From positions 4,167,001-4,231,000 of the forward strand of contig NZ_CP120683.1 in assembly GCF_030506325.1 (NCBI RefSeq): 64,000 nt of DNA, written 5' to 3'. The position numbers were made by a program, and so were the translations under genes. Under the pieces are notes generated by a model, which was not told the DNA's origin, did no database searches, and saw only the letters and a list, made by a program, of their open reading frames with translations. Shown here piece after piece: positions 1-64,000 of this stretch (position 1 is the first letter of the stretch; each line of letters starts with the position of its first letter). Origin of the DNA: Tunicatimonas pelagia. GTDB lineage: Bacteria > Bacteroidota > Bacteroidia > Cytophagales > Cyclobacteriaceae.

Positions 1-55
1 GATTATTGAGCATACTCACCCATTCTGTCATTCAAAAAAAATAACTTAGGTACAC

Positions 56-496
56 ATGGGAATATGGGATGCTTTTTTTAATCGTCAGGGACGGAACCGG
101 GAGCGAGAGTATATTAACCAATTATTTCGGATAGCTTGGGCCGACGGAAGCTTAGACAAGATAGAAGTAGAGTATATTTATTCGGTGGGAAAAAAGTTGG
201 GTATGACCAAGGAAGAACTTGAAGATACCCGCGATAATTTCAACCCGGACACCCTTGCGTACAAACCGCCCCGCAAGCGCGAAGAGCGATTTTTCATGCT
301 CTTCTATTTAATTAATATGATCCGGGCTGATGGTGTAATTCATCCTGAAGAAATGCGGATTACCGAGAACATTGTGATGAAACTCGGCTACTCACCCGAT
401 ACGGTAGACACTATTTTAAAGACCATCAAAATCAATCAAGATCAAGGAATGTCCCCCGAAGAAACCTACGCCAGCTTGACTGAGAAGCTAAGTTAA
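56..496 (+). CDS. TerB-like (tellurite resistance TerB family) protein
   Basis: A 146-residue soluble, mostly helical protein. Two similar helix-loop-helix segments carry the acidic TerB signature: AWADGSLDKIEVEYI near residues 28-42 and IRADGVIHPEEMRI near 88-102. Both have the ADG turn followed by an acidic residue that in TerB folds binds a metal. There is no signal peptide or membrane segment, so it should be cytoplasmic. No ter operon partners are beside it, so tellurite resistance is not implied; stand-alone TerB domains are common and their role is unknown. It starts at an ATG about 55 bases into the window, so its upstream context is mostly missing. The family call rests on motif and length. 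Confidence 0.72.
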   Translation: MGIWDAFFNRQGRNREREYINQLFRIAWADGSLDKIEVEYIYSVGKKLGMTKEELEDTRDNFNPDTLAYKPPRKREERFFMLFYLINMIRADGVIHPEEMRITENIVMKLGYSPDTVDTILKTIKINQDQGMSPEETYASLTEKLS

Positions 497-579
497 AAAG
501 AGAGCATTCATATTTCCTTTTGCTAATAGAATTAGGACTAGTATGAAAAATCGTCGTTTCATCTATCGTTGAAATAAAG

Positions 580-1497
580 CTAAGGTGCATAATATGTCAC
601 GAACTGTTTATTGGGTTCGTACCAAATTATGAGTCCATGACGAGCCTCAGGATCACCATGTTCCAATATGTCTCCCTCAAAACTATCAAGATAGCTAGCA
701 TATTCAGCTTCGCTAATATTCATTCCTTCATCCTTGAAGGATATCATTCCCATGCTGATAGCGGTTTTTCTGTCGATTCCTGGGTAATCATCCCGAGAAC
801 TTAATTGGGGTAGTGCGTGAAAAATAGCAATTGTCAGTACCACCCAGGGACTCATCTTTTCGTAGCCAAATAATTCTTCATCATCTCTGAGTGATAAAAA
901 AGGATTCTTCAACTCTTCTTTCCATAATACTTCTCCTTCTCTTGACCATGTAGAGCTTACAAATACATCATTATCAAGAACATGCACTCGTGAACAGATA
1001 GTATCTGACTCACTAATACCATCAATATCTCCGATGACTAGTATAGTTGTATCAATAGGTTCTCCTTCAAATTTGCTAATGGTTCGAAGGAGCTCCTCAA
1101 TAAATTGTTTGCTTCTTGTATCGGCACCTTCAAGTAAGTCTTCGTACCTATTAATAGTGAGTGGATCGATTCTGAGAGACTTTCGTTTAAGATTATTCTC
1201 TAGATCAACAATTAGTTTAATATTCTTCTGCTCGACAGCAGTTAATAAGGAATCTACATTTTGATATTTTGGCTTATACCAATCGTACTTGCTAAAGTAT
1301 TCGGCTAGATCTTCAGACTTGAATACATAACCATGCTTGGCGAATATCTCATTTCTAAGAATCTTTAGTTCATCAAGTGATTTGCTTTTCAGATCAGATC
1401 TGGTGTACGCTACTTCTTCTATAATCTCTTCTTTTTCTTGTTGAGGAGTAGCACAAGAGACAAAGAGGATGGCTATAGCTATTATTATATTTCTCAC
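580..1497 (-). CDS. YARHG-domain lipoprotein
   Basis: A secreted lipoprotein of about 305 residues. The chosen start is a GTG at 1497 because it gives a compact signal peptide ending in the lipobox FVSC at residues 12-15. An upstream TTG at 1530 is possible and would overlap the stop of the VWA gene by 14 bases. Residues about 40-95 match the YARHG domain: a LRNEIFAKHGYVF core, then DL, YF, WYKP and a closing LT..E..NI segment. The domain occurs in extracellular bacterial proteins and its role is unknown. The remaining 200 residues are not recognised. It is the last gene of the leftward cluster that begins with the SWIM protein, but it may be transcribed with it only by proximity. Confidence 0.7.
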   Translation of the reverse strand: MRNIIIAIAILFVSCATPQQEKEEIIEEVAYTRSDLKSKSLDELKILRNEIFAKHGYVFKSEDLAEYFSKYDWYKPKYQNVDSLLTAVEQKNIKLIVDLENNLKRKSLRIDPLTINRYEDLLEGADTRSKQFIEELLRTISKFEGEPIDTTILVIGDIDGISESDTICSRVHVLDNDVFVSSTWSREGEVLWKEELKNPFLSLRDDEELFGYEKMSPWVVLTIAIFHALPQLSSRDDYPGIDRKTAISMGMISFKDEGMNISEAEYASYLDSFEGDILEHGDPEARHGLIIWYEPNKQFVTYYAP

Positions 1498-1516
1498 TCT
1501 ACAACTATTTAATTGC

Positions 1517-2656
1517 TTATTTACCAGCAACTACCACGTCGTGGGTCGCCGCCCACTGAAAGAGGTTTTGCTTTTGCAGGGCGTTCGCCATCAGGTCGGG
1601 GAAGAGATCGGGGGTGCAGGCGAAAGCCGGAATGTTGTTTGCAGCTAAGAAAGCTGCGTTACCATGATCGAAGTAGGGTTTACCTTCATCGTTTAGCGCT
1701 AGCAACACGACTAGTTGTACTCCACTACCTACCAGCGAAAGAATTCGCTTCTTCATTTCGGCTACGTTGCCACCTTCGCACAGGTCGGTGATGAGTACCA
1801 GCACGGTATCGTTGGGACGGGTGACGGACTGTTGGCAGTAGCGAAGGGCTCGCTCAATATCGGTTCCTCCGCCCAGCTGCACTCCAAATAACAAATCAAC
1901 CGGGTCTTGTAAGTCTTCGGTCAAATCGGCTACCGAGGTGTCAAATACCACCATGCGAGTGTTTACCGCCGGAATGGAAGCCATCACCGCCCCAAAAATG
2001 CCGGAATACACTACTGATGTACCCATCGATCCGCTCTGATCTACGCACAGAATAATGTCCTTCAGCGCACTGCGTTTGCGCCCGTAACCAATCCGGGTCT
2101 CGGGAATAATGGTTTTGTATTCGGCCTGGTAGTGCTTGAGGTTACGCAGAATAGTCGCATGCCAGTTGATTTCGTTATGTCTCGGGCGTTTGTTTCTCAC
2201 CGAGCGGTTCAAGCTTCCGGTAACGGCCTGCTGCATAGGCTGGGTGAGTTTCTTCATCAGTGCATCGACTACCTTTTGTACCACTTCGCGGGCAGTATCT
2301 TTGGTCTTATCAGGAATCACCCGTGATAAGGTCATCAGGTTGGCGACGAGTTGCACATCGGGTTCCACTGCTTGCAGCATTTCCGGCTCGGTGAGCATGG
2401 AAGTGAGGTTAAGCCGTTTGAAGGCGTCTTGCTGCATCACTTGCACCACCGAACTGGGAAAGTAGGTCCGAATATCCCCCAGCCAGCGGGCTACGTTAGG
2501 CGAACTAGGTCCTAATCCACTGCCTCGTTCACCATCATAAAGTGCCGTCAGCGATTGATCTATAATCTGGTCGGATCCGCTCAAGCTCACTCCGGTGCCG
2601 TCCGCTTCGCCTTCCCCCAGAATTAATCGCCATCGTCTTAACTGTTCACTATTCAT
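1517..2656 (-). CDS. VWA-domain protein (YehP-like), last core gene of MoxR/SWIM operon
   Basis: A 379-residue cytoplasmic protein with a C-terminal von Willebrand A domain. The metal-ion adhesion site is complete: D206-x-S208-x-S210 (DQSGSMG), T265 in GGGTDI, and D291 in LITD. The N-terminal 190 residues are helical with no clear domain. VWA proteins next to MoxR ATPases usually bridge the ATPase to substrates. The start overlaps the stop of the DUF5682 gene by 8 bases, which suggests translational coupling. The length matches E. coli YehP (about 378 residues), which also sits in a MoxR-VWA-SWIM cluster. That parallel is from memory of the family, not computed. The VWA assignment is secure; the biological role is unknown. 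Confidence 0.88.
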   Translation of the reverse strand: MNSEQLRRWRLILGEGEADGTGVSLSGSDQIIDQSLTALYDGERGSGLGPSSPNVARWLGDIRTYFPSSVVQVMQQDAFKRLNLTSMLTEPEMLQAVEPDVQLVANLMTLSRVIPDKTKDTAREVVQKVVDALMKKLTQPMQQAVTGSLNRSVRNKRPRHNEINWHATILRNLKHYQAEYKTIIPETRIGYGRKRSALKDIILCVDQSGSMGTSVVYSGIFGAVMASIPAVNTRMVVFDTSVADLTEDLQDPVDLLFGVQLGGGTDIERALRYCQQSVTRPNDTVLVLITDLCEGGNVAEMKKRILSLVGSGVQLVVLLALNDEGKPYFDHGNAAFLAANNIPAFACTPDLFPDLMANALQKQNLFQWAATHDVVVAGK

Positions 2657-4877
2657 TCGTTGCAGTTTTTAGACCTAACAATTGCTTCACTAGCGGTAAA
2701 GCCGTGGCGGCTCGCTCGTGATTGAATCCGGTATCCGGAGATACGCCCGCGGCTACCGAAACCGACTGTTTGCCATTTTTGGCTTTCTCTCCCAGTTTTC
2801 GTCGTTCGGGTTTGGAGAAAGTAGCAAAGCTGCGGCGCAGTACCGGAAGTATCTGCACCAATATTTCTTCGTCTAACTGAGCTACCCACTGATCAAGTAA
2901 TCCCCACAGGGTTTCATCCAGAATTAGCACCATGCCGCTTCCCTGAAGAAAACCTTCCAGCCAGGCAGCAGAGTAACTTGTTGATTGAGCCGACGAAAGG
3001 GCTAAGGAAAATTTCTGGGTAATGATGTCATCGTTCCAGATACTGCTTTCCGATAAAATCCGGCAGGCTTTACCCGCTATAATTCCGTTGATCTGCGAGT
3101 GGTCAGCCAGGCTTACCAACGCCTGATGCCAGAGCTGGGTATAATCATCCCGTTGAAGAATTCGTAATGCACTGTCCATTTCCTGAATTCTGTCAAAGGC
3201 TTCCGCAGCACTATCCTCGTTCAATGAAGTACAAGCATTGGGCAAACCAATACTGATTCGAGAAACTAAGCTATCTAGCACATGATTAATCATGGCGGTG
3301 TCGGTCTGACGGACATCGCCGTAGCGACTGATATTGGCCAACGGCGGTAGAGCCTGCATAAGTTGGAAAATATCGCCTGAAAGAGCCGCCAATTCATCCA
3401 GCTTCTGTAGCAAGTCAGTCAGAGCCGTCGGTAAGTTGGCAGGTAGGGTCTGCTCCAGTAATTGGGCTACCTCGCGTAAGGCCGAGACTTGAGTCAATTG
3501 CTGCCTGATGTAAGCCGAAGCCGCAGTTGCCACGGTATTACCCCAAATGCCTTTTTCTATAATCCGAATGGCAATCTCCGGCTCCCAGTATAAATTCCAC
3601 TGTTCCTTAAAGGTTCCCTTGCCCGATACGTGGGCTGGGGTGCCCCAGTTAATGCCTAATACGTACAAGCGATGGAGAAACTGGCTTCTTTCCCGATCCA
3701 AATCTTTCCGTAAATCCAACGTTAAGGCTTTGCGCTCGTCGCTGGGTTTTAGGCGGAGCTTTTTCTGATGCTGTAGCACATCCGACTGAAGCGGAACGGC
3801 GGGTACTTCGCTGGGCACTTCGCCCATTCGCTGCCCTACGATCAGAGCTTCCTGTACCAAATCTAGCAGGCTATCATCACCAAAAGATAGTACGGTATTG
3901 GTTGCTTCGTTGTACTCGGCCAAACCAGGTCGAGCCAAGTCTCTGAGGGCGGCTAGGGTGTCAGCCAGTCGGATGGCTTCAATCACGTGGGCGGTGGAAG
4001 TATCCATTTGGTGATGACGAAATACGCAAGCTACCTGGGTCATCCAGCCGTAGCCTCGCTCGTCGGGCTTAGCCTGCCAGATATGGTGGTACCAACCGGG
4101 TGACATCACTCCAGCTCCGTAGCCACTGGCAAACGTCAAGCGACGATACGTCCAGGGAATCCAGGTAGTTTCTATTTTGCATTTGGGTAGTCCTTTCAGA
4201 AGAAAGTTATCCTCTTTTTTAGGAGGACGATTTACTAAAGCCGGGGCATGCCAGGCACCGCAAACCACGGCTATGGTTTCATGATTTTTCTCTGCTTCGT
4301 GCAGAATTTTACGCATGTAGGCTTCCCGCAAGTCGTTCTCCCGATCTTCGGGTAAATCCAGCGTATCTCGTAGAGCAGTCATACCTTCCAGAATGGCGGC
4401 GAAGCTATCTTCATGGTTTAGGCGTAATTCAAACTGATGCTCCCACCACAGTTCGGTATCCGCAAATCCGGCAGCTCGTGCCAGATGGGTAAGCGGGTAT
4501 TCCGCCACATTGGTTTTTGCCTTTTCTGGCTTACTATCTTTTTCTTCCGATTCTTCGGGAGTAGCGAAGCGGTGTGCCAGTGGTAAGTCCATAAACTGCA
4601 CCGGAATACTGTTTTTCAGACCGTACTGAATTGCCTGCCATTCGGGAGAAAAATCCGCAAACGGATAAAAGGAAGCCTGCTGAGGTTGATCGGTGCGATA
4701 GGCTAATATGGCTACGGGTGGCTTAATATCGGGATTTTGTACGTAGGAGAGAATACCATCGGCCTCCGGTGGCCCTTCTACCAGCAGCACATCGGGCTTG
4801 AGTTGCTCCAGAGCCGCTTGTAGGCTACGGGCTGAACCCGGTCCGTGATGCCGAATACCTAAAACGTGTACGGACAT
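2649..4877 (-). CDS. DUF5682 family protein (YehM-like)
   Basis: A large 742-residue protein of the DUF5682 type. The N terminus reads GIRHHGPGSARSL (residues 7-19), followed by LLVEGPPEAD (residues 31-40). Near residue 210 a VVCGAWHAPAL segment adds a third histidine. This spacing of N-terminal HH, a Glu after a beta strand, and a later GxxH recalls the TIKI/TraB/erythromycin-esterase-like fold, but that link is inference. The second half is helical and not recognised. It lies between the MoxR ATPase (10-base gap) and the VWA gene (8-base overlap), so it is almost certainly co-translated with them. E. coli YehM is of similar length in the equivalent place. A hydrolase role is possible but unproven. 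Confidence 0.8.
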   Translation of the reverse strand: MSVHVLGIRHHGPGSARSLQAALEQLKPDVLLVEGPPEADGILSYVQNPDIKPPVAILAYRTDQPQQASFYPFADFSPEWQAIQYGLKNSIPVQFMDLPLAHRFATPEESEEKDSKPEKAKTNVAEYPLTHLARAAGFADTELWWEHQFELRLNHEDSFAAILEGMTALRDTLDLPEDRENDLREAYMRKILHEAEKNHETIAVVCGAWHAPALVNRPPKKEDNFLLKGLPKCKIETTWIPWTYRRLTFASGYGAGVMSPGWYHHIWQAKPDERGYGWMTQVACVFRHHQMDTSTAHVIEAIRLADTLAALRDLARPGLAEYNEATNTVLSFGDDSLLDLVQEALIVGQRMGEVPSEVPAVPLQSDVLQHQKKLRLKPSDERKALTLDLRKDLDRERSQFLHRLYVLGINWGTPAHVSGKGTFKEQWNLYWEPEIAIRIIEKGIWGNTVATAASAYIRQQLTQVSALREVAQLLEQTLPANLPTALTDLLQKLDELAALSGDIFQLMQALPPLANISRYGDVRQTDTAMINHVLDSLVSRISIGLPNACTSLNEDSAAEAFDRIQEMDSALRILQRDDYTQLWHQALVSLADHSQINGIIAGKACRILSESSIWNDDIITQKFSLALSSAQSTSYSAAWLEGFLQGSGMVLILDETLWGLLDQWVAQLDEEILVQILPVLRRSFATFSKPERRKLGEKAKNGKQSVSVAAGVSPDTGFNHERAATALPLVKQLLGLKTATNE

Positions 4878-4887
4878 AGTGAATTGG

Positions 4888-5967
4888 TTAAACTAGTTCC
4901 CGGCAAGCTCGGTACATATCTTTCCAGCCGTCGCGGGTCTTCACTACCGTTTCCAGATACTCTTGCCAGACGACTTTATCCTGAACCGGATCTTTCACCA
5001 CAGCTCCCACTAAACCAGAGGCAATATCTTCGGCACTCAACTGCCCGTCACCAAAGTGACCAGAAAGCGCCATGCCACTGTTCACTACCGAAATGGCCTC
5101 GGCTGTGCTGAGGGTTCCAGTAGGGCTTTTTAGCTTAGTTTTTCCGTCTTCGGTCATACCCGAGCGCAGCTCCCGGAAGATGGTCACAATTCGTTTGATT
5201 TCTTCCAGAGCTGGTACCTCAGCGGGTAACTGTAGTGCTTTACTGACACTTTCTACCCGGCGACGTACAATATCAATTTCTTCGTCCATGCTGCTCGGAG
5301 TAGGTAGAATCACGGTATTGAATCGCCTTTTCAACGCTCCCGAAAGCTCATTCACTCCCTTATCGCGATTGTTGGCCGTAGCAATTACATTGAATCCGCT
5401 CACTGCTTGCACTTCGGTATTCAATTCCGGAACTGGCATGGTTTTCTCCGAAAGAATGGTAATTAGCGTGTCCTGTACATCGGCAGTAATACGGGTAAGC
5501 TCCTCTACTCGGGCGATTTTTCCGTCCTGCATCGCCCGCATCATGGGAGTTTCTACTAGTGCATCGGCCGAGGGACCTTCCGCTAGTAGCTTGGCGTAGT
5601 TCCAGCCGTAGCGAATCGCTTCTTCGCTAGTACCCGCCGTGCCCTGAATCAGTAAAGTTGAATCGCCACTAACGGCGGCGGCCAGATGCTCAGCTACCCA
5701 AGACTTAGCGGTACCCGGCAAACCGTACAGTAGCAACGCCCGGTCGGTAGTGAGGGTAGCAACGGCAATTTCCATCAGTCGCTTATTACCGATGTATTTG
5801 GGAGTTACTTCAAAGCCATTTTTTAGTTTTCCACCTACCAAGTAGGTTACCACTGCCCAGGGCGACATGTTCCACCGGGGAGGTGCCGAATGAGAATCAG
5901 CTTTCTTTAGCGCCTCTAGTTCTTCTGCAAATAGTTGCTCGGCATGTTGCCGTAATAATTCTGCCAT
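4888..5967 (-). CDS. MoxR-family AAA+ ATPase (YehL-like subfamily)
   Basis: A 359-residue AAA+ ATPase. Walker A is GLPGTAKS (residues 82-89). The Walker B strand is GKIARVEELTRI (149-160), in which the usual Asp-Glu is replaced by Val-Glu, with E155-E156 left to act. Sensor 1 is ATANNRDKG (197-204), and the arginine finger lies in LSGALKRRF (208-216). MoxR proteins are chaperone-like ATPases that remodel or assemble protein complexes, typically with a VWA partner; one is encoded two genes downstream. The four neighbouring genes are spaced 1-11 bases or overlap, so a complex is likely. Family assignment is firm; the YehL subfamily label comes from gene context and is less certain. Confidence 0.9.
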   Translation of the reverse strand: MAELLRQHAEQLFAEELEALKKADSHSAPPRWNMSPWAVVTYLVGGKLKNGFEVTPKYIGNKRLMEIAVATLTTDRALLLYGLPGTAKSWVAEHLAAAVSGDSTLLIQGTAGTSEEAIRYGWNYAKLLAEGPSADALVETPMMRAMQDGKIARVEELTRITADVQDTLITILSEKTMPVPELNTEVQAVSGFNVIATANNRDKGVNELSGALKRRFNTVILPTPSSMDEEIDIVRRRVESVSKALQLPAEVPALEEIKRIVTIFRELRSGMTEDGKTKLKSPTGTLSTAEAISVVNSGMALSGHFGDGQLSAEDIASGLVGAVVKDPVQDKVVWQEYLETVVKTRDGWKDMYRACRELV

Positions 5968-5978
5968 ATCCGTATTGG

Positions 5979-7514
5979 TTATTCGTCAAATGATGATGGT
6001 ATCTTGGTTTTTAGTTCAATCGTTCTAAATAAATCTCGCAGTATGGTTCGCCAGGTATCGCGTTTTTCATTTTTGGGAGGAAGAAATTCTTCCTGCTGCG
6101 CTAAGATTTCAGTGGGCATACATTCAGCTAGCCGCATAAATGCTTCTGTTTCGTAGTGGTACACACCGCGCTGGGCAAAGTTGCGGTACAGCAGTTTCAT
6201 GGCTGCTTTAGAAAACTCTAATGACCACGGAAAACGCAGCTTATCCAACAGCGGGATAATGTTATTTGCGCTCAGGATGGCATCGGCTCGTTTATGATTG
6301 AACAAGCGAGTGAGTGTCTCCGGCAAAGCTCCGGGCAATACTGAAGCGGTGTTCTCGAGCAACACTCTAGTTGCGTTCGAGGCAAGAACGAAGTCTAGCC
6401 AGGCGTCAGTCCAGCCACTATTTTGGTGAAAGTCAATCGCGGTGGCCCAAGTGGGTAGGTATTTTTGCAGGGATTTATCGGTAATGAACGGCTTTAGTAT
6501 TTTTTCAGGTGACAAGCTTAGTTGCTCTTCCCAAACTGTTGGATTGATGAGTGAAAGTACTTGGAAGGTTTGATATTCCTGATCGGAAAAGTTTTTGTCC
6601 AAACTTTCGGGCTCTAAGCTGAGTTTTTTTATCCAAACGCCGAGGTCTACATTAGTATTGATTTCAATTTTAGTTGAACCCATTCCCAGCATACCTCCTT
6701 TCTTTAACGTTAGCAACTGACTGCATTGCTGATGAAATTGCTGGGTCAGTGTACTCTCGGGTTGCCTTAGTAAAAGCTGCTGAGCCAACGCGGCTACTTT
6801 CTTGCTTTTATCCTGCAACATCGTTTCTAGGAATACCAGTTCTTCGGCTGACTGCGGGTTACTCCAGGCACTGAGAAAGTTAAATCGATCAGCGGCATTC
6901 TCTTCCTTCCAGGTACTTTGCATCAGCTCCGTAGCCTTAGAGCGATTATGTCGTAGCAGATACTGAAATAGCTGTTTTCGTTGGCGACTGGTACCCGTTT
7001 CCCAAATCTCCCGAGTGGATTGACGAAGTATCTGCCAGTCATCGTTCAGGTTGGCTAGCCAGTGGCCTCGCTCGCCCATTACCTTTACTAGTTGCTGTTG
7101 TAAGGCTACGTCTTCCTCACCTAGTTTTAGTAACTGAGGCAAGTACTGAGGGGCAATTTTGTATGATTTCTCTGCACAGTGGGTCAACCAAACGAGTAGT
7201 AAAGAATAACGGTTTTCACTAATCAGTACTCCTAACAAACGGTTCGCTGCGGTAGGAGGAAAGTTTTCATTCTCAGATTCATCTGAACTATTTTTGTTTG
7301 CTGTATCAACATCCAGAACAGGAAACTCCTGACCAGCCCGATAGTAGGAAAGCATGAATGCTGAAAGCTGGAGAAAGCTCGTTTCATCATCCTCACTTGA
7401 TAGCTGGGCTAACTCCTGCTGAACCGCTTGCGGTAAATTAGCGGTTACGGATTGTGGCGGTGTTTTATCCGTGCCGAGCAGAGCTGCTTTTAGTATCTCG
7501 TCAATAGCATTCAT
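5979..7514 (-). CDS. DUF5691 family protein
   Basis: A soluble protein of about 511 residues. The ATG at 7514 is chosen because it lies one base after the SWIM gene stop; the reading frame extends upstream to 7553 but would then overlap the SWIM gene. The N terminus (MNAIDEILKAALLGTDK) and the length fit the DUF5691 family found beside MoxR/VWA/SWIM clusters. The sequence is helical and leucine/glutamine-rich, like helical-repeat scaffolds. A middle segment, GMLGMGSTKIEINTN near residue 285, is a likely exposed loop. No catalytic motif is visible. Its place between the SWIM protein and the ATPase suggests a structural or adaptor role; that is inference. Confidence 0.72.
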   Translation of the reverse strand: MNAIDEILKAALLGTDKTPPQSVTANLPQAVQQELAQLSSEDDETSFLQLSAFMLSYYRAGQEFPVLDVDTANKNSSDESENENFPPTAANRLLGVLISENRYSLLLVWLTHCAEKSYKIAPQYLPQLLKLGEEDVALQQQLVKVMGERGHWLANLNDDWQILRQSTREIWETGTSRQRKQLFQYLLRHNRSKATELMQSTWKEENAADRFNFLSAWSNPQSAEELVFLETMLQDKSKKVAALAQQLLLRQPESTLTQQFHQQCSQLLTLKKGGMLGMGSTKIEINTNVDLGVWIKKLSLEPESLDKNFSDQEYQTFQVLSLINPTVWEEQLSLSPEKILKPFITDKSLQKYLPTWATAIDFHQNSGWTDAWLDFVLASNATRVLLENTASVLPGALPETLTRLFNHKRADAILSANNIIPLLDKLRFPWSLEFSKAAMKLLYRNFAQRGVYHYETEAFMRLAECMPTEILAQQEEFLPPKNEKRDTWRTILRDLFRTIELKTKIPSSFDE

Positions 7515-7515
7515 A

Positions 7516-8811
7516 TTACAGCAAATGGTATTCTGAGAAAGTCCATACCCCAAGCGGATGCAACACTCGGTTTTCTACGATTCCTGTTACGGTGACAGGC
7601 TGACCACCGCTAAGGGCTAGCATTTTCCATCGCCCCTCTTCCGCTACCCGAACTGTCACGGCTTTGCCTGTTGAGTCGGTTAGTAACAACTTTTCTGAAA
7701 TCCAGTGAGGTGTAACCGCACTCAATATTACCGGAAGTTGATTGGTCTGAAGGTCAAATGAGACTACCTGAGCGTAGCCTGCTTCAAATTCGGCTAAGGT
7801 AGCATAACCCGCAGGTTGGCTCATGGGCTGTGTTTGGCGAATCTCCTTTACAATAGCCCGCAAAGGATAGTTACCGGGATAAAAAGTCAACGTAGCTTCT
7901 AACTGCGTAGCGGGGAGCAAACTAGTATCACGAGGCTGTCCGGGCGCGATAAACTGAAGAATAAGCGCGTAGCGGTGACTGATTTTTCCCTTGAGCCAGT
8001 ACCGAATGGTAGTTAGTCGCTCTTCCTGAAATTCCTGTTTACCCAGCACCTGCCAGATGTCTTCTATGCCAACCTGCCGATTCAGCTCATCTTTGGTATA
8101 CGACCAGCCCAAAGCGGTCTTCACATCTTCCTGTACTCCTGTATCCAACGAATCCCAATACTTAAAGCCTTCGGTGACCAAGTACATTTGGGTTAGGGTT
8201 TCCCAAGCCGTGTACTCCCAACCCGCTGCGTGATAGTTAATCTCACCCATTCTTCGGACGAAGTTAGCCAACCCCGGAGCTTGAGCGTCTACCATGCGGG
8301 CGGAGGTATTTTTCCAAAACGCCCGATCGCGGGTAGGAAGTGTAGCCAATCCATCGCGTACTAAGTCTTTTAACCAAAGCTGTAGTTCCTCAACTCCGCC
8401 CTCAATCTTCTTCATCCGGCTGACGACCCGTTTTTGCCGGGCTTTTTCATCCACCGGTTTCGGATTGGCTTTTCTTTCTTCCCGCTTCTCTCGCTGATTT
8501 AGCCAGTCATCTACCCAGTCGGGCGGAGTGGTTTCGGTAAAAGCGTCAGCACTACGGGCCCGAAGCAATAGCAATCCAATAGCGTGTTTGCAGGGAAACT
8601 TACGGCTAGGGCAAGAACACTTATAACCAATCTGACGAAGATCAATTCGTACCTGATAGGGTGTACTGCCGCTTCCTTGCACTTCACCCCAAAGACTGGT
8701 TTCAGAAGCACCCAACCGGGGCCACTTACTAGGGTTGGCCTGCTTCTTTCCGGCTTTAACCGAAGCGGCATCGGGAGCGAGTTCCAGAATTTGTTCTTCA
8801 GTCCATTGCAT
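7516..8811 (-). CDS. SWIM zinc-finger protein (YehQ-like), first gene of operon
   Basis: A 431-residue protein with a SWIM zinc finger in the N-terminal part: C65-S-C67 then C74-K-H76 (CSCPSRKFPCKH). The CxCx6CxH pattern is diagnostic and is thought to bind DNA or protein. The following segment (residues 95-140) is very basic (REKREERKANPK..KARQKR). The remainder has no recognised domain. It is the first gene of the leftward set SWIM, DUF5691, MoxR ATPase, DUF5682, VWA, and is divergent from maeB across a 232-base gap that must hold both promoters. E. coli YehQ, also a SWIM protein, sits in the related yeh cluster. The SWIM call is secure; its ligand is unknown. Confidence 0.85.
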   Translation of the reverse strand: MQWTEEQILELAPDAASVKAGKKQANPSKWPRLGASETSLWGEVQGSGSTPYQVRIDLRQIGYKCSCPSRKFPCKHAIGLLLLRARSADAFTETTPPDWVDDWLNQREKREERKANPKPVDEKARQKRVVSRMKKIEGGVEELQLWLKDLVRDGLATLPTRDRAFWKNTSARMVDAQAPGLANFVRRMGEINYHAAGWEYTAWETLTQMYLVTEGFKYWDSLDTGVQEDVKTALGWSYTKDELNRQVGIEDIWQVLGKQEFQEERLTTIRYWLKGKISHRYALILQFIAPGQPRDTSLLPATQLEATLTFYPGNYPLRAIVKEIRQTQPMSQPAGYATLAEFEAGYAQVVSFDLQTNQLPVILSAVTPHWISEKLLLTDSTGKAVTVRVAEEGRWKMLALSGGQPVTVTGIVENRVLHPLGVWTFSEYHLL

Positions 8812-8992
8812 AAAGTTGCTTGTCGGGATGACAGTTGTTGCTTTCTAGAGATGATAATTAACCATAAAGCAAGATTCGTAATTTCCTGATGAACAGCTAG
8901 CTAAAATTGAAAGAGTTCTTACATCGATACTATTTCAAACTTTACGCTGAATCTACCCCGCAAAACCTGATCTTCCCCCGATATAACTAAGG

Positions 8993-9023
8993 CTTGGCAT
9001 CTGGGGCGATTTTACTACTTTTG
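8993..9023 (+). promoter_or_regulatory. Bacteroidota-type promoter of maeB
   Basis: CTTG at 8993-8996 (-33 element), then 19 bases, then TACTTTTG at 9016-9023, a perfect match to the Bacteroidota -7 consensus TAnnTTTG. Transcription should begin near 9030, about 14 bases before the maeB ATG. Seen directly in the sequence; promoter use is inferred. Confidence 0.68.
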
Positions 9024-9043
9024 CTGAAACAACATAACTCAGC

Positions 9044-11347
9044 ATGGAAGAACATAAGGTGCAGCAGTTTCGCACCATCAAAATCCGGCGTGAAGATGCC
9101 CTAAATTACCATACCCAAGACCAGCCCGGTAAAATTGAAGTCGTTCCCACTAAATTACTAAGTTCTCAAATTGATCTGGCATTGGCCTATTCACCCGGAG
9201 TAGCCGAGCCTTGCCGAGAGATTGCTGAACGCCCGGACGATGTTTATAAATATACTGCTAAAGGCAATCTGGTAGGGGTAATCTCTAATGGAACTGCCGT
9301 ACTAGGTTTAGGTGATATTGGGCCCGAGGCCTCTAAACCCGTGATGGAGGGAAAAGGGGTGCTCTTCAAAAAATTTGCGGGTATCGATGTATTTGATCTG
9401 GAAGTGGATGTTAAAGACCCCGATGCCTTTGTTCAGATCGTGAAATCACTAGAACCTACTTTTGGCGGAATCAACTTAGAAGATATTAAAGCCCCGGAGT
9501 GCTTTGAGATTGAGCAGCGGCTACGGGAAACGATGAACATCCCGGTGATGCACGACGACCAGCACGGTACGGCGATCATCTCTAGTGCTGCCTTGCTCAA
9601 TGCGTTGGAATTGGTCGGGAAGAATATCGAGGATATTCAGATTGTGGTGAGTGGAGCGGGAGCCTCAGCGATGGCCTGCATCAAGCTCTACGAGGAACTG
9701 GGAGCCCGCCGGGAGAATATTGTGATGTGTGATATTGACGGAGTGCTGTATCAAGGGCGGGAAGACTTGGATGAAATTCGATCATATTTTGCTACCAATC
9801 GAAGTGTACGGACGTTAGCCGAAGCTATGCAAGGGGCAGATATGTTTTTAGGGCTTTCTGCCGGAAATATTGTTTCGCCCGAGATGATTAAATCAATGGC
9901 AGAACGACCGATTGTCTTCGCTCTGGCAAATCCTGACCCGGAGATTAGCTACGATCTGGCTACCCAAAGCCGAGATGATATTATTATGGCGACCGGACGG
10001 TCGGATCATCCTAACCAAGTGAACAACGTTTTGGGTTTTCCTTACATTTTTCGGGGAGCGTTGGATGTGCGGGCGACAGCTATTAACGAAGAAATGAAAA
10101 TGGCGGCGGTGAAAGCTCTGGCGAAACTAGCGAAAGAACCTACGCCCGAAATTGTCAACAAGGCTTACAGCAGCGATAAAATTATTTTTGGAAAGGAATA
10201 TCTCATTCCTAAACCGCTTGACCCCCGCCTAATCACCAGTATCTCACCCGCCGTAGCTAAGGCAGCGATGGAAACCGGGGTAGCCCGCACTACCATTGAT
10301 AACTGGGAGCAATACGATATAGAGCTACAGCAACGTCTGGGGATTGACCAGAAATTGATGTCACAGATTATTTCTAAAGCGAAGAAAGAACCCAAGCGGG
10401 TAGTGTTTGCGGAGACTGAGAACGTAAAAATTCTAAAAGCCGCTCAGATTCTTTACGATGAACAGATTGCTATTCCTATTTTGCTCGGAAATCGTCAAAA
10501 AATAGAAGCACTGGTTGAAGAGCATCAACTGGAGCTTTCTGCTTGCAAAATTATTGATCCCTACGTAGAGCAAGAACATCGGGAAACATATGGCGATAAG
10601 CTGTACGAAAAGCGGAAACGCAAAGGAGTTACCCGGCAAGAAGCCCGTAATGTGATGCGCTCGCGTAATTATTACGGTACCGCAATGGTGGAAAGTGGCG
10701 ATGCCGATGCCTTCCTCTCCGGTCTTACCAGCGACTACCCGAAAACCGTTCGTCCGGCTTTGCAAGTAATCGGCATGAGTAGCGAAGTGAAACGGGTGGC
10801 CGGGATGTACATTGTTCTAAATAAAAAAGGCCCCTTCTTTTTCGCTGATACTACCGTAAACGTAAATCCTACTGTTGAGGAATTAGTGGATATTATTGGG
10901 CTGACCGCTTCTTCGGTAAGATCATTTGGTATCACTCCCCGGGTGGCAGTGCTTTCGTATTCTAACTTTGGTTCTAGCAAAGGAGAAGTGCCAGAAAAGA
11001 CTGCTCGGGCGGTAGCTTTAGCTCAAAAACGCTGGCCTGACCTAATTATTGATGGAGATATTCAAGCAAACACGGCACTCAACGTAGAGTTACAGCAGCA
11101 AAGCTACCCGTTTAGCCGACTCGCTGAGCAAGGAGCTAATACCCTGATCTTCCCAGATTTAACTTCCGGAAATATTGCCTACAAACTACTGATGGAAATT
11201 GGCAGTGCCGAAGCTATCGGCCCCATTCTACTAGGGATGAATAAACCAGTACATGTACTACAACAAGGTAGTACTGTGCGCGAGATTATCAACATGGTAG
11301 CGATTGCCGTAGTAGATGCCCAAGCTCAGCAGACGATTAAGTTGTAA
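9044..11347 (+). CDS. maeB: NADP-dependent malic enzyme fused to phosphotransacetylase-like domain
   Basis: A 767-residue MaeB-type enzyme that decarboxylates malate to pyruvate with NADP reduction. The malic domain shows the [17 protein letters not shown] start, the metal/substrate segment [10 protein letters not shown] near residue 170 and the dinucleotide fold [16 protein letters not shown] near 200-215. From about residue 440 a phosphotransacetylase-like domain follows ([10 protein letters not shown].., [25 protein letters not shown]). In MaeB proteins that domain is usually regulatory, for example binding acetyl-CoA. Length equals that of the fused family. It is monocistronic, with a good promoter just upstream and a hairpin after it before the convergent cupredoxin gene. 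Very secure. Confidence 0.96.
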
Positions 11348-11620
11348 ATCGTAGAGTCAACTCACTGTAATGACAGGACTTCTTCATAAAGGACTCGTGC
11401 CGATAAAATGTGTATCTTTGCCTGTTCATTTTTGTCTGGGAGACCCCGTCTTGACACAAAAACGAATCGCGCGGCGACCGCCAAAAAAGTCAAGAAAGTT
11501 CCAAGCTTCCTCGCACAAAGCTAACGCACACCCCGCTGAACTTTCCAGCCAACGCACTATAGTGACGAGAAATTTTGCACAAATTATTTTCGCAAAAGGT
11601 CATGGTGAAAATAGAATAAA
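11348..11620. other. Intergenic stretch after maeB, no gene recognised
   Basis: This stretch holds no convincing coding sequence. An 86-codon frame on the plus strand (11370-11630) has unusual composition, no homology I recognise, and ends in the downstream hairpin. A perfect TAnnTTTG motif (TATCTTTG, 11413-11420) is present without a TTG at the right distance, so a small RNA promoter is possible but weakly supported. Confidence 0.4.
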
Positions 11621-11662
11621 TAAGCCCTGAACGCTAAGCGTAAGCTCAACACCCAGGGCTTA
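11621..11662. terminator. Hairpin between convergent maeB and cupredoxin genes
   Basis: A perfect 9-base inverted repeat, TAAGCCCTG (11621-11629) and CAGGGCTTA (11654-11662), with a 24-base loop. Read on the minus strand it is followed by a T-rich stretch (TTTATTCTATTTTC), so it most plausibly ends the cupredoxin transcript and may also stop maeB readthrough. Confidence 0.55.
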
Positions 11663-11689
11663 CTTATTAAGCCTTATCTCAAAGAGTTC

Positions 11690-12055
11690 TTACTCCACAG
11701 TCAGAGTGTACTGAGGAGTTGGGTTTAGAGGGCAGAAATATACATATTCCCCTTCTTCTAGAGTCACTTCTTGAGAAGCTGCTGTTTCACCGTTAGTAAT
11801 GGTTTTGGACAAATAAGCTTCCGGAATGTGATGCTTTTGGTCGGTTTTTCCTTTGGGGGCAATTACGAATCCTACTTCGTGGTCTACTCCACTATTGGTT
11901 ACTTCAAAAACGTAAGTTTCTCCTGCTTTCAAATTAAGCTCTTGCTGAGTGAACTCACCCGTAGTTTGATCTAGTTTAACTACTTCTTGGGCTTGAAGGC
12001 TTTGGCTAAATAATCCTCCAGCTACTAAGGCGAATATGAATAGTACTTTCTTCAT
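11690..12055 (-). CDS. Secreted cupredoxin-fold (plastocyanin-like) protein lacking copper ligands
   Basis: A 121-residue exported protein. The signal peptide is cleaved near QSLQAQ (residues 18-23). The mature part has the plastocyanin/azurin beta-sandwich pattern: LNLKAGETYVFEVTNSG, then VDHEVGFVI with H59, and the C-terminal YVYFCPLNPTPQYTLTV with C108. In a type 1 copper site the Cys is followed by a His and usually a Met; here residues 109-121 contain neither. So only two of the four ligands are present. It may not bind copper, or may use another geometry. It is followed by a hairpin at 11621-11662 and lies 50 bases downstream of an AhpD-like gene on the same strand. Confidence 0.75.
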   Translation of the reverse strand: MKKVLFIFALVAGGLFSQSLQAQEVVKLDQTTGEFTQQELNLKAGETYVFEVTNSGVDHEVGFVIAPKGKTDQKHHIPEAYLSKTITNGETAASQEVTLEEGEYVYFCPLNPTPQYTLTVE

Positions 12056-12105
12056 TTTTTTATCTTTTGTATAGTTCGAGAATGGGATAAGAATAGGTTA
12101 AAATA

Positions 12106-12660
12106 TTAGATGGCGGCAACTGCTTCTAAAACAGGGGCAGCCGGAAAATCTACTGGAACTTGCGTGGCTCCGTGAATGAAGTTACTGATGATTTTATCAC
12201 CAATTACTACGATCACATCAATTAGGTTGGCTTTGGTATAACCAGCGGCGAAGAAATTATCTAGAGCTTCGGTACTAGGTATGCTTCGGTTAATGGTAAT
12301 GTCTTTCACAAATTTTGCTAAGGCATCTATTTTCTCGTCAAACGAGGCTTCTCCGCTTCTGATTTCCAAGATTTGCTCATCAGTAAAACCGTTCATTTTT
12401 CCTAAAGCAGTGTGGGCAGCTAAGCAGTACCGGCATTCGTTCACTTGAGAAACAACTAGGTTAATTACTTCTCGCTCTTTTGCTTTCAGGGTACTTTTAC
12501 GGTTTTGAAAAGCTAGATAATCGCCTAGGGCAGTGTCATTGTATGCGTAAGCAGCGTATAAGTTGGGAACAAAGCCTAGGCCTTTTTCTAGTTGATCAAA
12601 GATGGCTTGGTTATTTTCTGATACTTGTTCGCGAGTAGGAACTTCAAATGTAACTGACAT
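12106..12660 (-). CDS. Carboxymuconolactone decarboxylase/AhpD-like protein
   Basis: A 184-residue helical cytoplasmic protein of the CMD/AhpD superfamily. The redox motif is complete: E..C-x-x-C-x-x-x-H in NECRYCLAAH (about residues 74-83), preceded by LKAKEREVINLVVSQ, the standard family lead-in. AhpD-type proteins act as thiol-dependent alkylhydroperoxidases using the CxxC pair. There is no sequence evidence for carboxymuconolactone chemistry. It lies between an AraC regulator gene and a secreted cupredoxin gene on the same strand; the AraC protein could control it, but the 138-base gap upstream shows no clear operator. The family call is strong; the physiological substrate is unknown. Confidence 0.82.
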   Translation of the reverse strand: MSVTFEVPTREQVSENNQAIFDQLEKGLGFVPNLYAAYAYNDTALGDYLAFQNRKSTLKAKEREVINLVVSQVNECRYCLAAHTALGKMNGFTDEQILEIRSGEASFDEKIDALAKFVKDITINRSIPSTEALDNFFAAGYTKANLIDVIVVIGDKIISNFIHGATQVPVDFPAAPVLEAVAAI

Positions 12661-12798
12661 AATTTTATTTGTTTTAAAAGTGTAAAATCGTTTTGTAAAA
12701 ATTTTAAATACAATAGGTTTTACGGACGGGTTACCCGTAAGTAATTGACAATTCTTCCCGTTGTATTGGCGATTTTACCTTTATTGAGCAGTGAATCT

Positions 12799-13638
12799 CT
12801 AATTTTGGGTGCTTTTAAACTGCTGCGGGGTTTGACCTACCACTCGTTTGAAGAGGCGATGCAGCGAACCTACATCGTTGAAACCTAGCTCGTGGGCAAT
12901 TTCTTTAGTGCTCTTACTGGTGTAGAGTAGTTGCCTTTTTGCCTCCAGCACAATTCGCTCGTGGATAATTTGCAGAGGTGATTTTTGCTGGTATTTGGCA
13001 AAAAGGTTGGACAGGGTTTTGGGAGATCTAAAGAGCAGATCGGCGTAATCTTGCACCGACCGCTTCTCTTTATAATGTATATCCACCAGCACGTTGAATT
13101 TACGGATGGTGTCTCGTTGTCCTTCCGGTAGGTCGGGGTAGGGCGACTGATCTTTGGTTAAGCGAGTGATTTTGATAATCAGTCTTTTCAGCAGTATGCG
13201 TAGCATTTCTCCCTGAATGGTGTCTTGGGTTCGGCACTCTTCCAGAAACACGTCGTACAGCATATCAAACTTTTTCTGTTCCTCTTGGCTAATGGTAGTA
13301 ATAGGAGGTTGCTGATTACCGAAGAAGATAACGCCATTGCAGGACGTTTCGTGGTCGTGGTCATTAATACAGTAAAATTCCCGATTGAAAGTAAACGTGG
13401 CCAAGTGGGACGATGAATGAGGAAAATCTAGATGCTGCAAAAAGGTAGTAGTCGTAATCTCGTGGGGCTGAAGCTGGAAATCTATTCCATCGACGTTAAG
13501 CGAAACGGGTTGGGCACCTTTGTTCCAATGAATACTGATTAAGCTTGGCTGGTGCTGAAACTGTTCACGCTCATTGGTGTAATCAGTACTTAAGGCAAAA
13601 AAAGCCCCAACATCTTTCTCTTGATAAGAATAAACCAT
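12799..13638 (-). CDS. AraC-family transcriptional regulator
   Basis: A 279-residue DNA-binding regulator. The C-terminal 95 residues form the AraC double helix-turn-helix: SVQDYADLLFRSPKTLSNLFAK.. for the first, STKEIAHELGFNDVGSLHRLFKRVVGQTPQQFK for the second, the latter containing the family signature. The N-terminal part (residues 20-110) is a beta-rich, cupin-like sensor domain with a cluster of His and Asp (CINDHDHETSCNG). That cluster could bind a metal, but such residues are not a defined motif. It precedes the AhpD-like and cupredoxin genes on the same strand, so regulation of those is plausible. The ligand is unknown. Confidence 0.88.
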   Translation of the reverse strand: MVYSYQEKDVGAFFALSTDYTNEREQFQHQPSLISIHWNKGAQPVSLNVDGIDFQLQPHEITTTTFLQHLDFPHSSSHLATFTFNREFYCINDHDHETSCNGVIFFGNQQPPITTISQEEQKKFDMLYDVFLEECRTQDTIQGEMLRILLKRLIIKITRLTKDQSPYPDLPEGQRDTIRKFNVLVDIHYKEKRSVQDYADLLFRSPKTLSNLFAKYQQKSPLQIIHERIVLEAKRQLLYTSKSTKEIAHELGFNDVGSLHRLFKRVVGQTPQQFKSTQN

Positions 13639-13736
13639 GCATCAAAAAAATGATAACCGCCACTGCAACCCTCACTAACTGCTAACAATTAACCTACTTT
13701 GTAAACTGGAAGACGCAATCCGTTAGAAATTCGCAA

Positions 13737-15500
13737 CTACAAAACTTCTTTATACTGCATTTTATGAAGCTGAGTATAGTAGCCATTGAGCGTTAGTAAC
13801 TCATCGTGCGTACCTCGCTCCTTAATTTCTCCGTGATCTAACACCAAAATTTGATCGGCATTCTGAATGGTAGATAAGCGGTGAGCAATAACAATAGCGG
13901 TTCGTCCCTTCATTAGTCGGGTAATGGCTTCCTGAATAAGCTCTTCGGTTTCGGTATCTACCGAGGAGGTGGCTTCGTCCAGAATAATAATTTCCGGGTT
14001 ATACACCATTGCTCGTACAAAGGAAATTAGTTGCCGCTGCCCTACTGATAGGGTTGCTCCGCGCTCTTGTACATTATAGTCAAATCCACCCGGCAAACGC
14101 TCGATGAACTTGCGCGCTCCCACCAGTTCAGCCGCTTCAAGTACTTTTTCGTAGCTAATATCGGCATTGCCAAGCGTGATATTCTTCTCAATGGTATCGG
14201 AAAACAGAAACACATCCTGAAGCACTACGCCGATGTGGCGACGTAATACACTTAGGTCGTAGTCTTTCACTTCGGTACCATCAATTAGAATTGCACCTCG
14301 CTTAATGTCGTAGAACCGGCTTAGCAAGTTGATAATAGAGGATTTGCCCGCTCCGGTAGCTCCCACTAACGCCAGGGTTTCTCCGGGTTTCACCTCAAAA
14401 TTAATATCCTTTAGCACGTAGTCGCGCTCATTGTAAGCGAACCATACATTTTTGAAGAGTACGTGCCCTTCCAGATGATTTTTAGTCTGATGCCCATTAT
14501 CATCGATATGTTCGGTATTATCCAGCAAATTGAGAATACGCGACGAACTCACAATGCCTAATTGCAACGTATTAAATCGGTCGGCAATTTGCCGGATAGG
14601 CCGGAAAAACATGTTAATGTACATGATAAAAGCAATCAGTACGCCAATGGTTACCTCTTCGTGCAGCACACCGCGTGCGCCGTACCACACCAACAAACCG
14701 ATACCCGTTGCCTGAATAATTTCGGCCACCGGAAAGTAAATGGAGTAATACATTACCGACCGAAGGTGAGCCTGCTTATGTTCATCATTAATTTCGCGAA
14801 AGCGTTCGTATTCCCGTTGTTCGCTACTGAAAATCTGGACGATGCTCATCCCGGTGATGTGCTCTTGCACAAAAGAGTTTAGGTTGGAAACCGCGTTGCG
14901 TACTTCATTGAAAGCGACTTTCACCTTTTCTTTAAAAACGTAAGTGCTTAGTATCAATAAAGGTAAGGTGGATAAACTCACTAGGGTTAGTTTCCAGTCG
15001 ATGTAGAACATCACTCCTAGAATAACCACAATCTGAAGAATATCACCAATAATGGCGGCTACGCCTTGGCTAAAAATATCGGAGAGCGTTTCAATATCGG
15101 AGATATTACGGGTAACCAGCCTCCCGATAGGAGTACGATCAAAAAACCGCAGACGCAAACTGAGCAAGTGACGATACAGTTTCACTCGGATGTCTCGTAC
15201 CACACTTTGCCCAATCCAGCCCGAAAGGTAGGTATGAAGATACTGCACAATTCCCTGCACTACGATTAGCCCAATCAACAAGGTTACCATATTCACCAGT
15301 CCCTGATAATCGTCTACCAAAATATAATCGTCAATTGCTTTTTGTACAAAGAAAGGCACCGCCGGAGATAGGAACGCGATCAGTATGGTAAGAAATACCA
15401 GTCCGTAAAATCGTCCGATGTAGGGCTGCACGTATCGGAAGATTCGTTTAAGTACTTGGGCGTCGATAATGTCGCCGCTGTTAATCCGCTCTTTGTCCAT
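13737..15500 (-). CDS. ABC exporter, fused permease and ATPase (MsbA/lipid or multidrug type)
   Basis: A 587-residue half-transporter: six membrane helices in residues about 30-320, then an ATPase domain. The nucleotide-binding motifs are complete: Walker A GATGAGKSS, Q-loop VLQDVFLF, signature LSVGQRQ, Walker B IIILDEATSSVD, and switch His in AIVIAHRLSTIQ. It would act as a homodimer in the inner membrane to export lipids, peptides or drugs; the substrate cannot be told from sequence. It lies just after truA on the same strand (8-base gap), so they form an operon. Length and domain order match MsbA-like exporters exactly. Very secure as a family call. Confidence 0.93.
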   Translation of the reverse strand: MDKERINSGDIIDAQVLKRIFRYVQPYIGRFYGLVFLTILIAFLSPAVPFFVQKAIDDYILVDDYQGLVNMVTLLIGLIVVQGIVQYLHTYLSGWIGQSVVRDIRVKLYRHLLSLRLRFFDRTPIGRLVTRNISDIETLSDIFSQGVAAIIGDILQIVVILGVMFYIDWKLTLVSLSTLPLLILSTYVFKEKVKVAFNEVRNAVSNLNSFVQEHITGMSIVQIFSSEQREYERFREINDEHKQAHLRSVMYYSIYFPVAEIIQATGIGLLVWYGARGVLHEEVTIGVLIAFIMYINMFFRPIRQIADRFNTLQLGIVSSSRILNLLDNTEHIDDNGHQTKNHLEGHVLFKNVWFAYNERDYVLKDINFEVKPGETLALVGATGAGKSSIINLLSRFYDIKRGAILIDGTEVKDYDLSVLRRHIGVVLQDVFLFSDTIEKNITLGNADISYEKVLEAAELVGARKFIERLPGGFDYNVQERGATLSVGQRQLISFVRAMVYNPEIIILDEATSSVDTETEELIQEAITRLMKGRTAIVIAHRLSTIQNADQILVLDHGEIKERGTHDELLTLNGYYTQLHKMQYKEVL

Positions 15501-15508
15501 AGTGTACG

Positions 15509-16270
15509 TTAATCATTTTGCTGGTAAATCTCAGCCGGATACGTTACTTCGGTCAGAAACAAACCGCAGGCATCTACCGAACGGCCCGCTCGCCGACGGT
15601 CGTGACTGGCAATAATATCGGCGAAGTTGGTCAAACTGGTGGTTTGGGTTCCAATATCCAGCATAGTACCAACTATGGCTCGAACCATGCCTCGTAAAAA
15701 GCGATTGGCTGAAATGGAGAACACCAATCGATCTTCTTCTAATACGTGCCAATTGGCCCGAAAGATGTGGCAATCGTAAGAAGTATTTTGCGTTTTGCTT
15801 TTGCTAAAGCAGGCGTAATTTTGTTTCTTGCGCTCAACCAGCTGTTGGGCAGCTTTGTTCATCAAATCCACATCTATTTTTGTAGGGAATAAATAGCTTA
15901 ATCCGTTCAGAAACGGATTTTTTTTCTGATGAATAAAGTATTGATAACTACGGCGGGTAGCACTAAAGCGGGCGTGAGTATCATCGGTTACGGCCACTAA
16001 TTCGGTAATACTAATGTCGTGAGGCAGCACCGCATTAAATTTGCGAAGGTATTCTTCTTCAGCCAACAGTCGGTTGCTGTTAAAATGAGCCACTTGCCCC
16101 TGAGCATGTACGCCGGCGTCGGTTCGACCACTCCCTACTGTAGTAATAGGTTCTCGTAAAATCTGCGATAACGCTTGGTTGAGTACCTCCTGCACCGAAA
16201 GGGCGTTTTGCTGAATTTGCCACCCGTGATACGCTGCGCCACGGTACTTGATGGTTAAAAAGTAGCGCAT
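15509..16270 (-). CDS. truA: tRNA pseudouridine(38-40) synthase
   Basis: A 253-residue cytoplasmic enzyme that isomerises uridines 38-40 in the tRNA anticodon stem. The ATG at 16270 is chosen because it gives the classic start MRYFLTIKYRGAAYHGWQIQ; a TTG at 16306 would add 12 unusual residues. The catalytic aspartate is D51 in GSGRTDAGVHAQGQ. The second half has the ANRFLRGMVRAIVGTMLDIG RNA-binding segment and the final AGRSVDACGLFLTEV. Length and motif order are standard for TruA. It is 8 bases upstream of the ABC exporter. Its own promoter must lie in the 16271-16537 interval shared with the Na/Pi symporter gene. Confidence 0.95.
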   Translation of the reverse strand: MRYFLTIKYRGAAYHGWQIQQNALSVQEVLNQALSQILREPITTVGSGRTDAGVHAQGQVAHFNSNRLLAEEEYLRKFNAVLPHDISITELVAVTDDTHARFSATRRSYQYFIHQKKNPFLNGLSYLFPTKIDVDLMNKAAQQLVERKKQNYACFSKSKTQNTSYDCHIFRANWHVLEEDRLVFSISANRFLRGMVRAIVGTMLDIGTQTTSLTNFADIIASHDRRRAGRSVDACGLFLTEVTYPAEIYQQND

Positions 16271-16351
16271 CAGGTCAGTTTCAATGTAGGGATCATACAG
16301 AGACAAAGATAGTAGATTACGGATTTGTTAAGAACAATCGCCTATCTTGCG

Positions 16352-16389
16352 AACCATCTAATTTACAAATACTTGTAAATTAGATGGTT
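16352..16389. repeat. Perfect 17-base inverted repeat with 4-base loop
   Basis: AACCATCTAATTTACAA at 16352-16368 and its exact reverse complement at 16373-16389, separated by ATAC. It sits between the divergent truA and Na/Pi symporter genes. It is too AT-rich and lacks the U-tract expected of a simple intrinsic terminator. It could be a dimeric-regulator operator or a remnant of a mobile repeat. Confidence 0.6.
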
Positions 16390-16537
16390 ATGTATTTTAT
16401 ATTAAATTATAAGATTAACAGTGAATACGGAAATTTAACAATAGTTTCATACTTAACTGACAACATCTTGTTTTTTATATCGCTATTTTTAGGAATTCTG
16501 TTGGTTAGGAGAAAGTTACTCGGAAAAAGATATTTTT

Positions 16538-17677
16538 TTGTCTAAAGAAGTAAGCTCAGTGAGTGTTTTAGAAAAGACACATACAGTTGGTCAGTGGCAG
16601 TCGGTAGGAAGATACCTATCGGTGTTAGGGGCAATTATTGTGTTTATGCTTTCTATCAATCTGCTTAGTTATTCATTTCAGGGGTTGCAAGAAGATATTG
16701 CTTCCTTGATTCTTTCGGTGACCATGAACCCGTTCATTGGGCTGTTCATCGGGCTACTGCTTACGGCTGTTATCCAGAGTAGCTCCATCACTACCTCAAT
16801 GGTGGTGGCACTAGTGGGTTCTGGAACGATTAGTCTGTCGGCAGCAGTGCCACTAATTATGGGAGCCAACGTAGGAACTACGCTCACTAGTACCGTAATA
16901 TCGCTGAGTTTTATTACCAGTAAGCGGGCTTTTCGGAAAGCCATCAGTGCGGGAGTGGTTCACGATATTTACAACATAATACTGGTGATTCTACTTTTTC
17001 CGCTGGAGTATTACTACCAAACTCTTTCTCGTACCAGCCTATGGCTAGTCAATACTTTAGGAATAGCCGATCCGGAAGCTACCAGCGAGCTTGTGTATCT
17101 TGGTTCTTTTTCTGCTGATAGCGTTGATAATCCTTTTATGAGTGCTCTCGGCAACCATTGGATGGTACTGCTATTGGCGTTCAGTATGCTTTTCTTCTCT
17201 ATTAAGTATATTTCTAATGTAATTTCGCATTCACTCATCGGCGAGTCTAAAGGTAAGGTGAAGAAGTATATTTTCATTAGTCCTTATAAGTCTTTCCTCT
17301 GGGGTGGAACTCTTACGGCTGCGGTGCAGTCTAGCTCCATAACTACCTCACTTATTATCCCTCTGGTAGCAACCAATAAAGTTTCTCTGGGAAAATCATT
17401 TCCGTTTATTATTGGTGCTAACATAGGTACTACCATTACTGCTCTGATTGCTTCTTTCTTTGCTACTGAGGTGGCGGTAAGCATTGCGATTGTCCATTTG
17501 CTATTCAATTTGTTGGGGGTGCTTCTATTTCTTCCCATTGCCTCGGTTCGCCGTGTTCCAATAGGAGTTGCTGCTCTTTTTGGTCGCCTTACCCTTCGCA
17601 ATCGCCTGTATGGCTTTTTATATATTATACTGATGTTTTTTATTATTCCGTTTCTCCTGATTTACTTCAACCAGTAG
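16538..17677 (+). CDS. Na/Pi cotransporter family (NptA-like) membrane protein
   Basis: A 379-residue inner-membrane protein with two inverted copies of the Na/Pi cotransporter domain. Each contains the hallmark QSSSITTS (first near residue 84, second near residue 264) followed by a GANxGTT turn. About eight to nine membrane helices are visible. The family imports or exports phosphate coupled to sodium. It lacks the PhoU-like C-terminal domain found in many bacterial homologues, ending soon after the last helix. The first codon is a TTG at 16538; a GTG at 16559 is an alternative, with no ATG before residue 36. It stands alone, upstream of a small membrane protein. Confidence 0.88.
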   Translation: MSKEVSSVSVLEKTHTVGQWQSVGRYLSVLGAIIVFMLSINLLSYSFQGLQEDIASLILSVTMNPFIGLFIGLLLTAVIQSSSITTSMVVALVGSGTISLSAAVPLIMGANVGTTLTSTVISLSFITSKRAFRKAISAGVVHDIYNIILVILLFPLEYYYQTLSRTSLWLVNTLGIADPEATSELVYLGSFSADSVDNPFMSALGNHWMVLLLAFSMLFFSIKYISNVISHSLIGESKGKVKKYIFISPYKSFLWGGTLTAAVQSSSITTSLIIPLVATNKVSLGKSFPFIIGANIGTTITALIASFFATEVAVSIAIVHLLFNLLGVLLFLPIASVRRVPIGVAALFGRLTLRNRLYGFLYIILMFFIIPFLLIYFNQ

Positions 17678-17795
17678 TAATCTGTTCTTTTCTAGTCTGT
17701 ATCAGATGCAATGGCGAGTCTAGCGAGAAACTCATTGCGAATATGCTCTGGGCTGACTATCTTGAAATTTTTAATCACTTTTTACTTAACCACAC

Positions 17796-18122
17796 ATGGC
17801 CAAGCATTCTGCCTACGACACTTTTGAAGCTCAAAAAGAAAAAATCCAAGAAATTGTTGAGAAGTTAGCTGCCCAGTTTGACCTGGATGAAGAAGACCTC
17901 ACCACGGTTAAGGAGTGGGGCGTGGCCTTACTTGTTACTGGCGTATCAATCTACATCATCTACCAGCTAATACAGCGATTACTGGGATCGGATGAAGAGT
18001 ACGAAGAAGAAGAGGAGGATGTAGCTGACCGTACCTCAGCATTTACCGAGATGCTGAAGAAGCAGGCCACTTTAATTCTTATAGCAGTAGCCCGTAGCCA
18101 GATTAAGCGTCTTTTCCGATAA
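17796..18122 (+). CDS. Small single-pass membrane protein, unknown
   Basis: A 108-residue protein of unknown function. The N-terminal 40 residues are charged and helical, the middle (about residues 42-62) is one hydrophobic membrane segment, and it is followed by a strongly acidic patch (SDEEYEEEEEDVAD) and a basic, partly hydrophobic C-terminal helix ending SQIKRLFR. There is no signal peptide. It is 18 bases upstream of the GGGP synthase gene on the same strand, so the two are probably cotranscribed and it could have a membrane-lipid role; that is inference. No domain is recognised. Confidence 0.6.
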   Translation: MAKHSAYDTFEAQKEKIQEIVEKLAAQFDLDEEDLTTVKEWGVALLVTGVSIYIIYQLIQRLLGSDEEYEEEEEDVADRTSAFTEMLKKQATLILIAVARSQIKRLFR

Positions 18123-18140
18123 CCCTTTCTTTTTACCGGA

Positions 18141-18902
18141 ATGTCGGGTTTGTATCAGGCACTGCTTCACCAGCAACAGCAGAAGAAAAAGTCATTAGCG
18201 ATTTTTATCGATCCTGACCAACTAAATGAGGTAGCCGATACGCTTCGCCTGATTAGTTTAGGAGCAAAGCATCAGATCGATTATTTTCTGGTAGGTGGTA
18301 GCTTAATTACGACGAACAATCTGGGCGAAGCTGTTCGCACCATTAAAGATGAATGTGATATTCCGGTTATTCTCTTTCCCGGTAGCAATCTGTACATAGA
18401 TTCTAGTGCCGATGCTATTCTACTGCTCTCTATTATCTCGGGGCGCAACCCAGATCTACTCATCGGGCAACACGTAGTAGCCGCCCCAATACTGAAGCGA
18501 AGCCCGCTCGAGATTATGGCTACCGGCTACATTCTGGTGAATACCGGGAGCACGGCCTCGGCCACCTATCTTAGCCACACTACGCCAATTCCACACGACA
18601 AAGCTTCGGTGGCTGCTTGCACGGCAATGGCCGGCGAGATGCTCGGGCTAAAACTTATCTACTTAGATGCTGGAACCGAAGCCGAACGGGCCATCGACCC
18701 CAAAATGATTAGTGCCGTTCGGAAGTCAGTAGGCGTTCCCCTGATTGTTGGTGGTGGCATCAATAATCGCTACCAAGCAAGCCGGGCTTACGAGGCTGGT
18801 GCTGATATGCTAGTAGTTGGCGGGGTAGAACGTACTGCCGAAACAGTATTACCCGAAATAGCTGAGGTAGTTCAGCAGTTGAATAAGGGAAAATCGAAAT
18901 AA
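18141..18902 (+). CDS. Geranylgeranylglyceryl/heptaprenylglyceryl phosphate synthase (PcrB/GGGPS family)
   Basis: A 253-residue TIM-barrel prenyltransferase that joins a polyprenyl diphosphate to sn-glycerol-1-phosphate, making ether-linked lipid precursors. Motifs in order: AIFIDPDQ near residue 20, FLVGGSLIT near 50, VILFPGSN near 75, LIYLDAGTEAERAI near 175, VPLIVGGGINN near 200, and DMLVVGGVERT near 225. These are the substrate and phosphate loops of GGGPS. Bacteroidota members are known and use long prenyl chains, but the specificity here cannot be read from sequence. It follows a small membrane protein gene by 18 bases. Family call is strong; chain length is unknown. Confidence 0.92.
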   Translation: MSGLYQALLHQQQQKKKSLAIFIDPDQLNEVADTLRLISLGAKHQIDYFLVGGSLITTNNLGEAVRTIKDECDIPVILFPGSNLYIDSSADAILLLSIISGRNPDLLIGQHVVAAPILKRSPLEIMATGYILVNTGSTASATYLSHTTPIPHDKASVAACTAMAGEMLGLKLIYLDAGTEAERAIDPKMISAVRKSVGVPLIVGGGINNRYQASRAYEAGADMLVVGGVERTAETVLPEIAEVVQQLNKGKSK

Positions 18903-19081
18903 CTCGATGGTTCAATAGTTCAATTGCTGAATGTCAAATAGCGGGGAGTGGGGTGACTGCGATTACTACTCCCTGCCCCAAGCTCCCAGCTCCTCGCCAA
19001 CTATTTATATTTCAAAAAAAATCCTCCTTTCTGTAACCTTTCTATTTTTCCGAGGTTTCCCCGTCCAAAAAGCTACCAAAC

Positions 19082-19633
19082 TTGGATTCTTACTCTGACA
19101 ATGCCCTGATGCTGAAAGTAAAAGCAGGACAGCGTGATGCGATGGGACTACTCTTCGAGCGTTACCACCGCCGCCTTTTCGGCTACTACTGCCAACTTTC
19201 GCAGGAGGCTGAATTGAGTGAGGATTTGGTACAAAACACCTTTTACCGCATGTTAAAGTACGCTCATACCTACCAAGGAGAAGGAGAAGGAGAAGGAGAA
19301 TTTATTACCTGGATGTTTCATCTAGCGCGTAATGTGTGGGCCGATCATTATAAAAAACAGCAGCGTTTGCCGACCGAAGAGATAAATCAAGCAGTGCCAC
19401 TTTCAATAGCCGAAGAAACTGAAACGGAAGGCCAACTCACGCAACTTCGGCGAGCAATTCAGTACCTCAAACCCGAACGTAAGGAGGTACTATTGTTGAG
19501 TCGTTATCAGGGTTTACGCTACCAAGAAATTGCCCAACTACTTAACTGCTCAGAAGCCAATGTGAAGGTACGGGTGTTCCGAGCCATTCAGGATTTACGC
19601 CAGATTTTTCGCCAACTGGAACAGCAACTATGA
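19082..19633 (+). CDS. ECF RNA polymerase sigma factor with Gly-Glu repeat
   Basis: A 183-residue sigma-70 family (ECF) factor. Region 2 runs from about residues 20-110 (LFERYHRRLFGYYCQL..ELSEDLVQNTFYRMLKYAHTYQ..FITWMFHLARNVWADHY) and region 4 from about 128-178 (LSRYQGLRYQEIAQLLNCSEANVKVRVFRAIQDLRQ). A TTG at 19082 is the likely start because the next ATG would remove conserved residues. Between the helices of region 2 there is an in-frame GGAGAA repeat of four units (19277-19300) coding for Gly-Glu four times. It overlaps the start of its anti-sigma partner gene by 4 bases. The secreted DUF4097 proteins downstream are probable targets. Confidence 0.87.
   Translation: MDSYSDNALMLKVKAGQRDAMGLLFERYHRRLFGYYCQLSQEAELSEDLVQNTFYRMLKYAHTYQGEGEGEGEFITWMFHLARNVWADHYKKQQRLPTEEINQAVPLSIAEETETEGQLTQLRRAIQYLKPERKEVLLLSRYQGLRYQEIAQLLNCSEANVKVRVFRAIQDLRQIFRQLEQQL
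19277..19300 (+). repeat. Hexanucleotide tandem repeat GGAGAA x4 inside sigma factor
   Basis: Four perfect copies of GGAGAA, coding for Gly-Glu in the sigma factor just before the FITWMFHLARN segment. Six-base units keep the frame, so copy-number changes would only lengthen or shorten the loop. Confidence 0.85.
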
Positions 19634-20418
19634 AAGAAGAACACACACTATTAATTATGGATTATCTGGAAGGCCATTGGAATGACCAGAAAGAGGCCAA
19701 GCTCCAGCAGTTACTGGCCAGTGGGGAAATCAGCCAGGAAGAATTGTCCGATTGGCAAATGCTCTACGAAGAAAGTCCGCAGCTACCTACTCCGGCTCCA
19801 TCTAGTCAGCTACGAGAAAACTTTTACAGTATGCTTGGTAGTTGGGAGCAAGCCCAAACGCCCAGTTGGTGGCAACGCTTGCTTCAATCATTTAACACTT
19901 CCATTCGGGTATCTCAGTTAGTTACGGCGATTTTGCTACTGTTGGTTGGCGTAGCGGTGGGTTTTTGGCTGAGCCCCGTTCAACGTTATGAATCGCAGAT
20001 TGGGCAATTATCTTCCGAAGTACAGCAAATGCGCGAAGCGATGGTACTTACTTTACTAGAGCAACCTTCAGCCATGCAACGCCTCAAGGCAGTAAGCATT
20101 AGCACCGACCTATCTTCTTCTACCGAAAAAATTCATCATGCCTTGCTCCGCACCCTGAACGAAGATGCACAAGTCAACGTCCGGTTGGCGGCATTGGAAG
20201 CACTGTTACCCTATGCGCACAATTCACTGGTCAGGCAAGGATTAGTGCAATCTATTGCTCAGCAAAATGACCCGCTGATACAAATTGCCTTAGCCCAAGC
20301 AATGGTTCAGCTACAGGAAAAACAAGCGGTAGCTCCCCTGAAAGACCTATTGGAAAAAGAAAGTTTAAACCAGGATGTTCAGCAAACCATTGAGCAGAGC
20401 CTAGAAATACTAATCTAA
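19630..20418 (+). CDS. Membrane-anchored anti-sigma factor with HEAT-like repeats
   Basis: A 262-residue protein overlapping the sigma gene by 4 bases, the usual arrangement for a sigma/anti-sigma pair. The first 90 residues are soluble and helical (a putative cytoplasmic sigma-binding part, including a basic tail WWQRLLQSFN). One membrane helix lies at about residues 96-114. The part beyond it (residues 135-262) is helical with HEAT-like repeats (NEDAQVNVRLAALEALLPYA, DPLIQIALAQAMVQL, KQAVAPLKDLL). I do not see a CxxC or zinc site in the N-terminal part. The periplasmic HEAT region could bind a sensory partner. Function is inferred from context. Confidence 0.7.
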   Translation: MKEEHTLLIMDYLEGHWNDQKEAKLQQLLASGEISQEELSDWQMLYEESPQLPTPAPSSQLRENFYSMLGSWEQAQTPSWWQRLLQSFNTSIRVSQLVTAILLLLVGVAVGFWLSPVQRYESQIGQLSSEVQQMREAMVLTLLEQPSAMQRLKAVSISTDLSSSTEKIHHALLRTLNEDAQVNVRLAALEALLPYAHNSLVRQGLVQSIAQQNDPLIQIALAQAMVQLQEKQAVAPLKDLLEKESLNQDVQQTIEQSLEILI

Positions 20419-20447
20419 TTATTCATTCTAACATTCACTCTCCACCC

Positions 20448-21329
20448 ATGAAACTCATAACCTTTCTTGCTATTATCATCAGTTCATTAGTCGGAAAAAC
20501 TGCTCCGCCCTCTCACCAAGAGACAATTACTCGCAGTTTGCAATTCTCAGAGACTTCTGCTGATAATGAACTGTGGCTAAGAAATATTCAGGGGGATGTT
20601 ACCGTGATTGGCTACCAGGGCGAAACCGTGGAAATCAGCGCGGAAAAAACGATTGAAGCCCGCACCCAAGAACGGGTACAACTGGGGGTTGAAGAAATTC
20701 AACTTACTGCGAAGCTGGATAGTAACATTATGCTGGTGTATATGGATGCCCCTTTCATAGATGCCCAACGTAAAGGCAATCATTTTCATTACCGTACTGA
20801 CCATCATCACGGTGATTGGAATCAGCCTAAATACAACTACCGCATGGATTTTACGGTACGAATTCCCAAAACGCTTATCCTTAAGGTTTCTACCATTAAC
20901 GAAGGGACGGTAACTATCGAAAACGTACAGTCCCCGCGCATTGAGGCTCGTAACGTGAATGGGCCTATTCAGGCGACCGATATTAGCGGACAGACTTCGG
21001 CAGTTACGGTAAATGGCGACGTAGACATTTCTTTCGCAAAAGCTCCGGCCGAAGACAGCCACTTTAAAACCATTAATGGAGACATTACCCTGCTAATGCC
21101 GGAGAGTTTATCGGCTGACATATCCTTCAAAAGTATGAACGGAGAATTTTACACCAACTTCGAGCAGATTGATTATCTGCCGGCTGAAGTTTCTTCTGAC
21201 AGGAGGAAAGGAAGCAAACGCACTACGTATCGGATTGACCGCTCTACCAAAATACGCATCGGCCAGGGTGGCCCTACCGTAGAAACCGAAACTCTCAACG
21301 GCGAAGTATACCTAAAGAGTAATGAATAG
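20448..21329 (+). CDS. Secreted DUF4097 beta-helix-like protein
   Basis: A 293-residue exported protein, with a signal peptide of about 20 residues. The mature part is a repeated short-strand DUF4097 pattern: ELWLRNIQGDVTVIGYQGETVEISAEK, LKVSTINEGTVTIENVQSPRIEARNVNGPIQATDISG, VTVNGDVDISF, KTINGDITLLMP, and KSMNGEFYTNF. The NG-turn recurrence suggests a stacked beta-fold. Members are found in envelope-stress systems, but their action is unknown. It lies in the operon of the sigma/anti-sigma pair and has a close paralogue directly after it. Periplasmic or outer-surface location is likely. Confidence 0.75.
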   Translation: MKLITFLAIIISSLVGKTAPPSHQETITRSLQFSETSADNELWLRNIQGDVTVIGYQGETVEISAEKTIEARTQERVQLGVEEIQLTAKLDSNIMLVYMDAPFIDAQRKGNHFHYRTDHHHGDWNQPKYNYRMDFTVRIPKTLILKVSTINEGTVTIENVQSPRIEARNVNGPIQATDISGQTSAVTVNGDVDISFAKAPAEDSHFKTINGDITLLMPESLSADISFKSMNGEFYTNFEQIDYLPAEVSSDRRKGSKRTTYRIDRSTKIRIGQGGPTVETETLNGEVYLKSNE

Positions 21330-21463
21330 TGATTAATGACTGATGAATAATGAGCAACATAAAATTGACAAAGGACAGGTTAGCAATCGACAATCAGCAA
21401 TTGAACCATCAACAATTCAACAATAAAATCATGAACGTTTTGCCCCAACTATCTAATGATATA

Positions 21464-22273
21464 ATGAAACTTATTCGCATCATTTTAATTACGCTCATCG
21501 TCTACCTGATTGCCTTCGGAATGGCGAAAGCCCAGGATGAACTGCTCGCTATTCCCCTAAGTAATCCTGGGCAACCTGGTGAGCTTCGGGTAGAGCTAGT
21601 GCGAGGTTCTATCACTATTCGCGGATACGATGGTGAGGAGGTTGTGGTGCAAACCGCTCCCACTGAAAGCAACTACGTAGATGATAACCAAGGTCGAGAT
21701 GGTTTGCGTAAAATCAGTAGCGGAGGCAATATTTCAATGGAAGCCATTGAAGAAGATAACCGGGTTACGGTACGCTCTCGGGCTCCGGAAAGTTCTTTTG
21801 ATTTTGATATTCAAGTACCGCGCAACTTCTCAATTAAAGCGAAGGCAGTGAATGAAGGTATGATATTTATTGAAAATATTGACGGGGAGGTAGAAGCAAC
21901 CAATATCAACGATGATGTAGAGCTTCAGAATATTGCTGGTTCAGCCGTAGTAAATACGGTGAATGGAGAGATAACCGTCGTTTTTGACGAAGTAACACCC
22001 GATACGCCCATGTCATTTACCACGCTGAACGGTGATATTGAAGTGACTTTTCCTACTTCTACGGCCATGTTGGCCAAAATGAAAACACTGAATGGAGAAA
22101 TCTTTACCGATTTTGATATGGATGTAAAAGCCAATAACAAGCGAGAAGCATCTAACGATGGTGGTATCTACCGGGTGAAAGTTGATAAGGAGATTATGGG
22201 AACCGTAAACGGTGGTGGCCCCGAAATTTACTTCAAGAGCCACAACGGCGATATTATCATTCGGAAAAAGTAA
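21464..22273 (+). CDS. Secreted DUF4097 protein, paralogue of the upstream gene
   Basis: A 269-residue paralogue of the preceding DUF4097 protein. The ATG at 21464 is chosen since it starts a good signal peptide (MKLIRIILITLIVYLIAFGMAKAQ); the frame extends further upstream to 21350, and the ATG at 21431 is an alternative. Repeats again follow a strand-NG-strand pattern: GSITIRGYDGEEVVV, KAVNEGMIFIENIDGEVEATNINDDVEL, VNGEITVVFDEV, TLNGDIEVTF, KTLNGEIFTDFDMDV, HNGDIIIRKK. It is the last gene of the sigma-led set and ends 23 bases from a convergent gene. It probably acts in the periplasm or at the outer membrane. Confidence 0.72.
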   Translation: MKLIRIILITLIVYLIAFGMAKAQDELLAIPLSNPGQPGELRVELVRGSITIRGYDGEEVVVQTAPTESNYVDDNQGRDGLRKISSGGNISMEAIEEDNRVTVRSRAPESSFDFDIQVPRNFSIKAKAVNEGMIFIENIDGEVEATNINDDVELQNIAGSAVVNTVNGEITVVFDEVTPDTPMSFTTLNGDIEVTFPTSTAMLAKMKTLNGEIFTDFDMDVKANNKREASNDGGIYRVKVDKEIMGTVNGGGPEIYFKSHNGDIIIRKK

Positions 22274-22295
22274 AAAAGAACATACTGTAACGAGA

Positions 22296-23057
22296 TCATT
22301 CCGAGCAAAGTCGTTCGGTTAGGTCTTCGTACTTTTTCACCACAGCAATATAGTCTTCCAGTGTTTCAAACTGAAGATTGTTAGCCCGAATAAACTTTCT
22401 GAGTTCTTTCCGTTGATCTTCTAAGGCATCCAAGTCAAAATCATGAGCCTGGCGATTCTCTATATCAACCAAAAACCAGCGATAATCCATAATAAACTTA
22501 GTGGCTGAGGCTGCATTGGTTCGGTAAGCGTGGGCGTAGCTCATGTTAACGTACTCAAAACTTCGGGAAACTGTTCCTCCTGGCCCTGGTACATAATTTG
22601 TGACTTCGGCTACCATTGATCGGCTGCCCAGTATGGCGTAAAAGCAATCTTCGTACAACAACTCAGCAAACATAGGCCGATTATTGATAAGTGGAAGCGT
22701 GTAGTACGTGTGGTCAGTGTAGGTATCATGATTGTAAAAAGAAAAACTTTCTATATCGTGAACAGTAAGAATGCGGGTCAAGTCGCCATCCGCAATTTTT
22801 ACTAACCCTTCGGGAACCAACGGACTGTAGGATAGTCGGCACAAAATGGTTTTTCCGTTCCAGAAGGTTACTTCCCCATCGTACCACTCATCTACCACTT
22901 CGTTAAGATGTTCTATGTCTTTAACCCGGAACCGTTTAGCAACAGCAAGTTTATCTTGACTGTAGAGAGGAACGATAGTGATTACCGTCAAAACTAATGT
23001 TAAATGTGCTTTGAGAAGCTTCTTTAAAACGTATAATCTAGCAATCCTCTCTTCCAT
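22296..23057 (-). CDS. Secreted protein of unknown function
   Basis: A 253-residue protein with a long N-terminal hydrophobic signal peptide (residues about 10-35, ending near LYSQ). The mature part begins AVAKRFRVKDIEHLNEVVDEWYDGEVTFWNGK, with strands such as TILCRLSYSPLVPEG, and ends in a charged helical tail. I do not recognise a domain. Short DGEVTFWNGKTI-like segments recall uncharacterised Bacteroidota exported proteins. It stands alone, convergent with the DUF4097 genes, and is preceded by a 246-base gap that should contain its promoter. Function unknown. Confidence 0.6.
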   Translation of the reverse strand: MEERIARLYVLKKLLKAHLTLVLTVITIVPLYSQDKLAVAKRFRVKDIEHLNEVVDEWYDGEVTFWNGKTILCRLSYSPLVPEGLVKIADGDLTRILTVHDIESFSFYNHDTYTDHTYYTLPLINNRPMFAELLYEDCFYAILGSRSMVAEVTNYVPGPGGTVSRSFEYVNMSYAHAYRTNAASATKFIMDYRWFLVDIENRQAHDFDLDALEDQRKELRKFIRANNLQFETLEDYIAVVKKYEDLTERLCSE

Positions 23058-23303
23058 ACCGAATACAAACTATTTCTGCTCGGTAAAGGTAGGTTAATAT
23101 AGTTTTATTAAATATTTAAAAAGTGCAAATAAATTACGAATTATATAATTCATTGCTTTCTTGATAAATTGCTGTAATGAGGTTCTGCGGAAGGAAGAAG
23201 TTCGAGGAGGACAGGTAGTAGTAGAAAAACAAAAATTAAGGAAGGAACTCGAGGACAGACTCGTACCAATTTCATTCCAAACTTTAGCCTTCGCCTCTTC
23301 AGT

Positions 23304-23921
23304 TCAACTCAGTTTTTCTTCAGCCGAAACAATTTTTATTCCAGCCGCTGTCATTTCTTCCAGTGCCTTGTCAAAGTCCTGCGGTTGAAGGTTAACTGCC
23401 CGAGTTCCGTCCCGCACTACGGTCGTATCAAAACCTAATTCTTTCGCATCCAAGGCGGTAAACTTTACGCAGTAATCGGTCGCTAGCCCCACAATCACTA
23501 CTCTATTTACTCCTTTTTCCTTCAAATAATCTCCCAAACCCGTTGCTTTTCGGTGACCATTATCATAGAAGCCGCTGTAGCTATCAATCTCTGGATCAGT
23601 TCCTTTGGGAAAAATCTTTGCTACTCGTTCCATCTGCAGGCTATCCGCAAATTCAGCTCCCGCCGTCCCTTGCACACAGTGGTTGGGCCACAGCACCTGA
23701 TTTAAACCATTCAACTGAATAACATCACCAATCTGCTTCCCCGAGTGATTAGCAGCAAAACTCAGATGATTGGCCGGATGAAAATCTTGAGTAGCTACTA
23801 CCAAGTCAAGGTGTAATTGTAGCTGGTTAGCCACCGAAATTACCGCATCGCCGTCGGCTACTGCCAAAGCCCCACCGGGTAAAAAATCGTGCTGAATATC
23901 AACTAAAATTAATGCTTCCAT
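23304..23921 (-). CDS. pncA: Nicotinamidase/pyrazinamidase
   Basis: A 205-residue cytoplasmic hydrolase converting nicotinamide to nicotinate in the NAD salvage pathway. The catalytic triad is D8 (LVDIQHDF), K106 (IFPKGTDP) and C151 (GLATDYCVKFTA). The metal site is D47 and H49 (TQDFHPANH) and H81 (WPNHCVQGT). Length and order match E. coli PncA. It starts at an ATG at 23921 and is monocistronic. Very secure family call. Confidence 0.94.
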   Translation of the reverse strand: MEALILVDIQHDFLPGGALAVADGDAVISVANQLQLHLDLVVATQDFHPANHLSFAANHSGKQIGDVIQLNGLNQVLWPNHCVQGTAGAEFADSLQMERVAKIFPKGTDPEIDSYSGFYDNGHRKATGLGDYLKEKGVNRVVIVGLATDYCVKFTALDAKELGFDTTVVRDGTRAVNLQPQDFDKALEEMTAAGIKIVSAEEKLS

Positions 23922-24056
23922 TAGGAATTAAAAGTCAAATAACCGAAAAATGAATATTGCAGAAGATATTACACCTGTGGGCAAAAGCCAACTATTGCCT
24001 TAAAAAAATAAAGCTTTCCGGCTACCTTGCTTCGTCTTAATGATGGTGCGCCACTT

Positions 24057-27000
24057 ATGAGAAAGTTTCTATTTACATTTATTTTTTCACTGTGTACGGC
24101 GGTATTGCTGGCGCAAGCCCCGGTTATTACCCAACTGGATAAAACCCGAGGAACAGTATTCGAGGTGGTAACTATTCAGGGAAGTGGGTTTGGTACTGAT
24201 ACAGCGAACGTAGACGTGTTTTTCGGTGGGGTTTTAGCCGATTCTATCGCTCCGATCAGTTCGGGAGTACCCATGTTGGATACTGAAATTCAGGTACTGG
24301 TTCCACCGGGAGCTACCACCAGCAGTGTATCCGTTACCCGCACTGATACCCGACTGACGGCTTATTCGCCCGAAGTATTTTATATCAGCTACGACGGCGG
24401 AACCTTCGATAGAAATTTTATGGATGGCCCTTACAAATACGCTACTTCCGGTAACAATCTGTACAATTTGTGCTTCTGCGATTTTAACCAGGACGGCCTT
24501 AACGATATTGCTACTAGCGATCTTGATAGTGAGGAAATTACGGTTCTTCAGAATACGACCCCCAATATTGATACAGTGACTTTCACCCCAGTAGAGTTAG
24601 ATATAGAAGCCAGAACTCGCTGGCTGCGCTGCGGTGACCTAAACGGTGATGGCCTGCCCGAACTAGTATTTGCGGCTTCTAATGATAATGCTGAGGGAGG
24701 TAACTTAGCGTACGTCTACCAAAATACTAGTACTGGCGGAGTAATATCGTTTGATCTGGCTGATCCAATTAGACTTCCCATTGAGGGAAACCTAGCGGCT
24801 CGTATGGTGATTCGCGATATTGACATGGATGGAAAACCAGATATTACAGTAGCTGATATTTCGGCCGATGGGGGTGTCTCGGTTTTTCTAAATAACAGCA
24901 CTGGTTCAACAATTAGCTTTGTATCTACCCCGAGCCTTCCGTTTGCTGTGTTTGGCATTAGCAGTACCGAACTAAGCGGTATTGCAGTAGAAGACTTTAG
25001 TGGTGATGGTATTCCTGATATTGCGGTGAGCGAAGATGAGAATAGTGGCATCTACGTTATTACCAATATTAGTACACCAAGTTCGCTCGGGTTTGGCGCA
25101 CTTACCGAATTAACGGCTTCGGGACGAACGACTAACCTGAAAGCTGGTGACCTGGACAACGATGGATTGATTGATCTGGTAGTCGTTAATGACTCGTACG
25201 TAGGAGCATTGCGGAATACTTCGCAAAATGGGGTAGTTAGCTTTGCCAGTCCAGTACGTTTTGACCAAACTAATTTGGGAAGAGAAGGATTAGAACTAGT
25301 AGATATAGATGGAAACGGTTTGCTCGATATAGCCGTAGCTGCTCAAAACCGAAATTGGATCGTTCTTTTACTGAACAAGAGTACGCTAGGCTCACTTGAT
25401 TTTAACACTAAGCAGGTATTGCTAGCCGACGAAAACTCACTCAGTGTGCGGGGTGGCGACCTGAACGGCGACGGGAAGCCGGATTTGGCCTACACCGAAA
25501 CGGCAACGGATCAGATCGCTATTCAGCTTAACCGTAATTGTATCACTCCGGTGCTAGAACCGCAGGGTGGCTTAGGAGTTTGCGATCAATTACCTTATCA
25601 GCTTTCGGTAACCAAAGCTATCGGAGCTGAGTACGTTTGGGAAAGCTCAGGTGATGGAACCAGTTTTACTCCGATGGCGGAAGCGACTGATTCTACTTTT
25701 ACCTTTACTACCAGCAACGAGATATTCTACCGGGTGAGAGTATCTTCTACTAATAAAACCTTCGTTTGCTCGCCTACCGCATCTAATCAGGTGGAGGTTG
25801 TCCGTCCCGATGGTTTCGTGCCTTCTAAGCCAACCATTGTTAATAAAAATCCGGCTGAGCCGGTATGCTTTGGTGAAAGTATATCGTTGCAAGCCGAAAC
25901 TGTCAATGCCGAGTATTTCTGGACTGGGCCTAATGATTTCAGCTCTAATGATCCAAACCCCGTTATTCCTGATGCTGATAAAACCAAAGAAGGTGTTTAC
26001 GTGCTTTATGTACAGGCTAGTGAAGAAAATGGCGGATGCGTTAGCGATACGGCTACCACTTTTGTAAAGGTTAGTGAACCTGAAGCAATTACCGCCACTG
26101 CCGGGCAAGTTCCGGTTTTCTTTGAAGGAAGCAATGTACAGCTTACCGTAAACCCAGTAGATGGTCAGACCTTTGGATGGAGGCGTAACGACGAAACCAT
26201 TGCGGATGCCAACGAGCTATCTTTCACTACCAACAGCGAAGGCACTTACGTAGCCGTAACGCAAAATGCTGAAGGATGCTTACGGGAAAGTAATCCAATA
26301 GAAGTGGCCTTCGCCCGGCCTGAGATTTCGGCTGAACTCTGCCTCAATGAAGCCGGGCAGTTTGTTATTAGTCCTGATAGTCTGAATGGCCAAGAAATTT
26401 GGTATCGCTGGATTTTCGAAGGAAATACTGAAGAGGGAGATACGGTTTCGTATCAGTTTACTAATGCCGGAACCCAGACAGTAGCCATAGAAATTTTGAG
26501 CGGTGACGGCGCAGTCCGGGATCGCTACGAACAAACGATGGAAGTATTAGAGATTCCTAATTTAGCAGTGCAGGCGGCCAGTAACCCAAACCTGTGCCCC
26601 AATGCCAATGTAGTACTAGAAGCCAACGAAGGTTTTGCTACCTATCTGTGGAACACCCAATCAACCGAGCGCAGTATTACGGTAAGCCAGCCCGGAACCT
26701 ACATCCTGACGGTTACTGCCGAAAACGGATGTAATGATTTTGAAGAATTCACGGTAGAAGAGGCTGATAATCCGGTGGGTGAAATCACGGCCTCAACGGA
26801 TCGGATTGCCCTGGGAGATACTTTACAGTTACAAGCGTTGGGTGGAGATACTTATCAATGGGAAAGTGATATTTCTCTGAGCGATAGCACCATTGCTAAT
26901 CCGTTAGTACGCCCGTTGGTTACCACTACTTACATCTGCGTGATTATTAACGAAGCAGGCTGTGCCGATTCGGTAGAATTTACCGTAATGGTTGATCGCC

Positions 27001-27275
27001 AGCTAGATGTTGTTCCCGAACGAGCCTTCACTCCCAACAACGATGGCAACAATGATACTTGGTACATCGAGAAGATGGAGCTCTATCCCGATTGTCGTTT
27101 AACCCTGTTTAATCGGCAGGGCATCAAATTGTACGAACAAGAAAACTACAGTAACCTTCAGCCTTGGGATGGAACTGCCAACGGAACCCTTGTGCCCCCT
27201 GGTGTCTATTTTTATTTGATTAATTGCGGTGAAGAAGCAGGTACCCAAACCGGTAGCGTCACGATTATTCGTTAG
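24057..27275 (+). CDS. FG-GAP repeat surface protein with T9SS gliding-type C-terminal domain
   Basis: A 1072-residue exported protein. The ATG at 24057 starts a signal peptide (MRKFLFTFIFSLCTAVLLAQ); an upstream TTG at 24027 would add 10 residues. After an IPT/TIG-like domain (residues about 22-105) there are seven FG-GAP/VCBS repeats with Ca-binding DxDGxPD turns, from about residue 140 to 480, forming a beta-propeller. Ig/PKD-like domains follow (residues about 500-960). The C-terminal 85 residues are the type B sorting domain: FTPNNDGNNDTWYIEKMELYPD and DGTANGTLVPPGVYFYLI. It should cross the outer membrane by type IX secretion and sit on the cell surface. Ligand unknown. Confidence 0.9.
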   Translation: MRKFLFTFIFSLCTAVLLAQAPVITQLDKTRGTVFEVVTIQGSGFGTDTANVDVFFGGVLADSIAPISSGVPMLDTEIQVLVPPGATTSSVSVTRTDTRLTAYSPEVFYISYDGGTFDRNFMDGPYKYATSGNNLYNLCFCDFNQDGLNDIATSDLDSEEITVLQNTTPNIDTVTFTPVELDIEARTRWLRCGDLNGDGLPELVFAASNDNAEGGNLAYVYQNTSTGGVISFDLADPIRLPIEGNLAARMVIRDIDMDGKPDITVADISADGGVSVFLNNSTGSTISFVSTPSLPFAVFGISSTELSGIAVEDFSGDGIPDIAVSEDENSGIYVITNISTPSSLGFGALTELTASGRTTNLKAGDLDNDGLIDLVVVNDSYVGALRNTSQNGVVSFASPVRFDQTNLGREGLELVDIDGNGLLDIAVAAQNRNWIVLLLNKSTLGSLDFNTKQVLLADENSLSVRGGDLNGDGKPDLAYTETATDQIAIQLNRNCITPVLEPQGGLGVCDQLPYQLSVTKAIGAEYVWESSGDGTSFTPMAEATDSTFTFTTSNEIFYRVRVSSTNKTFVCSPTASNQVEVVRPDGFVPSKPTIVNKNPAEPVCFGESISLQAETVNAEYFWTGPNDFSSNDPNPVIPDADKTKEGVYVLYVQASEENGGCVSDTATTFVKVSEPEAITATAGQVPVFFEGSNVQLTVNPVDGQTFGWRRNDETIADANELSFTTNSEGTYVAVTQNAEGCLRESNPIEVAFARPEISAELCLNEAGQFVISPDSLNGQEIWYRWIFEGNTEEGDTVSYQFTNAGTQTVAIEILSGDGAVRDRYEQTMEVLEIPNLAVQAASNPNLCPNANVVLEANEGFATYLWNTQSTERSITVSQPGTYILTVTAENGCNDFEEFTVEEADNPVGEITASTDRIALGDTLQLQALGGDTYQWESDISLSDSTIANPLVRPLVTTTYICVIINEAGCADSVEFTVMVDRQLDVVPERAFTPNNDGNNDTWYIEKMELYPDCRLTLFNRQGIKLYEQENYSNLQPWDGTANGTLVPPGVYFYLINCGEEAGTQTGSVTIIR

Positions 27276-27358
27276 TTAGCAATCGAATAAAAAATCAAAA
27301 AAAATGTATCTTTTACAGCGTTTACTGGTCTACTTATTGAACCATTAAACTTTAGATT

Positions 27359-27472
27359 ATGAATAATTGTGAATGTACCAACTGTGAATGTACTAAATGC
27401 AATTGTCAAAATTGCGCGAAAGGTAATTGCTCTTGCTCTAAATGTGAATGCAACAAGTGCAAATGCTGTTAA
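27359..27472 (+). CDS. Metallothionein-like 37-residue cysteine-rich protein
   Basis: A tiny ORF with 14 cysteines in 37 residues, at positions 4, 6, 9, 11, 14, 16, 19, 24, 26, 29, 31, 34, 36 and 37. The cysteines occur as C-x-C-x-x repeats, typical of metallothionein-like zinc, copper or cadmium binding. There are no aromatic or large hydrophobic residues apart from the initiator Met. It is well defined: ATG, then a continuous frame to TAA, then a strong terminator seven bases on. It sits immediately upstream of a SigZ-like sigma factor with its own cysteine tail. Metal binding is inference from composition; a transcript and mass-spectrometric metal content would settle it. Confidence 0.65.
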   Translation: MNNCECTNCECTKCNCQNCAKGNCSCSKCECNKCKCC

Positions 27473-27479
27473 TTTAGAT

Positions 27480-27510
27480 AAAGGCTAGTTTAAGTACTAG
27501 CCTTTAATTT
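27480..27510 (+). terminator. Intrinsic terminator after metallothionein-like gene
   Basis: A 10-base perfect stem, AAAGGCTAGT (27480-27489) and ACTAGCCTTT (27496-27505), loop TTAAGT, followed by AATTTTT. It lies between the cysteine-rich ORF and the sigma factor gene, so the small protein appears to be its own transcription unit, with some readthrough possible. Confidence 0.75.
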
Positions 27511-27516
27511 TTGACT

Positions 27517-28035
27517 ATGGAAACGCAAGACGTATGGAACAGTTTTAATGACGAACTTTACTTTTTTCTTCTTAAGAAAGTTAAAGATACAGATGTAGCC
27601 AACGATATCTTTCAAAGTACCTTCTTGAAAATCCATAAAAATCTGCCCAAGCTTAAAGAAGAGGAAAAAGTAAAAGCGTGGATTTTTCAAATTGCCCGCA
27701 ACGAGATAGCAAATTACTTTAATGCCGAGGCTATTTACGTAGATAATTCGGCTACGAACGAAGAAACTCCTTTACAAGAATATCAATTTGTATGTTGTTT
27801 TGATAAACTGATCAATGACCTACCCGAAATTTACCAAGAGGTTATTAACATGGTTTACATCAAGGGGCATAAACAAAAAGATGTGGCAAACGAATTGGGA
27901 ATAAGTCTTGAAAACACAAAAGCAAGAATTAGAAGAGCAAAGGATATACTAAAGGAAAAATTCCAAGAATGCTGTAAATATGAGCTTGATAAGAAAGGTA
28001 AGTTAACCGGAGAATCTAATTGCTCAATCTGTTGA
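27517..28035 (+). CDS. SigZ-like ECF sigma factor with C-terminal cysteine tail
   Basis: A 172-residue ECF sigma factor. Region 2 spans about residues 7-75 (VANDIFQSTFLKIHKN.., KVKAWIFQIARNEIANYF) and region 4 spans about 95-145 (LINDLPEIYQEVINMVYIKGHKQKDVANELGISLENTKARIRRAK). The start is the ATG at 27517; a TTG at 27511 is possible. The C-terminal tail has C152-C153 and C169-x-x-C172 (ECC..., NCSIC), and there is another pair C93-C94 (FVCCF). SigZ-type factors carry such a tail, and in Myxococcus CorE-type sigma factors a C-terminal cysteine domain senses metal directly, without an anti-sigma factor. No anti-sigma gene is adjacent here. It may control the small cysteine-rich gene just upstream. 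Confidence 0.82.
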   Translation: METQDVWNSFNDELYFFLLKKVKDTDVANDIFQSTFLKIHKNLPKLKEEEKVKAWIFQIARNEIANYFNAEAIYVDNSATNEETPLQEYQFVCCFDKLINDLPEIYQEVINMVYIKGHKQKDVANELGISLENTKARIRRAKDILKEKFQECCKYELDKKGKLTGESNCSIC

Positions 28036-28110
28036 AGAGAGAAACACACACCCGCCAATAAAGCAAAAACGGACTATCTGTTTATACGAACCGTTAGAAG
28101 TATCAATACT

Positions 28111-28251
28111 GTGCGCGTTCAACGTGTAGTAGGTTCTGTTGCTTACCCCTTGAGCGCACGGCAGATTTGCTGTACATTACTTTTTTCTATTTTTGCATCG
28201 TTTGCGTGGCATCTATCCACTGTGGATGGACGCGGCCATTGTGGCAATGGC
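28111..28251. other. Structured intergenic stretch with three hairpins before the deacetylase gene
   Basis: The 297-base gap 28036-28332 has no gene I can support. It holds GTGCGC (28111-28116) pairing with GCGCAC (28154-28159), an ATCCAC/GTGGAT hairpin (28215-28227) and a GCCATTG/CAATGGC hairpin (28235-28251). A 62-codon frame here has no recognisable homology and I do not call it. It may be a remnant of a mobile repeat or a leader RNA. Confidence 0.4.
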
Positions 28252-28332
28252 GACAACCCAGCTCATATTTCAACTTTACAACCAACCCTTTTCACGTAAG
28301 GTAGTTGATAGCATCGGATACTTGCGAATGCT

Positions 28333-29235
28333 ATGTTGAAAATTGCTTGGTCGGAAATTTACGCCCATCCCTTGCCCGAAAATCATCGCTTCCCGATGGA
28401 AAAGTATAACCTGCTTCCCGAGCAGCTACTGTACGAAGGCACCATCACTCCAGAAAACTTCTTTGCCCCAGTGCTCTTGGAGGAGAAATACATTACGAAT
28501 ACGCACGCATCCGAATACTGGCATCGGCTAAAGAATCAAGAGTTAACCAAATCGGAGGTGCGGAAGACGGGATTTCCTATGTCAGACCAACTTGTGCAAC
28601 GCGAAATAACCATTATGCAGGGTACGGTTCAGGCTGCTCTGTTTGCACTGGAGTTTGGCGTAGCATTCAATATTGCGGGTGGCACTCACCACGCATTTAC
28701 CGACCGAGGGGAAGGTTTTTGCTTGCTCAACGACATTGCGATCGCCGCTAATTACCTGCGCGAAAGAAATTTGGCGGAACAAATACTGGTGGTTGATTTG
28801 GACGTACACCAAGGCAATGGAACAGCACAAATCTTCCAGTACACCTCAGATGTTTTCACCTTCAGTATGCATGGAGCTAAGAACTACCCCATGCACAAGG
28901 AAAAGTCAGATATGGATATTGCTTTGCCCGACGGAGCGGACGACGCTATCTATCTGCGAAAACTTCGGGAAGTGTTACCGCGTTTACTGGATGAGGTTAT
29001 GCCTGACTTTATCTTCTTTCAGTCGGGAGTAGATGTGTTGGCATCGGACAAGCTAGGACGGTTAGGTTTAACCATTAACGGTTGTCGGGAGCGCGATCAG
29101 GTTGTTTTAGAACTTTGCCATCGGAACCAGCTTCCGGTGGCACTGAGCATGGGAGGAGGGTACTCCGAGAAAATTGCCCATATTGTAGAAGCCCACGCCA
29201 ACACGTATCGGTTAGCTCAGAAGATATTTTTTTAA
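28333..29235 (+). CDS. Histone deacetylase family (HDAC-like) zinc deacetylase
   Basis: A 300-residue enzyme of the arginase/deacetylase fold. It has the active-site histidines H119-H120 in GGTHHAF and metal ligands D157 and H159 in VVDLDVHQGNGTA. The further metal-site Asp is in FFQSGVDVLASDKLGRL, and a GGGY segment lies near the end. Bacterial members remove acetyl groups from polyamines, lysine or acetoin-related substrates. Specificity cannot be deduced from sequence. The start is an ATG at 28333, which fits the MLKIAWSEIYAHPLP opening. A 78-residue membrane protein gene and a rhomboid gene follow on the same strand. Confidence 0.9.
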   Translation: MLKIAWSEIYAHPLPENHRFPMEKYNLLPEQLLYEGTITPENFFAPVLLEEKYITNTHASEYWHRLKNQELTKSEVRKTGFPMSDQLVQREITIMQGTVQAALFALEFGVAFNIAGGTHHAFTDRGEGFCLLNDIAIAANYLRERNLAEQILVVDLDVHQGNGTAQIFQYTSDVFTFSMHGAKNYPMHKEKSDMDIALPDGADDAIYLRKLREVLPRLLDEVMPDFIFFQSGVDVLASDKLGRLGLTINGCRERDQVVLELCHRNQLPVALSMGGGYSEKIAHIVEAHANTYRLAQKIFF

Positions 29236-29252
29236 ACTGGTGTACTTTGAAA

Positions 29253-29489
29253 ATGCAAGCAACTGATCGGAAAAAACGCTATCTTACTTACTGGTTACTT
29301 TCGGCTGTAGGCGGACTAGTTCTTATTGGCTTGGGGCTTAGTTTATTTGGCGAAGCTGTAATTGCTAAGTACGAGCAGCGAGCGTGGTTTTGGTTTGGCA
29401 CTTTAAGTTTGATTGTTGTGAACAGTGGCGTATCCTTGGTAGGGCAATCGGTTGTTTATCGGATAAAATATCTGCGTGAAGGAGAGTGA
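29253..29489 (+). CDS. Small two-helix membrane protein preceding rhomboid
   Basis: A 78-residue protein. The true start is the ATG at 29253 (MQATDRKKRYLTYW..); the longer upstream frame runs through the deacetylase gene and is not used. Two hydrophobic helices lie near residues 11-30 and 42-62, connected by a short charged loop (YEQRAW). It overlaps the rhomboid start by 14 bases, so the two are probably translationally coupled. It may assist or anchor the protease, but no domain is recognised. Confidence 0.62.
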   Translation: MQATDRKKRYLTYWLLSAVGGLVLIGLGLSLFGEAVIAKYEQRAWFWFGTLSLIVVNSGVSLVGQSVVYRIKYLREGE

Positions 29490-30276
29490 TAATCCCACCG
29501 ATTTGCTATCTGAAGATAGGAGAGTGCTTCAGCAAAGTATTTTGTTTGCCGTTGGGTTCGCTGCCTTGCTGTGGCTAATACGGGCAATAGAGTGGAGTGC
29601 TTCGCTTGATTTAGGAGTCTTCGGAATTCTCCCTCGCACCCTATCGGGTATGGTAGGTATCATCACGGCTCCCTTGGTACACGGCACATTCCTACACCTT
29701 CTTTCCAATACCTTCCCACTGATTCTACTACTGGTAGCCACGTTCTACTTCTATAATAAAATTGCGCTGGAGGTATTTCTCTGGATATATTTAATTACCG
29801 GATTCTGGGTGTGGGTAGCCGCTCGGCAAGCGTACCACATTGGGTCAAGTGGTATCGTTTACGGATTAGCTGCCTTTCTTCTATTTAGTGGCATCTTTCG
29901 TAAAGATATACGTTCAGTAATTGTGGCCGTGGCAATTGCCTTTTTGTACAACGGTATGTTACAGGGGCTTCTTCCTAATGCCACGCAGCAAAATGTATCG
30001 TGGGAATCGCATTTGTTGGGTTCAGTGGCGGGAGTATTTTGCTCATTCTATTTTCGCGCATCAGGTGATACGCCAGTATTATCTAAAAATGATGATGCGA
30101 AGAATATGGAAACGGCTCCTAATCGTCAGAATCATACTTTTCGTACCAGTGGTTATTTCACGAGTGCTCAGTATAGCTATACGTATTCTTCTGAAGGTAA
30201 AGAAAGGCAGTCTAAGTACGTTATTTCACTAGATGAAGAAGAGGGGGGTGAGTCAACTATTGTTTCAGAAATCTAA
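29476..30276 (+). CDS. Rhomboid family intramembrane serine protease
   Basis: A 266-residue integral membrane protease with six helices. The catalytic dyad is Ser125 (in GSSG, residues 123-126) and His179 (SWESHLLGS). An HGTFLHLLSNTFPL segment gives the H-x3-N oxyanion region. The last 70 residues are soluble, with a polar, serine/threonine-rich tail (TFRTSGYFTSAQYSYTYSSEGKE) and an acidic end. It starts at a GTG (29476), overlapping the preceding small gene by 14 bases. Its 3' end overlaps the convergent sorting-domain gene by 20 bases. Substrate unknown; family call is firm. Confidence 0.88.
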   Translation: MKESDNPTDLLSEDRRVLQQSILFAVGFAALLWLIRAIEWSASLDLGVFGILPRTLSGMVGIITAPLVHGTFLHLLSNTFPLILLLVATFYFYNKIALEVFLWIYLITGFWVWVAARQAYHIGSSGIVYGLAAFLLFSGIFRKDIRSVIVAVAIAFLYNGMLQGLLPNATQQNVSWESHLLGSVAGVFCSFYFRASGDTPVLSKNDDAKNMETAPNRQNHTFRTSGYFTSAQYSYTYSSEGKERQSKYVISLDEEEGGESTIVSEI

Positions 30277-30628
30277 AAACCTTCTTTTTCGTTTCGGTGT
30301 CGGTTTTGCACTGGGCAACCAGCATGTAGTATCCGGCAGCACACTGACTTACGTTAATTCGGTAAGTATTGTATCCTACCTTCTCCGGCTGTACTTTCAC
30401 CGGATTTCCCAAAATATCTACTACTTTTAGAGAAATGTCGCCAGTGAAGTTGTACACTTTATCGGCTCTGAAGAAGATAAAATCGCGAGCAGGGTTCGGG
30501 TACACCGGAGCATCTTGCTTCACTGGGTCAGTGCGCTCGTGCTCAGCCATAGACGAAACAGGTAGTACCGATAGTACTACAATGAGCAATAAAGCTCCTA
30601 CACCTGTTATGAATCGTTCGGGCAGCAT
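30257..30628 (-). CDS. Secreted protein made only of a T9SS type A sorting domain
   Basis: A 123-residue exported protein. The signal peptide covers about residues 1-28. Almost the whole mature part is the type IX secretion C-terminal sorting domain: VYPNPARDFIFF, ISLKVVDILGNPVK, and ending GYYMLVAQCKTDTETKKKVFRFLKQ. No passenger domain precedes it. It might be a short surface or secreted carrier, a remnant of a larger gene, or a decoy for the sorting apparatus. The reading frame is clean and overlaps the rhomboid 3' end by 20 bases. Sorting-domain identity is firm; function is unknown. Confidence 0.72.
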   Translation of the reverse strand: MLPERFITGVGALLLIVVLSVLPVSSMAEHERTDPVKQDAPVYPNPARDFIFFRADKVYNFTGDISLKVVDILGNPVKVQPEKVGYNTYRINVSQCAAGYYMLVAQCKTDTETKKKVFRFLKQ

Positions 30629-30734
30629 CTGAAATTATTCCTTATCTACTTATATACTGTCTAATTAAGAAATAAGTTATATAAAATTACTCACAGTACA
30701 GTTAACATGTACTATTATTCACCTTTTAGCTAAT

Positions 30735-30765
30735 AAAAGAAGCGAGATGTTTCCTCGCTTCTTTT
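30735..30765 (-). terminator. Strong intrinsic terminator of the coiled-coil lipoprotein gene
   Basis: A 12-base stem: AAAAGAAGCGAG (30735-30746) with CTCGCTTCTTTT (30754-30765), loop ATGTTTC. The stem is flanked by A/T runs on both sides, so it can work in both directions, but the only gene that ends here is the leftward one at 30808-31287. Confidence 0.72.
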
Positions 30766-30807
30766 TCTTTTCGATATCAATTTTCTCACTACTTATTGAG
30801 CCGATCA

Positions 30808-31287
30808 TTAGTTCTCACTAATACTTTCCGCCACTCGGTCAATCTCGGCTTCAATGCGAGTAATTGCTTCGTTGACCTCTTCATAAGAAACACTCCAGTC
30901 ATCTTTGGTCATAGACTGAATTTCCCGTAGCCGGTTATTAATGTCTTTTTGCTCTTGCTTAAGTTCAGAAATAGCTGATTCGATATCGCTCTTAGCATCA
31001 TCATTCACATCTTTTGCTGTTTTTTTCAGATCACGAATACGCTTATCAATATCTTTGCTCTTATCCTTAAGCTCATCAGTTTTAGCTTCACGGTAGTCTT
31101 CGTAATACTCTTCGCGCATTTCAAGTGCTTCCCGCGTTTCTTCTTTGGCCTCTTGCGTTTCTTCTCTCGCTTCCTGAATCTGCTCTTGCATATCTTGCTT
31201 GGTAATTTCTCGATTACAGCTAGCAAGCGTGAAGATCAAGAGAGCCAATAATAAAAGGTGGCATTGCTTTAGTATTGTAAAAATCAT
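30808..31287 (-). CDS. Coiled-coil lipoprotein
   Basis: A 159-residue lipoprotein: signal peptide with lipobox TLASC (Cys at about residue 24) followed by an almost entirely charged, heptad-like helix (EEYYEDYREAKTDELKDKSKDIDKRIRDLKK..). Glutamate/lysine/arginine make up much of it and there are no other recognised motifs. It resembles generic coiled-coil outer-membrane lipoproteins. Role unknown, possibly envelope spacing or scaffolding. It is a single-gene unit with a strong terminator after it. Confidence 0.65.
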   Translation of the reverse strand: MIFTILKQCHLLLLALLIFTLASCNREITKQDMQEQIQEAREETQEAKEETREALEMREEYYEDYREAKTDELKDKSKDIDKRIRDLKKTAKDVNDDAKSDIESAISELKQEQKDINNRLREIQSMTKDDWSVSYEEVNEAITRIEAEIDRVAESISEN

Positions 31288-31383
31288 GGCAATTATCTAT
31301 TAGGTAAAAAAAATTATTACAATAAGATAACTGTTTTTTGCAAGAAAAGTTTAGCCTAACGTTAGTTTAGCCCAATAGAAGGA

Positions 31384-31749
31384 TTATTGCAAAATGCCCT
31401 GAATCACAGTATCGTTGAGTGGTTTGGTTAAATAGCCCTCTACTACCTGGTAGTTTTGAGCCCGGGTTCGATCCCGGTCGTCTAAAGAAGAAGTAAGTAC
31501 GTAAACTTTAAAACCAGATTGCACCCCAGCTTTCTTTAACCCGTCTAAAAATCCCCAACCATCCATAGTTGGCATATTTAGATCGAGCAGAATAATGTTA
31601 GGTACATCCTCCGGATTGGCCGTTATATCACTCAAGGCCGCTTGAGCCTGGGAATACTCCTTTACATCAGTATCTGCGCTGTTTTTTAAAAGTAACTTAC
31701 GGCTTATTAGCAGGTCAATCTGGTTATCATCTATAATAAAAACACGCAT
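31384..31749 (-). CDS. Single-domain response regulator
   Basis: A 121-residue receiver domain without an output domain. The ATG at 31749 is the best start (MRVFIIDDNQID); the frame extends 12 residues upstream without support. The acidic pocket is D8-D9, the phosphorylated Asp lies in LLDLNMPTMDG, the conserved switch Thr is in VLTSS, and the lysine is in GYLTKPL. It may pair with a histidine kinase elsewhere, such as the orphan kinase at 37158, though no sequence evidence ties them. CheY-like signalling to a partner protein is expected. Confidence 0.87.
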   Translation of the reverse strand: MRVFIIDDNQIDLLISRKLLLKNSADTDVKEYSQAQAALSDITANPEDVPNIILLDLNMPTMDGWGFLDGLKKAGVQSGFKVYVLTSSLDDRDRTRAQNYQVVEGYLTKPLNDTVIQGILQ

Positions 31750-31929
31750 AACTAATTCGGATGTAGTTTTACATTGGAGAAACAAGGTACAAAACCTTAT
31801 AGTACAAGGATAAGTAATTGATTATCAATTATTACATGTAGCTAATGAGCCGTTCGGTAGTAGTGAGACAAGAAAAGAATAGCTATAATTGCACTTTGTA
31901 TAACTTATAAAAGAATAAGTTTACTTTAT

Positions 31930-31956
31930 AGAGTTATTCGTGTTACGAATAACTCT
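31930..31956. terminator. Hairpin, possible terminator
   Basis: An 11-base perfect stem, AGAGTTATTCG (31930-31940) and CGAATAACTCT (31946-31956), with loop TGTTA, then TTTTCCC on the plus strand. The nearest leftward gene is the one at 32071. On the minus strand it is not followed by a T-run, so termination there is uncertain. Confidence 0.45.
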
Positions 31957-32070
31957 TTTCCCTCCAAGCTATACCGTAAAACATAGACTAAATAGCGAAA
32001 AACTTGCAAGCTAAGTTTAGAGAAAATACTGAAGGTAGTAGAAAATTCCTTACCCTCTGAAAGCTTATTT

Positions 32071-33009
32071 TTACTTACGTTTATAAAAGTATAGTTGAGG
32101 GGTAGCAGAGCCTTGTTTTTCGCTGAGGGTAAAGTAACCGTCGCTATCAGCCGACCAGCCAATAGCCTCACCCTGAGGCTCTACGGTGTAGGGGAGCACC
32201 TTTGGTTCGCGCTGCATTAGCTCAAAGATTGAGGTTTGCTCATCTTCACGCTGCCAATACAGTACTTCTACGTACGACTTTATCAATAATTCTCTGCCAT
32301 TGGGCGATATATCTCCGCCTACAGGCTGATTAAAGATTCCCCCAATTTCACGGGGCCATTCGCCTACTTTCTCGGCAGTGATAGTAGATGAAGTAGACTG
32401 AGGAAAGGGCAAACGGTACAGGCGAGCTAAGCGGTCGCGCTTAGATAGTATCAATAAATCTTTATTTAGAGGATCAACGAGTAGCGTTTCAGCGTCTCTG
32501 GCACCATCGGGGTACCTTATGTTGATTTTTTCTACGCCCTGAATAGTGCCACTGGCCGGATTATCATCATTGATGATGGGTTCGGGAAAGCGGTAGATGT
32601 TCAAACTAGGGTGAACTGCTTGGTTATCACCAATATCGCCTACGTACAAATAATGGACTCCCTCTTCTGGCCCCGGACCAATGGCTATATCTTCCCAATC
32701 TCGGTTGGTGGCTCCCGCAACAACCCACTCACCTATGGTTTCTCCTGAGCTACTAATTGCGAAAATTTTAGAATCGTTACCGCTATCGTTATGGGTCCAC
32801 AACACATCGGGATTACTACGACTAGCTACAATACCCGAAGCTTCGCTAATAGTAGGGTTGTTTACCGCACCCTGAGCAACGGGGTCAGAAAAAGTATCAG
32901 AGAGTGGTGAGGCTACAGGTATTTCCGAATCATCCTGCCCGCAGGCAATCCCGGGTAGTAATAGCCAAATACAAAAGAGTAGTGAAAGTAAATTGATGTG
33001 TATTTTCAT
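32071..33009 (-). CDS. Secreted beta-propeller-like protein (paralogue 1)
   Basis: A 312-residue exported protein with a signal peptide (a Cys at about residue 23 makes a possible lipobox: GIAC). Repeated strand motifs suggest a propeller: EASGIVASRSNPDVLWTHNDSGN, DWEDIAIGPGPEEGVHYLYVGDIGDN, YPDGARDAETLLVDPLNKDLLILSK, ISPNGRELLIKSYVEVLYW, and PQGEAIGWSADSDGYFTLSE. It closely matches the protein at 34766-35773 in order and motifs, so they are paralogues. The gene lies directly beside an FAD-dependent oxidoreductase gene. No catalytic residues are recognisable. Function unknown. Confidence 0.65.
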   Translation of the reverse strand: MKIHINLLSLLFCIWLLLPGIACGQDDSEIPVASPLSDTFSDPVAQGAVNNPTISEASGIVASRSNPDVLWTHNDSGNDSKIFAISSSGETIGEWVVAGATNRDWEDIAIGPGPEEGVHYLYVGDIGDNQAVHPSLNIYRFPEPIINDDNPASGTIQGVEKINIRYPDGARDAETLLVDPLNKDLLILSKRDRLARLYRLPFPQSTSSTITAEKVGEWPREIGGIFNQPVGGDISPNGRELLIKSYVEVLYWQREDEQTSIFELMQREPKVLPYTVEPQGEAIGWSADSDGYFTLSEKQGSATPQLYFYKRK

Positions 33010-33026
33010 TTGCTTAGTTCTAATTA

Positions 33027-34706
33027 TCAGTGATTTTCGGATTCAACGTAGTCCAACCAGTTTTCTGGAATTGTCAATATTTGCTTATCCTGTAGTAACT
33101 GATTCCGGAGTGTAGTGTAATTAATCTTCTGAACGGAGCTTTGCTGACTTACAGCTATTGCTGCCATACAACCGGTGCTTTGCCCTAAGATCATAAACGT
33201 AGGCAAAATGCGAATGGCTCCGTAGGCCACGTAGCTGCTAGAGGGGCAAGTAGGGGTAATCAGGTTAGTGCATTCCTTGGCTTTGGGAACCAATGCTTTC
33301 CAGGAAACATCGAAAGGATGCCAATCGTCACCGCCAAATACAAAGCCTTCATTGTAGGCGTAACCATCTTGAACAATACGACGAGCGTGGTGCGTATCGG
33401 GTGGCCACCAAGCAATGGCTACTGGCTGATCCTCCAACGGATCGTTCGCTCGGATTGGATTAGCCCGACGGGTATGGTGTTCGGTAATTACGTAGTCAGA
33501 AACTAAACGGCGAGCCGAGCGGATGTACAGTCGGCGGGGCCACCCTCCGTTGTCGGTAAACTCATCTTGGCAAAGTCCCCAGCCCGCCCAGTTTTTTCGG
33601 GTCGATTCATCTACGGCTGAGTCGTTCTGTAAAAACCAGATAAGCCCCTGGGTAAAATCTTTATGATACTGCACAATACTATCCTGCGTAGCGTAGTCGC
33701 CAGTCGGATACCTCCAGTTTTCGCCGTAGAGATTGGCCGATAAATCGTGCCAACTGCCCAAATCAGTTTTACCGTTGGGTCGGTTTGCCCGGGGGTAAAA
33801 CAGTGTTCCACCTTTACGAAGGTATCTGCGGTAAATTTCGTAGGTGAAAGGATCATAATTAGCTGGCTTAGTAATTGGAATACGATTGTCTTGCTGCCGG
33901 GTTAGCACCAGCCGGAAGCAGAAACCTTGAATATATTTGCTGGGTTCGCCGTATTCGCCTAGCGCGTCTGCTTGAATAGTTGGTAGTAGACCACTGGACG
34001 AGTCGCCTGGCACTACGTAAGGATCTATATCTATCTCGAACTGGCGATACGTGTTTTCTACCTGAATACCATTCTTAGTTTCATCGTATACTTGATTGCC
34101 CTCACGGATTGTTTCGGTGGTTATTCCGGCTAAATGGAGTAAGTGCCCTTCTACGGAAGCGTCTATAAATATTTTAGCCGCCACCTCCTGACCGTTTTCT
34201 AAGGTGATACTCTGAATTACAGAACCTTGCTTGCGTACTCCATTTTCTTCTTTGATACGAGTATTGCGGATAATGCGAATATTTTTTTCCTGCGCTAAAA
34301 ACTGCTCAATAATTTGCCCGGCAACTGAGGGTTCGTAGCGAGAGTGCCAGCCGTACTGGTCAAAAGCCGGCTCACGACCGTAGTAATCTTCAATAGCAGT
34401 ATACAGCTCCCGAGTAATCCCGCCGATAACTACCGAACTGCCGAAGCGAATATCTTTCGCAATGCCCTCTACCATCATTCCTCCGGGATGCCCGGTTGGC
34501 TCAATCAGAGCGACTGTTTTACCCATGCGAGCGGCCTGAATGGCAGCAGTGAATCCGGCTTCACTACCACTGAGAATACAAATATCAGTCTGTATATCCT
34601 GAGCGAGAAGTTTCGTAACTTGTAAGAGCAAAAAGGCGATCAGCAATAGCATGTGCCACAGTTTAGCCAGACGGGTAGTACTGATAAAAGCAGTAATCTT
34701 ATCCAT
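33027..34706 (-). CDS. Secreted FAD-dependent oxidoreductase (FAD_oxidored family)
   Basis: A 559-residue protein. The ATG at 34706 is chosen; the frame extends to a TTG at 34721. A hydrophobic N-terminal segment (MLLLIAFLLLQVTKLLAQ, near residues 19-36) is a signal peptide or anchor, so the enzyme likely works in the periplasm. The FAD fold begins DICILSGSEAGFTAAIQAARMGKTVALIE, where SGSEAG replaces the classical GxGxxG, as seen in this family. Further on there are DASVEGHLLHLAG and HHTRRANPIRANDPLEDQPVAIAWWPPDTHHARR segments. It sits between two paralogous propeller-like proteins. The substrate is unknown. Confidence 0.82.
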   Translation of the reverse strand: MDKITAFISTTRLAKLWHMLLLIAFLLLQVTKLLAQDIQTDICILSGSEAGFTAAIQAARMGKTVALIEPTGHPGGMMVEGIAKDIRFGSSVVIGGITRELYTAIEDYYGREPAFDQYGWHSRYEPSVAGQIIEQFLAQEKNIRIIRNTRIKEENGVRKQGSVIQSITLENGQEVAAKIFIDASVEGHLLHLAGITTETIREGNQVYDETKNGIQVENTYRQFEIDIDPYVVPGDSSSGLLPTIQADALGEYGEPSKYIQGFCFRLVLTRQQDNRIPITKPANYDPFTYEIYRRYLRKGGTLFYPRANRPNGKTDLGSWHDLSANLYGENWRYPTGDYATQDSIVQYHKDFTQGLIWFLQNDSAVDESTRKNWAGWGLCQDEFTDNGGWPRRLYIRSARRLVSDYVITEHHTRRANPIRANDPLEDQPVAIAWWPPDTHHARRIVQDGYAYNEGFVFGGDDWHPFDVSWKALVPKAKECTNLITPTCPSSSYVAYGAIRILPTFMILGQSTGCMAAIAVSQQSSVQKINYTTLRNQLLQDKQILTIPENWLDYVESENH

Positions 34707-34765
34707 CGAGAATGTTCTCAATTTTCAGAAATAGGTTGGTCGAATCTTCCGGCAATAATACGAAA

Positions 34766-35773
34766 TCATTGCTCGCTTCTCGACTGGCGAGGGTAAAAGT
34801 ATAGATATAAATCACGGCCAATTTGGCTTTCGCTTAGGGTGTAGTAGCCTGAACCATCGGCAGCAAAGCCAATAGCCTCCCCCTGAGGCTCGGCAATGTA
34901 GGGCAATGTGTCAGTAGGCGAGATTATCCAATCGGTAAACGAAAGAGTAGGTTCTGCTTTAACCCGGTAGAATACGTGCTGATAGGTTTTTAGCAGCAGC
35001 TCCTGACCATCGGCTGAAATGTCTCCCGCCACTAGACGGTCTAGCAGGTTCTCACCTTCGAAGGGAATAGTAAGTAAGTGTTGGGCTACTATTACCGTAT
35101 CCGTACGTTGAGGATAAGGCAAGCAATAAACCTGCGTGAAAGACATCTCCTTCGTAAGCAGATACAGGTTTTTGGTTAGGGGATCAAGCAATAAGGTTTC
35201 AGCATCCCACTGTTCGTCAGGATACACAAAGGTGATAGTGTCTATTCGATGAACAGTATCAGTATAAATACGCTGACTCGAGGGAAGGGTAGGTTCCGGC
35301 AAGCGAAGGATACGATCTTCTGAGTATAGCGTAAAGTTATCACCAATATCACCTACGTACAGGTAAGTTACACCGTCTACGGGTCCGGGGCCAATGGCCA
35401 TATCTTCCCAGTCGCGCTGTTTTTCCCCCAGCGTATAAATTGCCCGTAGTTCGGCCTGATTGTCTAAAAGATAAATTTCGGCGGGATTACCACTATCATT
35501 ATGTACCCATACCATGCCTGGGTTATTTCGGCTGGCTACCAATCCCGAGACTTCTTCCAAGCGATCATCGTCAATTAACCCGAGTGGAACACCGACTTCA
35601 AACTCACTTGACTCAGTTGCTGCTTTTTCGGAGATAGAACGACAGCTACTCAGTAAACTTAGTAGGAGAATTAATTCGGCTGCTATGGTTAATAAATACT
35701 TGATAGATCGATAATCAAGTACTGCTAGGCATGAATCATTACATCTTCTATTGCCTGAAGAATAATAGCGCAA
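34766..35773 (-). CDS. Lipoprotein with beta-propeller-like fold (paralogue 2)
   Basis: A 335-residue paralogue of the protein at 32071-33009. Shared segments include EVSGLVASRNNPGMVWVHNDSGN, RDWEDMAIGPGPVDGVTYLYVGDIGDN, WDAETLLLDPLTKNLYLLTK, and PQGEAIGFAADGSGYYTLSE. A lipobox (LLSSC, about residue 44) follows a hydrophobic stretch. The start is uncertain: the only standard start codon is a TTG at 35773, and this overlaps the 3' end of the aminotransferase gene by about 49 bases. The pair flank a secreted FAD oxidoreductase, suggesting a shared role. Function is not known. Confidence 0.62.
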   Translation of the reverse strand: MRYYSSGNRRCNDSCLAVLDYRSIKYLLTIAAELILLLSLLSSCRSISEKAATESSEFEVGVPLGLIDDDRLEEVSGLVASRNNPGMVWVHNDSGNPAEIYLLDNQAELRAIYTLGEKQRDWEDMAIGPGPVDGVTYLYVGDIGDNFTLYSEDRILRLPEPTLPSSQRIYTDTVHRIDTITFVYPDEQWDAETLLLDPLTKNLYLLTKEMSFTQVYCLPYPQRTDTVIVAQHLLTIPFEGENLLDRLVAGDISADGQELLLKTYQHVFYRVKAEPTLSFTDWIISPTDTLPYIAEPQGEAIGFAADGSGYYTLSESQIGRDLYLYFYPRQSRSEQ

Positions 35774-36921
35774 GCTTTGTCTATCTCACTCTCCCGGATG
35801 GTTAGCGGAGGAGCTACTCGCATGGCGTTATCACAGTACAGAAACCAGTCGGTTAGCACTCCCAATTCAATGGCTCGGTCAATAATAGGCTTGAGCAAGT
35901 TAAAAGACTCAAATTCTACGGCCATCATTAAGCCTCGCTGGCGAATGCTGCGAATAGCCGGATGCTGAAGGTGCTCCGTAATTTGCTGAGCTTTAACCGG
36001 AACCTGTTCCAGTAATTTTTCTTCTTGAATAACTTTTAGGGTAGCCAGCGAAGCGGCAGCACTTACCGGATGCCCCCCAAAGGTAGTGATATGCCCTAAA
36101 ATAGGATTGGCTTTAAGTACCTGCATAATTTTCTGCGAAGCGATGAACGCTCCAATCGGCATACCGCCGCCCATGCCTTTGGCTGCTACCAAAATATCGG
36201 GTACCACATCGTAAGGTTCAAACGCCCAGAAGGTGCCGGTTCGTCCGAATCCAGCCTGAATTTCATCAAGAATAAGTAAAGCCCCCACCGCATTGCAGTG
36301 ATCTCTCAATGCCTGAAAATAGTTGCCATCTGCTACTCGCACTCCGGCCTCACCTTGTACCGTTTCTACCACCACTGCTGCCGTTTGCTCATCAATCTGC
36401 GAGAAATCTTCAGGATGGTTGAAGCGGATATGCGATACACCGGGTAGCAACGGGCGATAGCCTTGTTTAAATTGCTCACTACCACTAACCGATAATGCTC
36501 CGTGGGAAGAACCGTGGTAAGCGTTGAGACAAGAAACCAGATTGGGTCGTCCGGTGTAGCGTTTGGCTAGTTTCAAAGCTCCTTCAATGGCCTCACTTCC
36601 CGAATTTACTAAGTAGCAAGCATCTAGCGGGTCGGGTAGTGTTTGGGTTAGGGCCTCAGCCAATTGTACCTGAGGAGCCTGCACAAACTCACCGTACACC
36701 ATCAGGTGCAGGTAGCGATCTAGCTGCTCCTGGATAGCATGTAGCACCTTCGGGTGACGGTGACCGACGTTGCTTACCCCAATACCGGAAATTAAATCAA
36801 GATAACGTTTACCTTCGGTAGAGTGCATATACACGCCTTCGGCTCGCTCAACTTCCAGCATTAGCGGAAAATCTGAAGTCTGTCCCAAATGATTTAGAAA
36901 TAGTTGCCGTTGTGAGAGCAT
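35725..36921 (-). CDS. Class III aminotransferase (acetylornithine/ornithine-like)
   Basis: A 398-residue PLP-dependent aminotransferase of class III. The PLP lysine is K248 in DILVAAKGMGGGMPIGAF and the PLP-binding Asp is D219 in LILDEIQAGFGRTG; NSGSEAIEGALKLAK (residues 106-120) binds phosphate. It fits the aspartate aminotransferase family used for acetylornithine, ornithine or 4-aminobutyrate; exact substrate is not shown. It starts at an ATG at 36921 after a 236-base gap. The argD/rocD choice would need phylogeny. Family call is very firm. Confidence 0.9.
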   Translation of the reverse strand: MLSQRQLFLNHLGQTSDFPLMLEVERAEGVYMHSTEGKRYLDLISGIGVSNVGHRHPKVLHAIQEQLDRYLHLMVYGEFVQAPQVQLAEALTQTLPDPLDACYLVNSGSEAIEGALKLAKRYTGRPNLVSCLNAYHGSSHGALSVSGSEQFKQGYRPLLPGVSHIRFNHPEDFSQIDEQTAAVVVETVQGEAGVRVADGNYFQALRDHCNAVGALLILDEIQAGFGRTGTFWAFEPYDVVPDILVAAKGMGGGMPIGAFIASQKIMQVLKANPILGHITTFGGHPVSAAASLATLKVIQEEKLLEQVPVKAQQITEHLQHPAIRSIRQRGLMMAVEFESFNLLKPIIDRAIELGVLTDWFLYCDNAMRVAPPLTIRESEIDKACAIILQAIEDVMIHA

Positions 36922-37157
36922 ATTATGTGTATTACAGTGTTAGTGTTTTCTGGTGTTGATGTGCTCAGGTAATATGAGATTTATTGAGTTTGATCCAATA
37001 TCCATTATTCACGCTTAAAATGCACCTAAGTATAAATTTGAACTTTTCAAGTACAATAACACTTGAACACGCTACCACTTAAACACTAATTTTTTTACCT
37101 TTTGTGAAAAATTGTGCGTAAAGCGACTAAAGTTAAGTCGTAATCGTTGCTTGAAGT

Positions 37158-38471
37158 ATGTTATCAAGGTTATTTAAAGGAAATCGGTTCCGTGCTCAAG
37201 AGCCAATGTTTTCTAATAAATCGTTGGGGGGAGTAAAAAACCTGTACCAAAAAAAGAAAACCATTCGGGTGGTAGTATTAGTGATGTCAGCACTTATTGC
37301 CGCGCTTTCTATCTGGTACACCAATCGTTTGGTAGAGGGACTGAAAGAGCGGGAGAGAAGCTACATCAACCTCTATGCCTCTACTATCGAGATGGCCGCT
37401 AACCCAGAAGGGGAAGATGTTACCTATCTATTTACTAAGGTAGTTGCCCCCAATAAATCTATTCCGGTGATTCTGACAGATGCTTACGGTAACTACGTTA
37501 ACTCCCGCAACTTAGGTTTGGAAGACATTGAGGATAGAGAAAAGCGGCAGCGCGTTATTGATCGGGAATTAAAGAAGATGCAAAATGCCTACAAACCGAT
37601 TGAGATTGAAATGCGCCACCCGAAAACACAAATGTACATTGGATCACAATTCGTATACTACCGCAACTCCTTTCTGCTAACGCAGCTTCAGTATTATCCC
37701 TACGTGCAACTGGGCGTAATTTCCATATTTGCGCTAATTGCCTACTTAGTTTTTAGCTACTCGCGTACTGCCGAGCAAAACCGGGTGTGGGTAGGTATGG
37801 CCAAGGAAACAGCACATCAACTAGGTACTCCACTTTCTTCCCTAATGGCCTGGGTAGAATACTTTCGGGCCGATCCGGAAACCTACGATGTTAGTATCGT
37901 TCAGGAAATAGACAAGGACATCAACCGGCTCAACATGGTTACCTCTCGCTTTTCCAACATTGGTTCGATGCCAACATTATCCGAAGAGAATCTTTATCAA
38001 ATACTACGTAGTTCGATTGGCTATCTGCAAAGCCGGGTTTCTACTAAGGTAAATCTTACTTTACAATCGGAAAATCGGCACATTCCGGTACGAATTAATG
38101 CTTCACTGTTTGAGTGGGTGATTGAGAATATTTGTAAGAATGCCGTAGATGCCATGAGCGGGGTGGGTAATCTGACAATTCAGGTAACTCAAACGCATTC
38201 TGAACAGGTAATGATTGATATTACCGATACGGGTAAGGGCATCCACAAATCTAAAATCAAGCAGGTGTTCACTCCCGGCTATACTACTAAGAAACGAGGT
38301 TGGGGCTTAGGCCTTTCGCTGGCTCAGCGGATTGTAGAGAATTACCACAAGGGGAAAATATACGTAAAACAGTCGGAAGTAAATGTAGGAACTACCTTTC
38401 GAATTGTGCTGCCTACCCACCTAGCCTCGCCTGCTCAGCCCAAGAAGCTTCGCGCTAACGCTACGGCCTAG
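37158..38471 (+). CDS. Orphan sensor histidine kinase
   Basis: A 437-residue membrane kinase with two transmembrane helices (about 37-54 and 183-201) framing a periplasmic sensor domain. The phosphoacceptor H220 is in MAKETAHQLGTPLSSL, the N-box is NICKNAVDAMSG, the G1 box is ITDTGKGIHKSK, and the G2 segment is GWGLGLSLAQRIV. No response regulator is adjacent: the next gene is a J-domain protein on the opposite strand. The single-domain regulator at 31384 is about 5.8 kb away on the other strand. Signal unknown. Confidence 0.88.
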   Translation: MLSRLFKGNRFRAQEPMFSNKSLGGVKNLYQKKKTIRVVVLVMSALIAALSIWYTNRLVEGLKERERSYINLYASTIEMAANPEGEDVTYLFTKVVAPNKSIPVILTDAYGNYVNSRNLGLEDIEDREKRQRVIDRELKKMQNAYKPIEIEMRHPKTQMYIGSQFVYYRNSFLLTQLQYYPYVQLGVISIFALIAYLVFSYSRTAEQNRVWVGMAKETAHQLGTPLSSLMAWVEYFRADPETYDVSIVQEIDKDINRLNMVTSRFSNIGSMPTLSEENLYQILRSSIGYLQSRVSTKVNLTLQSENRHIPVRINASLFEWVIENICKNAVDAMSGVGNLTIQVTQTHSEQVMIDITDTGKGIHKSKIKQVFTPGYTTKKRGWGLGLSLAQRIVENYHKGKIYVKQSEVNVGTTFRIVLPTHLASPAQPKKLRANATA

Positions 38472-38475
38472 TTCG

Positions 38476-39276
38476 CTACACAATGATGAAAAGCAAGGCT
38501 TGAATGATGGATATAACGAGCATTAAAATAGCTAATGAAAGCCGTTGGTCAGACGATTTTATCACCAACCAATACAGCCCCAACAGTAGAAGCATAGCGG
38601 GAATAATAAAGCCAAAAAAAGTATAAACACTGTAGATAGGCTCATAACGAGTGGTTTGTCCATCGGCAGTAAGTAAAGCAGCTTGGGGCTTACCAAAAAT
38701 ACTGGTAGCCAGTACTACCGCTTCGTCAAAAAAATCGTCAGATTTAATTTGTCCTTTATCAATACGCAGTGTAAAATCCTCAAAGTGCAAATCATCGTAC
38801 TGGTACGATTGGGTTCTGCCTTGGTATCTCGACGATTCAAAGACTTTTTCTACCCTTAGCGACTGCTGCGGGTGTGCTTTTCGGGGCAGTAGGTAGTCAA
38901 TTGCCAGTAATCCGTTAAAAATTAGTAAGGCTATTGCCGCGAAGTTAAAGTACGACAGCAACTTGCGAATAAGGGTTTCCCGAGCGATGGCTTCTTCTTG
39001 TCGTTGCTGCCGAACCCGAGCCTGAGCTTCTTGCCGCCATTGCTCCCGCCCCGAATCTTCAGATTTTTGGTAAGTAGTTGCTCTGGCGTAAGTATATTTC
39101 TTAGTGTCAGTTAGGTAATTATAAGCCTGGGTGATTTCAATAAATCTTTCTGAGGTATCTTCCCCAGGATTTCGGTCGGGATGGTACTGTTTGGAAAGGC
39201 GACGGTAGGCGGACTTAATGTCTTTCTCAGTAGCTTCTGGGGAAAGTTCTAGAATTTCTAAGTAGTAGTTACGCAT
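38476..39276 (-). CDS. Membrane-anchored J-domain (DnaJ-like) protein
   Basis: A 266-residue protein. Residues 1-65 are a complete J domain, NYYLEILELSPEATEKDIKSAYRRLSKQYHPDRNPG, with the HPD triplet at 32-34. It would stimulate an Hsp70 (DnaK) at a membrane. A basic, glutamine-rich linker follows (residues 75-105), and the rest has one membrane helix (about 111-131), a soluble stretch, and two more hydrophobic helices near the C terminus (residues about 225-265). There are no zinc-finger or G/F regions, so it is not a general DnaJ. It ends 4 bases from the convergent kinase gene. Confidence 0.85.
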   Translation of the reverse strand: MRNYYLEILELSPEATEKDIKSAYRRLSKQYHPDRNPGEDTSERFIEITQAYNYLTDTKKYTYARATTYQKSEDSGREQWRQEAQARVRQQRQEEAIARETLIRKLLSYFNFAAIALLIFNGLLAIDYLLPRKAHPQQSLRVEKVFESSRYQGRTQSYQYDDLHFEDFTLRIDKGQIKSDDFFDEAVVLATSIFGKPQAALLTADGQTTRYEPIYSVYTFFGFIIPAMLLLLGLYWLVIKSSDQRLSLAILMLVISIIQALLFIIV

Positions 39277-39329
39277 GACCTCGTAGCCTAGAGAGAGTAT
39301 TCATTTTATTGACGACCTACGCACGGCTA

Positions 39330-39731
39330 TTATCTTGTCCAATTCTCTACCTTGAGTCCAGCTACTCTTTTAAACTCTTTCTCATTATTGGTTACGATAG
39401 TCAAGTCCAGGCTCTTTACATGAGACGCAATTAACATATCTAAAGGACCAATCGGGGTTCCTGCTTTTTCTAATTCTGCTCTGATCTTTCCATATTCTAT
39501 GGCTACATTTGTATCAAACTCAAGAATATCGAGCGGAATTAAAAACTGATTTAATGCAATTTGATTCTTCTTGGATTGAACGCTCTTGTTTACTCCATAG
39601 GCCAATTCAGCTAAAGTTATAGATGAAATCCCGACACTACCCAAAGGTAAGTCCTTAAACTTCTCGAAAACCTGTGTTGGCTTTTTCTTAATAATGTAGA
39701 TGCAGATATTTGTATCAAGGATGTATTTCAT
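39330..39731 (-). CDS. vapC: PIN-domain toxin
   Basis: A 133-residue VapC-type RNase toxin. The acidic active site is D6 (YILDTNIC), E42 (SSITLAELAYG) and D98 (IGPLDMLIASH). The C-terminal TIVTNNEKEFKRVAGLKVENW is typical. It probably cleaves tRNA or other RNA unless held by the antitoxin. It directly follows the antitoxin gene, with a one-base overlap of stop and start. Firm family call. Confidence 0.9.
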   Translation of the reverse strand: MKYILDTNICIYIIKKKPTQVFEKFKDLPLGSVGISSITLAELAYGVNKSVQSKKNQIALNQFLIPLDILEFDTNVAIEYGKIRAELEKAGTPIGPLDMLIASHVKSLDLTIVTNNEKEFKRVAGLKVENWTR

Positions 39732-39967
39732 CAGTCAAATGATTCTCTGACCTGATCGGTGGGTTGTTCTCGGTCACTCATAAAATCCTGACTAAACTCA
39801 TCAACACTATCAATTAAATTTTGCCACGGATCATGAAATGGAATGATGTATAAAGCATTCCCTACTTTCTTAAGATAAACTTTATCGTCGTTAATCTTGA
39901 AATTATCGGGAATTTTAATGGATTGAAATCCTGAAATATCTTGTATATCTATTGCCTCGAATGCCAT
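39731..39967 (-). CDS. vapB: VapB-type antitoxin
   Basis: A 78-residue protein with an AbrB/SpoVT-type N-terminal fold: DISGFQSIKIPDNFKINDDKVYLKKVGNALYIIP is the swapped-hairpin DNA-binding pattern. The C-terminal part (DPWQNLIDSVDEFSQDFMSDREQ) is the toxin-binding tail. It starts the two-gene module and overlaps the toxin gene by one base, so it can repress the shared promoter. Antitoxin role is inferred from gene pairing and length. Confidence 0.82.
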   Translation of the reverse strand: MAFEAIDIQDISGFQSIKIPDNFKINDDKVYLKKVGNALYIIPFHDPWQNLIDSVDEFSQDFMSDREQPTDQVRESFD

Positions 39968-40045
39968 GATTAATTCTTTATATGAAATTACGATTTTTTC
40001 TCGTAAGTTAAATGTAAGATGTATCTCTAGTAGTGCTAACCGTTT

Positions 40046-40291
40046 TTATTCCATTACATCAGGAAATCGCTCAGCTTCTTCTTCAAGAAATGCACTAATC
40101 CCCTTAATATTGTATTCTGTCCCCTCTTGGTACCCCTCTCTTTCAGCCAAATAAGCTATCGTCTTTTGATCTGAAGGAATCTCTCCATTTTCTATTCTGC
40201 ACTGGATGAATTTAGGCACTTCGTCTTTATCTCTTTCCTTTACAATCACTCGAATAACCCAGTCCCCCTCAGGCAATGTAAATCTACTCAT
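40046..40291 (-). CDS. Small protein of unknown function
   Basis: An 81-residue soluble, strongly acidic protein (SRFTLPEGDWVIRVIVKERDKDEVPKF.. to an EEEAERFPD tail). Beta-strands at the start and a C-terminal helix are predicted by eye. It is on the same strand as the VapBC pair, upstream of it, and could be part of the same region, but no DNA-binding or toxin motif is visible. No domain recognised. Its start is an ATG at 40291. Confidence 0.5.
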   Translation of the reverse strand: MSRFTLPEGDWVIRVIVKERDKDEVPKFIQCRIENGEIPSDQKTIAYLAEREGYQEGTEYNIKGISAFLEEEAERFPDVME

Positions 40292-40381
40292 CGTGTTTTA
40301 TTGTAATACTATGTAAGAAAATTCTAACAATCAAACAATCGTATCAGTGCCTATTCATCGTATATGTAACCCTAGTATAAG

Positions 40382-41236
40382 CTATTGCTCTACCACGTGT
40401 ACGATGTGGTTAGTCTGGTTTTCTACTCCAGGGCGGATATGGCCTTTGAGGGGGCTACAGTCGCGGTAATCGAGGCCATCGGCAATTTTGATATGGTGCT
40501 CGTCAGTCATGCGATTGTTGGTGGGGTCAAAACCTACCCAGCCTATGTTTGGAACGAATGCCTCTAGCCAGGCATGGGTTTGCGCCGAACCCATCATAGC
40601 TTGTCCTTTGTCTTGGTTGAGGTAGCCCGAAACGTAACGACAAGGGAATTTCTGCTGGCGCAGAATGCCTAGCATCAGATGGGTATAATCCTGGCAAACA
40701 CCGCGTGGGTTCGCCAAGACCTTGGTGGCCGGAGTAGTGAAAGTTGTTACTCCGGACTGGTACTCCATCATTCCGTAAATAGATTGATTGAGATAATTAA
40801 CGTAGCTAAATAATGGCTGGTCTTTTTGGTAAAGCAGCGTTTCGGGAATCTGCCCTTCCGGCAATCGGGTGAGATCCGTGGGCATAATGTGCAGGTAGTG
40901 GTCTACCAGAAAGTCTTCTGATCGTAGCACTTGCTGCTCTTCTTCCTGAGACAAACTCTCTTCTACTGAAGGCAGAATATTTTCCTGTTTTTCTACCAAA
41001 CAGGCAGCCGTAAAACCTAAGTAAATGAAAGGCTCATCAACCCGGAAACAGAGGATGTCGTACCCAAAGGAGTTTTTCGCCCGAAATACCGGGCGGTTCA
41101 AAGAGTTAGTAATCTCAACTTCTTTGATAGCTTGGGTATTATTTTCGCAGGGCAGTACCAAAAACTCAAATAAAGCTTCTTGCACCACGTGTTGGTAAGA
41201 GTTTCCCGCTTCGTAGCGGATACGGTACGTGACCAT
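40382..41236 (-). CDS. Transglutaminase-like protein (trio member)
   Basis: A 284-residue cytoplasmic protein of the bacterial transglutaminase-like family. The catalytic triad is C181 (ANPRGVCQDYTHLML), H221 (QTHAWLEAFVP) and D237 (VGFDPTNN). The N-terminal half is a beta-rich family domain. It closes a three-gene operon with the alpha-E protein (2 bases apart) and the circularly permuted ATP-grasp protein. This trio is widespread, and comparative genomics predicts peptide or amide bond chemistry on an unknown substrate. Catalytic residues are seen directly; the substrate is not known. Confidence 0.9.
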   Translation of the reverse strand: MVTYRIRYEAGNSYQHVVQEALFEFLVLPCENNTQAIKEVEITNSLNRPVFRAKNSFGYDILCFRVDEPFIYLGFTAACLVEKQENILPSVEESLSQEEEQQVLRSEDFLVDHYLHIMPTDLTRLPEGQIPETLLYQKDQPLFSYVNYLNQSIYGMMEYQSGVTTFTTPATKVLANPRGVCQDYTHLMLGILRQQKFPCRYVSGYLNQDKGQAMMGSAQTHAWLEAFVPNIGWVGFDPTNNRMTDEHHIKIADGLDYRDCSPLKGHIRPGVENQTNHIVHVVEQ

Positions 41237-41238
41237 TT

Positions 41239-42189
41239 TTAAAAAGTAAAATACTGACGTTCCAATTCTGATCCTACGGCATAAAGTTCGTGGTGTAGCG
41301 TGGGTAGAAAAGTATCATCCTGCTCCATAATTTCGGGTACAGTTAGATACTGAGTGTGGGCGGTGAGTTTGCCAATCTTAAATTCTACGGAATCTGGGCT
41401 GGCGGGTTTCCCATTGCTAATGATTTTTACGTGATTGCGTAACTTTTCTAAGTTATACAAAATTGATTTGGGAAATTTTCGGTTCAGGACAAGAAAATCA
41501 GTTACTAGCTCGCGGGTGGGGCGGGTGCCGTAGTAATAATTCCGGCTCATGTCCAGTCCACCCGCGCTCCGTAGCAGTGTAGACCAGTGATAATTATTGA
41601 TGGCGGGGTTACGCTTCTCATTGGGTACGTTCTTAATATCCTCTAACTTTACCAGCAGTATTTGTATCATCTGCATAGCCCGCTCCAGGTGCATCCCGGT
41701 GTAGATCAACGACCATTCGTAGTTTCGTAATAAGGTATTATCTATCACTCCCTTCAAAATACTGGTATTATCGAGGCAATGCTTACAGAAATCGTAAGGC
41801 CCTTTTTTGGATAGTTCATCGGTTGAGAATGATCGGGTAGTATGGTAAAATCGATTGGTGGCCTCCCATACATCCAGCGAAATACTGCTACGAACCGCTT
41901 TGGTATTATCCCGAAGTTGTTCCACGTAATTTCGGATGGAGTAAGGGTATTGTTCGTCAATCGTTAAAAAGGTAATGACTTCGTGGTCAGTGAGTGGCAA
42001 CTGGCGTTCTTGAAAGTTATCAGATGCTTGTGCCATCCGCAGTAACGACTCTAGTACCATTCGCTTATTGAGCGAGGGTGGAATATCGGAAGATGATAGG
42101 TACTGAGCCGAAACGTATTGAGCCAGTTGCCCAATACGCTCAGCGTAGCGCCCCATCCAATAGAGATTATTTGCCGTTCGGGAAAGCAT
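41239..42189 (-). CDS. Alpha-E domain protein (DUF403)
   Basis: A 316-residue all-helical protein. The opening LSRTANNLYWMGRYAERIGQLAQYV is the signature of the alpha-E (DUF403) family, always found with an ATP-grasp of the circularly permuted type and often with a transglutaminase. GMHLERAMQMIQILLVKLE and the helical C-terminal half fit. No catalytic residues are known for the family. It is encoded 2 bases upstream of the transglutaminase and 92 bases downstream of the ATP-grasp gene. Domain call is strong; role is unknown. Confidence 0.9.
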   Translation of the reverse strand: MLSRTANNLYWMGRYAERIGQLAQYVSAQYLSSSDIPPSLNKRMVLESLLRMAQASDNFQERQLPLTDHEVITFLTIDEQYPYSIRNYVEQLRDNTKAVRSSISLDVWEATNRFYHTTRSFSTDELSKKGPYDFCKHCLDNTSILKGVIDNTLLRNYEWSLIYTGMHLERAMQMIQILLVKLEDIKNVPNEKRNPAINNYHWSTLLRSAGGLDMSRNYYYGTRPTRELVTDFLVLNRKFPKSILYNLEKLRNHVKIISNGKPASPDSVEFKIGKLTAHTQYLTVPEIMEQDDTFLPTLHHELYAVGSELERQYFTF

Positions 42190-42204
42190 TATGTATAGTA
42201 TTTA

Positions 42205-42267
42205 GGGTTTTGGGTTCAGAGTTTTGAGTTTGAAAAGGTGATATCTTTATACCCGAACCCAGAACCC
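42205..42267. repeat. Imperfect 13-base inverted repeat inside the operon gap
   Basis: GGGTTTTGGGTTC (42205-42217) and GAACCCAGAACCC (42255-42267); they pair over 13 positions with a single T/C difference (a G-U pair in RNA on one strand). It lies between the ATP-grasp and alpha-E genes, in the only large gap in that operon. Confidence 0.5.
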
Positions 42268-42281
42268 AAACTTTTGAACGT

Positions 42282-43769
42282 TTAATTAATATTCTCTTCT
42301 TCTTGCAATACCCAGGTATCTTTTGACCCTCCTCCTTGCGATGAGTTTACTACCAGGTTACCCCGGCGAAGAGCCACCCGAGTAAGTCCACCTTGGCAGA
42401 CGTATTCTATCTCGTGCCCCGTGAGAGCAAAGGTACGTAAGTCGATATGGCGAGGCTCAAACTGCTGCTCGTCTTCAATGTAGGTGGTGTGTACCGACAG
42501 TGCCATTGTAGGTTGCCCAATATATTTGCGGCGATTGCTCTTCAGCACTTCTTTGAAATCAGCTAGCTCCTGACGTGAGGCACGGTTGCCAATAAATACT
42601 CCGTAGCCGCCCGACTCATCTACCGGTTTTACCACTAATTCCTGTAAATGCTCTAACACGTACTGAAAGTCGTCATCTTTCTCGCAGCGGTAGGTATGTA
42701 CATTTTTAAGCAAAGGCTCCTCACTGAGGTAGTAGCGAATAATATCGGGTACGTAAGTGTAGACGGCCTTATCGTCGGCTACGCCAGTGCCCGGTGCATT
42801 AGCCAGCGTCACGTTTCCTTCTCGGAAGGCATGAACGATACCAGGTACACCTAACACTGAGTCAGACCGGAAGACTAGTGGATCGATAAAGTCATCGTCA
42901 ATTCGGCGGTACACTACGTCTACTTTCTTGGGGCCGTGCATGGTTTTCATGTAGACGAAGTTGTTGTCTACGTACAAATCCTGGGGTTCCACTAACTGTA
43001 CCCCCATTTGTAAGGCTAAGAATGAATGCTCATAATATGCTGAGTTGAATACCCCTGGTGTAAGTAATACACAAACCGGTTGGTCAGCTCCTGGAGGCGA
43101 CACGCTCTTCAGCACATCCAGTAATGCCTCGGGATAGTTGACTACGGGCTGTACCTGGCTATTGAAGAAAAGCTTGGGAAGAATGCGTTTGGTTGCCATA
43201 CGATTGGAGAGTACGTAGCTGACTCCTGAAGGACAGCGGAGGTTATCCTCCAGTACATAAAAATCCCCGTCTTTGTGCCGAATCACATCTGTACCTGAGA
43301 TATGCACATAAATTCCGCCGTAGGGCTTGAAGCCCATCATGGCCTTGCAGTAGTTCTTGCAAGAGAATATTAGCTCCTTGGGCACTACTTGGTCTTTTAG
43401 TATCTTCTTTTCGTTGTAAATATCCGTCAGGAACATATTGAGTGCCCGATTGCGCTGGATTAAACCATTCTCCAGTGCTTTCCATTCCTGAGCAGAGATG
43501 ATACGAGGTAGTAGATCAAAAGGGAAGATTCGCTCTACACCCTGAGAAGAATCCGAATATACGTTAAACGTAATGCCCTGATCAAAGGAAGATTTTTTGG
43601 CATAGTCGTATAGATCGCGAAAGTCGGAAAGAGGTAAGCGGGAAAAGTGCTCATAAATGCCTTGGTAGTGGCGGCGGACGTTACCATCTTGGTCAAATAC
43701 TTCATCAAGAAAACCCCGATTTTGCGGGTAATTATCAAACAAGGTGGTCAGGTTAGGTACATTATTCAT
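42282..43769 (-). CDS. Circularly permuted ATP-grasp protein
   Basis: A 495-residue enzyme of the circularly permuted ATP-grasp type 2 family (DUF404/DUF407). Motifs: GITFNVYSD near residue 67, ERIFPFDLLPRII near 80, LVVKPVDESGGYGVFIGN near 390, and TFALTGHEIEYVCQGGLTRVALRRGN near the end. ATP-grasp enzymes join a carboxylate to an amine or thiol. It leads the operon with the alpha-E and transglutaminase genes; that trio is conserved in many bacteria. The exact substrate is unknown. Confidence 0.9.
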   Translation of the reverse strand: MNNVPNLTTLFDNYPQNRGFLDEVFDQDGNVRRHYQGIYEHFSRLPLSDFRDLYDYAKKSSFDQGITFNVYSDSSQGVERIFPFDLLPRIISAQEWKALENGLIQRNRALNMFLTDIYNEKKILKDQVVPKELIFSCKNYCKAMMGFKPYGGIYVHISGTDVIRHKDGDFYVLEDNLRCPSGVSYVLSNRMATKRILPKLFFNSQVQPVVNYPEALLDVLKSVSPPGADQPVCVLLTPGVFNSAYYEHSFLALQMGVQLVEPQDLYVDNNFVYMKTMHGPKKVDVVYRRIDDDFIDPLVFRSDSVLGVPGIVHAFREGNVTLANAPGTGVADDKAVYTYVPDIIRYYLSEEPLLKNVHTYRCEKDDDFQYVLEHLQELVVKPVDESGGYGVFIGNRASRQELADFKEVLKSNRRKYIGQPTMALSVHTTYIEDEQQFEPRHIDLRTFALTGHEIEYVCQGGLTRVALRRGNLVVNSSQGGGSKDTWVLQEEENIN

Positions 43770-43992
43770 CAGGAACCTAAATTACGAACAATTCAGTAAA
43801 GTAAGAAAAAGCCGACACTCACGAAATACTGTACGGCTATTTTCTTAATAAGCCATAAGATTTAGTGTTAGAACTGACTTGGTTAGCTGTTTGTTAGGAA
43901 TTACAGTATTTAACTCAGAGTGTTTTGCCTAGTGTGCAACGACCAATATGGTTGGATTGGATATGGATGAGGTAGCTTGAGAAGTTATAATA

Positions 43993-46422
43993 CTACTCAC
44001 TCTGCAAGCTCTTCACCGGATTAAGATTAGCCACTCGCAGGGTTTGGGCGACTACGGTGATGCCCGATAGTAGTAAGACCACGCTTCCAGCGAGCAAGTA
44101 GACCCAAACGCTGATTTCTATTTGATAGGCAAAGTTCTGCAGCCACCGGTGCATTACCCATCCGGCCAAAGGAAGTGCTAGCAACAGCGCGACCAGTACT
44201 AGCCGGGCGAAGTCGCGGGACAATAGTTTTACCACTTCGATGACCGAGGCACCTAGCACTTTACGGATGCCTACTTCCTTGGTACGTTGCACGGTGATAT
44301 GTTGAACCAGGCCAAACAGACCAATGCAGGCAATAACAATGGTAATCAACGAAAAGATGCCGAATATACGGCTCATCTGAAGCTCGGCTTGGTAGTTGGC
44401 TTGCAATGAATCATCTAAAAAATAAAAACTGAAGTCAAACTGCTGGTCAAACGTTTCCCAAACTTGCTGAATGCTGGCAAGCGTAGCCGGTACATTCTCT
44501 GAGGGCTGAAGTTTAATCAATACATGGTTAGCCCCCTGCGGGGCCAATTGAAAAATCATAGGTCGGATAGGCTCGTGTAGGGTACGATAATGAAAATCTT
44601 CCACCACTCCAATCACTGTACCGTGCAGAACGCCCTCATTTTGTCGCCATACCAATTCTTGACCAATTGGGTCAGTGAGGTTTAGTGCCTGAGCCGCCGA
44701 GGCATTAATGACAAAGCTTTGCAAAGAGTCAGTGGTATACTGTCGGGAGAAGCTCCGTCCGGTTTGAAACGGAATATTTAGTACAGAGAAAAAATCCATT
44801 GCTACGTAGCACTCTGAAGCATCCGCCCATTGCTGGTCATCGTCGGCTCGCCAAATAGAATGCTGATTAAAATTTTGCCCCGGCAGATTGGATGCAGCCG
44901 TAACAGCAGCGACTGATTCTACCTGCGCTAACTCTGAAGTTAGGGTTTCCACTTTGTCCCGTAGCTCTTCATTATTCAACGGCACTACTAGCACTTGTTC
45001 TTGGTCAAACCCCAAATTCTTTTGGCTCAGGTAGGTTAGCTGATTGAAAATGATGACACTACCGAGAATGAGTGCCGTAGCAATACCAAACTGAAATACT
45101 ACTAAGCCTTTGTGAGTCCAGTTCCCTGCTGGTTTACTTCGGAACCGACCTCGCAGCATAGTAATGGGCTTGAAGGCCGAAAGGTATAGCGCTGGGTATA
45201 ATCCTGATAGGATACCCCCTACAATTACTGCCAAGGTAAGCCCGATGAGTGATTGATAAGAAAAAATATCGGATAAAGTGAATTGTTGCCCAGCAACTTG
45301 ATTGAAGTAAGGCAACACCCACTGAAGCGTAAACAGTGCTACTAGCATACCCATGAAGCTGATGAACAAAGCCTCGCAGAGAAACTGCCCGGATAGATGA
45401 TGGCGCAGCGCGCCCAGTGTTTTACGAATACCCATCTCCTTAGCCCGCTGTAGCGAACGAGCGGTAGAAAGATTAATGAAATTAACGTAGGCGATTAATA
45501 GAATGAACAGTGCGGCGGTAGCTAGCAGATAGATATACGAAATGTGACCGTTAGGCTCTAGCTCCCAACGTAAGTGCGAGTGCAGATGAATGTCGGTAAT
45601 AGGCTGCAAGCGAAAGCCAATCTGCCCGCTTTGCAAGAGCTGAACTACTTCATCAGAAGCCTCAATAAACTTATTACGAATCATCCAGGGGGCGATTTTT
45701 GCCTCTAGTGCATCAGCATCAGCTTGCTCGCTAAGCTTCAGATAGTTGTAATGCCCAAAATCTTCCCACAAAAAGAAAGTATCATCAGGATCGAGCGCCT
45801 TGAGGGTGACGTAGGATAATAGGAAATCAAAGTGAAAATGGGCGTTGTCGGGTACATCTTCCATCATGCCTACTACTTCTACTAGAGAGCCTTCTTCATT
45901 CACCTGCAAAAATTGCCCCATCGCACTTTCGTTGCCAAAGTAGCGTTGGGCAGCCGACTGGGTAAGTATAATGCCCCCGGGCTGAGCCAAAGAAGTCTGT
46001 GGATTTCCTTGCAGTAACTGAAAATCAAATACGTCGAAGAATGTACTATCCACCGCTAGCACACTCTTCTCGGTATAGCGAATATCCTTATCCGGGTGTT
46101 TGAACGAAAAAGTGCGCCGGGTCAGCCCCTCTTTCCAGAGAGGGGTAAGGCTAACCGCATTTTCTACTTCGGGAAAATCACTCACCATAGCCTGCGCCAT
46201 AGGGTGCGGGGTGCGTGTTTGCGGGTTATCCGAAAACCAGGTGATGCGGTACAACTGATCTGCACTGGGGTGAAAGCGGTCGTAGCTCAGTTCAAATTGC
46301 AAATAGTGCCCAATGAGCAAGCAAGCTCCAATCCCTAACGATAAGCCGGTAATATTAATAAACGAAATGAGTCGGTTCTTACGGAAGTTACGAAGGGCAA
46401 TCAGAAAGTAATTGTGGAACAT
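43993..46422 (-). CDS. FtsX/MacB-type ABC transporter permease
   Basis: An 809-residue inner-membrane permease. It has an N-terminal membrane helix, a large periplasmic MacB-PCD-like domain (residues about 45-255), three helices with the FtsX signature SLQRAKEMGIRKTLGALRHHL (about 325-345), a second periplasmic domain and a final FtsX unit (QRTKEVGIRKVLGASVIEVVKLL). Length and double structure match the large Bacteroidota permeases. No ATPase gene is next to it, so its partner must be elsewhere. It may export lipoproteins, peptides or antimicrobials. Start: ATG at 46422. Confidence 0.88.
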   Translation of the reverse strand: MFHNYFLIALRNFRKNRLISFINITGLSLGIGACLLIGHYLQFELSYDRFHPSADQLYRITWFSDNPQTRTPHPMAQAMVSDFPEVENAVSLTPLWKEGLTRRTFSFKHPDKDIRYTEKSVLAVDSTFFDVFDFQLLQGNPQTSLAQPGGIILTQSAAQRYFGNESAMGQFLQVNEEGSLVEVVGMMEDVPDNAHFHFDFLLSYVTLKALDPDDTFFLWEDFGHYNYLKLSEQADADALEAKIAPWMIRNKFIEASDEVVQLLQSGQIGFRLQPITDIHLHSHLRWELEPNGHISYIYLLATAALFILLIAYVNFINLSTARSLQRAKEMGIRKTLGALRHHLSGQFLCEALFISFMGMLVALFTLQWVLPYFNQVAGQQFTLSDIFSYQSLIGLTLAVIVGGILSGLYPALYLSAFKPITMLRGRFRSKPAGNWTHKGLVVFQFGIATALILGSVIIFNQLTYLSQKNLGFDQEQVLVVPLNNEELRDKVETLTSELAQVESVAAVTAASNLPGQNFNQHSIWRADDDQQWADASECYVAMDFFSVLNIPFQTGRSFSRQYTTDSLQSFVINASAAQALNLTDPIGQELVWRQNEGVLHGTVIGVVEDFHYRTLHEPIRPMIFQLAPQGANHVLIKLQPSENVPATLASIQQVWETFDQQFDFSFYFLDDSLQANYQAELQMSRIFGIFSLITIVIACIGLFGLVQHITVQRTKEVGIRKVLGASVIEVVKLLSRDFARLVLVALLLALPLAGWVMHRWLQNFAYQIEISVWVYLLAGSVVLLLSGITVVAQTLRVANLNPVKSLQSE

Positions 46423-46772
46423 AAGCAGTTGAGGTCAGCTATTCGCCTAGCTTGACTCAATTTATATGCCGTTTTGCAAATCCGGCTATCATCTAGATGT
46501 AATGACATATTAACTTGAGGGCAAATATAAAACGCTCTTGCCGGATAAGGCCTTGCGAATTCCGGCATCTCGTGCAACAGACCTCAGAATTCGTTATCAC
46601 TCATCCGAGCCACCGTGGCGCGGGAAAATGACCCTATGATAGAATATCGTTACATCTAAAATTTAGATTGTTTGCGAGCGAAGACCTGTCCGAATTCGGG
46701 CATAATTGTTCGGAAGCGCACAGTGGTATTCTCTGAGGCAAACAAAAGTTGCGTCTCACCACTTGTTGAAAT
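46423..46772. other. Divergent intergenic region with hairpin
   Basis: A 350-base gene-free gap between the FtsX permease (leftward) and a small membrane protein (rightward), so it should hold both promoters. It has a TGCCGGA (46539-46545) / TCCGGCA (46561-46567) inverted repeat with a palindromic AAGGCCTT inside the loop, and a CCGAATTCGG palindrome (46690-46699). No promoter with correct spacing was identified by eye, and no RNA gene is recognised. Confidence 0.4.
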
Positions 46773-47036
46773 ATGAACACTAAAGGAAAACTACAACAAC
46801 TAACAGACGAAGAGTTGCGCCAGCAGTTTCGCCAACATTCTATTCGGGGGATGATTGTTTCGTTACTACTATTGGTGGGCTTTCTGCTACTGTATTTTTT
46901 TGCTGATAGTGAAAACACCGTAATTTTTGTGGTGACCATCGTAATTGCTACCGCTTCAATATTGCTGGCCATTTGGTACCACGCCCGTAAACGGCAGATT
47001 TTTAATGAGCTGAAACGGCGGAGCAATAAAGTGTAA
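46773..47036 (+). CDS. Small two-helix membrane protein, unknown
   Basis: An 87-residue protein. The N terminus is hydrophilic (MNTKGKLQQLTDEELRQQFRQHSIRG); two membrane helices lie near residues 27-46 and 49-68, separated by a very short loop (ADSENT); a basic cytoplasmic tail (YHARKRQIFNELKRRSNKV) ends the protein. It is a single gene. No domain is recognised. Its tail charge suggests both termini are cytoplasmic. Confidence 0.6.
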   Translation: MNTKGKLQQLTDEELRQQFRQHSIRGMIVSLLLLVGFLLLYFFADSENTVIFVVTIVIATASILLAIWYHARKRQIFNELKRRSNKV

Positions 47037-47115
47037 AAATTGGGACTCAGGTAGGGCAGGGAGAGTTAACGAACTAAGCATAACGAGCCCCTAATTCACA
47101 TCAACTTCACCTAAC

Positions 47116-47583
47116 CTATCCTCGCTTCGTGTTAACAATGATAGCTCCGTTGCCTCCTCGTCCTCCGTACATTATCGGAGCTATTCCTTTATGCACCTCA
47201 ATGGTAGATACGTCATTCGGGTTCATCATATTTACTGCGATGGCATCTACAGGCATACCATCAATTACGTAGAGTGGACTGCGCCAGCTACCCCGAATAG
47301 AAACGCGGGTATTCCATCCGTAATTCGTCACCCATACCCCCGGTACCCGACCTTGCAGCGTTTCCAGCACGTTAAGCATTGCCGTTTGCGGTAGTTCGTC
47401 CATTACCAAAATATAGTCGGCAAAAGCAGCTGAACGAGAAATGTCACTCAAATCAACTTGGTAGTAATCGCGCAATTGCACCGGATTATATACTCCGGAT
47501 GCGCTCTTGGTAGCTGCTACACTGGCAGTAGCAGTGAGTAATAACAACCATAAACCTGATGTATATTTTTTGTATGTTTTCAT
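47116..47583 (-). CDS. Stand-alone TonB-dependent receptor plug domain protein
   Basis: A 155-residue exported protein. After a signal peptide (residues 1-24) it contains only a SusC-like plug: LNVLETLQGRVPGVWV, RVSIRGSWRSPLYVIDGMPVD, NPNDVSTIEVHKGIAPIMYGGRGGNGAIIVNTKRG. The beta-barrel and the N-terminal carboxypeptidase-like domain that normally accompany this plug are absent; the frame ends precisely where a barrel would begin. It may be a remnant or a genuine plug-only protein. No SusD gene is near. The plug call is strong. Confidence 0.78.
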   Translation of the reverse strand: MKTYKKYTSGLWLLLLTATASVAATKSASGVYNPVQLRDYYQVDLSDISRSAAFADYILVMDELPQTAMLNVLETLQGRVPGVWVTNYGWNTRVSIRGSWRSPLYVIDGMPVDAIAVNMMNPNDVSTIEVHKGIAPIMYGGRGGNGAIIVNTKRG

Positions 47584-47885
47584 GATTCTTAAGAGTTGGT
47601 TATCTGATTTTTCGCTTTGCTACTCTTTCTCCTCATTCACTTGCTTAACAGAGATGCTGCATTCGAGGATTCCGAGATTTTGTTAAATAATGTTAAGTGA
47701 TTTTAGTCTAGAACGGCAAGGGAAATATTATAAAAGCGTTTATCTAAATACTGTGATGAGGAGGTACAAATATTTGAAATGACAACTTAAAGAATTATTG
47801 GATTGTACATTTTTAATATTTTAGTAGCACAGTAGAATCTGGCTGAAGATTTGTACGCTAACTAGCAATCGACCTTATCTTTAGT
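47584..47885. other. AT-rich divergent intergenic region
   Basis: A 302-base gap between the plug-only gene (leftward) and an outer-membrane barrel gene (rightward). It is AT-rich with homopolymer stretches. A TATCTTTA motif (47876-47883) resembles the -7 element, but lies within the last 10 bases before the ATG, too close to serve. I see no gene or RNA. Confidence 0.35.
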
Positions 47886-48611
47886 ATGAGAAACTTTTTG
47901 CTACTAGTAGCCAGTGTTGCTTTTATTATGCCTGTAGCTTATGCGCAGGAAAATCCCTATTTAGTGGCTGAGCGGCCGTTTGTGGGTGGCGGACTAACTG
48001 TAAGAATTACAGACTTAGAGGATGCAAACAATAGCTTAACCAATCAAATAACTGACGAGTCTAGCTCTTTTGGTATCTCGCCTACTTACGGAAAGTTCAT
48101 TAGCAACCGCTGGGCGGTTGGGGTATCACTCAGCATCACCTCTACTGATGAAAAACGGATTAGTATTCAAAATGGCTCTACCCGAACATCAATAAACAAC
48201 AGGACTACCATAGGGATAACCCCGTTCTTCCGCCGCTTTATTCCTATAACTGAACGTTTCGGAGCCTTCCTTCAGCCTCAGTTATCGTATGCCTATCAGA
48301 TAGGTTCTATTGAGGATAAATTTAGTGATCCAAGTGATCCGGCTAACAATACTGGCAGCAGTTTCATTAATCAGGGGCATCGTATAGGTTTAGGGATGAT
48401 CGGGGGGTTATACTACTTTATAAATCGACATTTTTCACTAGAGACTAACTTGCTGGACCTTAATTTTGCGTATAACATTGAGAATCGGGAGAATACTAAT
48501 TCGAGTGCTCCACCTGATAACGATCGAGAATCCAGCTGGAGCAATCTTCAGATAAATTTGATCAATCAGCTTCGCTTGAATCAAATCATTGTTTTTAATT
48601 ACTACTTCTAA
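47886..48611 (+). CDS. Outer-membrane beta-barrel-like protein
   Basis: A 241-residue exported protein with a signal peptide (about residues 1-20, ending AYAQ). The mature chain alternates amphipathic strands ending in aromatics, e.g. PFVGGGLTVRITDL, FGISPTYGKFISNRWAVGVSLSI, GITPFFRRFIPITERFGAFLQPQLSYAYQIG, GLGMIGGLYYFINRHFSLETNLLDLNFAYNI and a final QIIVFNYYF, a C-terminal aromatic as needed by the BAM machinery. It resembles the small OmpW/PF13505-like porins. Ligand unknown. Confidence 0.68.
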   Translation: MRNFLLLVASVAFIMPVAYAQENPYLVAERPFVGGGLTVRITDLEDANNSLTNQITDESSSFGISPTYGKFISNRWAVGVSLSITSTDEKRISIQNGSTRTSINNRTTIGITPFFRRFIPITERFGAFLQPQLSYAYQIGSIEDKFSDPSDPANNTGSSFINQGHRIGLGMIGGLYYFINRHFSLETNLLDLNFAYNIENRENTNSSAPPDNDRESSWSNLQINLINQLRLNQIIVFNYYF

Positions 48612-48667
48612 AAAGTTTTTCCAACCAAAAACCCATGCTTGAGGGTCATTAGATAAACACTTAGATA

Positions 48668-49129
48668 ATGATGAATCGACTAATAGCTTGCGGCTTGCTA
48701 GTACTACTCTTTGGCTGCCAAGACGATGATCTTGATAGCATCAACGTGTCAGACGATCCTTCAATCACCTCACTCAATGGTACCTGGAAAGTCATTGCTT
48801 ACGAAGATTTAGAGCAGGGTAAACTGATTACAAAGACCGAGGAAAACTCTTGGGGTATGGACGTCATCGTTACTTTTGACGATACTACTGATCCACCGAA
48901 TGTTAGTGGCAGAAATACGACAAATAGCATAGGAGGTACGTTTGAGTGCACGGGGCAGCGTTTAATCCAAACTTCCAATATATTTAGTACCTATGTCGGT
49001 CAACCTAAGTGGGCTGATAAGTTCGGCGAAGTTATTTCTAAGAGTGAACTACAGTTTACCATTAATTCATCTCAACTCAAACTCTCCAATACCACCGAGC
49101 AGCTCAATGTAGTACTGGAGAAAGAATAA
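48668..49129 (+). CDS. Lipoprotein with lipocalin-like pattern, unknown
   Basis: A 153-residue lipoprotein: lipobox LLFGC at about residues 13-17. The mature portion begins after an Asp-rich linker (QDDDLDSINVSDD) and reads LNGTWKVIAYEDLEQGK.., a lipocalin/META-like WKV start seen in Bacteroidota lipoproteins. The rest is beta-rich and polar. It is just upstream of the insertion sequence on the same strand, which ends 50 bases after it. No firm domain. Confidence 0.58.
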   Translation: MMNRLIACGLLVLLFGCQDDDLDSINVSDDPSITSLNGTWKVIAYEDLEQGKLITKTEENSWGMDVIVTFDDTTDPPNVSGRNTTNSIGGTFECTGQRLIQTSNIFSTYVGQPKWADKFGEVISKSELQFTINSSQLKLSNTTEQLNVVLEKE

Positions 49130-49169
49130 GAAAAAGATGGTAAACAAAACCAGGAAAAATGGAAATTCG

Positions 49170-49178
49170 TACCTTTAC
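49170..49178. repeat. Target site duplication, left copy
   Basis: TACCTTTAC, repeated exactly at 50364-50372 just outside the other end of the insertion sequence. The next base on both sides is also T, so the duplication is 9 or 10 bases; 9 gives symmetrical ends. Confidence 0.8.
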
Positions 49179-49195
49179 TAGGTTGAACGCACTAA
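49179..49195 (+). repeat. Terminal inverted repeat, left end of insertion sequence
   Basis: TAGGTTGAACGCACTAA; its reverse complement at 50347-50363 differs at only one base (G/A at position 6). It marks the left end, which contains the stop of the transposase in its original frame. Confidence 0.82.
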
Positions 49196-50309
49196 CCAGC
49201 GCAGTATTGGCGTATAATCTGGGTAAGGTAGTTGTTGTCCCATCCGGCTTTTTTTCGTCTGATCTTGATACTATGTTTATCATCCATCTGTTTAAGCGGC
49301 CGCCGCGCGGTAGTTGCAGGGATAGCTTTCTGAGCGTGTTACGGTTCTCAGCCCCGTTCTTGGTGTTGGTGCGACAGCGGTCTTCGTCAAAGCTAACGTC
49401 TAGCTGCCAATGCAGTTGGTTCTCTATGCTCCAGTGCTCCCGCACTTTTTGATTGAAGTAAGCTGGGCTTTCCGCTACATCGCTCAGGTAGAAGCGATAC
49501 TCTTGCTGGCGGTTAGTATCCGTTTCTCGCAGCGCGTGTACCATAATAACAGATTGAATGTTCTTCCAGGCTAGCGTTTCTTCTAATAGATCAGTACAGG
49601 TAGTTACATAGCAAGTGCGTGTCTCTATACGTCCGGAACCAAAGTCTACGCTTTTATCACACCGCATACCTGCATGGTGGCTCATCATATAGTCGTGCAT
49701 TTGCTCAAACGTGTTCTTCTGATTGTTTTTCAAAGACAATAAATAGTGCCCCTGTTTATCTACAATCTGCTTAGCAATGGCGGGTCCATTGGCAATCGCG
49801 TCAATACTTACAATCGCCCCTTTGACATCTAAATCATCTAATAGTGCCGGTATAGCAGTCTTTTCATTGCTCTTTTGCTCGGTTTTGCACTGTCCCAAGA
49901 CCAACTGCTGCTCGCAAGCCCAGGCACTCACTACGCACACCCCGCTGTTGCGTTTGCCTGCTTGCGCGGTAGCGCGCAATACCTTGCCGTCTATACTGAT
50001 ATGATGAGCTTCCAGAAACTCGCATAGATAGCGCGAATGACGATACAAACAGGCGGCAAACTGCCCAGTATCTACAGCATTCAGCACCCGCGTGATCGTA
50101 TCGTGAGAGGGTATGCCGTTAAGTAGCCATAGAAACTGGTGTAGAAACGCTTCCTTGTTCTTACCGTACTCTTCGATCTCTTCGTCAGTATCGCAGCCTG
50201 ATAAGGTAGCAAACAGGCTTAACAGCAATATATCTGACAGCGTGTGTCGCTTCAATAGCGTATTGCGGCGTGGGTCGTCTACCTCTGAAAATATACTATG
50301 TAATTCCAT
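49192..50309 (-). pseudogene. ISAs1-family transposase, frameshifted near its C terminus
   Basis: The frame is intact from ATG 50309 (MELHSIFSEVDDPRR) through the DDE catalytic core (SIDGKVLRAT, VSIDAIANG, HWSIENQLHWQLDVSFDED) to KLSLQL near 49311. There the family-like C-terminal sequence (RRPLKQMDDKHSIKIRRKKAGW.., DNNYL) continues in the -1 frame and stops at 49192-49194 inside the terminal repeat, as expected. The unshifted frame instead runs out of the element to 49104. One missing base around 49308-49316, in a GC-rich run, explains this. It could also be a sequencing error. Confidence 0.75.
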
Positions 50310-50346
50310 CTGATACTTTCTGGCAAATATAGCCTATCTTCGTCTA

Positions 50347-50363
50347 TTAGTGCGTTTAACCTA
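50347..50363 (-). repeat. Terminal inverted repeat, right end of insertion sequence
   Basis: TTAGTGCGTTTAACCTA, the reverse complement of the left repeat with one mismatch. It marks the end beyond the transposase start. Confidence 0.82.
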
Positions 50364-50372
50364 TACCTTTAC
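50364..50372. repeat. Target site duplication, right copy
   Basis: TACCTTTAC, identical to 49170-49178. It lies 11 bases before the ATG of the PD-(D/E)XK gene, so the insertion may have separated that gene from its promoter. Confidence 0.8.
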
Positions 50373-50383
50373 TTAAAAAAGTA

Positions 50384-51239
50384 ATGGCAGAGTTTGCTGA
50401 AAAATTCATTAATCCATTCACTGATTATGGGTTCAAGAAGTTATTTGGAGAGGAGCCTAATAAAGATTTGCTATTAGATTTTCTGAACGAGCTACTAAAA
50501 GAGGAACAAGGTGAGATAAAAGATTTGACCTATCTGAAAAATGAGCACCTCGGTAGTGGCGATGTAGATCGGAAAGCTATCTTTGATCTTTATTGTGAAA
50601 ATGAGCGAGGTGAAAAATTTATCGTTGAGTTACAGAAAACAAAACAGAATTTTTTCAAAGATAGAACTATCTACTACTCTACGTTCCCCATTAGAGAGCA
50701 AGCCAAGCGAGCCGACTGGAATTATGAATTAAAGGCAGTTTATACGGTAGCCATTTTGGACTTCGTATTTGACGAAGATAAAAATGAGAAGGCAAAGTAT
50801 CGCTACGACGTGAAGCTAACTGATACTGAGACTTGCCAGGGTTTTCTACGATAAGTTGACGTTCATCTATCTAGAGATGCCGAAATTTGTTAAGACAATA
50901 GATGAACTGGAAACTCGATTTGATAATTGGTTGTATGTTCTACGCAACCTAAACCGTTTAGATAGGGTACCTGATAAGTTGCGGGAAAGAGTCTTTGAGA
51001 AACTATTTAAAGTCGCTGAAATTGCCCGATTTACTCCTGATCAAATCCGCTCCTACGAAGGTAGCTTGAAATATTACCGCGATATGAAAAACTCGCTTGA
51101 CACCGCTAAGGAAGAAGGAAGAGAGGAACGAGAGACTGAAATTGCTCAAGTTATGATCAAAGCGGGTGAGCCAATAAAAAAAATCATCCAATTTACTGAA
51201 CTATCTCGAGAACAAGTAAAGTGTTTGTCTAGCAAGTAA
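50384..51239 (+). pseudogene. PD-(D/E)XK nuclease-like (Rpn/transposase-associated) gene, frameshifted
   Basis: Two frames (50384-50854 and 50856-51239) belong to one protein of about 284 residues. The first has the family start KFINPFTDYGFKKLFGEEPNKDLLLDFLN and the active-site core DRKAIFDLYCENERGEKFIVELQ. It then breaks at GGTTTTCTACG: removing one base near 50838-50841 restores CQVFYDKLTFIYLEMPKF, which is a normal family passage, and joins the second frame (an acidic, helical tail). So one base has been gained in the GGGTTTT stretch. It is either a decayed gene or a sequencing error. Confidence 0.78.
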
Positions 51240-51359
51240 AATATAGAGCTTTCCCTTTAGCCCAACCATTTTACCTCCAGCCCCTTGCTCATGATAGCCC
51301 CAAAATTTTTTTCATCTTCCCTGTAACTTTTATTTCAATCAGTTGTCTTCGGGATAACT

Positions 51360-51881
51360 ATGGTACTGGAAGAGTTTAAAACCCGCGTACTCCCCGTCAA
51401 GAATAAGCTGTATCGCTTCGCGTTGCGCTTCTTAAATAATGAAGATGAAGCCCAAGATGTGGTGCAGGAAGTATTTATTAAAGCGTGGAACCAGCGGGAA
51501 GATCTTCACCTGTACCGCAGCGTAGAGGCTTGGTGCATGCAAGTGACCCGTAACCTCTCGCTAAACCGACTAAAATCAGGACATTACCGCAATACGCAGG
51601 AACTTACTGACGGCCAGCAGGTGCACCACGCTCCGTCACCGTACGATCGTGCCGAAACGCGGGATGTACTACAAACGATCGATCAATTGCTGCAACGCTT
51701 ACCGCGAGCTCAGCAACAGGTACTACAGTTACGCGACATGGAAGGCTACGCTTATCAGGAGATTAGCGATGTGCTGGAAATGCCCCTCGCGCAAGTAAAA
51801 GTAAACCTGTTTCGAGCACGGAAGGCGCTGCGCGAACAACTCACAAAAATGAATGCTTATGGAATTGACCACCATCCGTGA
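51360..51881 (+). CDS. ECF RNA polymerase sigma factor
   Basis: A 173-residue sigma-70-family (ECF) factor. Region 2: RFALRFLNNEDEAQDVVQEVFIKAWNQREDL and WCMQVTRNLSLNRLKS. Region 4: LQRLPRAQQQVLQLRDMEGYAYQEISDVLEMPLAQVKVNLFRARKAL. It overlaps the next gene by 29 bases; that gene is a single-helix membrane protein with the look of an anti-sigma factor. Two DUF4252 genes follow, probable targets. Start: ATG at 51360. Very firm. Confidence 0.9.
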   Translation: MVLEEFKTRVLPVKNKLYRFALRFLNNEDEAQDVVQEVFIKAWNQREDLHLYRSVEAWCMQVTRNLSLNRLKSGHYRNTQELTDGQQVHHAPSPYDRAETRDVLQTIDQLLQRLPRAQQQVLQLRDMEGYAYQEISDVLEMPLAQVKVNLFRARKALREQLTKMNAYGIDHHP

Positions 51882-52356
51882 ACTCGTAGAAAAGTACTGG
51901 AACGGCGAAACCTCGCTGGAAGAAGAAGCGCAGTTGCAACGCTACTTTCAGGAGGAGGAAGCTCCGGCTGATTTGAAAAAAGAAGCGGCTCTATTTAGGT
52001 ACTACCAAGCAAATACTCAGTCGCATACGCTAAATGAGCAGTTCGACGAACAGCTTACCCAACGTATTGAACGAGAGCAGACCAAGCAGCGCTGGCTGAC
52101 GTATCAGCCACTGCTACGAATTGCCGCCGCTGTTGTTCTAGTAATAATGGCCGCCATATTATTCCGCACTGAGTGGATGGATGAAGCCAATCCGGTAGCC
52201 ACGGAAGATACCTACGAGGATCCTCGGTTGGCCTATGAGCAAACTCGAGAAGCCCTACTGCTGGTATCCAGCTTAATGAACGAAGGAACCCAGCACATTC
52301 AAGAATTAGAAACTTTTAGCGAAGCCCAAGAAACGATAAAAACGCAAATCCCATGA
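51853..52356 (+). CDS. Putative anti-sigma factor, single-pass membrane protein
   Basis: A 167-residue protein overlapping the sigma gene by 29 bases (ATG at 51853; a second ATG at 51859 is also possible). The cytoplasmic part (about 88 residues, helical: ELVEKYWNGETSLEEEAQLQRYFQEEEAPADLKKE) is the sigma-binding region by analogy with Bacteroidota anti-sigma factors (they start by describing a growing helix bundle). One membrane helix lies at about residues 91-108 (IAAAVVLVIMAAILF), and the remaining 55 residues face the periplasm. No zinc motif. Role inferred from position. Confidence 0.7.
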   Translation: MLMELTTIRELVEKYWNGETSLEEEAQLQRYFQEEEAPADLKKEAALFRYYQANTQSHTLNEQFDEQLTQRIEREQTKQRWLTYQPLLRIAAAVVLVIMAAILFRTEWMDEANPVATEDTYEDPRLAYEQTREALLLVSSLMNEGTQHIQELETFSEAQETIKTQIP

Positions 52357-52889
52357 AACGATTACTCATTATTATTGCTGCGATACAACTAATCGCCATC
52401 GGCGTAAACGCCCAAGATAATATTCTAGCTCCCTTGTTTGACAAGTACGCTGATGATGAAGACTTCACCAAAGTGACCATCACCAGCAAAATGTTCAGCC
52501 TTTTCACTGAGTTTGAACCCGAAGACCCCGAGACCAAAGAGCTGACCGAAGCGGTTAGCAAATTGCAAGGACTTAAAATACTCGCATCAGATAGTGTTAA
52601 TAACGCCCGAAGCTACTTCAAAGATGCTAAATCGCAAGTGCGGAAAGGAAACATGGAAGAGTTGATGTCAATCCGCGACGGTAAAGACGATATGCTCTTT
52701 ATGATTCAGGAAGAAGCCGGTAAGATTAGTGAGCTGGTGATGCTGGTGGGAGGCGAACACAAATTCATTGCCCTCAGCCTCTACGGCGAGATTGACCTTA
52801 AACAGATTTCAAAGATCTCGAAAGGAATGAAGATCGATGGCATGAATTATCTGGAGAACCTAGATAACGAAGGAGATGATGACCAGTAG
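52353..52889 (+). CDS. DUF4252 protein, copy 1
   Basis: A 178-residue exported protein with a signal peptide ending near NAQDN (residues 1-21). DUF4252 pattern: APLFDKYADDEDFTKVTITSKMFSLF, LKILASDS, EELMSIRDGKDDMLFMIQEEAGKISELVMLVGGEHKFIALSLYGEIDLKQISKISKGM. DUF4252 proteins are common in Bacteroidota sigma operons and their role is unknown. It overlaps the anti-sigma gene by 4 bases and the next gene by 14, so these are one operon. Confidence 0.8.
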   Translation: MKRLLIIIAAIQLIAIGVNAQDNILAPLFDKYADDEDFTKVTITSKMFSLFTEFEPEDPETKELTEAVSKLQGLKILASDSVNNARSYFKDAKSQVRKGNMEELMSIRDGKDDMLFMIQEEAGKISELVMLVGGEHKFIALSLYGEIDLKQISKISKGMKIDGMNYLENLDNEGDDDQ

Positions 52890-53439
52890 TAAGTTATTAA
52901 CCCGAAAGATAGTCAGCGTATTTGCGCTGGCTTTCATATGCTCCCTATCCAGTTTAGCCCAGAGCCGTACGGTAGATCAATTTCTAAAGGAGTATCAGCC
53001 CAGCCAAAAGCTCTTTCTCTACCCTAGCACGCTGCGAATGGTTAATCTGGAGAAAAATCCTGACTTCTACGCACTGGTACACGATATTGATAAGCTACGG
53101 GTGCTACTGTACAACAAAAATGAAAATGGTTTTTCTGGTCAGACTATCCGTACGTTAAGCCGGGAAGTAGCGGAGGAAGACTACCAGGAACTAATGACTT
53201 TCCAAGCCGACGGACAAAACGTACATTTGTATTCTTTGGGAGACGACGACACGCCCGAAGGAGTAGTTGGTTTGGTAGAAACCGACGATACGCTTATTTT
53301 AACCGACTTGGAAGGCTTCATCGATCTGCCCGCCTTGCTTAAACTATTTCAAGGTGATTTTAACTTTGAAGATATAGCAGGTGTCGTTAATCTTGCCGTT
53401 CAAGTAAGTGAGGAAATTCAGGAAGAGATTGAGGAGTAA
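52876..53439 (+). CDS. DUF4252 protein, copy 2
   Basis: A 187-residue paralogue of the upstream gene. Signal peptide (residues 1-29, ending SLAQS). Shared pattern: FLKEYQPSQKLFLYPSTLRMVNLEKNPDFYALVHDIDKLRVLLYNKNE, then LVETDDTLILTDLEGFIDLPALLKLFQGDF. It starts at an ATG overlapping the previous gene by 14 bases. Two copies in tandem in a sigma operon parallel the two DUF4097 copies near 20.4-22.3 kb. Location probably periplasmic. Function unknown. Confidence 0.75.
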   Translation: MMTSSKLLTRKIVSVFALAFICSLSSLAQSRTVDQFLKEYQPSQKLFLYPSTLRMVNLEKNPDFYALVHDIDKLRVLLYNKNENGFSGQTIRTLSREVAEEDYQELMTFQADGQNVHLYSLGDDDTPEGVVGLVETDDTLILTDLEGFIDLPALLKLFQGDFNFEDIAGVVNLAVQVSEEIQEEIEE

Positions 53440-53733
53440 TTTTAAGTGTTATGGTGTTTGAGTGTTGATGTGTTAGAGCATGTTTAAATTTTATCCTTTG
53501 GGCTGCAAATTCATCTTTAATCGCTGCACTTCACCAATTTTATCGGCCATAGCTTAGGCTATTCCCTCAAAAATTGACTCGTTCAGCAACCAAATCTTGA
53601 ATTTTCGCCATCAAAAACAAAACTTAAACATTCTCTTATGGATAACGCACGTTATTCGATACGTAGAGTTAAAATACTATAACATCCTAACAACTCGTAC
53701 TTTAACCCCCAAACTCAATAGCAATCGAGTAAA
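53440..53733. other. Intergenic stretch, no recognised element
   Basis: A 294-base gap between the DUF4252 operon and a serine hydrolase gene. It has no good reading frame, hairpin with U-tract, or well-spaced TAnnTTTG promoter that I can see. Confidence 0.35.
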
Positions 53734-55110
53734 ATGAATTACCGCCTTCTTCTATACACCCTGTCATTGATTGCCTGCTTTCACGTAAGTTTGGCGCAAG
53801 ACTATGAAGAGGAAAAGCTGATAATAGATACTTTTTTACACGAAGAATATTCTGAAAATAAGCCCGGAGCAGCTGTGCTGATTGCTAAAGGAGACAAAAT
53901 TATCTACAAAAAAGCCTTTGGACTGGCCAATGTAAAGAAGAAAAAACCGCTAGAGACAGATATGATTTTCCAGCTTGGGTCTATGAGCAAGCAGTTTACC
54001 TCAGCAGCGGTTCTTCAACTAGTAGAGCAAAATAAAGTCTCCCTCAACGATAAAATTCAGCAGTACGTCGACTACTATCCGCCGAAAGAATACGAGATTA
54101 CCATTGAACATCTGCTGTCGCAAACTTCAGGAATCCCTAATTTTTTTGATGTGGATGAAGATGAGCTTCGTCTACTCTCCCAAGAACATACTCCTCAGCA
54201 ACTGATCGAGTACTACGCTGATCAACCTTTGCTATTTGAGCCGGGCACGCAGTTTCAGTACAGCAATTCTAATTATCCTCTGCTGGGAGTAGCCGTCGAA
54301 AAAGTATCAGGGTTGACATTGGAAGAATACCTAGCAAAAAATATTTTTCAACCACTGGGGATGAAGTCAACCAACCTTTGGTACCGCGAAGATTTTAAGA
54401 AAAAGCGAATTGCTCAGGGCTATCGGTTTGAAGACGGTAAGTTCGTTCGTTCGCCTAAAGTAGTAGGCTCGGTAGTTTACGCGGCGGGCGGCATTGTTTC
54501 TACCGTAGACGACTTACTGACCTGGAACCGAGCGTTGCAAAACCGAACCCATTTATCCGATACTATTGTTAAGCAACTCACTACCGAAAAGACTACGACC
54601 GACGGAACCGGAACCGGTTACGGCTACGGATTTTTCATAGGAGAACTACATAGCTACAAAACCGTAGAACATGGTGGGTTACTGTACGGCTTTACCTGCG
54701 ATGCCCTGTACATACCTGAAGAGGATATTTTTGTCTGCGTTCTCACCAACAAGTCGCGGGAGAGACCCGAAGAAGTAGCTGATTATCTTGCCAGTATTAT
54801 TCTTGGAGAGCCGATTAATATTCTGAGCAAGTCAGCATTAAACTACGAAGAAAAAAAGGAGTATCTGGGAACGTATCAGATGGTAGATGGGGCGAAAAAA
54901 ATTATTGAGATTAAATTCGTGGATGACTTGGTAATGGTATATTTTCCAAAAGCCCCCGGAACCGAAGTAGAAATAAAGGCAACCGATGACGATACGTTCG
55001 AATCAGTAACGGCGAATATTGAGATGATATTTTCTCGAGACGATACCGGAAAAATTGTAGGCTTTACCGCCGAGCAAGGCGGCACTTCTGAATGGACAAA
55101 AATTGAATAA
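53734..55110 (+). CDS. Serine hydrolase of the beta-lactamase (class C/PBP4*) family
   Basis: A 458-residue exported protein, signal peptide about 1-21. The nucleophile motif S83-M-S-K86 (LGSMSKQFT), the YSN motif Y176-S177-N178, and HGG (VEHGGLLYG) are all present. These form the serine beta-lactamase/D-aminopeptidase active site. The C-terminal part has a small beta-barrel-like region (residues about 370-458). Such proteins cleave peptides, esters or D-amino acid links; lactamase activity is not implied. It is followed by a GC-rich hairpin. Confidence 0.88.
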   Translation: MNYRLLLYTLSLIACFHVSLAQDYEEEKLIIDTFLHEEYSENKPGAAVLIAKGDKIIYKKAFGLANVKKKKPLETDMIFQLGSMSKQFTSAAVLQLVEQNKVSLNDKIQQYVDYYPPKEYEITIEHLLSQTSGIPNFFDVDEDELRLLSQEHTPQQLIEYYADQPLLFEPGTQFQYSNSNYPLLGVAVEKVSGLTLEEYLAKNIFQPLGMKSTNLWYREDFKKKRIAQGYRFEDGKFVRSPKVVGSVVYAAGGIVSTVDDLLTWNRALQNRTHLSDTIVKQLTTEKTTTDGTGTGYGYGFFIGELHSYKTVEHGGLLYGFTCDALYIPEEDIFVCVLTNKSRERPEEVADYLASIILGEPINILSKSALNYEEKKEYLGTYQMVDGAKKIIEIKFVDDLVMVYFPKAPGTEVEIKATDDDTFESVTANIEMIFSRDDTGKIVGFTAEQGGTSEWTKIE

Positions 55111-55181
55111 AACCACTTGAACAACATTCGAGAACTGGTTACATTAATAAACTAAACTTTACTCCATATACCAGCATCAGA

Positions 55182-55200
55182 CCCCGGAATAAATCCGGGG
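55182..55200. repeat. GC-rich hairpin, possible dispersed repeat
   Basis: CCCCGGA (55182-55188) and TCCGGGG (55194-55200) form a perfect 7-base stem with loop ATAAA. It has no U-tract, so it is more like a REP-type repeat than a terminator. Confidence 0.55.
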
Positions 55201-55231
55201 ATAACACCCGAACACATTAACACCTTGAAAC

Positions 55232-56179
55232 TTGAACACACCCACCCTTCAAATACAAAACCTGCATAAGCACTACGGCAAAGTTCACGCGGTGAATGAC
55301 TTGTCGCTGGAGGTGCTACCGGGTCAAGTTTTTGGCATTTTAGGACCGAACGGCAGTGGAAAGACCACCACGCTCGGAATTATTCTGGACGTAATTAAAA
55401 AGAAAAGTGGGGAATACCGTTGGTTTGGCGAGTTGCCCTCGGCCGAAAGCCGGAAGAAGATCGGAGCCATTCTGGAAACCCCAGTTTTTTATCCCTACCT
55501 CTCGGCAGTAGACAACCTCAAGATTATTGCGCTAATTAAAGGAGTGAATGAAAGTCGGATTGACGCCGTGCTTCAAACCGTAGGTTTATACGAACGTAAG
55601 CACGATGCATTCAAGGGTTATTCGCTCGGAATGAAACAACGGCTGGCGATTGCCTCCGCTCTACTCGCCGACCCCGAAGTGATGATTCTGGATGAACCCA
55701 CCAACGGCCTCGATCCGCAAGGAATTGCCGAAATTCGCCAACTCATTGTGCAGATTGCGGGGCAGGGAAAAACCATTATTCTGGCCAGCCACTTGCTGGA
55801 TGAGGTGCAGAAAGTTTGCTCCCACTTTGCCGTGCTGAAAAAAGGAAAGCTCATTTACTCCGGCAGTGTAGACGAAGCCCTCACCGGAACCGATACCGTA
55901 GAAGTAGCTGCCGATGATATGAGCTTACTGGAAGAAACTATTCAGCAATTTGCCCATACCGAATCTGTCCGAGCTGAAAAACAGTTTTTACGGGTGCGAC
56001 TAAACAACAACCAAAATAGTGTTGACCTCAACCGCTTTCTGATTGAACGAGGAGTAATCGTTTCTCATCTGTCGCAGCGTACCAATAGCCTGGAGCAACA
56101 GTTCTTGCAAATCTTAGCCACTGATCCAAGTTCAGTCGGTCGTTCTGCTGTCAATCAAATCACAACCAACCATGCCTAG
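55232..56179 (+). CDS. ABC transporter ATP-binding protein
   Basis: A 315-residue ATPase. Walker A GPNGSGKTT (residues 38-46), Q-loop ILET, signature YSLGMKQRLAIA, Walker B VMILDEPTNGLDP and switch-region H in ILASHLLDEVQK. It belongs to the drug/bacitracin-export-like subfamily that pairs with a separate permease, encoded next and overlapping by 8 bases. The start is a TTG at 55232; another in-frame TTG nearby is possible. The C-terminal about 90 residues are a regulatory tail. Substrate unknown. Confidence 0.88.
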   Translation: MNTPTLQIQNLHKHYGKVHAVNDLSLEVLPGQVFGILGPNGSGKTTTLGIILDVIKKKSGEYRWFGELPSAESRKKIGAILETPVFYPYLSAVDNLKIIALIKGVNESRIDAVLQTVGLYERKHDAFKGYSLGMKQRLAIASALLADPEVMILDEPTNGLDPQGIAEIRQLIVQIAGQGKTIILASHLLDEVQKVCSHFAVLKKGKLIYSGSVDEALTGTDTVEVAADDMSLLEETIQQFAHTESVRAEKQFLRVRLNNNQNSVDLNRFLIERGVIVSHLSQRTNSLEQQFLQILATDPSSVGRSAVNQITTNHA

Positions 56180-56990
56180 ATTACTCGCCATTGAATGGAT
56201 AAAACTTAAAAGTTACCGCCCGTTTTGGGTGCTGATGCTGCTGTATTTCGTGGTGTTGGGCTTGGTGATGAGCGGGGTAGGATTCTTCCTGGAATATCTG
56301 GCTGGTATCAACGGAGCGGAGATCAATGGGCTTGACCCATCGATGGTTCCTTTCTACGATTTTGCCGACATCTGGCAGAACCTCACCTATTTGGCTACTT
56401 TTCTAAAAATCTTCCTAGGCTTTATTGTAGTCATTTCCATTACCAACGAATACAGCTACAAAACTATCCGCCAACACATTATCGACGGCCTCACCCGTTG
56501 GGAATTCTTAGCCAGTAAATTGCTGATAATCCTGGCGATTACCTTAGTGAACACCCTTTTTGTATTGGTACTTGGAATAATTCTGGGCAGCATCTATTCG
56601 CCGGTAAAGGGGCTGGATGTTGTGTTCACTAATGCTGATTTTCTGTTGGCCTATTTTCTGGATGTAGGAGTGTTTTTAACCTTTGCGCTATTGGTCGGAA
56701 TGCTCATCAAGCGTACCGGATTTGCTATTGTGCTGCTGGCATTGTACACCTTCTTTCTGGAGCCCATCGGCGCGCTTATTCTTTCGGAAGTATACGACCA
56801 GTATACGTTTCATCAGTACTTTCCCATTCGGGCGATTAATAATCTCATTCCGGTTCCCTTCGGAAAGTACGCATTTCAGGAGGTGCAAGATTACGTAGCT
56901 CTGGGCGATGTGGCTTTGGTAGTGGCTTACGCTGGGTTGTTTATCTTCCTAAGTTACCGTCTGCTAAAGACCCGCGACATTAGCGGATAA
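56172..56990 (+). CDS. ABC transporter permease (ABC-2 type)
   Basis: A 272-residue membrane protein with six hydrophobic helices, an extracytoplasmic loop (GINGAEINGLDPSMVPFYDFADIW) and a final helix ending in LKTRDISG. A KTIRQHIIDGLTRWEFLASKLL segment resembles the coupling region of ABC-2 permeases. It overlaps the ATPase gene by 8 bases, making a two-gene exporter. The substrate may be a lipid, peptide or drug; it cannot be told. Confidence 0.85.
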   Translation: MPRLLAIEWIKLKSYRPFWVLMLLYFVVLGLVMSGVGFFLEYLAGINGAEINGLDPSMVPFYDFADIWQNLTYLATFLKIFLGFIVVISITNEYSYKTIRQHIIDGLTRWEFLASKLLIILAITLVNTLFVLVLGIILGSIYSPVKGLDVVFTNADFLLAYFLDVGVFLTFALLVGMLIKRTGFAIVLLALYTFFLEPIGALILSEVYDQYTFHQYFPIRAINNLIPVPFGKYAFQEVQDYVALGDVALVVAYAGLFIFLSYRLLKTRDISG

Positions 56991-57003
56991 AACGTTTACT
57001 TCT

Positions 57004-58026
57004 ATGAAAGCAGTTATCTATCAACAATACGGCAACCCCGCAGTGCTTCAACTAGTAGATAGAGAGAGGCCGGTGCCGAAGGACAATGAAGTGCTGATAA
57101 AAATATACGCGACCACCGTTACTACTACTGAATGTTACTTCCGGGCAGGCAAGCCCTTCATTACCCGCTTGTTCACTGGGCTGATGAAGCCGAAGAATAA
57201 GATACTGGGAGAAGAGTTAGCCGGAGAAATAGCGGAAGTAGGCAAAGACGTAACTTTATTTAAGCTGGGCGATCACGTGTTCGGAACGGCGGGGCCTACC
57301 TTCGGAGCCAATGCGGAGTACATTTGTGTATCGGAAGATGGAGTACTGGCTCAGAAACCCTACACTCTGTCTTACCACGAAGCGGCTGCTTGTGTAGATG
57401 GCTTTTTAACCGCTATGCCTTTCCTTCGAGATACCGGACAGATAAAAAGTGGTCAACGGGTACTGATAAACGGCGCAGCAGGTATGGTTGGCTCTGCCGC
57501 CGTGCAGATTGCTAAGTACTTTGGTGCGGAAGTAACCGGGGTAGGTAGTAGTGCCAGCCAAGCAATTATGAAAAAGCTCGGGGCCGACTGTGCGATTGAC
57601 TACTCTCAGGAAGACTTTACAAGAAATGGTCAGACCTACGACATCATATTTGATGCAGTAGGGAAAACGACATTTAATCTCTGTAAACACTCTCTTAACA
57701 AAAACGGAGTATTTCTAGAAGCAGCAGTTACTCTTTCGTCCTTACCTTCCCTCATTGGCTCATCCAACGGCAAAAAGTCAAAGATTGCGACCACTGGGTT
57801 ACGGTCGCCTGCTGAACGAGCTAAAGACTTACAGATACTAAAAAAGTTATTAGAGGAAGGTAAGTATCAGGCGCTAATTGATCGTACTTATCCTCTGGAA
57901 GAAATTGCCAAAGCTCACGCCTACGTAGATCAAGGACACAAGAAAGGCAGTGTAGTGATAGCAGTAAACCAGTCGAAAAACATAGATGCATCTAGTGAGA
58001 CAGCAAAAAAAGCCGCGCCCTATTAG
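57004..58026 (+). CDS. Zinc-independent medium-chain dehydrogenase/quinone oxidoreductase-like
   Basis: A 340-residue MDR-superfamily enzyme. The N-terminal GroES-like part (residues 1-130) has the quinone-oxidoreductase style ERPVPKDNEVLIKI, and the nucleotide fold is INGAAGMVGSAAVQIAKYFGAEVTGVGS (about residues 157-184). No zinc-binding cysteine cluster is present, so it probably reduces quinones or enones with NAD(P)H. The start is an ATG 13 bases after the permease stop, so it may be cotranscribed with the ABC genes. Specificity unknown. Confidence 0.86.
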   Translation: MKAVIYQQYGNPAVLQLVDRERPVPKDNEVLIKIYATTVTTTECYFRAGKPFITRLFTGLMKPKNKILGEELAGEIAEVGKDVTLFKLGDHVFGTAGPTFGANAEYICVSEDGVLAQKPYTLSYHEAAACVDGFLTAMPFLRDTGQIKSGQRVLINGAAGMVGSAAVQIAKYFGAEVTGVGSSASQAIMKKLGADCAIDYSQEDFTRNGQTYDIIFDAVGKTTFNLCKHSLNKNGVFLEAAVTLSSLPSLIGSSNGKKSKIATTGLRSPAERAKDLQILKKLLEEGKYQALIDRTYPLEEIAKAHAYVDQGHKKGSVVIAVNQSKNIDASSETAKKAAPY

Positions 58027-58040
58027 AGAAGCACGGCTTT
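58009..58040. terminator. Bidirectional terminator at convergent gene ends
   Basis: AAAGCCG (58009-58015) pairs with CGGCTTT (58034-58040); loop 18 bases, with A-run before and TAACTTTATT after. The MDR gene stop lies within the loop. It separates the MDR gene from the convergent DUF4136 gene. Confidence 0.6.
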
Positions 58041-58062
58041 AACTTTATTCTCAAACCACAAA

Positions 58063-58653
58063 TCATTTGCTCACCTGTGCCGTCCGATCTTCACCAGCTC
58101 GGCGTCCGTATTCCGAGAAGATTAATGTTACGGCGTTTTTTAGGGTTTCTTCCCGATTTTTCATTTCAACCTCCAGCACTCCGGGGGCGTAACCTTGCCA
58201 CACTAACTGCTTCTTCTCCCGGTCAATTAAATCGATAACTACATCGCCTTCTTTGGCCTGATCGATATTACTGTTAAACGAAGAGCCCCCCATCCACCAC
58301 CAGCTACCGTAAAAACCCGGATTATAATTCTGGGAACCACTAATTCGGTTTTCAACCATCACTTGCGAGTTCACCAGCAGGTCAGGGTTCTCGCTAGAAA
58401 GCGTATAACCACGTCCTTCCATCTCGCGCTGTACTGCTTCCTTCAAACGCTTCTTCATTAGCGTATTGTAAAATAGCGGTTCCTCTCCGTCTACTTTACT
58501 ATGTTCCCGCTGAAACTCATCCGCCCAGTAGAAGGTCGTGTAGTCGGCAAACTCGGCATCACGATCGTAATCCGTCAGCACTGAATACGAAGTAGTACAG
58601 CGTACTAGCAGAAAGCCAACTGCCAAAATTCCTATTATCTTAATTGTTCTCAT
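58063..58653 (-). CDS. DUF4136 lipoprotein
   Basis: A 196-residue lipoprotein with a lipobox near LLVRC (about residues 15-19). The DUF4136 pattern follows: SYSVLTDYDRDAEFADYTTFYWADEF, LKEAVQREMEGRGYTLSSENPDLLVNSQV, and GDVVIDLIDREKKQLVWQGYAPG. Such lipoproteins are common in Bacteroidota envelopes and their role is unknown. A Gly/Trp/Ser-rich loop (GFYGSWWWMGGSS) is characteristic. It is a single gene. Confidence 0.85.
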   Translation of the reverse strand: MRTIKIIGILAVGFLLVRCTTSYSVLTDYDRDAEFADYTTFYWADEFQREHSKVDGEEPLFYNTLMKKRLKEAVQREMEGRGYTLSSENPDLLVNSQVMVENRISGSQNYNPGFYGSWWWMGGSSFNSNIDQAKEGDVVIDLIDREKKQLVWQGYAPGVLEVEMKNREETLKNAVTLIFSEYGRRAGEDRTAQVSK

Positions 58654-58886
58654 AACTATCAGTTAAGTTGATAAAATAGATACTATGCGCGCAAAACGCA
58701 GAGCATTACAGCTTTTAACCACACACAAAATGCTCAAATACACTTAAGAAGAAGGTTGTTGAGGTAAGTAGCTCTCTTGCAGTAGTCGGGCACACTTGGC
58801 GTTAAAAAGCTGATACTTACATTATTACAACGAAAAAATTGCCGAAAAGTGTTTGGCACCGTGTTAAAAATTGCAAAAGAAAACGC

Positions 58887-59621
58887 CTAAAGCTTGCGCT
58901 CAACAACTGCTTTCGGGTTTGCTGAATAGCGTGGGTAGTGTACCATTTTCTTATAAGTATTCAGCAATGTGCCAGGCGAAAAGCCTAAGCGGTACATTAG
59001 AAAGACGATTCCATTGGCTACGTTCACTCTGAGATAGTGATTATCGCGGTACTTGCGGGCTGAAATTAGAGTTGCATCAGGCATTACCACAAATTTTCCG
59101 GTTTTGCGTGATCGGCGAATAAAGTCAAAATCTTCCATTACTGTGTAGTATTCATCGTAACCACCAAGTTGCTCAAAGTGGCAGCGGGTAACAAATAAAG
59201 TTTGGTCGCCACCTCGGCAGGTAATCCAGTTGAAGCGGGTGAAAAACTCATTTATTTTCAGGAGAGGATGCTCATCTTCGAAATGGCTACGGTAGCTACC
59301 GCTGGTGTAGCCCTGCTGTACATAGTTGCTAATATTCCTCAAATAATTTTGAGGGGGTAGCGTATCAGCGTGAACAAAATATAAAACGTCGCCCCGGGCT
59401 TGGCTAGCAGCATGATTCATCTGAGTGGCTCGTCCCTTTTGGGGAGAATGTAATACGTTGGCTCCAGCAGCTTCTGCTTTAGCTACCGTGTCATCGGGGC
59501 TTCCTCCGTCACAGACAATTACTTCGGCTAAGAATCGATTACGATTGTTCAACAAGTGGTGCACTAATCCGCCTATATTCTCAGCCTCGTTGTATGTCGG
59601 TATAATGACACTTATCTTCAT
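58887..59621 (-). CDS. Glycosyltransferase family 2, TIGR04283-like
   Basis: A 244-residue GT-A enzyme. It starts SVIIPTYNEAENIGGLVHHLL, then IVCDGGSPDDTVAKAEAAGANVL, and has the substrate-binding HSPQKGRATQMNHAASQARGDVLYFVHADTLPP, where the HAD replaces the usual DxD. The YDEYYTVMEDFDFIRRSRKTG segment holds the later catalytic acid. The closest family I recall is TIGR04283 (linked to arsenosugar synthesis). No arsenic genes are near, so that role is doubtful. It is followed by a C-terminal amphipathic helix. Membrane association is likely. Confidence 0.82.
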   Translation of the reverse strand: MKISVIIPTYNEAENIGGLVHHLLNNRNRFLAEVIVCDGGSPDDTVAKAEAAGANVLHSPQKGRATQMNHAASQARGDVLYFVHADTLPPQNYLRNISNYVQQGYTSGSYRSHFEDEHPLLKINEFFTRFNWITCRGGDQTLFVTRCHFEQLGGYDEYYTVMEDFDFIRRSRKTGKFVVMPDATLISARKYRDNHYLRVNVANGIVFLMYRLGFSPGTLLNTYKKMVHYPRYSANPKAVVERKL

Positions 59622-59740
59622 AATCGATCAACTTCCCAGCCTTTGCCCATACTTGAAACTACTGTTGTACACCTGTTCTTCTTTAAAGTACGTAATAATA
59701 ACTACCGGCCGGTTTTCTAGTTACCACAAATACCAAATTT

Positions 59741-60559
59741 ATGAAAATGCTCACCAATATCGTTCTCTTGTTTTTGGCTTCCCTGCTAGCAATGTGCTCC
59801 TCGGCTGAAAAGAGCCAACAAGCATCACATAATAAGTCGTATCCTCATGTAGAGCTTTCTAAAGAATTGGTGCGTACGGCGAAAGAGCAGCAAGACGCTT
59901 CTGAAATTATGGATAAACTAGCTGCCGTATCAGCAGAGGAACTATCGGCTGAACTGGATACAGATGAAGCCAAGAAAGCCTTTTGGATTAATGTGTACAA
60001 TGGCTCAGTGCAACATATTTTGATGAAGCAGCCCGAGTTGTTCGAAGATCGAGGAGCTTTTTTTAAGAAAGATCAGGTTCGGATCGCGGGAGAAATTATT
60101 AGTTTAGATAAAATTGAACACGGTATTATCCGAGGCTCTAAAATCAAGTGGTTGCTTGGCTTAGTATCCGATCCGTTTGCTGATAAATACGAACGTACTT
60201 TTCGAACAGATAGTGCCGATGGGCGAATTCATTTTGCGTTGAACTGCGGAGCCAAAAGCTGCCCCTACATTGCTATCTACAATGCCCCCTACATGAATGA
60301 GCAATTGGATGAGATTGCCCGCCAGTTTTTGAACCGAACTAGCACTTACGAGCCTGACGAGGAAAAAGTATTCGTTACTTCCCTATTTAGCTGGTTTCGG
60401 GGCGATTTTGGGGGTAAAAGCGGCATTCGTGATTTCCTTCGAAAGTACGATGTAATTCCGGAAGAAGCTGATCCATCCCTATCTTTTCAAGATTACGACT
60501 GGACATTGGAACTGGGCAACTATACTGATCTGAGTGCGGGAAAGACAGCAGCGAAGTAG
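59741..60559 (+). CDS. DUF547 domain lipoprotein
   Basis: A 272-residue exported lipoprotein (lipobox LAMC at residues about 16-19). The DUF547 domain runs from about residue 60 to 230: KKAFWINVYNGSVQHILM, a GEIISLDKIEHGIIRG segment, HFALNCGAKSCPYIAIYNA and SLFSWFRGDFGG. The family is a cysteine-protease-like fold of unknown role. The cysteine of NCGAKSC and a histidine (H of HFALNCG) could form an active site. Start: ATG at 59741, in the divergent gap with the glycosyltransferase. Confidence 0.87.
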   Translation: MKMLTNIVLLFLASLLAMCSSAEKSQQASHNKSYPHVELSKELVRTAKEQQDASEIMDKLAAVSAEELSAELDTDEAKKAFWINVYNGSVQHILMKQPELFEDRGAFFKKDQVRIAGEIISLDKIEHGIIRGSKIKWLLGLVSDPFADKYERTFRTDSADGRIHFALNCGAKSCPYIAIYNAPYMNEQLDEIARQFLNRTSTYEPDEEKVFVTSLFSWFRGDFGGKSGIRDFLRKYDVIPEEADPSLSFQDYDWTLELGNYTDLSAGKTAAK

Positions 60560-60864
60560 TAGAGCTAGCCTACAAGTATCCGAGTTCATTCGGATGATTG
60601 CCAGTAGAGTAACTTCATTTGCCTGCTCAGAAATACTGTAGCAAATCGCAGATGGGTACTTCCTCATTAGTGCTTGCCTGATGTGTTTTATACACCTCCT
60701 AATCCAAATATGGATTGTCTTCTAGATTGGAAGTAGTTTATACTATGTTGACCCTAGTGCGGTGGGGAAGGTTAGAAGGAAGAAAAATATTTTTCAAGTA
60801 ATCTTGACTTTTCCCGACCGTTTCGCTGGGCTGGTGCGTCCAAAGACCGAACATAAATATTACC
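60560..60864. other. Intergenic region with a small hairpin
   Basis: A 305-base gap between the DUF547 gene and the SDR gene. It contains a small AATCCA (60701-60706)/TGGATT (60711-60716) hairpin with loop AATA. No promoter with good -33/-7 spacing and no coding frame is visible. Confidence 0.35.
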
Positions 60865-61671
60865 ATGATGGAATTACTAGAAAACAAAGTAGCTGCAGTC
60901 TTTGCCGCCAACGGAGCTATCGCTCGTGAAGTATCTTTCGCCCTCGCTCAAAACGGAGCAACTGTACATCTTTCCGGTAGAAATCTGGCAGCTGTTAAAC
61001 AGTTAGCCACTGAAATTAACCAAGTCGGGGGAACCGCCATAGCGCATCAGGTTGATGCTACCAATGAAAGTGAAATTGATGCTTTTCTAACGAAAGTAGT
61101 AGCCGAAACCGGACAGTTAGATATTGCTTTTAACGGTATTGGACTGCGGGCGCACGAATTGCAATTAGGAACCCCCAGCACTGAACTTCCTTTTGAGAAG
61201 TTTAAGGAAGCCTTAGAGGTATCGTTAGGTTCACAGTTTTTGACCTCCCGAGCTGCCGCCAAGCATATGATAGCGGCTAAGTCAGCCGGAACAATCATCA
61301 CGCTCTCCGCTAGTTTGTCCCGTATCAAAATGCCTTTCATGGCGGGAATCACCGCAGCTTGTGCCGGAATAGAGGGAATGACGAGAGTGTTAGCCGCTGA
61401 ATTTGGTCGAGCAGGTATCAAAGTAACCTGTTTGAATGCGACAGCTCTAGTTGATACTCGAACCATTCAGGAAACCCAACAGCTAAACGCTAAAACCATC
61501 GGCATATCAGCCCAGGCACTAGGCGAACAGATGAAGCAAGGTTACTTGCTTGGTAAAAGCCCTTCGGCTAAAGATATTGGCAAGTTAGCTGTGTTCTTAG
61601 CGACCGATACTGGAGCTCTGCTAAATAGCCACGTAATAGATGCCGACTTTGGGGTTCACAGTGTCATTTAA
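60865..61671 (+). CDS. SDR-fold protein lacking the SDR catalytic residues
   Basis: A 268-residue protein with the Rossmann fold of short-chain dehydrogenases. It has the beta-alpha pattern (VAAVFAANGAIAREVSFALAQNGATVHLSGRN), NGIGLRA at the usual NAG place, and the C-terminal QQLNAKT..GKLAVFLATDTGALLN segment. But the nucleotide loop lacks GxxxGxG (FAANGAIA), and the catalytic YxxxK is replaced: the aligned stretch is GITAACAGIEGMTR, with Ile for Tyr and Cys for Lys. The Ser is retained (SASLSR). It is therefore likely inactive or differently active. It is followed by a DoxX-like gene and a sigma factor. Confidence 0.7.
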   Translation: MMELLENKVAAVFAANGAIAREVSFALAQNGATVHLSGRNLAAVKQLATEINQVGGTAIAHQVDATNESEIDAFLTKVVAETGQLDIAFNGIGLRAHELQLGTPSTELPFEKFKEALEVSLGSQFLTSRAAAKHMIAAKSAGTIITLSASLSRIKMPFMAGITAACAGIEGMTRVLAAEFGRAGIKVTCLNATALVDTRTIQETQQLNAKTIGISAQALGEQMKQGYLLGKSPSAKDIGKLAVFLATDTGALLNSHVIDADFGVHSVI

Positions 61672-61758
61672 ATTAAGAACCAAGAAGTCAATTTTTTCCG
61701 CCGGGTAAGCAGCGTTAAGTCTTCTTTCCGGCTCCTTTACTTTTCAAAAAATATAATC

Positions 61759-62136
61759 ATGAAAAAGATAACAAAAGCAGGCAAATGGGTTTTCGTATCA
61801 ATGTTTGCCGTATTCGGCTTACTCCACTTTGGCACATTAGAATTTAGTTTACCCTACATTCCCAGTTTTCTTCCGTTTCCGGCATTCTGGGTATATTTTT
61901 CAGGTATAGCACTCGTAGCCTTCTCGATGAGTGCCTGGATTGGAAAGTTAGATAAGTTAGCCGCCCTACTGCTCGCCCTGATGATGTTCTCGTTTGTAGT
62001 ACTTATCCATATTCCGGGAGCCATTGCAGGAGATTTTGTGCAAACCATTGGTATCTTTCGAGACACCACTGTGATGGGTGCTGCCCTCATGTACGCGGAT
62101 AAATTTGCTAGAGACGGTAAGTATATCACTACCTAA
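61759..62136 (+). CDS. DoxX-like membrane protein
   Basis: A 125-residue membrane protein with four hydrophobic helices (about residues 9-28, 42-60, 66-88 and 96-112), matching the small DoxX-like family. It has a conserved-looking FGLLHFGTLEFSLPYIPSFLPFPAFWVYFSGIALVA run. DoxX proteins have been tied to redox and thiol metabolism in other bacteria. It is 87 bases after the SDR-like gene. Quinone or sulfur roles are only guesses. Confidence 0.68.
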   Translation: MKKITKAGKWVFVSMFAVFGLLHFGTLEFSLPYIPSFLPFPAFWVYFSGIALVAFSMSAWIGKLDKLAALLLALMMFSFVVLIHIPGAIAGDFVQTIGIFRDTTVMGAALMYADKFARDGKYITT

Positions 62137-62255
62137 TGTATTTTTAAATTCTCCTACGCCTCGCGTCACGGTGACTCTTTACGAAAAGGGGGGATGATCT
62201 TAATGAGAGAAACAGCTTCTATGTCTATGTCACCCACTCAATTAGATAGAGTCCT

Positions 62256-62286
62256 TCCCCCTTAGAAAAAGGGGGACTAAGGGGGA
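62256..62286. repeat. Inverted repeat CCCCCTTAG/CTAAGGGGG
   Basis: TCCCCCTTAG (62256-62265) and CTAAGGGGGA (62277-62286), 10-base perfect arms with an 11-base loop. It resembles a dispersed intergenic repeat and lies in the gap before the sigma factor gene. Confidence 0.5.
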
Positions 62287-62323
62287 TTTCTTTCAAACAC
62301 AAAGCACAAAACACAAAAAACCA

Positions 62324-63154
62324 ATGAAAGAAGATACCTTAAAGAAAGCCATCAATGGCGATATTACCGCCTTTCAGAAATTGTTTCTGGAATTTCAAGC
62401 GCCGCTAAAATCGTATCTTTATCGTCTACTGACCGATCGTAATGATGTGGATGATCTGGCTCAAGATACCTTTGTGAAAGCCTTCGATAAGATTAGTACA
62501 TTCTCCGGGGCATCGTCTCTCAAAACCTGGGTGTTTCGGATTGCCACGCATCTGGCCTACGACCACTTGCGAAGACAAAAACGCTGGCTACCCGATGCCC
62601 AGGATAAATCAAAAGCACTTGCCATGTCTACTCCCGAAATTGGCGAAGCCTTTGCTCAAGTACACCAACATTCACCCTACGGAGCTTACGATGTCCGAGA
62701 ACACATCGACTTTTGTTTTACCTGCATCTCCAAAACACTGACCATTGAACAGCAGGTAGCGCTAATTTTAAAAGATGTTTACCATTTTTCTCGCAAAGAG
62801 ATTAGCGGGATTATGGGCAAAACCGAAGGCGTAGTGAAGCACTTGCTGTTTGACAGTCGTAAGTTGATGATTGATATTTTTGACCAGCGTTGCGCGCTCA
62901 TCAACAAAAATGGAGTGTGCCACCAATGTACCGAGCTAGCCGGAGTTTTTAACCCCAAGCAAATAAAGCGGGAAGAGTTACTAAAAATTAAAATGGTGGC
63001 TGAAGCCGAAAGTAGTGGCAAGCGTCAACTCTACGAACTGCGCGCCCAATTAGCTGCCGAAATTGATCCGCTACGTTCCGCAGGAGCCGATATGCAAGAC
63101 ATTATTATGCAATGCACGCGGCAAGCGGTAGGAGAAATAGAATCGCTGAACTGA
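62324..63154 (+). CDS. ECF sigma factor with Cys-containing C-terminal extension
   Basis: A 276-residue sigma-70-family protein, about 90 residues longer than most ECF factors. Region 2: FQAPLKSYLYRLLTDRNDVDDLAQDTFVKAFDKI and LKTWVFRIATHLAYDHLRRQKRW. Region 4: LTIEQQVALILKDVYHFSRKEISGIMGKTEGVVKHLLFDSRK. The extra C-terminal part has C190, C199-H-Q-C202 (CALINKNGVCHQC), while C131-F-T-C134 lies ahead of region 4. These cysteines could bind zinc or sense redox. No anti-sigma gene is adjacent. It lies after a DoxX-like and an SDR-like gene and before a sulfatase gene. Confidence 0.85.
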   Translation: MKEDTLKKAINGDITAFQKLFLEFQAPLKSYLYRLLTDRNDVDDLAQDTFVKAFDKISTFSGASSLKTWVFRIATHLAYDHLRRQKRWLPDAQDKSKALAMSTPEIGEAFAQVHQHSPYGAYDVREHIDFCFTCISKTLTIEQQVALILKDVYHFSRKEISGIMGKTEGVVKHLLFDSRKLMIDIFDQRCALINKNGVCHQCTELAGVFNPKQIKREELLKIKMVAEAESSGKRQLYELRAQLAAEIDPLRSAGADMQDIIMQCTRQAVGEIESLN

Positions 63155-63216
63155 TTTTTTTCCGAATTCTCGAATACCTATTTTGGCAATTTAGAAAAGC
63201 GTCAATCAACAACCTA

Positions 63217-64000
63217 ATGCCTATTTCTCGTAAAAAGCTGTTCTCACGTAGTCTACTGAGTATATTATCATTGCTGGTTTTAGCTTCCTTAAAATTAGCT
63301 GAAGCAGATAATCCCGAAGCTGAGAGACCTAATGTAGTACTAATCTTTCTGGATGATGGCGCGTTCGATGATTTTGCGCCATTTGGAAACCCCCGCTACC
63401 CTACCCCTCATGTAGAGACCTTGGCAAAAGAAGGACGAAGCTTCTACAGTTTTTACGTTCCTCAAGCCATTTGTTCCGCTTCCCGAGCGGCTTTACTGAC
63501 GGGTTGCTATCCGGGACGCACTAAAGTGTTTGGGGCACATGGCCCGAAAGCTAGAGGGCTTGATCCTAAATTTGCTACGCTAGGCGAAGTGCTACAACAG
63601 AATGGCTACCGAACGGCTGCTTTCGGCAAGTGGCACATTGGCGATCAGGAAGATACCCGACCGCACAACCGGGGTTTTGATGAAACTTGCGGATTAATGT
63701 ACTCTAACGATATGTGGCTACACCACCCCGAAAATCCGGAATACTGGGGGCAGTGGCCTCTGCAATACTGGGAGAACGGTGAAGTTACCATTGATACGGT
63801 ACAGATTGAAGACCAGAAAATGCTGACGACTTGGTATACTGAACAGGCAGTTGATTTCATTGAGCGAAGTAAGGATGAGCCTTTCTTCGTGTACGTACCT
63901 CACTCTATGCCTCACGCCCCCATTTTTTGCAGCGATAAGTTTGCCGGAAAATCCGAAACCGGACTGTACGGCAATGTGATGATGGAGGTTGACTGGTCCA
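63217..64000 (+). CDS. Secreted sulfatase (arylsulfatase family), cut by the window edge
   Basis: Partial gene with at least 261 codons, running off the end. It starts at an ATG with a signal peptide (residues 1-31). Sulfatase motifs: metal-binding NVVLIFLDDGAFDDFAPFGN with paired Asp; the formylglycine motif ICSASRAALLTGCYPGR, where the Cys is modified to formylglycine (CxAxR form); and GKWHIGD with RPHNRGFDE. It would hydrolyse sulfate esters of algal polysaccharides or glycans in the periplasm. A sigma factor lies just upstream. The 3' part, including the rest of the metal site, is not in the window. Confidence 0.9.
   Translation, partial: MPISRKKLFSRSLLSILSLLVLASLKLAEADNPEAERPNVVLIFLDDGAFDDFAPFGNPRYPTPHVETLAKEGRSFYSFYVPQAICSASRAALLTGCYPGRTKVFGAHGPKARGLDPKFATLGEVLQQNGYRTAAFGKWHIGDQEDTRPHNRGFDETCGLMYSNDMWLHHPENPEYWGQWPLQYWENGEVTIDTVQIEDQKMLTTWYTEQAVDFIERSKDEPFFVYVPHSMPHAPIFCSDKFAGKSETGLYGNVMMEVDWS

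Follow-up and report, generated by a model that had tools for sequence, protein, structure and literature searches.

Bacterial metallothioneins such as SmtA/BmtA and MymT are very small, cysteine-rich proteins with CxC motifs that presumably bind metals through thiolates, and their genes are under the control of ArsR/SmtB-type or similar repressors. Arsenic detoxification genes are found in ars operons (ArsR, ACR3, ArsC, ArsM, ArsI/CadI), which are subject to repression by ArsR. Metal-dependent sigma factors are known as well. CorE and CorE2 from Myxococcus xanthus belong to ECF238 (formerly ECF44). In CorE, cysteines in the linker and at the C terminus are required for metal-dependent activity (PMC8999054, PMC3107203). 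CorE-like proteins have a CXC motif in the linker between sigma2 and sigma4, and ECF287 and ECF288 are other groups of ECF sigma factors with cysteine tails (PMC8999054). For the SigZ family (Bacillus subtilis type; TIGR02959 and NF007215), we found no described function in the literature that we searched.

In a 64,000-nucleotide stretch of the genome of Tunicatimonas pelagia ("the window"), a gene for a metallothionein-like peptide lies just upstream of a gene for a SigZ-like sigma factor. The initial annotation of this DNA had suggested a compact locus for binding and sensing metals. Comparative evidence now lends strong support to that idea (the conserved pairing, a promoter motif, and the neighbors of sister sigma factors), except that these neighbors suggest arsenic/cadmium-type thiophiles instead of the copper of CorE. 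We think it somewhat probable that these genes form a self-contained metal(loid)-stress operon that is horizontally mobile and whose SigZ-like sigma factor is gated by its own cysteines. Its features are:

27305..27335, + strand: promoter-like motif, TGTATCTTTT-N13-GTCTACTT (fixed spacing in 15/15 loci with both genes)
27359..27472, + strand: mini-metallothionein-like gene, 37 aa, 14 Cys (open reading frame and translation; conservation)
27479..27506, + strand: hairpin of 11 pairs with a T-rich tail, between the two genes (fold and covariation)
27517..28035, + strand: SigZ-like ECF sigma factor, 172 aa (Pfam/NCBIfam; ECF fold in the AF2 model)
27793..27798, + strand: codons of C93 C94 in the sigma2-sigma4 linker (CC in 15/15 window-type sigma factors)
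27970..28032, + strand: cysteine tail, C152 C153 ... C169xxC172 (kept in most SigZ-family sequences)

Like CorE and CorE2, the window's sigma factor is an ECF sigma near metal-resistance genes, with cysteines in the linker, a cysteine-bearing C-terminal extension, and no anti-sigma factor. It differs in having CC, not CXC, in the linker (15/15 relatives) and a short CC...CxxC tail with four cysteines, and its best family match is to SigZ. Also, its partner is a mini-metallothionein, its regulon looks like a single locus, and the genes near its relatives suggest arsenic or cadmium, not copper. Because the defining CXC is missing, we do not file it as CorE-like. Our best reading, by analogy, is that the protein may work like CorE.

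The resemblance to SigZ includes a best match over almost the entire length, the CC in the tail, and the same type of promoter in relatives; the differences are scores under both curated cut-offs, the extra CC in the linker, and the pairing with a 14-cysteine peptide. The peptide is like SmtA/BmtA and MymT in its size, its cysteines, and its CxC motifs. However, it fits none of the metallothionein models in Pfam or NCBIfam, it has only 37 residues (38% cysteine, without histidine or aromatic residues), and its predicted control is by a positive sigma factor instead of a repressor. Similarly, the enzymes that we found beside SigZ genes are of the same class as those in ars operons, but SigZ is predicted to be a positive switch that has a promoter motif of its own and acts in place of, or together with, repression by ArsR.

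Cysteine-tailed ECF sigma factors that sense metals are already known, as are metallothioneins. What appear to be new are the pairing of a mini-metallothionein with a sigma factor, a regulon of one locus, and the promoter code of SigZ. In the open-access literature that we searched, we found no link between metallothioneins or arsenite and either SigZ or ECF sigma factors, and SigZ appears together with cadmium only in Bacillus genome papers.

A mini-metallothionein-like peptide under purifying selection

The product of 27359-27472 is MNNCECTNCECTKCNCQNCAKGNCSCSKCECNKCKCC. It has seven CxC/CC motifs and the general sequence character of a metallothionein: it is small and cysteine-rich, with CxC motifs and no aromatic residues or histidines. 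It had no hits to any Pfam or NCBIfam family at E values up to 1 (metallothionein models included), and a sequence search of the PDB returned no match.

An open reading frame this short and without a family match could be a chance, untranslated cysteine-rich frame, but we consider this scarcely credible and rejected it. Between the window genome (G000) and its congener G003, dN = 0.043 and dS = 0.84, so the peptide is under strong purifying selection (dN/dS of about 0.05). All 14 cysteines align in 15 of 16 peptides (the exception, L038, has 12), and the distance to the promoter motif and the synteny with the sigma gene (15 genomes) are conserved. The window has one open reading frame with at least 10 cysteines and at least 30% cysteine, whereas neither 15 Markov shuffles of the window nor the control loci (about 0.7 Mb) had any. 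The 14-cysteine metallothionein-like gene that had been proposed from the sequence is therefore real.

Members of the peptide family are also found without a sigma gene (L037, L124, L125, and L126). Compared to L034 and L038, which are from the same genus, L037 (G134:C1) retains the mini-metallothionein and its neighbors and has neither the sigma gene nor the promoter motif; comparison of these sequences identifies it as a natural co-loss of the two. In L126 (G579:C83), the relative at 1480-1611 lies between an AhpC-type peroxidase gene (identified by eye) and a convergent gene for a ZIP transporter.

The pair is conserved and was probably acquired from Flavobacteriaceae

The mini-metallothionein gene is directly upstream of the sigma gene, head to tail, in 15 genomes from two classes. 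A first search identified the pair in G003 and in G050, which belongs to another family of the order (sigma factors 90% and 37% identical to the window's, respectively). Searching genome contigs with a profile of the peptide and with the sigma factor added Flavobacteriaceae and the second class: the pair is present in Salegentibacter, Aquimarina, Maribacter, Psychroflexus, Joostella, and Polaribacter, whose sigma factors are 68-74% identical to the window's. Conservation of the short gene beside SigZ-like genes in related genomes, which the initial annotation had named as a check, was thus borne out.

In a tree of the sigma factors, the window and G003 fall inside a clade of mainly Flavobacteriaceae, next to Aquimarina (96/95). 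In two other congeners (G001 and G002), the same flanking genes lack the pair between them, and G002 has another gene there. The position in the tree and these pair-less sites make horizontal acquisition of the module the most likely history, probably as an operon gained from Flavobacteriaceae, judging from these sequences. Alternatively, G001 and G002 may have lost the pair. As had been noticed from the sequence, the operon is richer in AT than its surroundings: its GC content is 0.327 (mean of the window, 0.448), and none of the 755-nt stretches that we sampled from the window was lower.

The flanking genes in the window encode a repeat protein of 1082 aa whose C-terminal end is of the gliding type (24027-27275) and a histone-deacetylase-like protein (28333-29235), both identified by eye. 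The junction between these flanks is empty in G001.

In G187 and G289, a complete ars operon (ArsR, DUF6428, an ArsC-like protein, and ACR3) is directly upstream of the pair, and in G196, ars genes are about 4 kb away. In most of the window-type loci, the peptide gene is the only metal-type gene nearby, so any assignment of the ligand is tentative. The mini-protein might instead store copper or zinc, with the link to arsenic limited to other branches of SigZ. CxC-rich peptides of about 37 residues can bind Cu(I) or Zn(II), the orphan relative in L126 adjoins the ZIP zinc transporter gene, and the SigZ of L251 is near a gene that resembles heavy-metal P-type ATPases (identified by eye). However, the contiguous ars operon (genus g83) and the nearby ars genes (g136) are from the window's own subgroup, and we consider storage of copper or zinc somewhat unlikely.

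A predicted promoter and a predicted one-locus regulon

The motif TGTATCTTTT-N13-GTCTAC is located 54-59 nt upstream of the ATG of the mini-metallothionein. Versions with the same spacing are present in 15/15 loci with both genes and in 0/4 loci with the peptide alone (p = 2.6e-4). Even the locus of the 37%-identical sigma factor (G050) has a version, TGCGTCTTTT...GTCTCC. We propose, from its sequence and distribution, that 27305-27335 is a SigZ-type promoter for the operon. A promoter scan of the upstream region found no sigma-70-type promoter.

The exact motif has one match in the 7.3-Mb window genome, which is at the operon. Using a relaxed pattern in 11 other genomes that carry the operon, we found a match at the operon in 10 of them; all eight of the zero-mismatch matches were at the operon, and a sister genome without the sigma gene had no match. 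These patterns strongly indicate that the operon is autoregulated by its own sigma factor, and we predict that the regulon is a single site at its own locus. We also considered a wider regulon, and rejected it after searching G000 and 12 other genomes with mismatches allowed. The exact matches were confined to the operon, and of 11 off-locus matches with one mismatch that we checked, 10 overlap a called open reading frame and one has no open reading frame close by.

The hairpin between the two genes

The hairpin at 27479-27506 had been described as a strong terminator. The hairpin itself is real: across 10 relatives, 95.5% of the cells are paired, there are compensatory changes, and the covariation score exceeds those of all 500 shuffles. 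Its location, though, is within the operon instead of at the end of a locus. In another class of mini-metallothionein, the spacer that separates the peptide gene from the sigma gene is unrelated and likewise contains a strong hairpin. The hairpin is probably a leaky terminator that would allow much peptide and little sigma factor to be made. Scans of the window for Rfam families and tRNAs found nothing.

The SigZ-like sigma factor and its cysteines

The most likely start of the sigma gene is the ATG at 27517 (there is also an in-frame TTG at 27511). Both Pfam and NCBIfam identify the protein as an ECF sigma-70 factor, and its best families are NF007215 (E = 2e-44) and TIGR02959 (E = 5e-42). 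It scores 143.5 bits with TIGR02959 (curated cut-off, 168.65 bits) and 151.5 bits with NF007215 (curated cut-off, 212 bits), below the threshold in both cases, so we call it SigZ-like. Residues 1-165 of 172 match the SigZ models, a full-length match with sigma2 and sigma4 domains. SigZ might belong to ECF287 or ECF288.

CC occurs twice in this protein, once in the linker (C93C94) and once in the tail (C152C153), and the tail ends in C169xxC172; the CC and CxxC pairs that were first noticed in the tail are confirmed. Window-type sigma factors keep the CC of the linker and the CC...CxxC of the tail (in L034, a small insertion interrupts the last pair). Across SigZ-family sequences, C152, C153, C169, and C172 are cysteine in 51/53, 48/53, 50/53, and 47/53, respectively. 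C94 is present in 25/25 of the mini-metallothionein-linked sigma factors that were first tabulated (and in L224, which was recognized later) and in 0/10 of the CadI-linked ones, but the tree has only a handful of independent changes behind this correlation, not enough to test it. The AF2 model has an ordinary ECF fold with confident domains and poor inter-domain confidence (pTM 0.42), which leaves the geometry between linker and tail undefined. Structures in the PDB hardly cover the tail past residue 157, so they have no bearing on whether it is novel.

As the initial annotation had stated, there is no anti-sigma gene adjacent to the sigma gene, nor did we see one beside any of the 15 window-type loci. 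Given the conserved cysteines, the lack of a neighboring anti-sigma gene, and the precedent of CorE, we infer that the sigma factor may sense its ligand directly. On the other hand, many ECF sigma factors have anti-sigma partners and zinc-stabilized cysteine motifs are common, so the protein might be controlled by its amount, by an unlinked anti-sigma factor, or by another regulator, with cysteines that hold structural zinc and an operon that responds to metals only indirectly. We consider this unlikely, given the lack of anti-sigma genes beside the window-type loci. Also, the number and spacing of the tail cysteines vary among SigZ subgroups and the linker cysteines are absent from CadI-linked SigZ proteins, unlike a fixed structural site.

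Genes near other SigZ factors

We surveyed 40 further SigZ-family loci from Bacteroidota genomes, along with 93 control loci that contain ECF sigma factors of other kinds. Mini-metallothioneins were defined as open reading frames of 18-70 aa within 600 bp of the sigma gene with at least 6 cysteines and at least 20% cysteine. These are present in 11/40 SigZ loci, always on the sigma gene's strand, and in 0/93 controls. (This count includes L224; a match in L215 was the sigma factor's own tail and was excluded.) Several architectures occur: peptides of 26-27 or 43 aa downstream of the sigma gene, and peptides of 30, 32, 33-34, or 48 aa upstream.

Another 18 SigZ genes have ArsM, ArsI/CadI, ACR3, ArsC, or ArsP genes within 1.5 kb, as compared to 0/93 controls; CadI became a query after it was sighted near SigZ, and the controls were run with the same queries. 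Representatives were verified with NCBIfam (ArsI/CadI, ArsM, and ACR3) or Pfam (ArsP). Without counting L224, a mini-metallothionein or metal(loid) gene is present at 28/40 SigZ loci and 0/93 controls (p = 1.2e-19; several SigZ loci share a genus, the controls are phylogenetically unmatched, and 73 of the controls were viewed with only about 3 kb of flank). The window genome has a second SigZ-like gene (L182/L232, G000:C1:7137516-7138016), and immediately next to it is a gene of the ArsI/CadI family (NF041414).

Tiny CC-rich peptides of another type (for instance, MGDDCCGGGCCGGGSSTGCC) are encoded near SigZ genes in L006 (2086-2148), L148 (5606-5674), and L184 (2627-2731), and just upstream of the sigma gene in L247. 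From their sequences, these may represent a second class of mini-proteins that bind metal(loid)s.

Vicinal cysteine pairs are also typical of redox sensors, and one mini-metallothionein without a sigma gene adjoins the AhpC-type peroxidase gene. The cysteines of the sigma factor might therefore sense thiol or redox stress by forming a disulfide, and the mini-metallothionein might be a thiol buffer or a scavenger of oxidants. But the genes beside SigZ are specific to arsenic or cadmium (ArsM, ArsI/CadI, ACR3, and ArsC), and we consider a redox function quite unlikely.

A proposed mechanism for the operon

Under the metal(loid)-gated reading that we prefer, the SigZ-like sigma factor would have little or no activity before it binds a thiophilic ion, for which As(III) is the most likely candidate and Cd(II) or Zn(II) are possible. 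The ion would bind the CC in the linker and the CC and CxxC in the tail, and this would change the arrangement of sigma2 and sigma4 without the need for an anti-sigma factor. The active sigma factor would read one promoter in the genome (27305-27335) and transcribe its own operon, and the leaky hairpin at 27479-27506 would yield far more mRNA for the mini-metallothionein than for the sigma factor. The 14-cysteine peptide would then chelate the ion and withdraw it from the sigma factor, which would close the loop. As(III) or Cd(II) is the likely ligand given the neighboring genes, including the ars operon beside the pair in G187 and G289 and the ars genes near it in G196. The negative feedback by the peptide is similarly an expectation of this model. 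If direct sensing is correct, then these genes are compact, transplantable parts for metal(loid) biosensors.

A predicted promoter code for the SigZ family

SigZ-family loci are marked by a motif of the form TGYRTCYTTT-N12/13-GTCT. A strict scan with TG(C/T/A)(A/G)TC(C/T)TTT-N12-14-GTCT gave 24 matches in 0.5 Mb of SigZ loci, 22 of which adjoin the sigma gene. Shuffled sequences averaged 0.35 matches, and the 0.7 Mb of control loci had none. Because the motif was first spotted by eye in some of the scanned SigZ loci, the control DNA and a test with whole genomes carry the most weight. In 18 whole genomes, a version with fixed spacing had 12 matches, 11 of them at SigZ loci, and the six of these genomes without a called SigZ had no match to it.

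The motif precedes mini-metallothioneins of each architecture, CadI and ArsM genes, and often the sigma genes. Where the sigma gene is upstream of the mini-metallothionein, each of the two genes has its own copy. Further instances are upstream of a CadI-like gene (L008) and a thioredoxin-like gene (L012).

Our best reading of these comparisons is that SigZ factors may be one-locus, autoregulated switches that are gated by a thiophilic metal(loid) on their own cysteines. A stronger proposal is that the whole family senses As(III)-type ions directly and uses the code TGYRTCYTTT-N12/13-GTCT, with mini-metallothioneins or arsenic/cadmium enzymes repeatedly acquired as the main output. We make this proposal tentatively, and it could well be wrong. 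If family-wide sensing of As(III) is true, it gives SigZ a function, and these would be, to our knowledge, the first arsenic-sensing sigma factors. More broadly, for a family with no described role that we could find, the comparisons supply a promoter code, the size of the regulon (the family member's own locus), likely outputs (mini-metallothioneins and arsenic or cadmium detoxification), and candidate sensor residues, and these readings can be tested in one strain. Mini-metallothioneins of 26-48 residues are under the usual limits for gene calling and may be widespread, and the SigZ motif is an aid to finding them.

Two other loci have SigZ-type motifs beside divergent genes. In L151, from a plasmid of Priestia megaterium (NZ_CP137803.1), a loose version (TGCATCTTTTTTCATTTTATCTCGTC) is on the - strand at about 3438-3463, between sigZ and a divergent aldo/keto reductase gene; this sequence hints that the promoter code reaches Bacillota. 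In L217 (G293:C3), an exact motif on the - strand, about 340 bp upstream of the sigma gene, faces a divergent MATE-like efflux gene (identified by eye) beside SigZ, which suggests that efflux pumps may be another output of SigZ.
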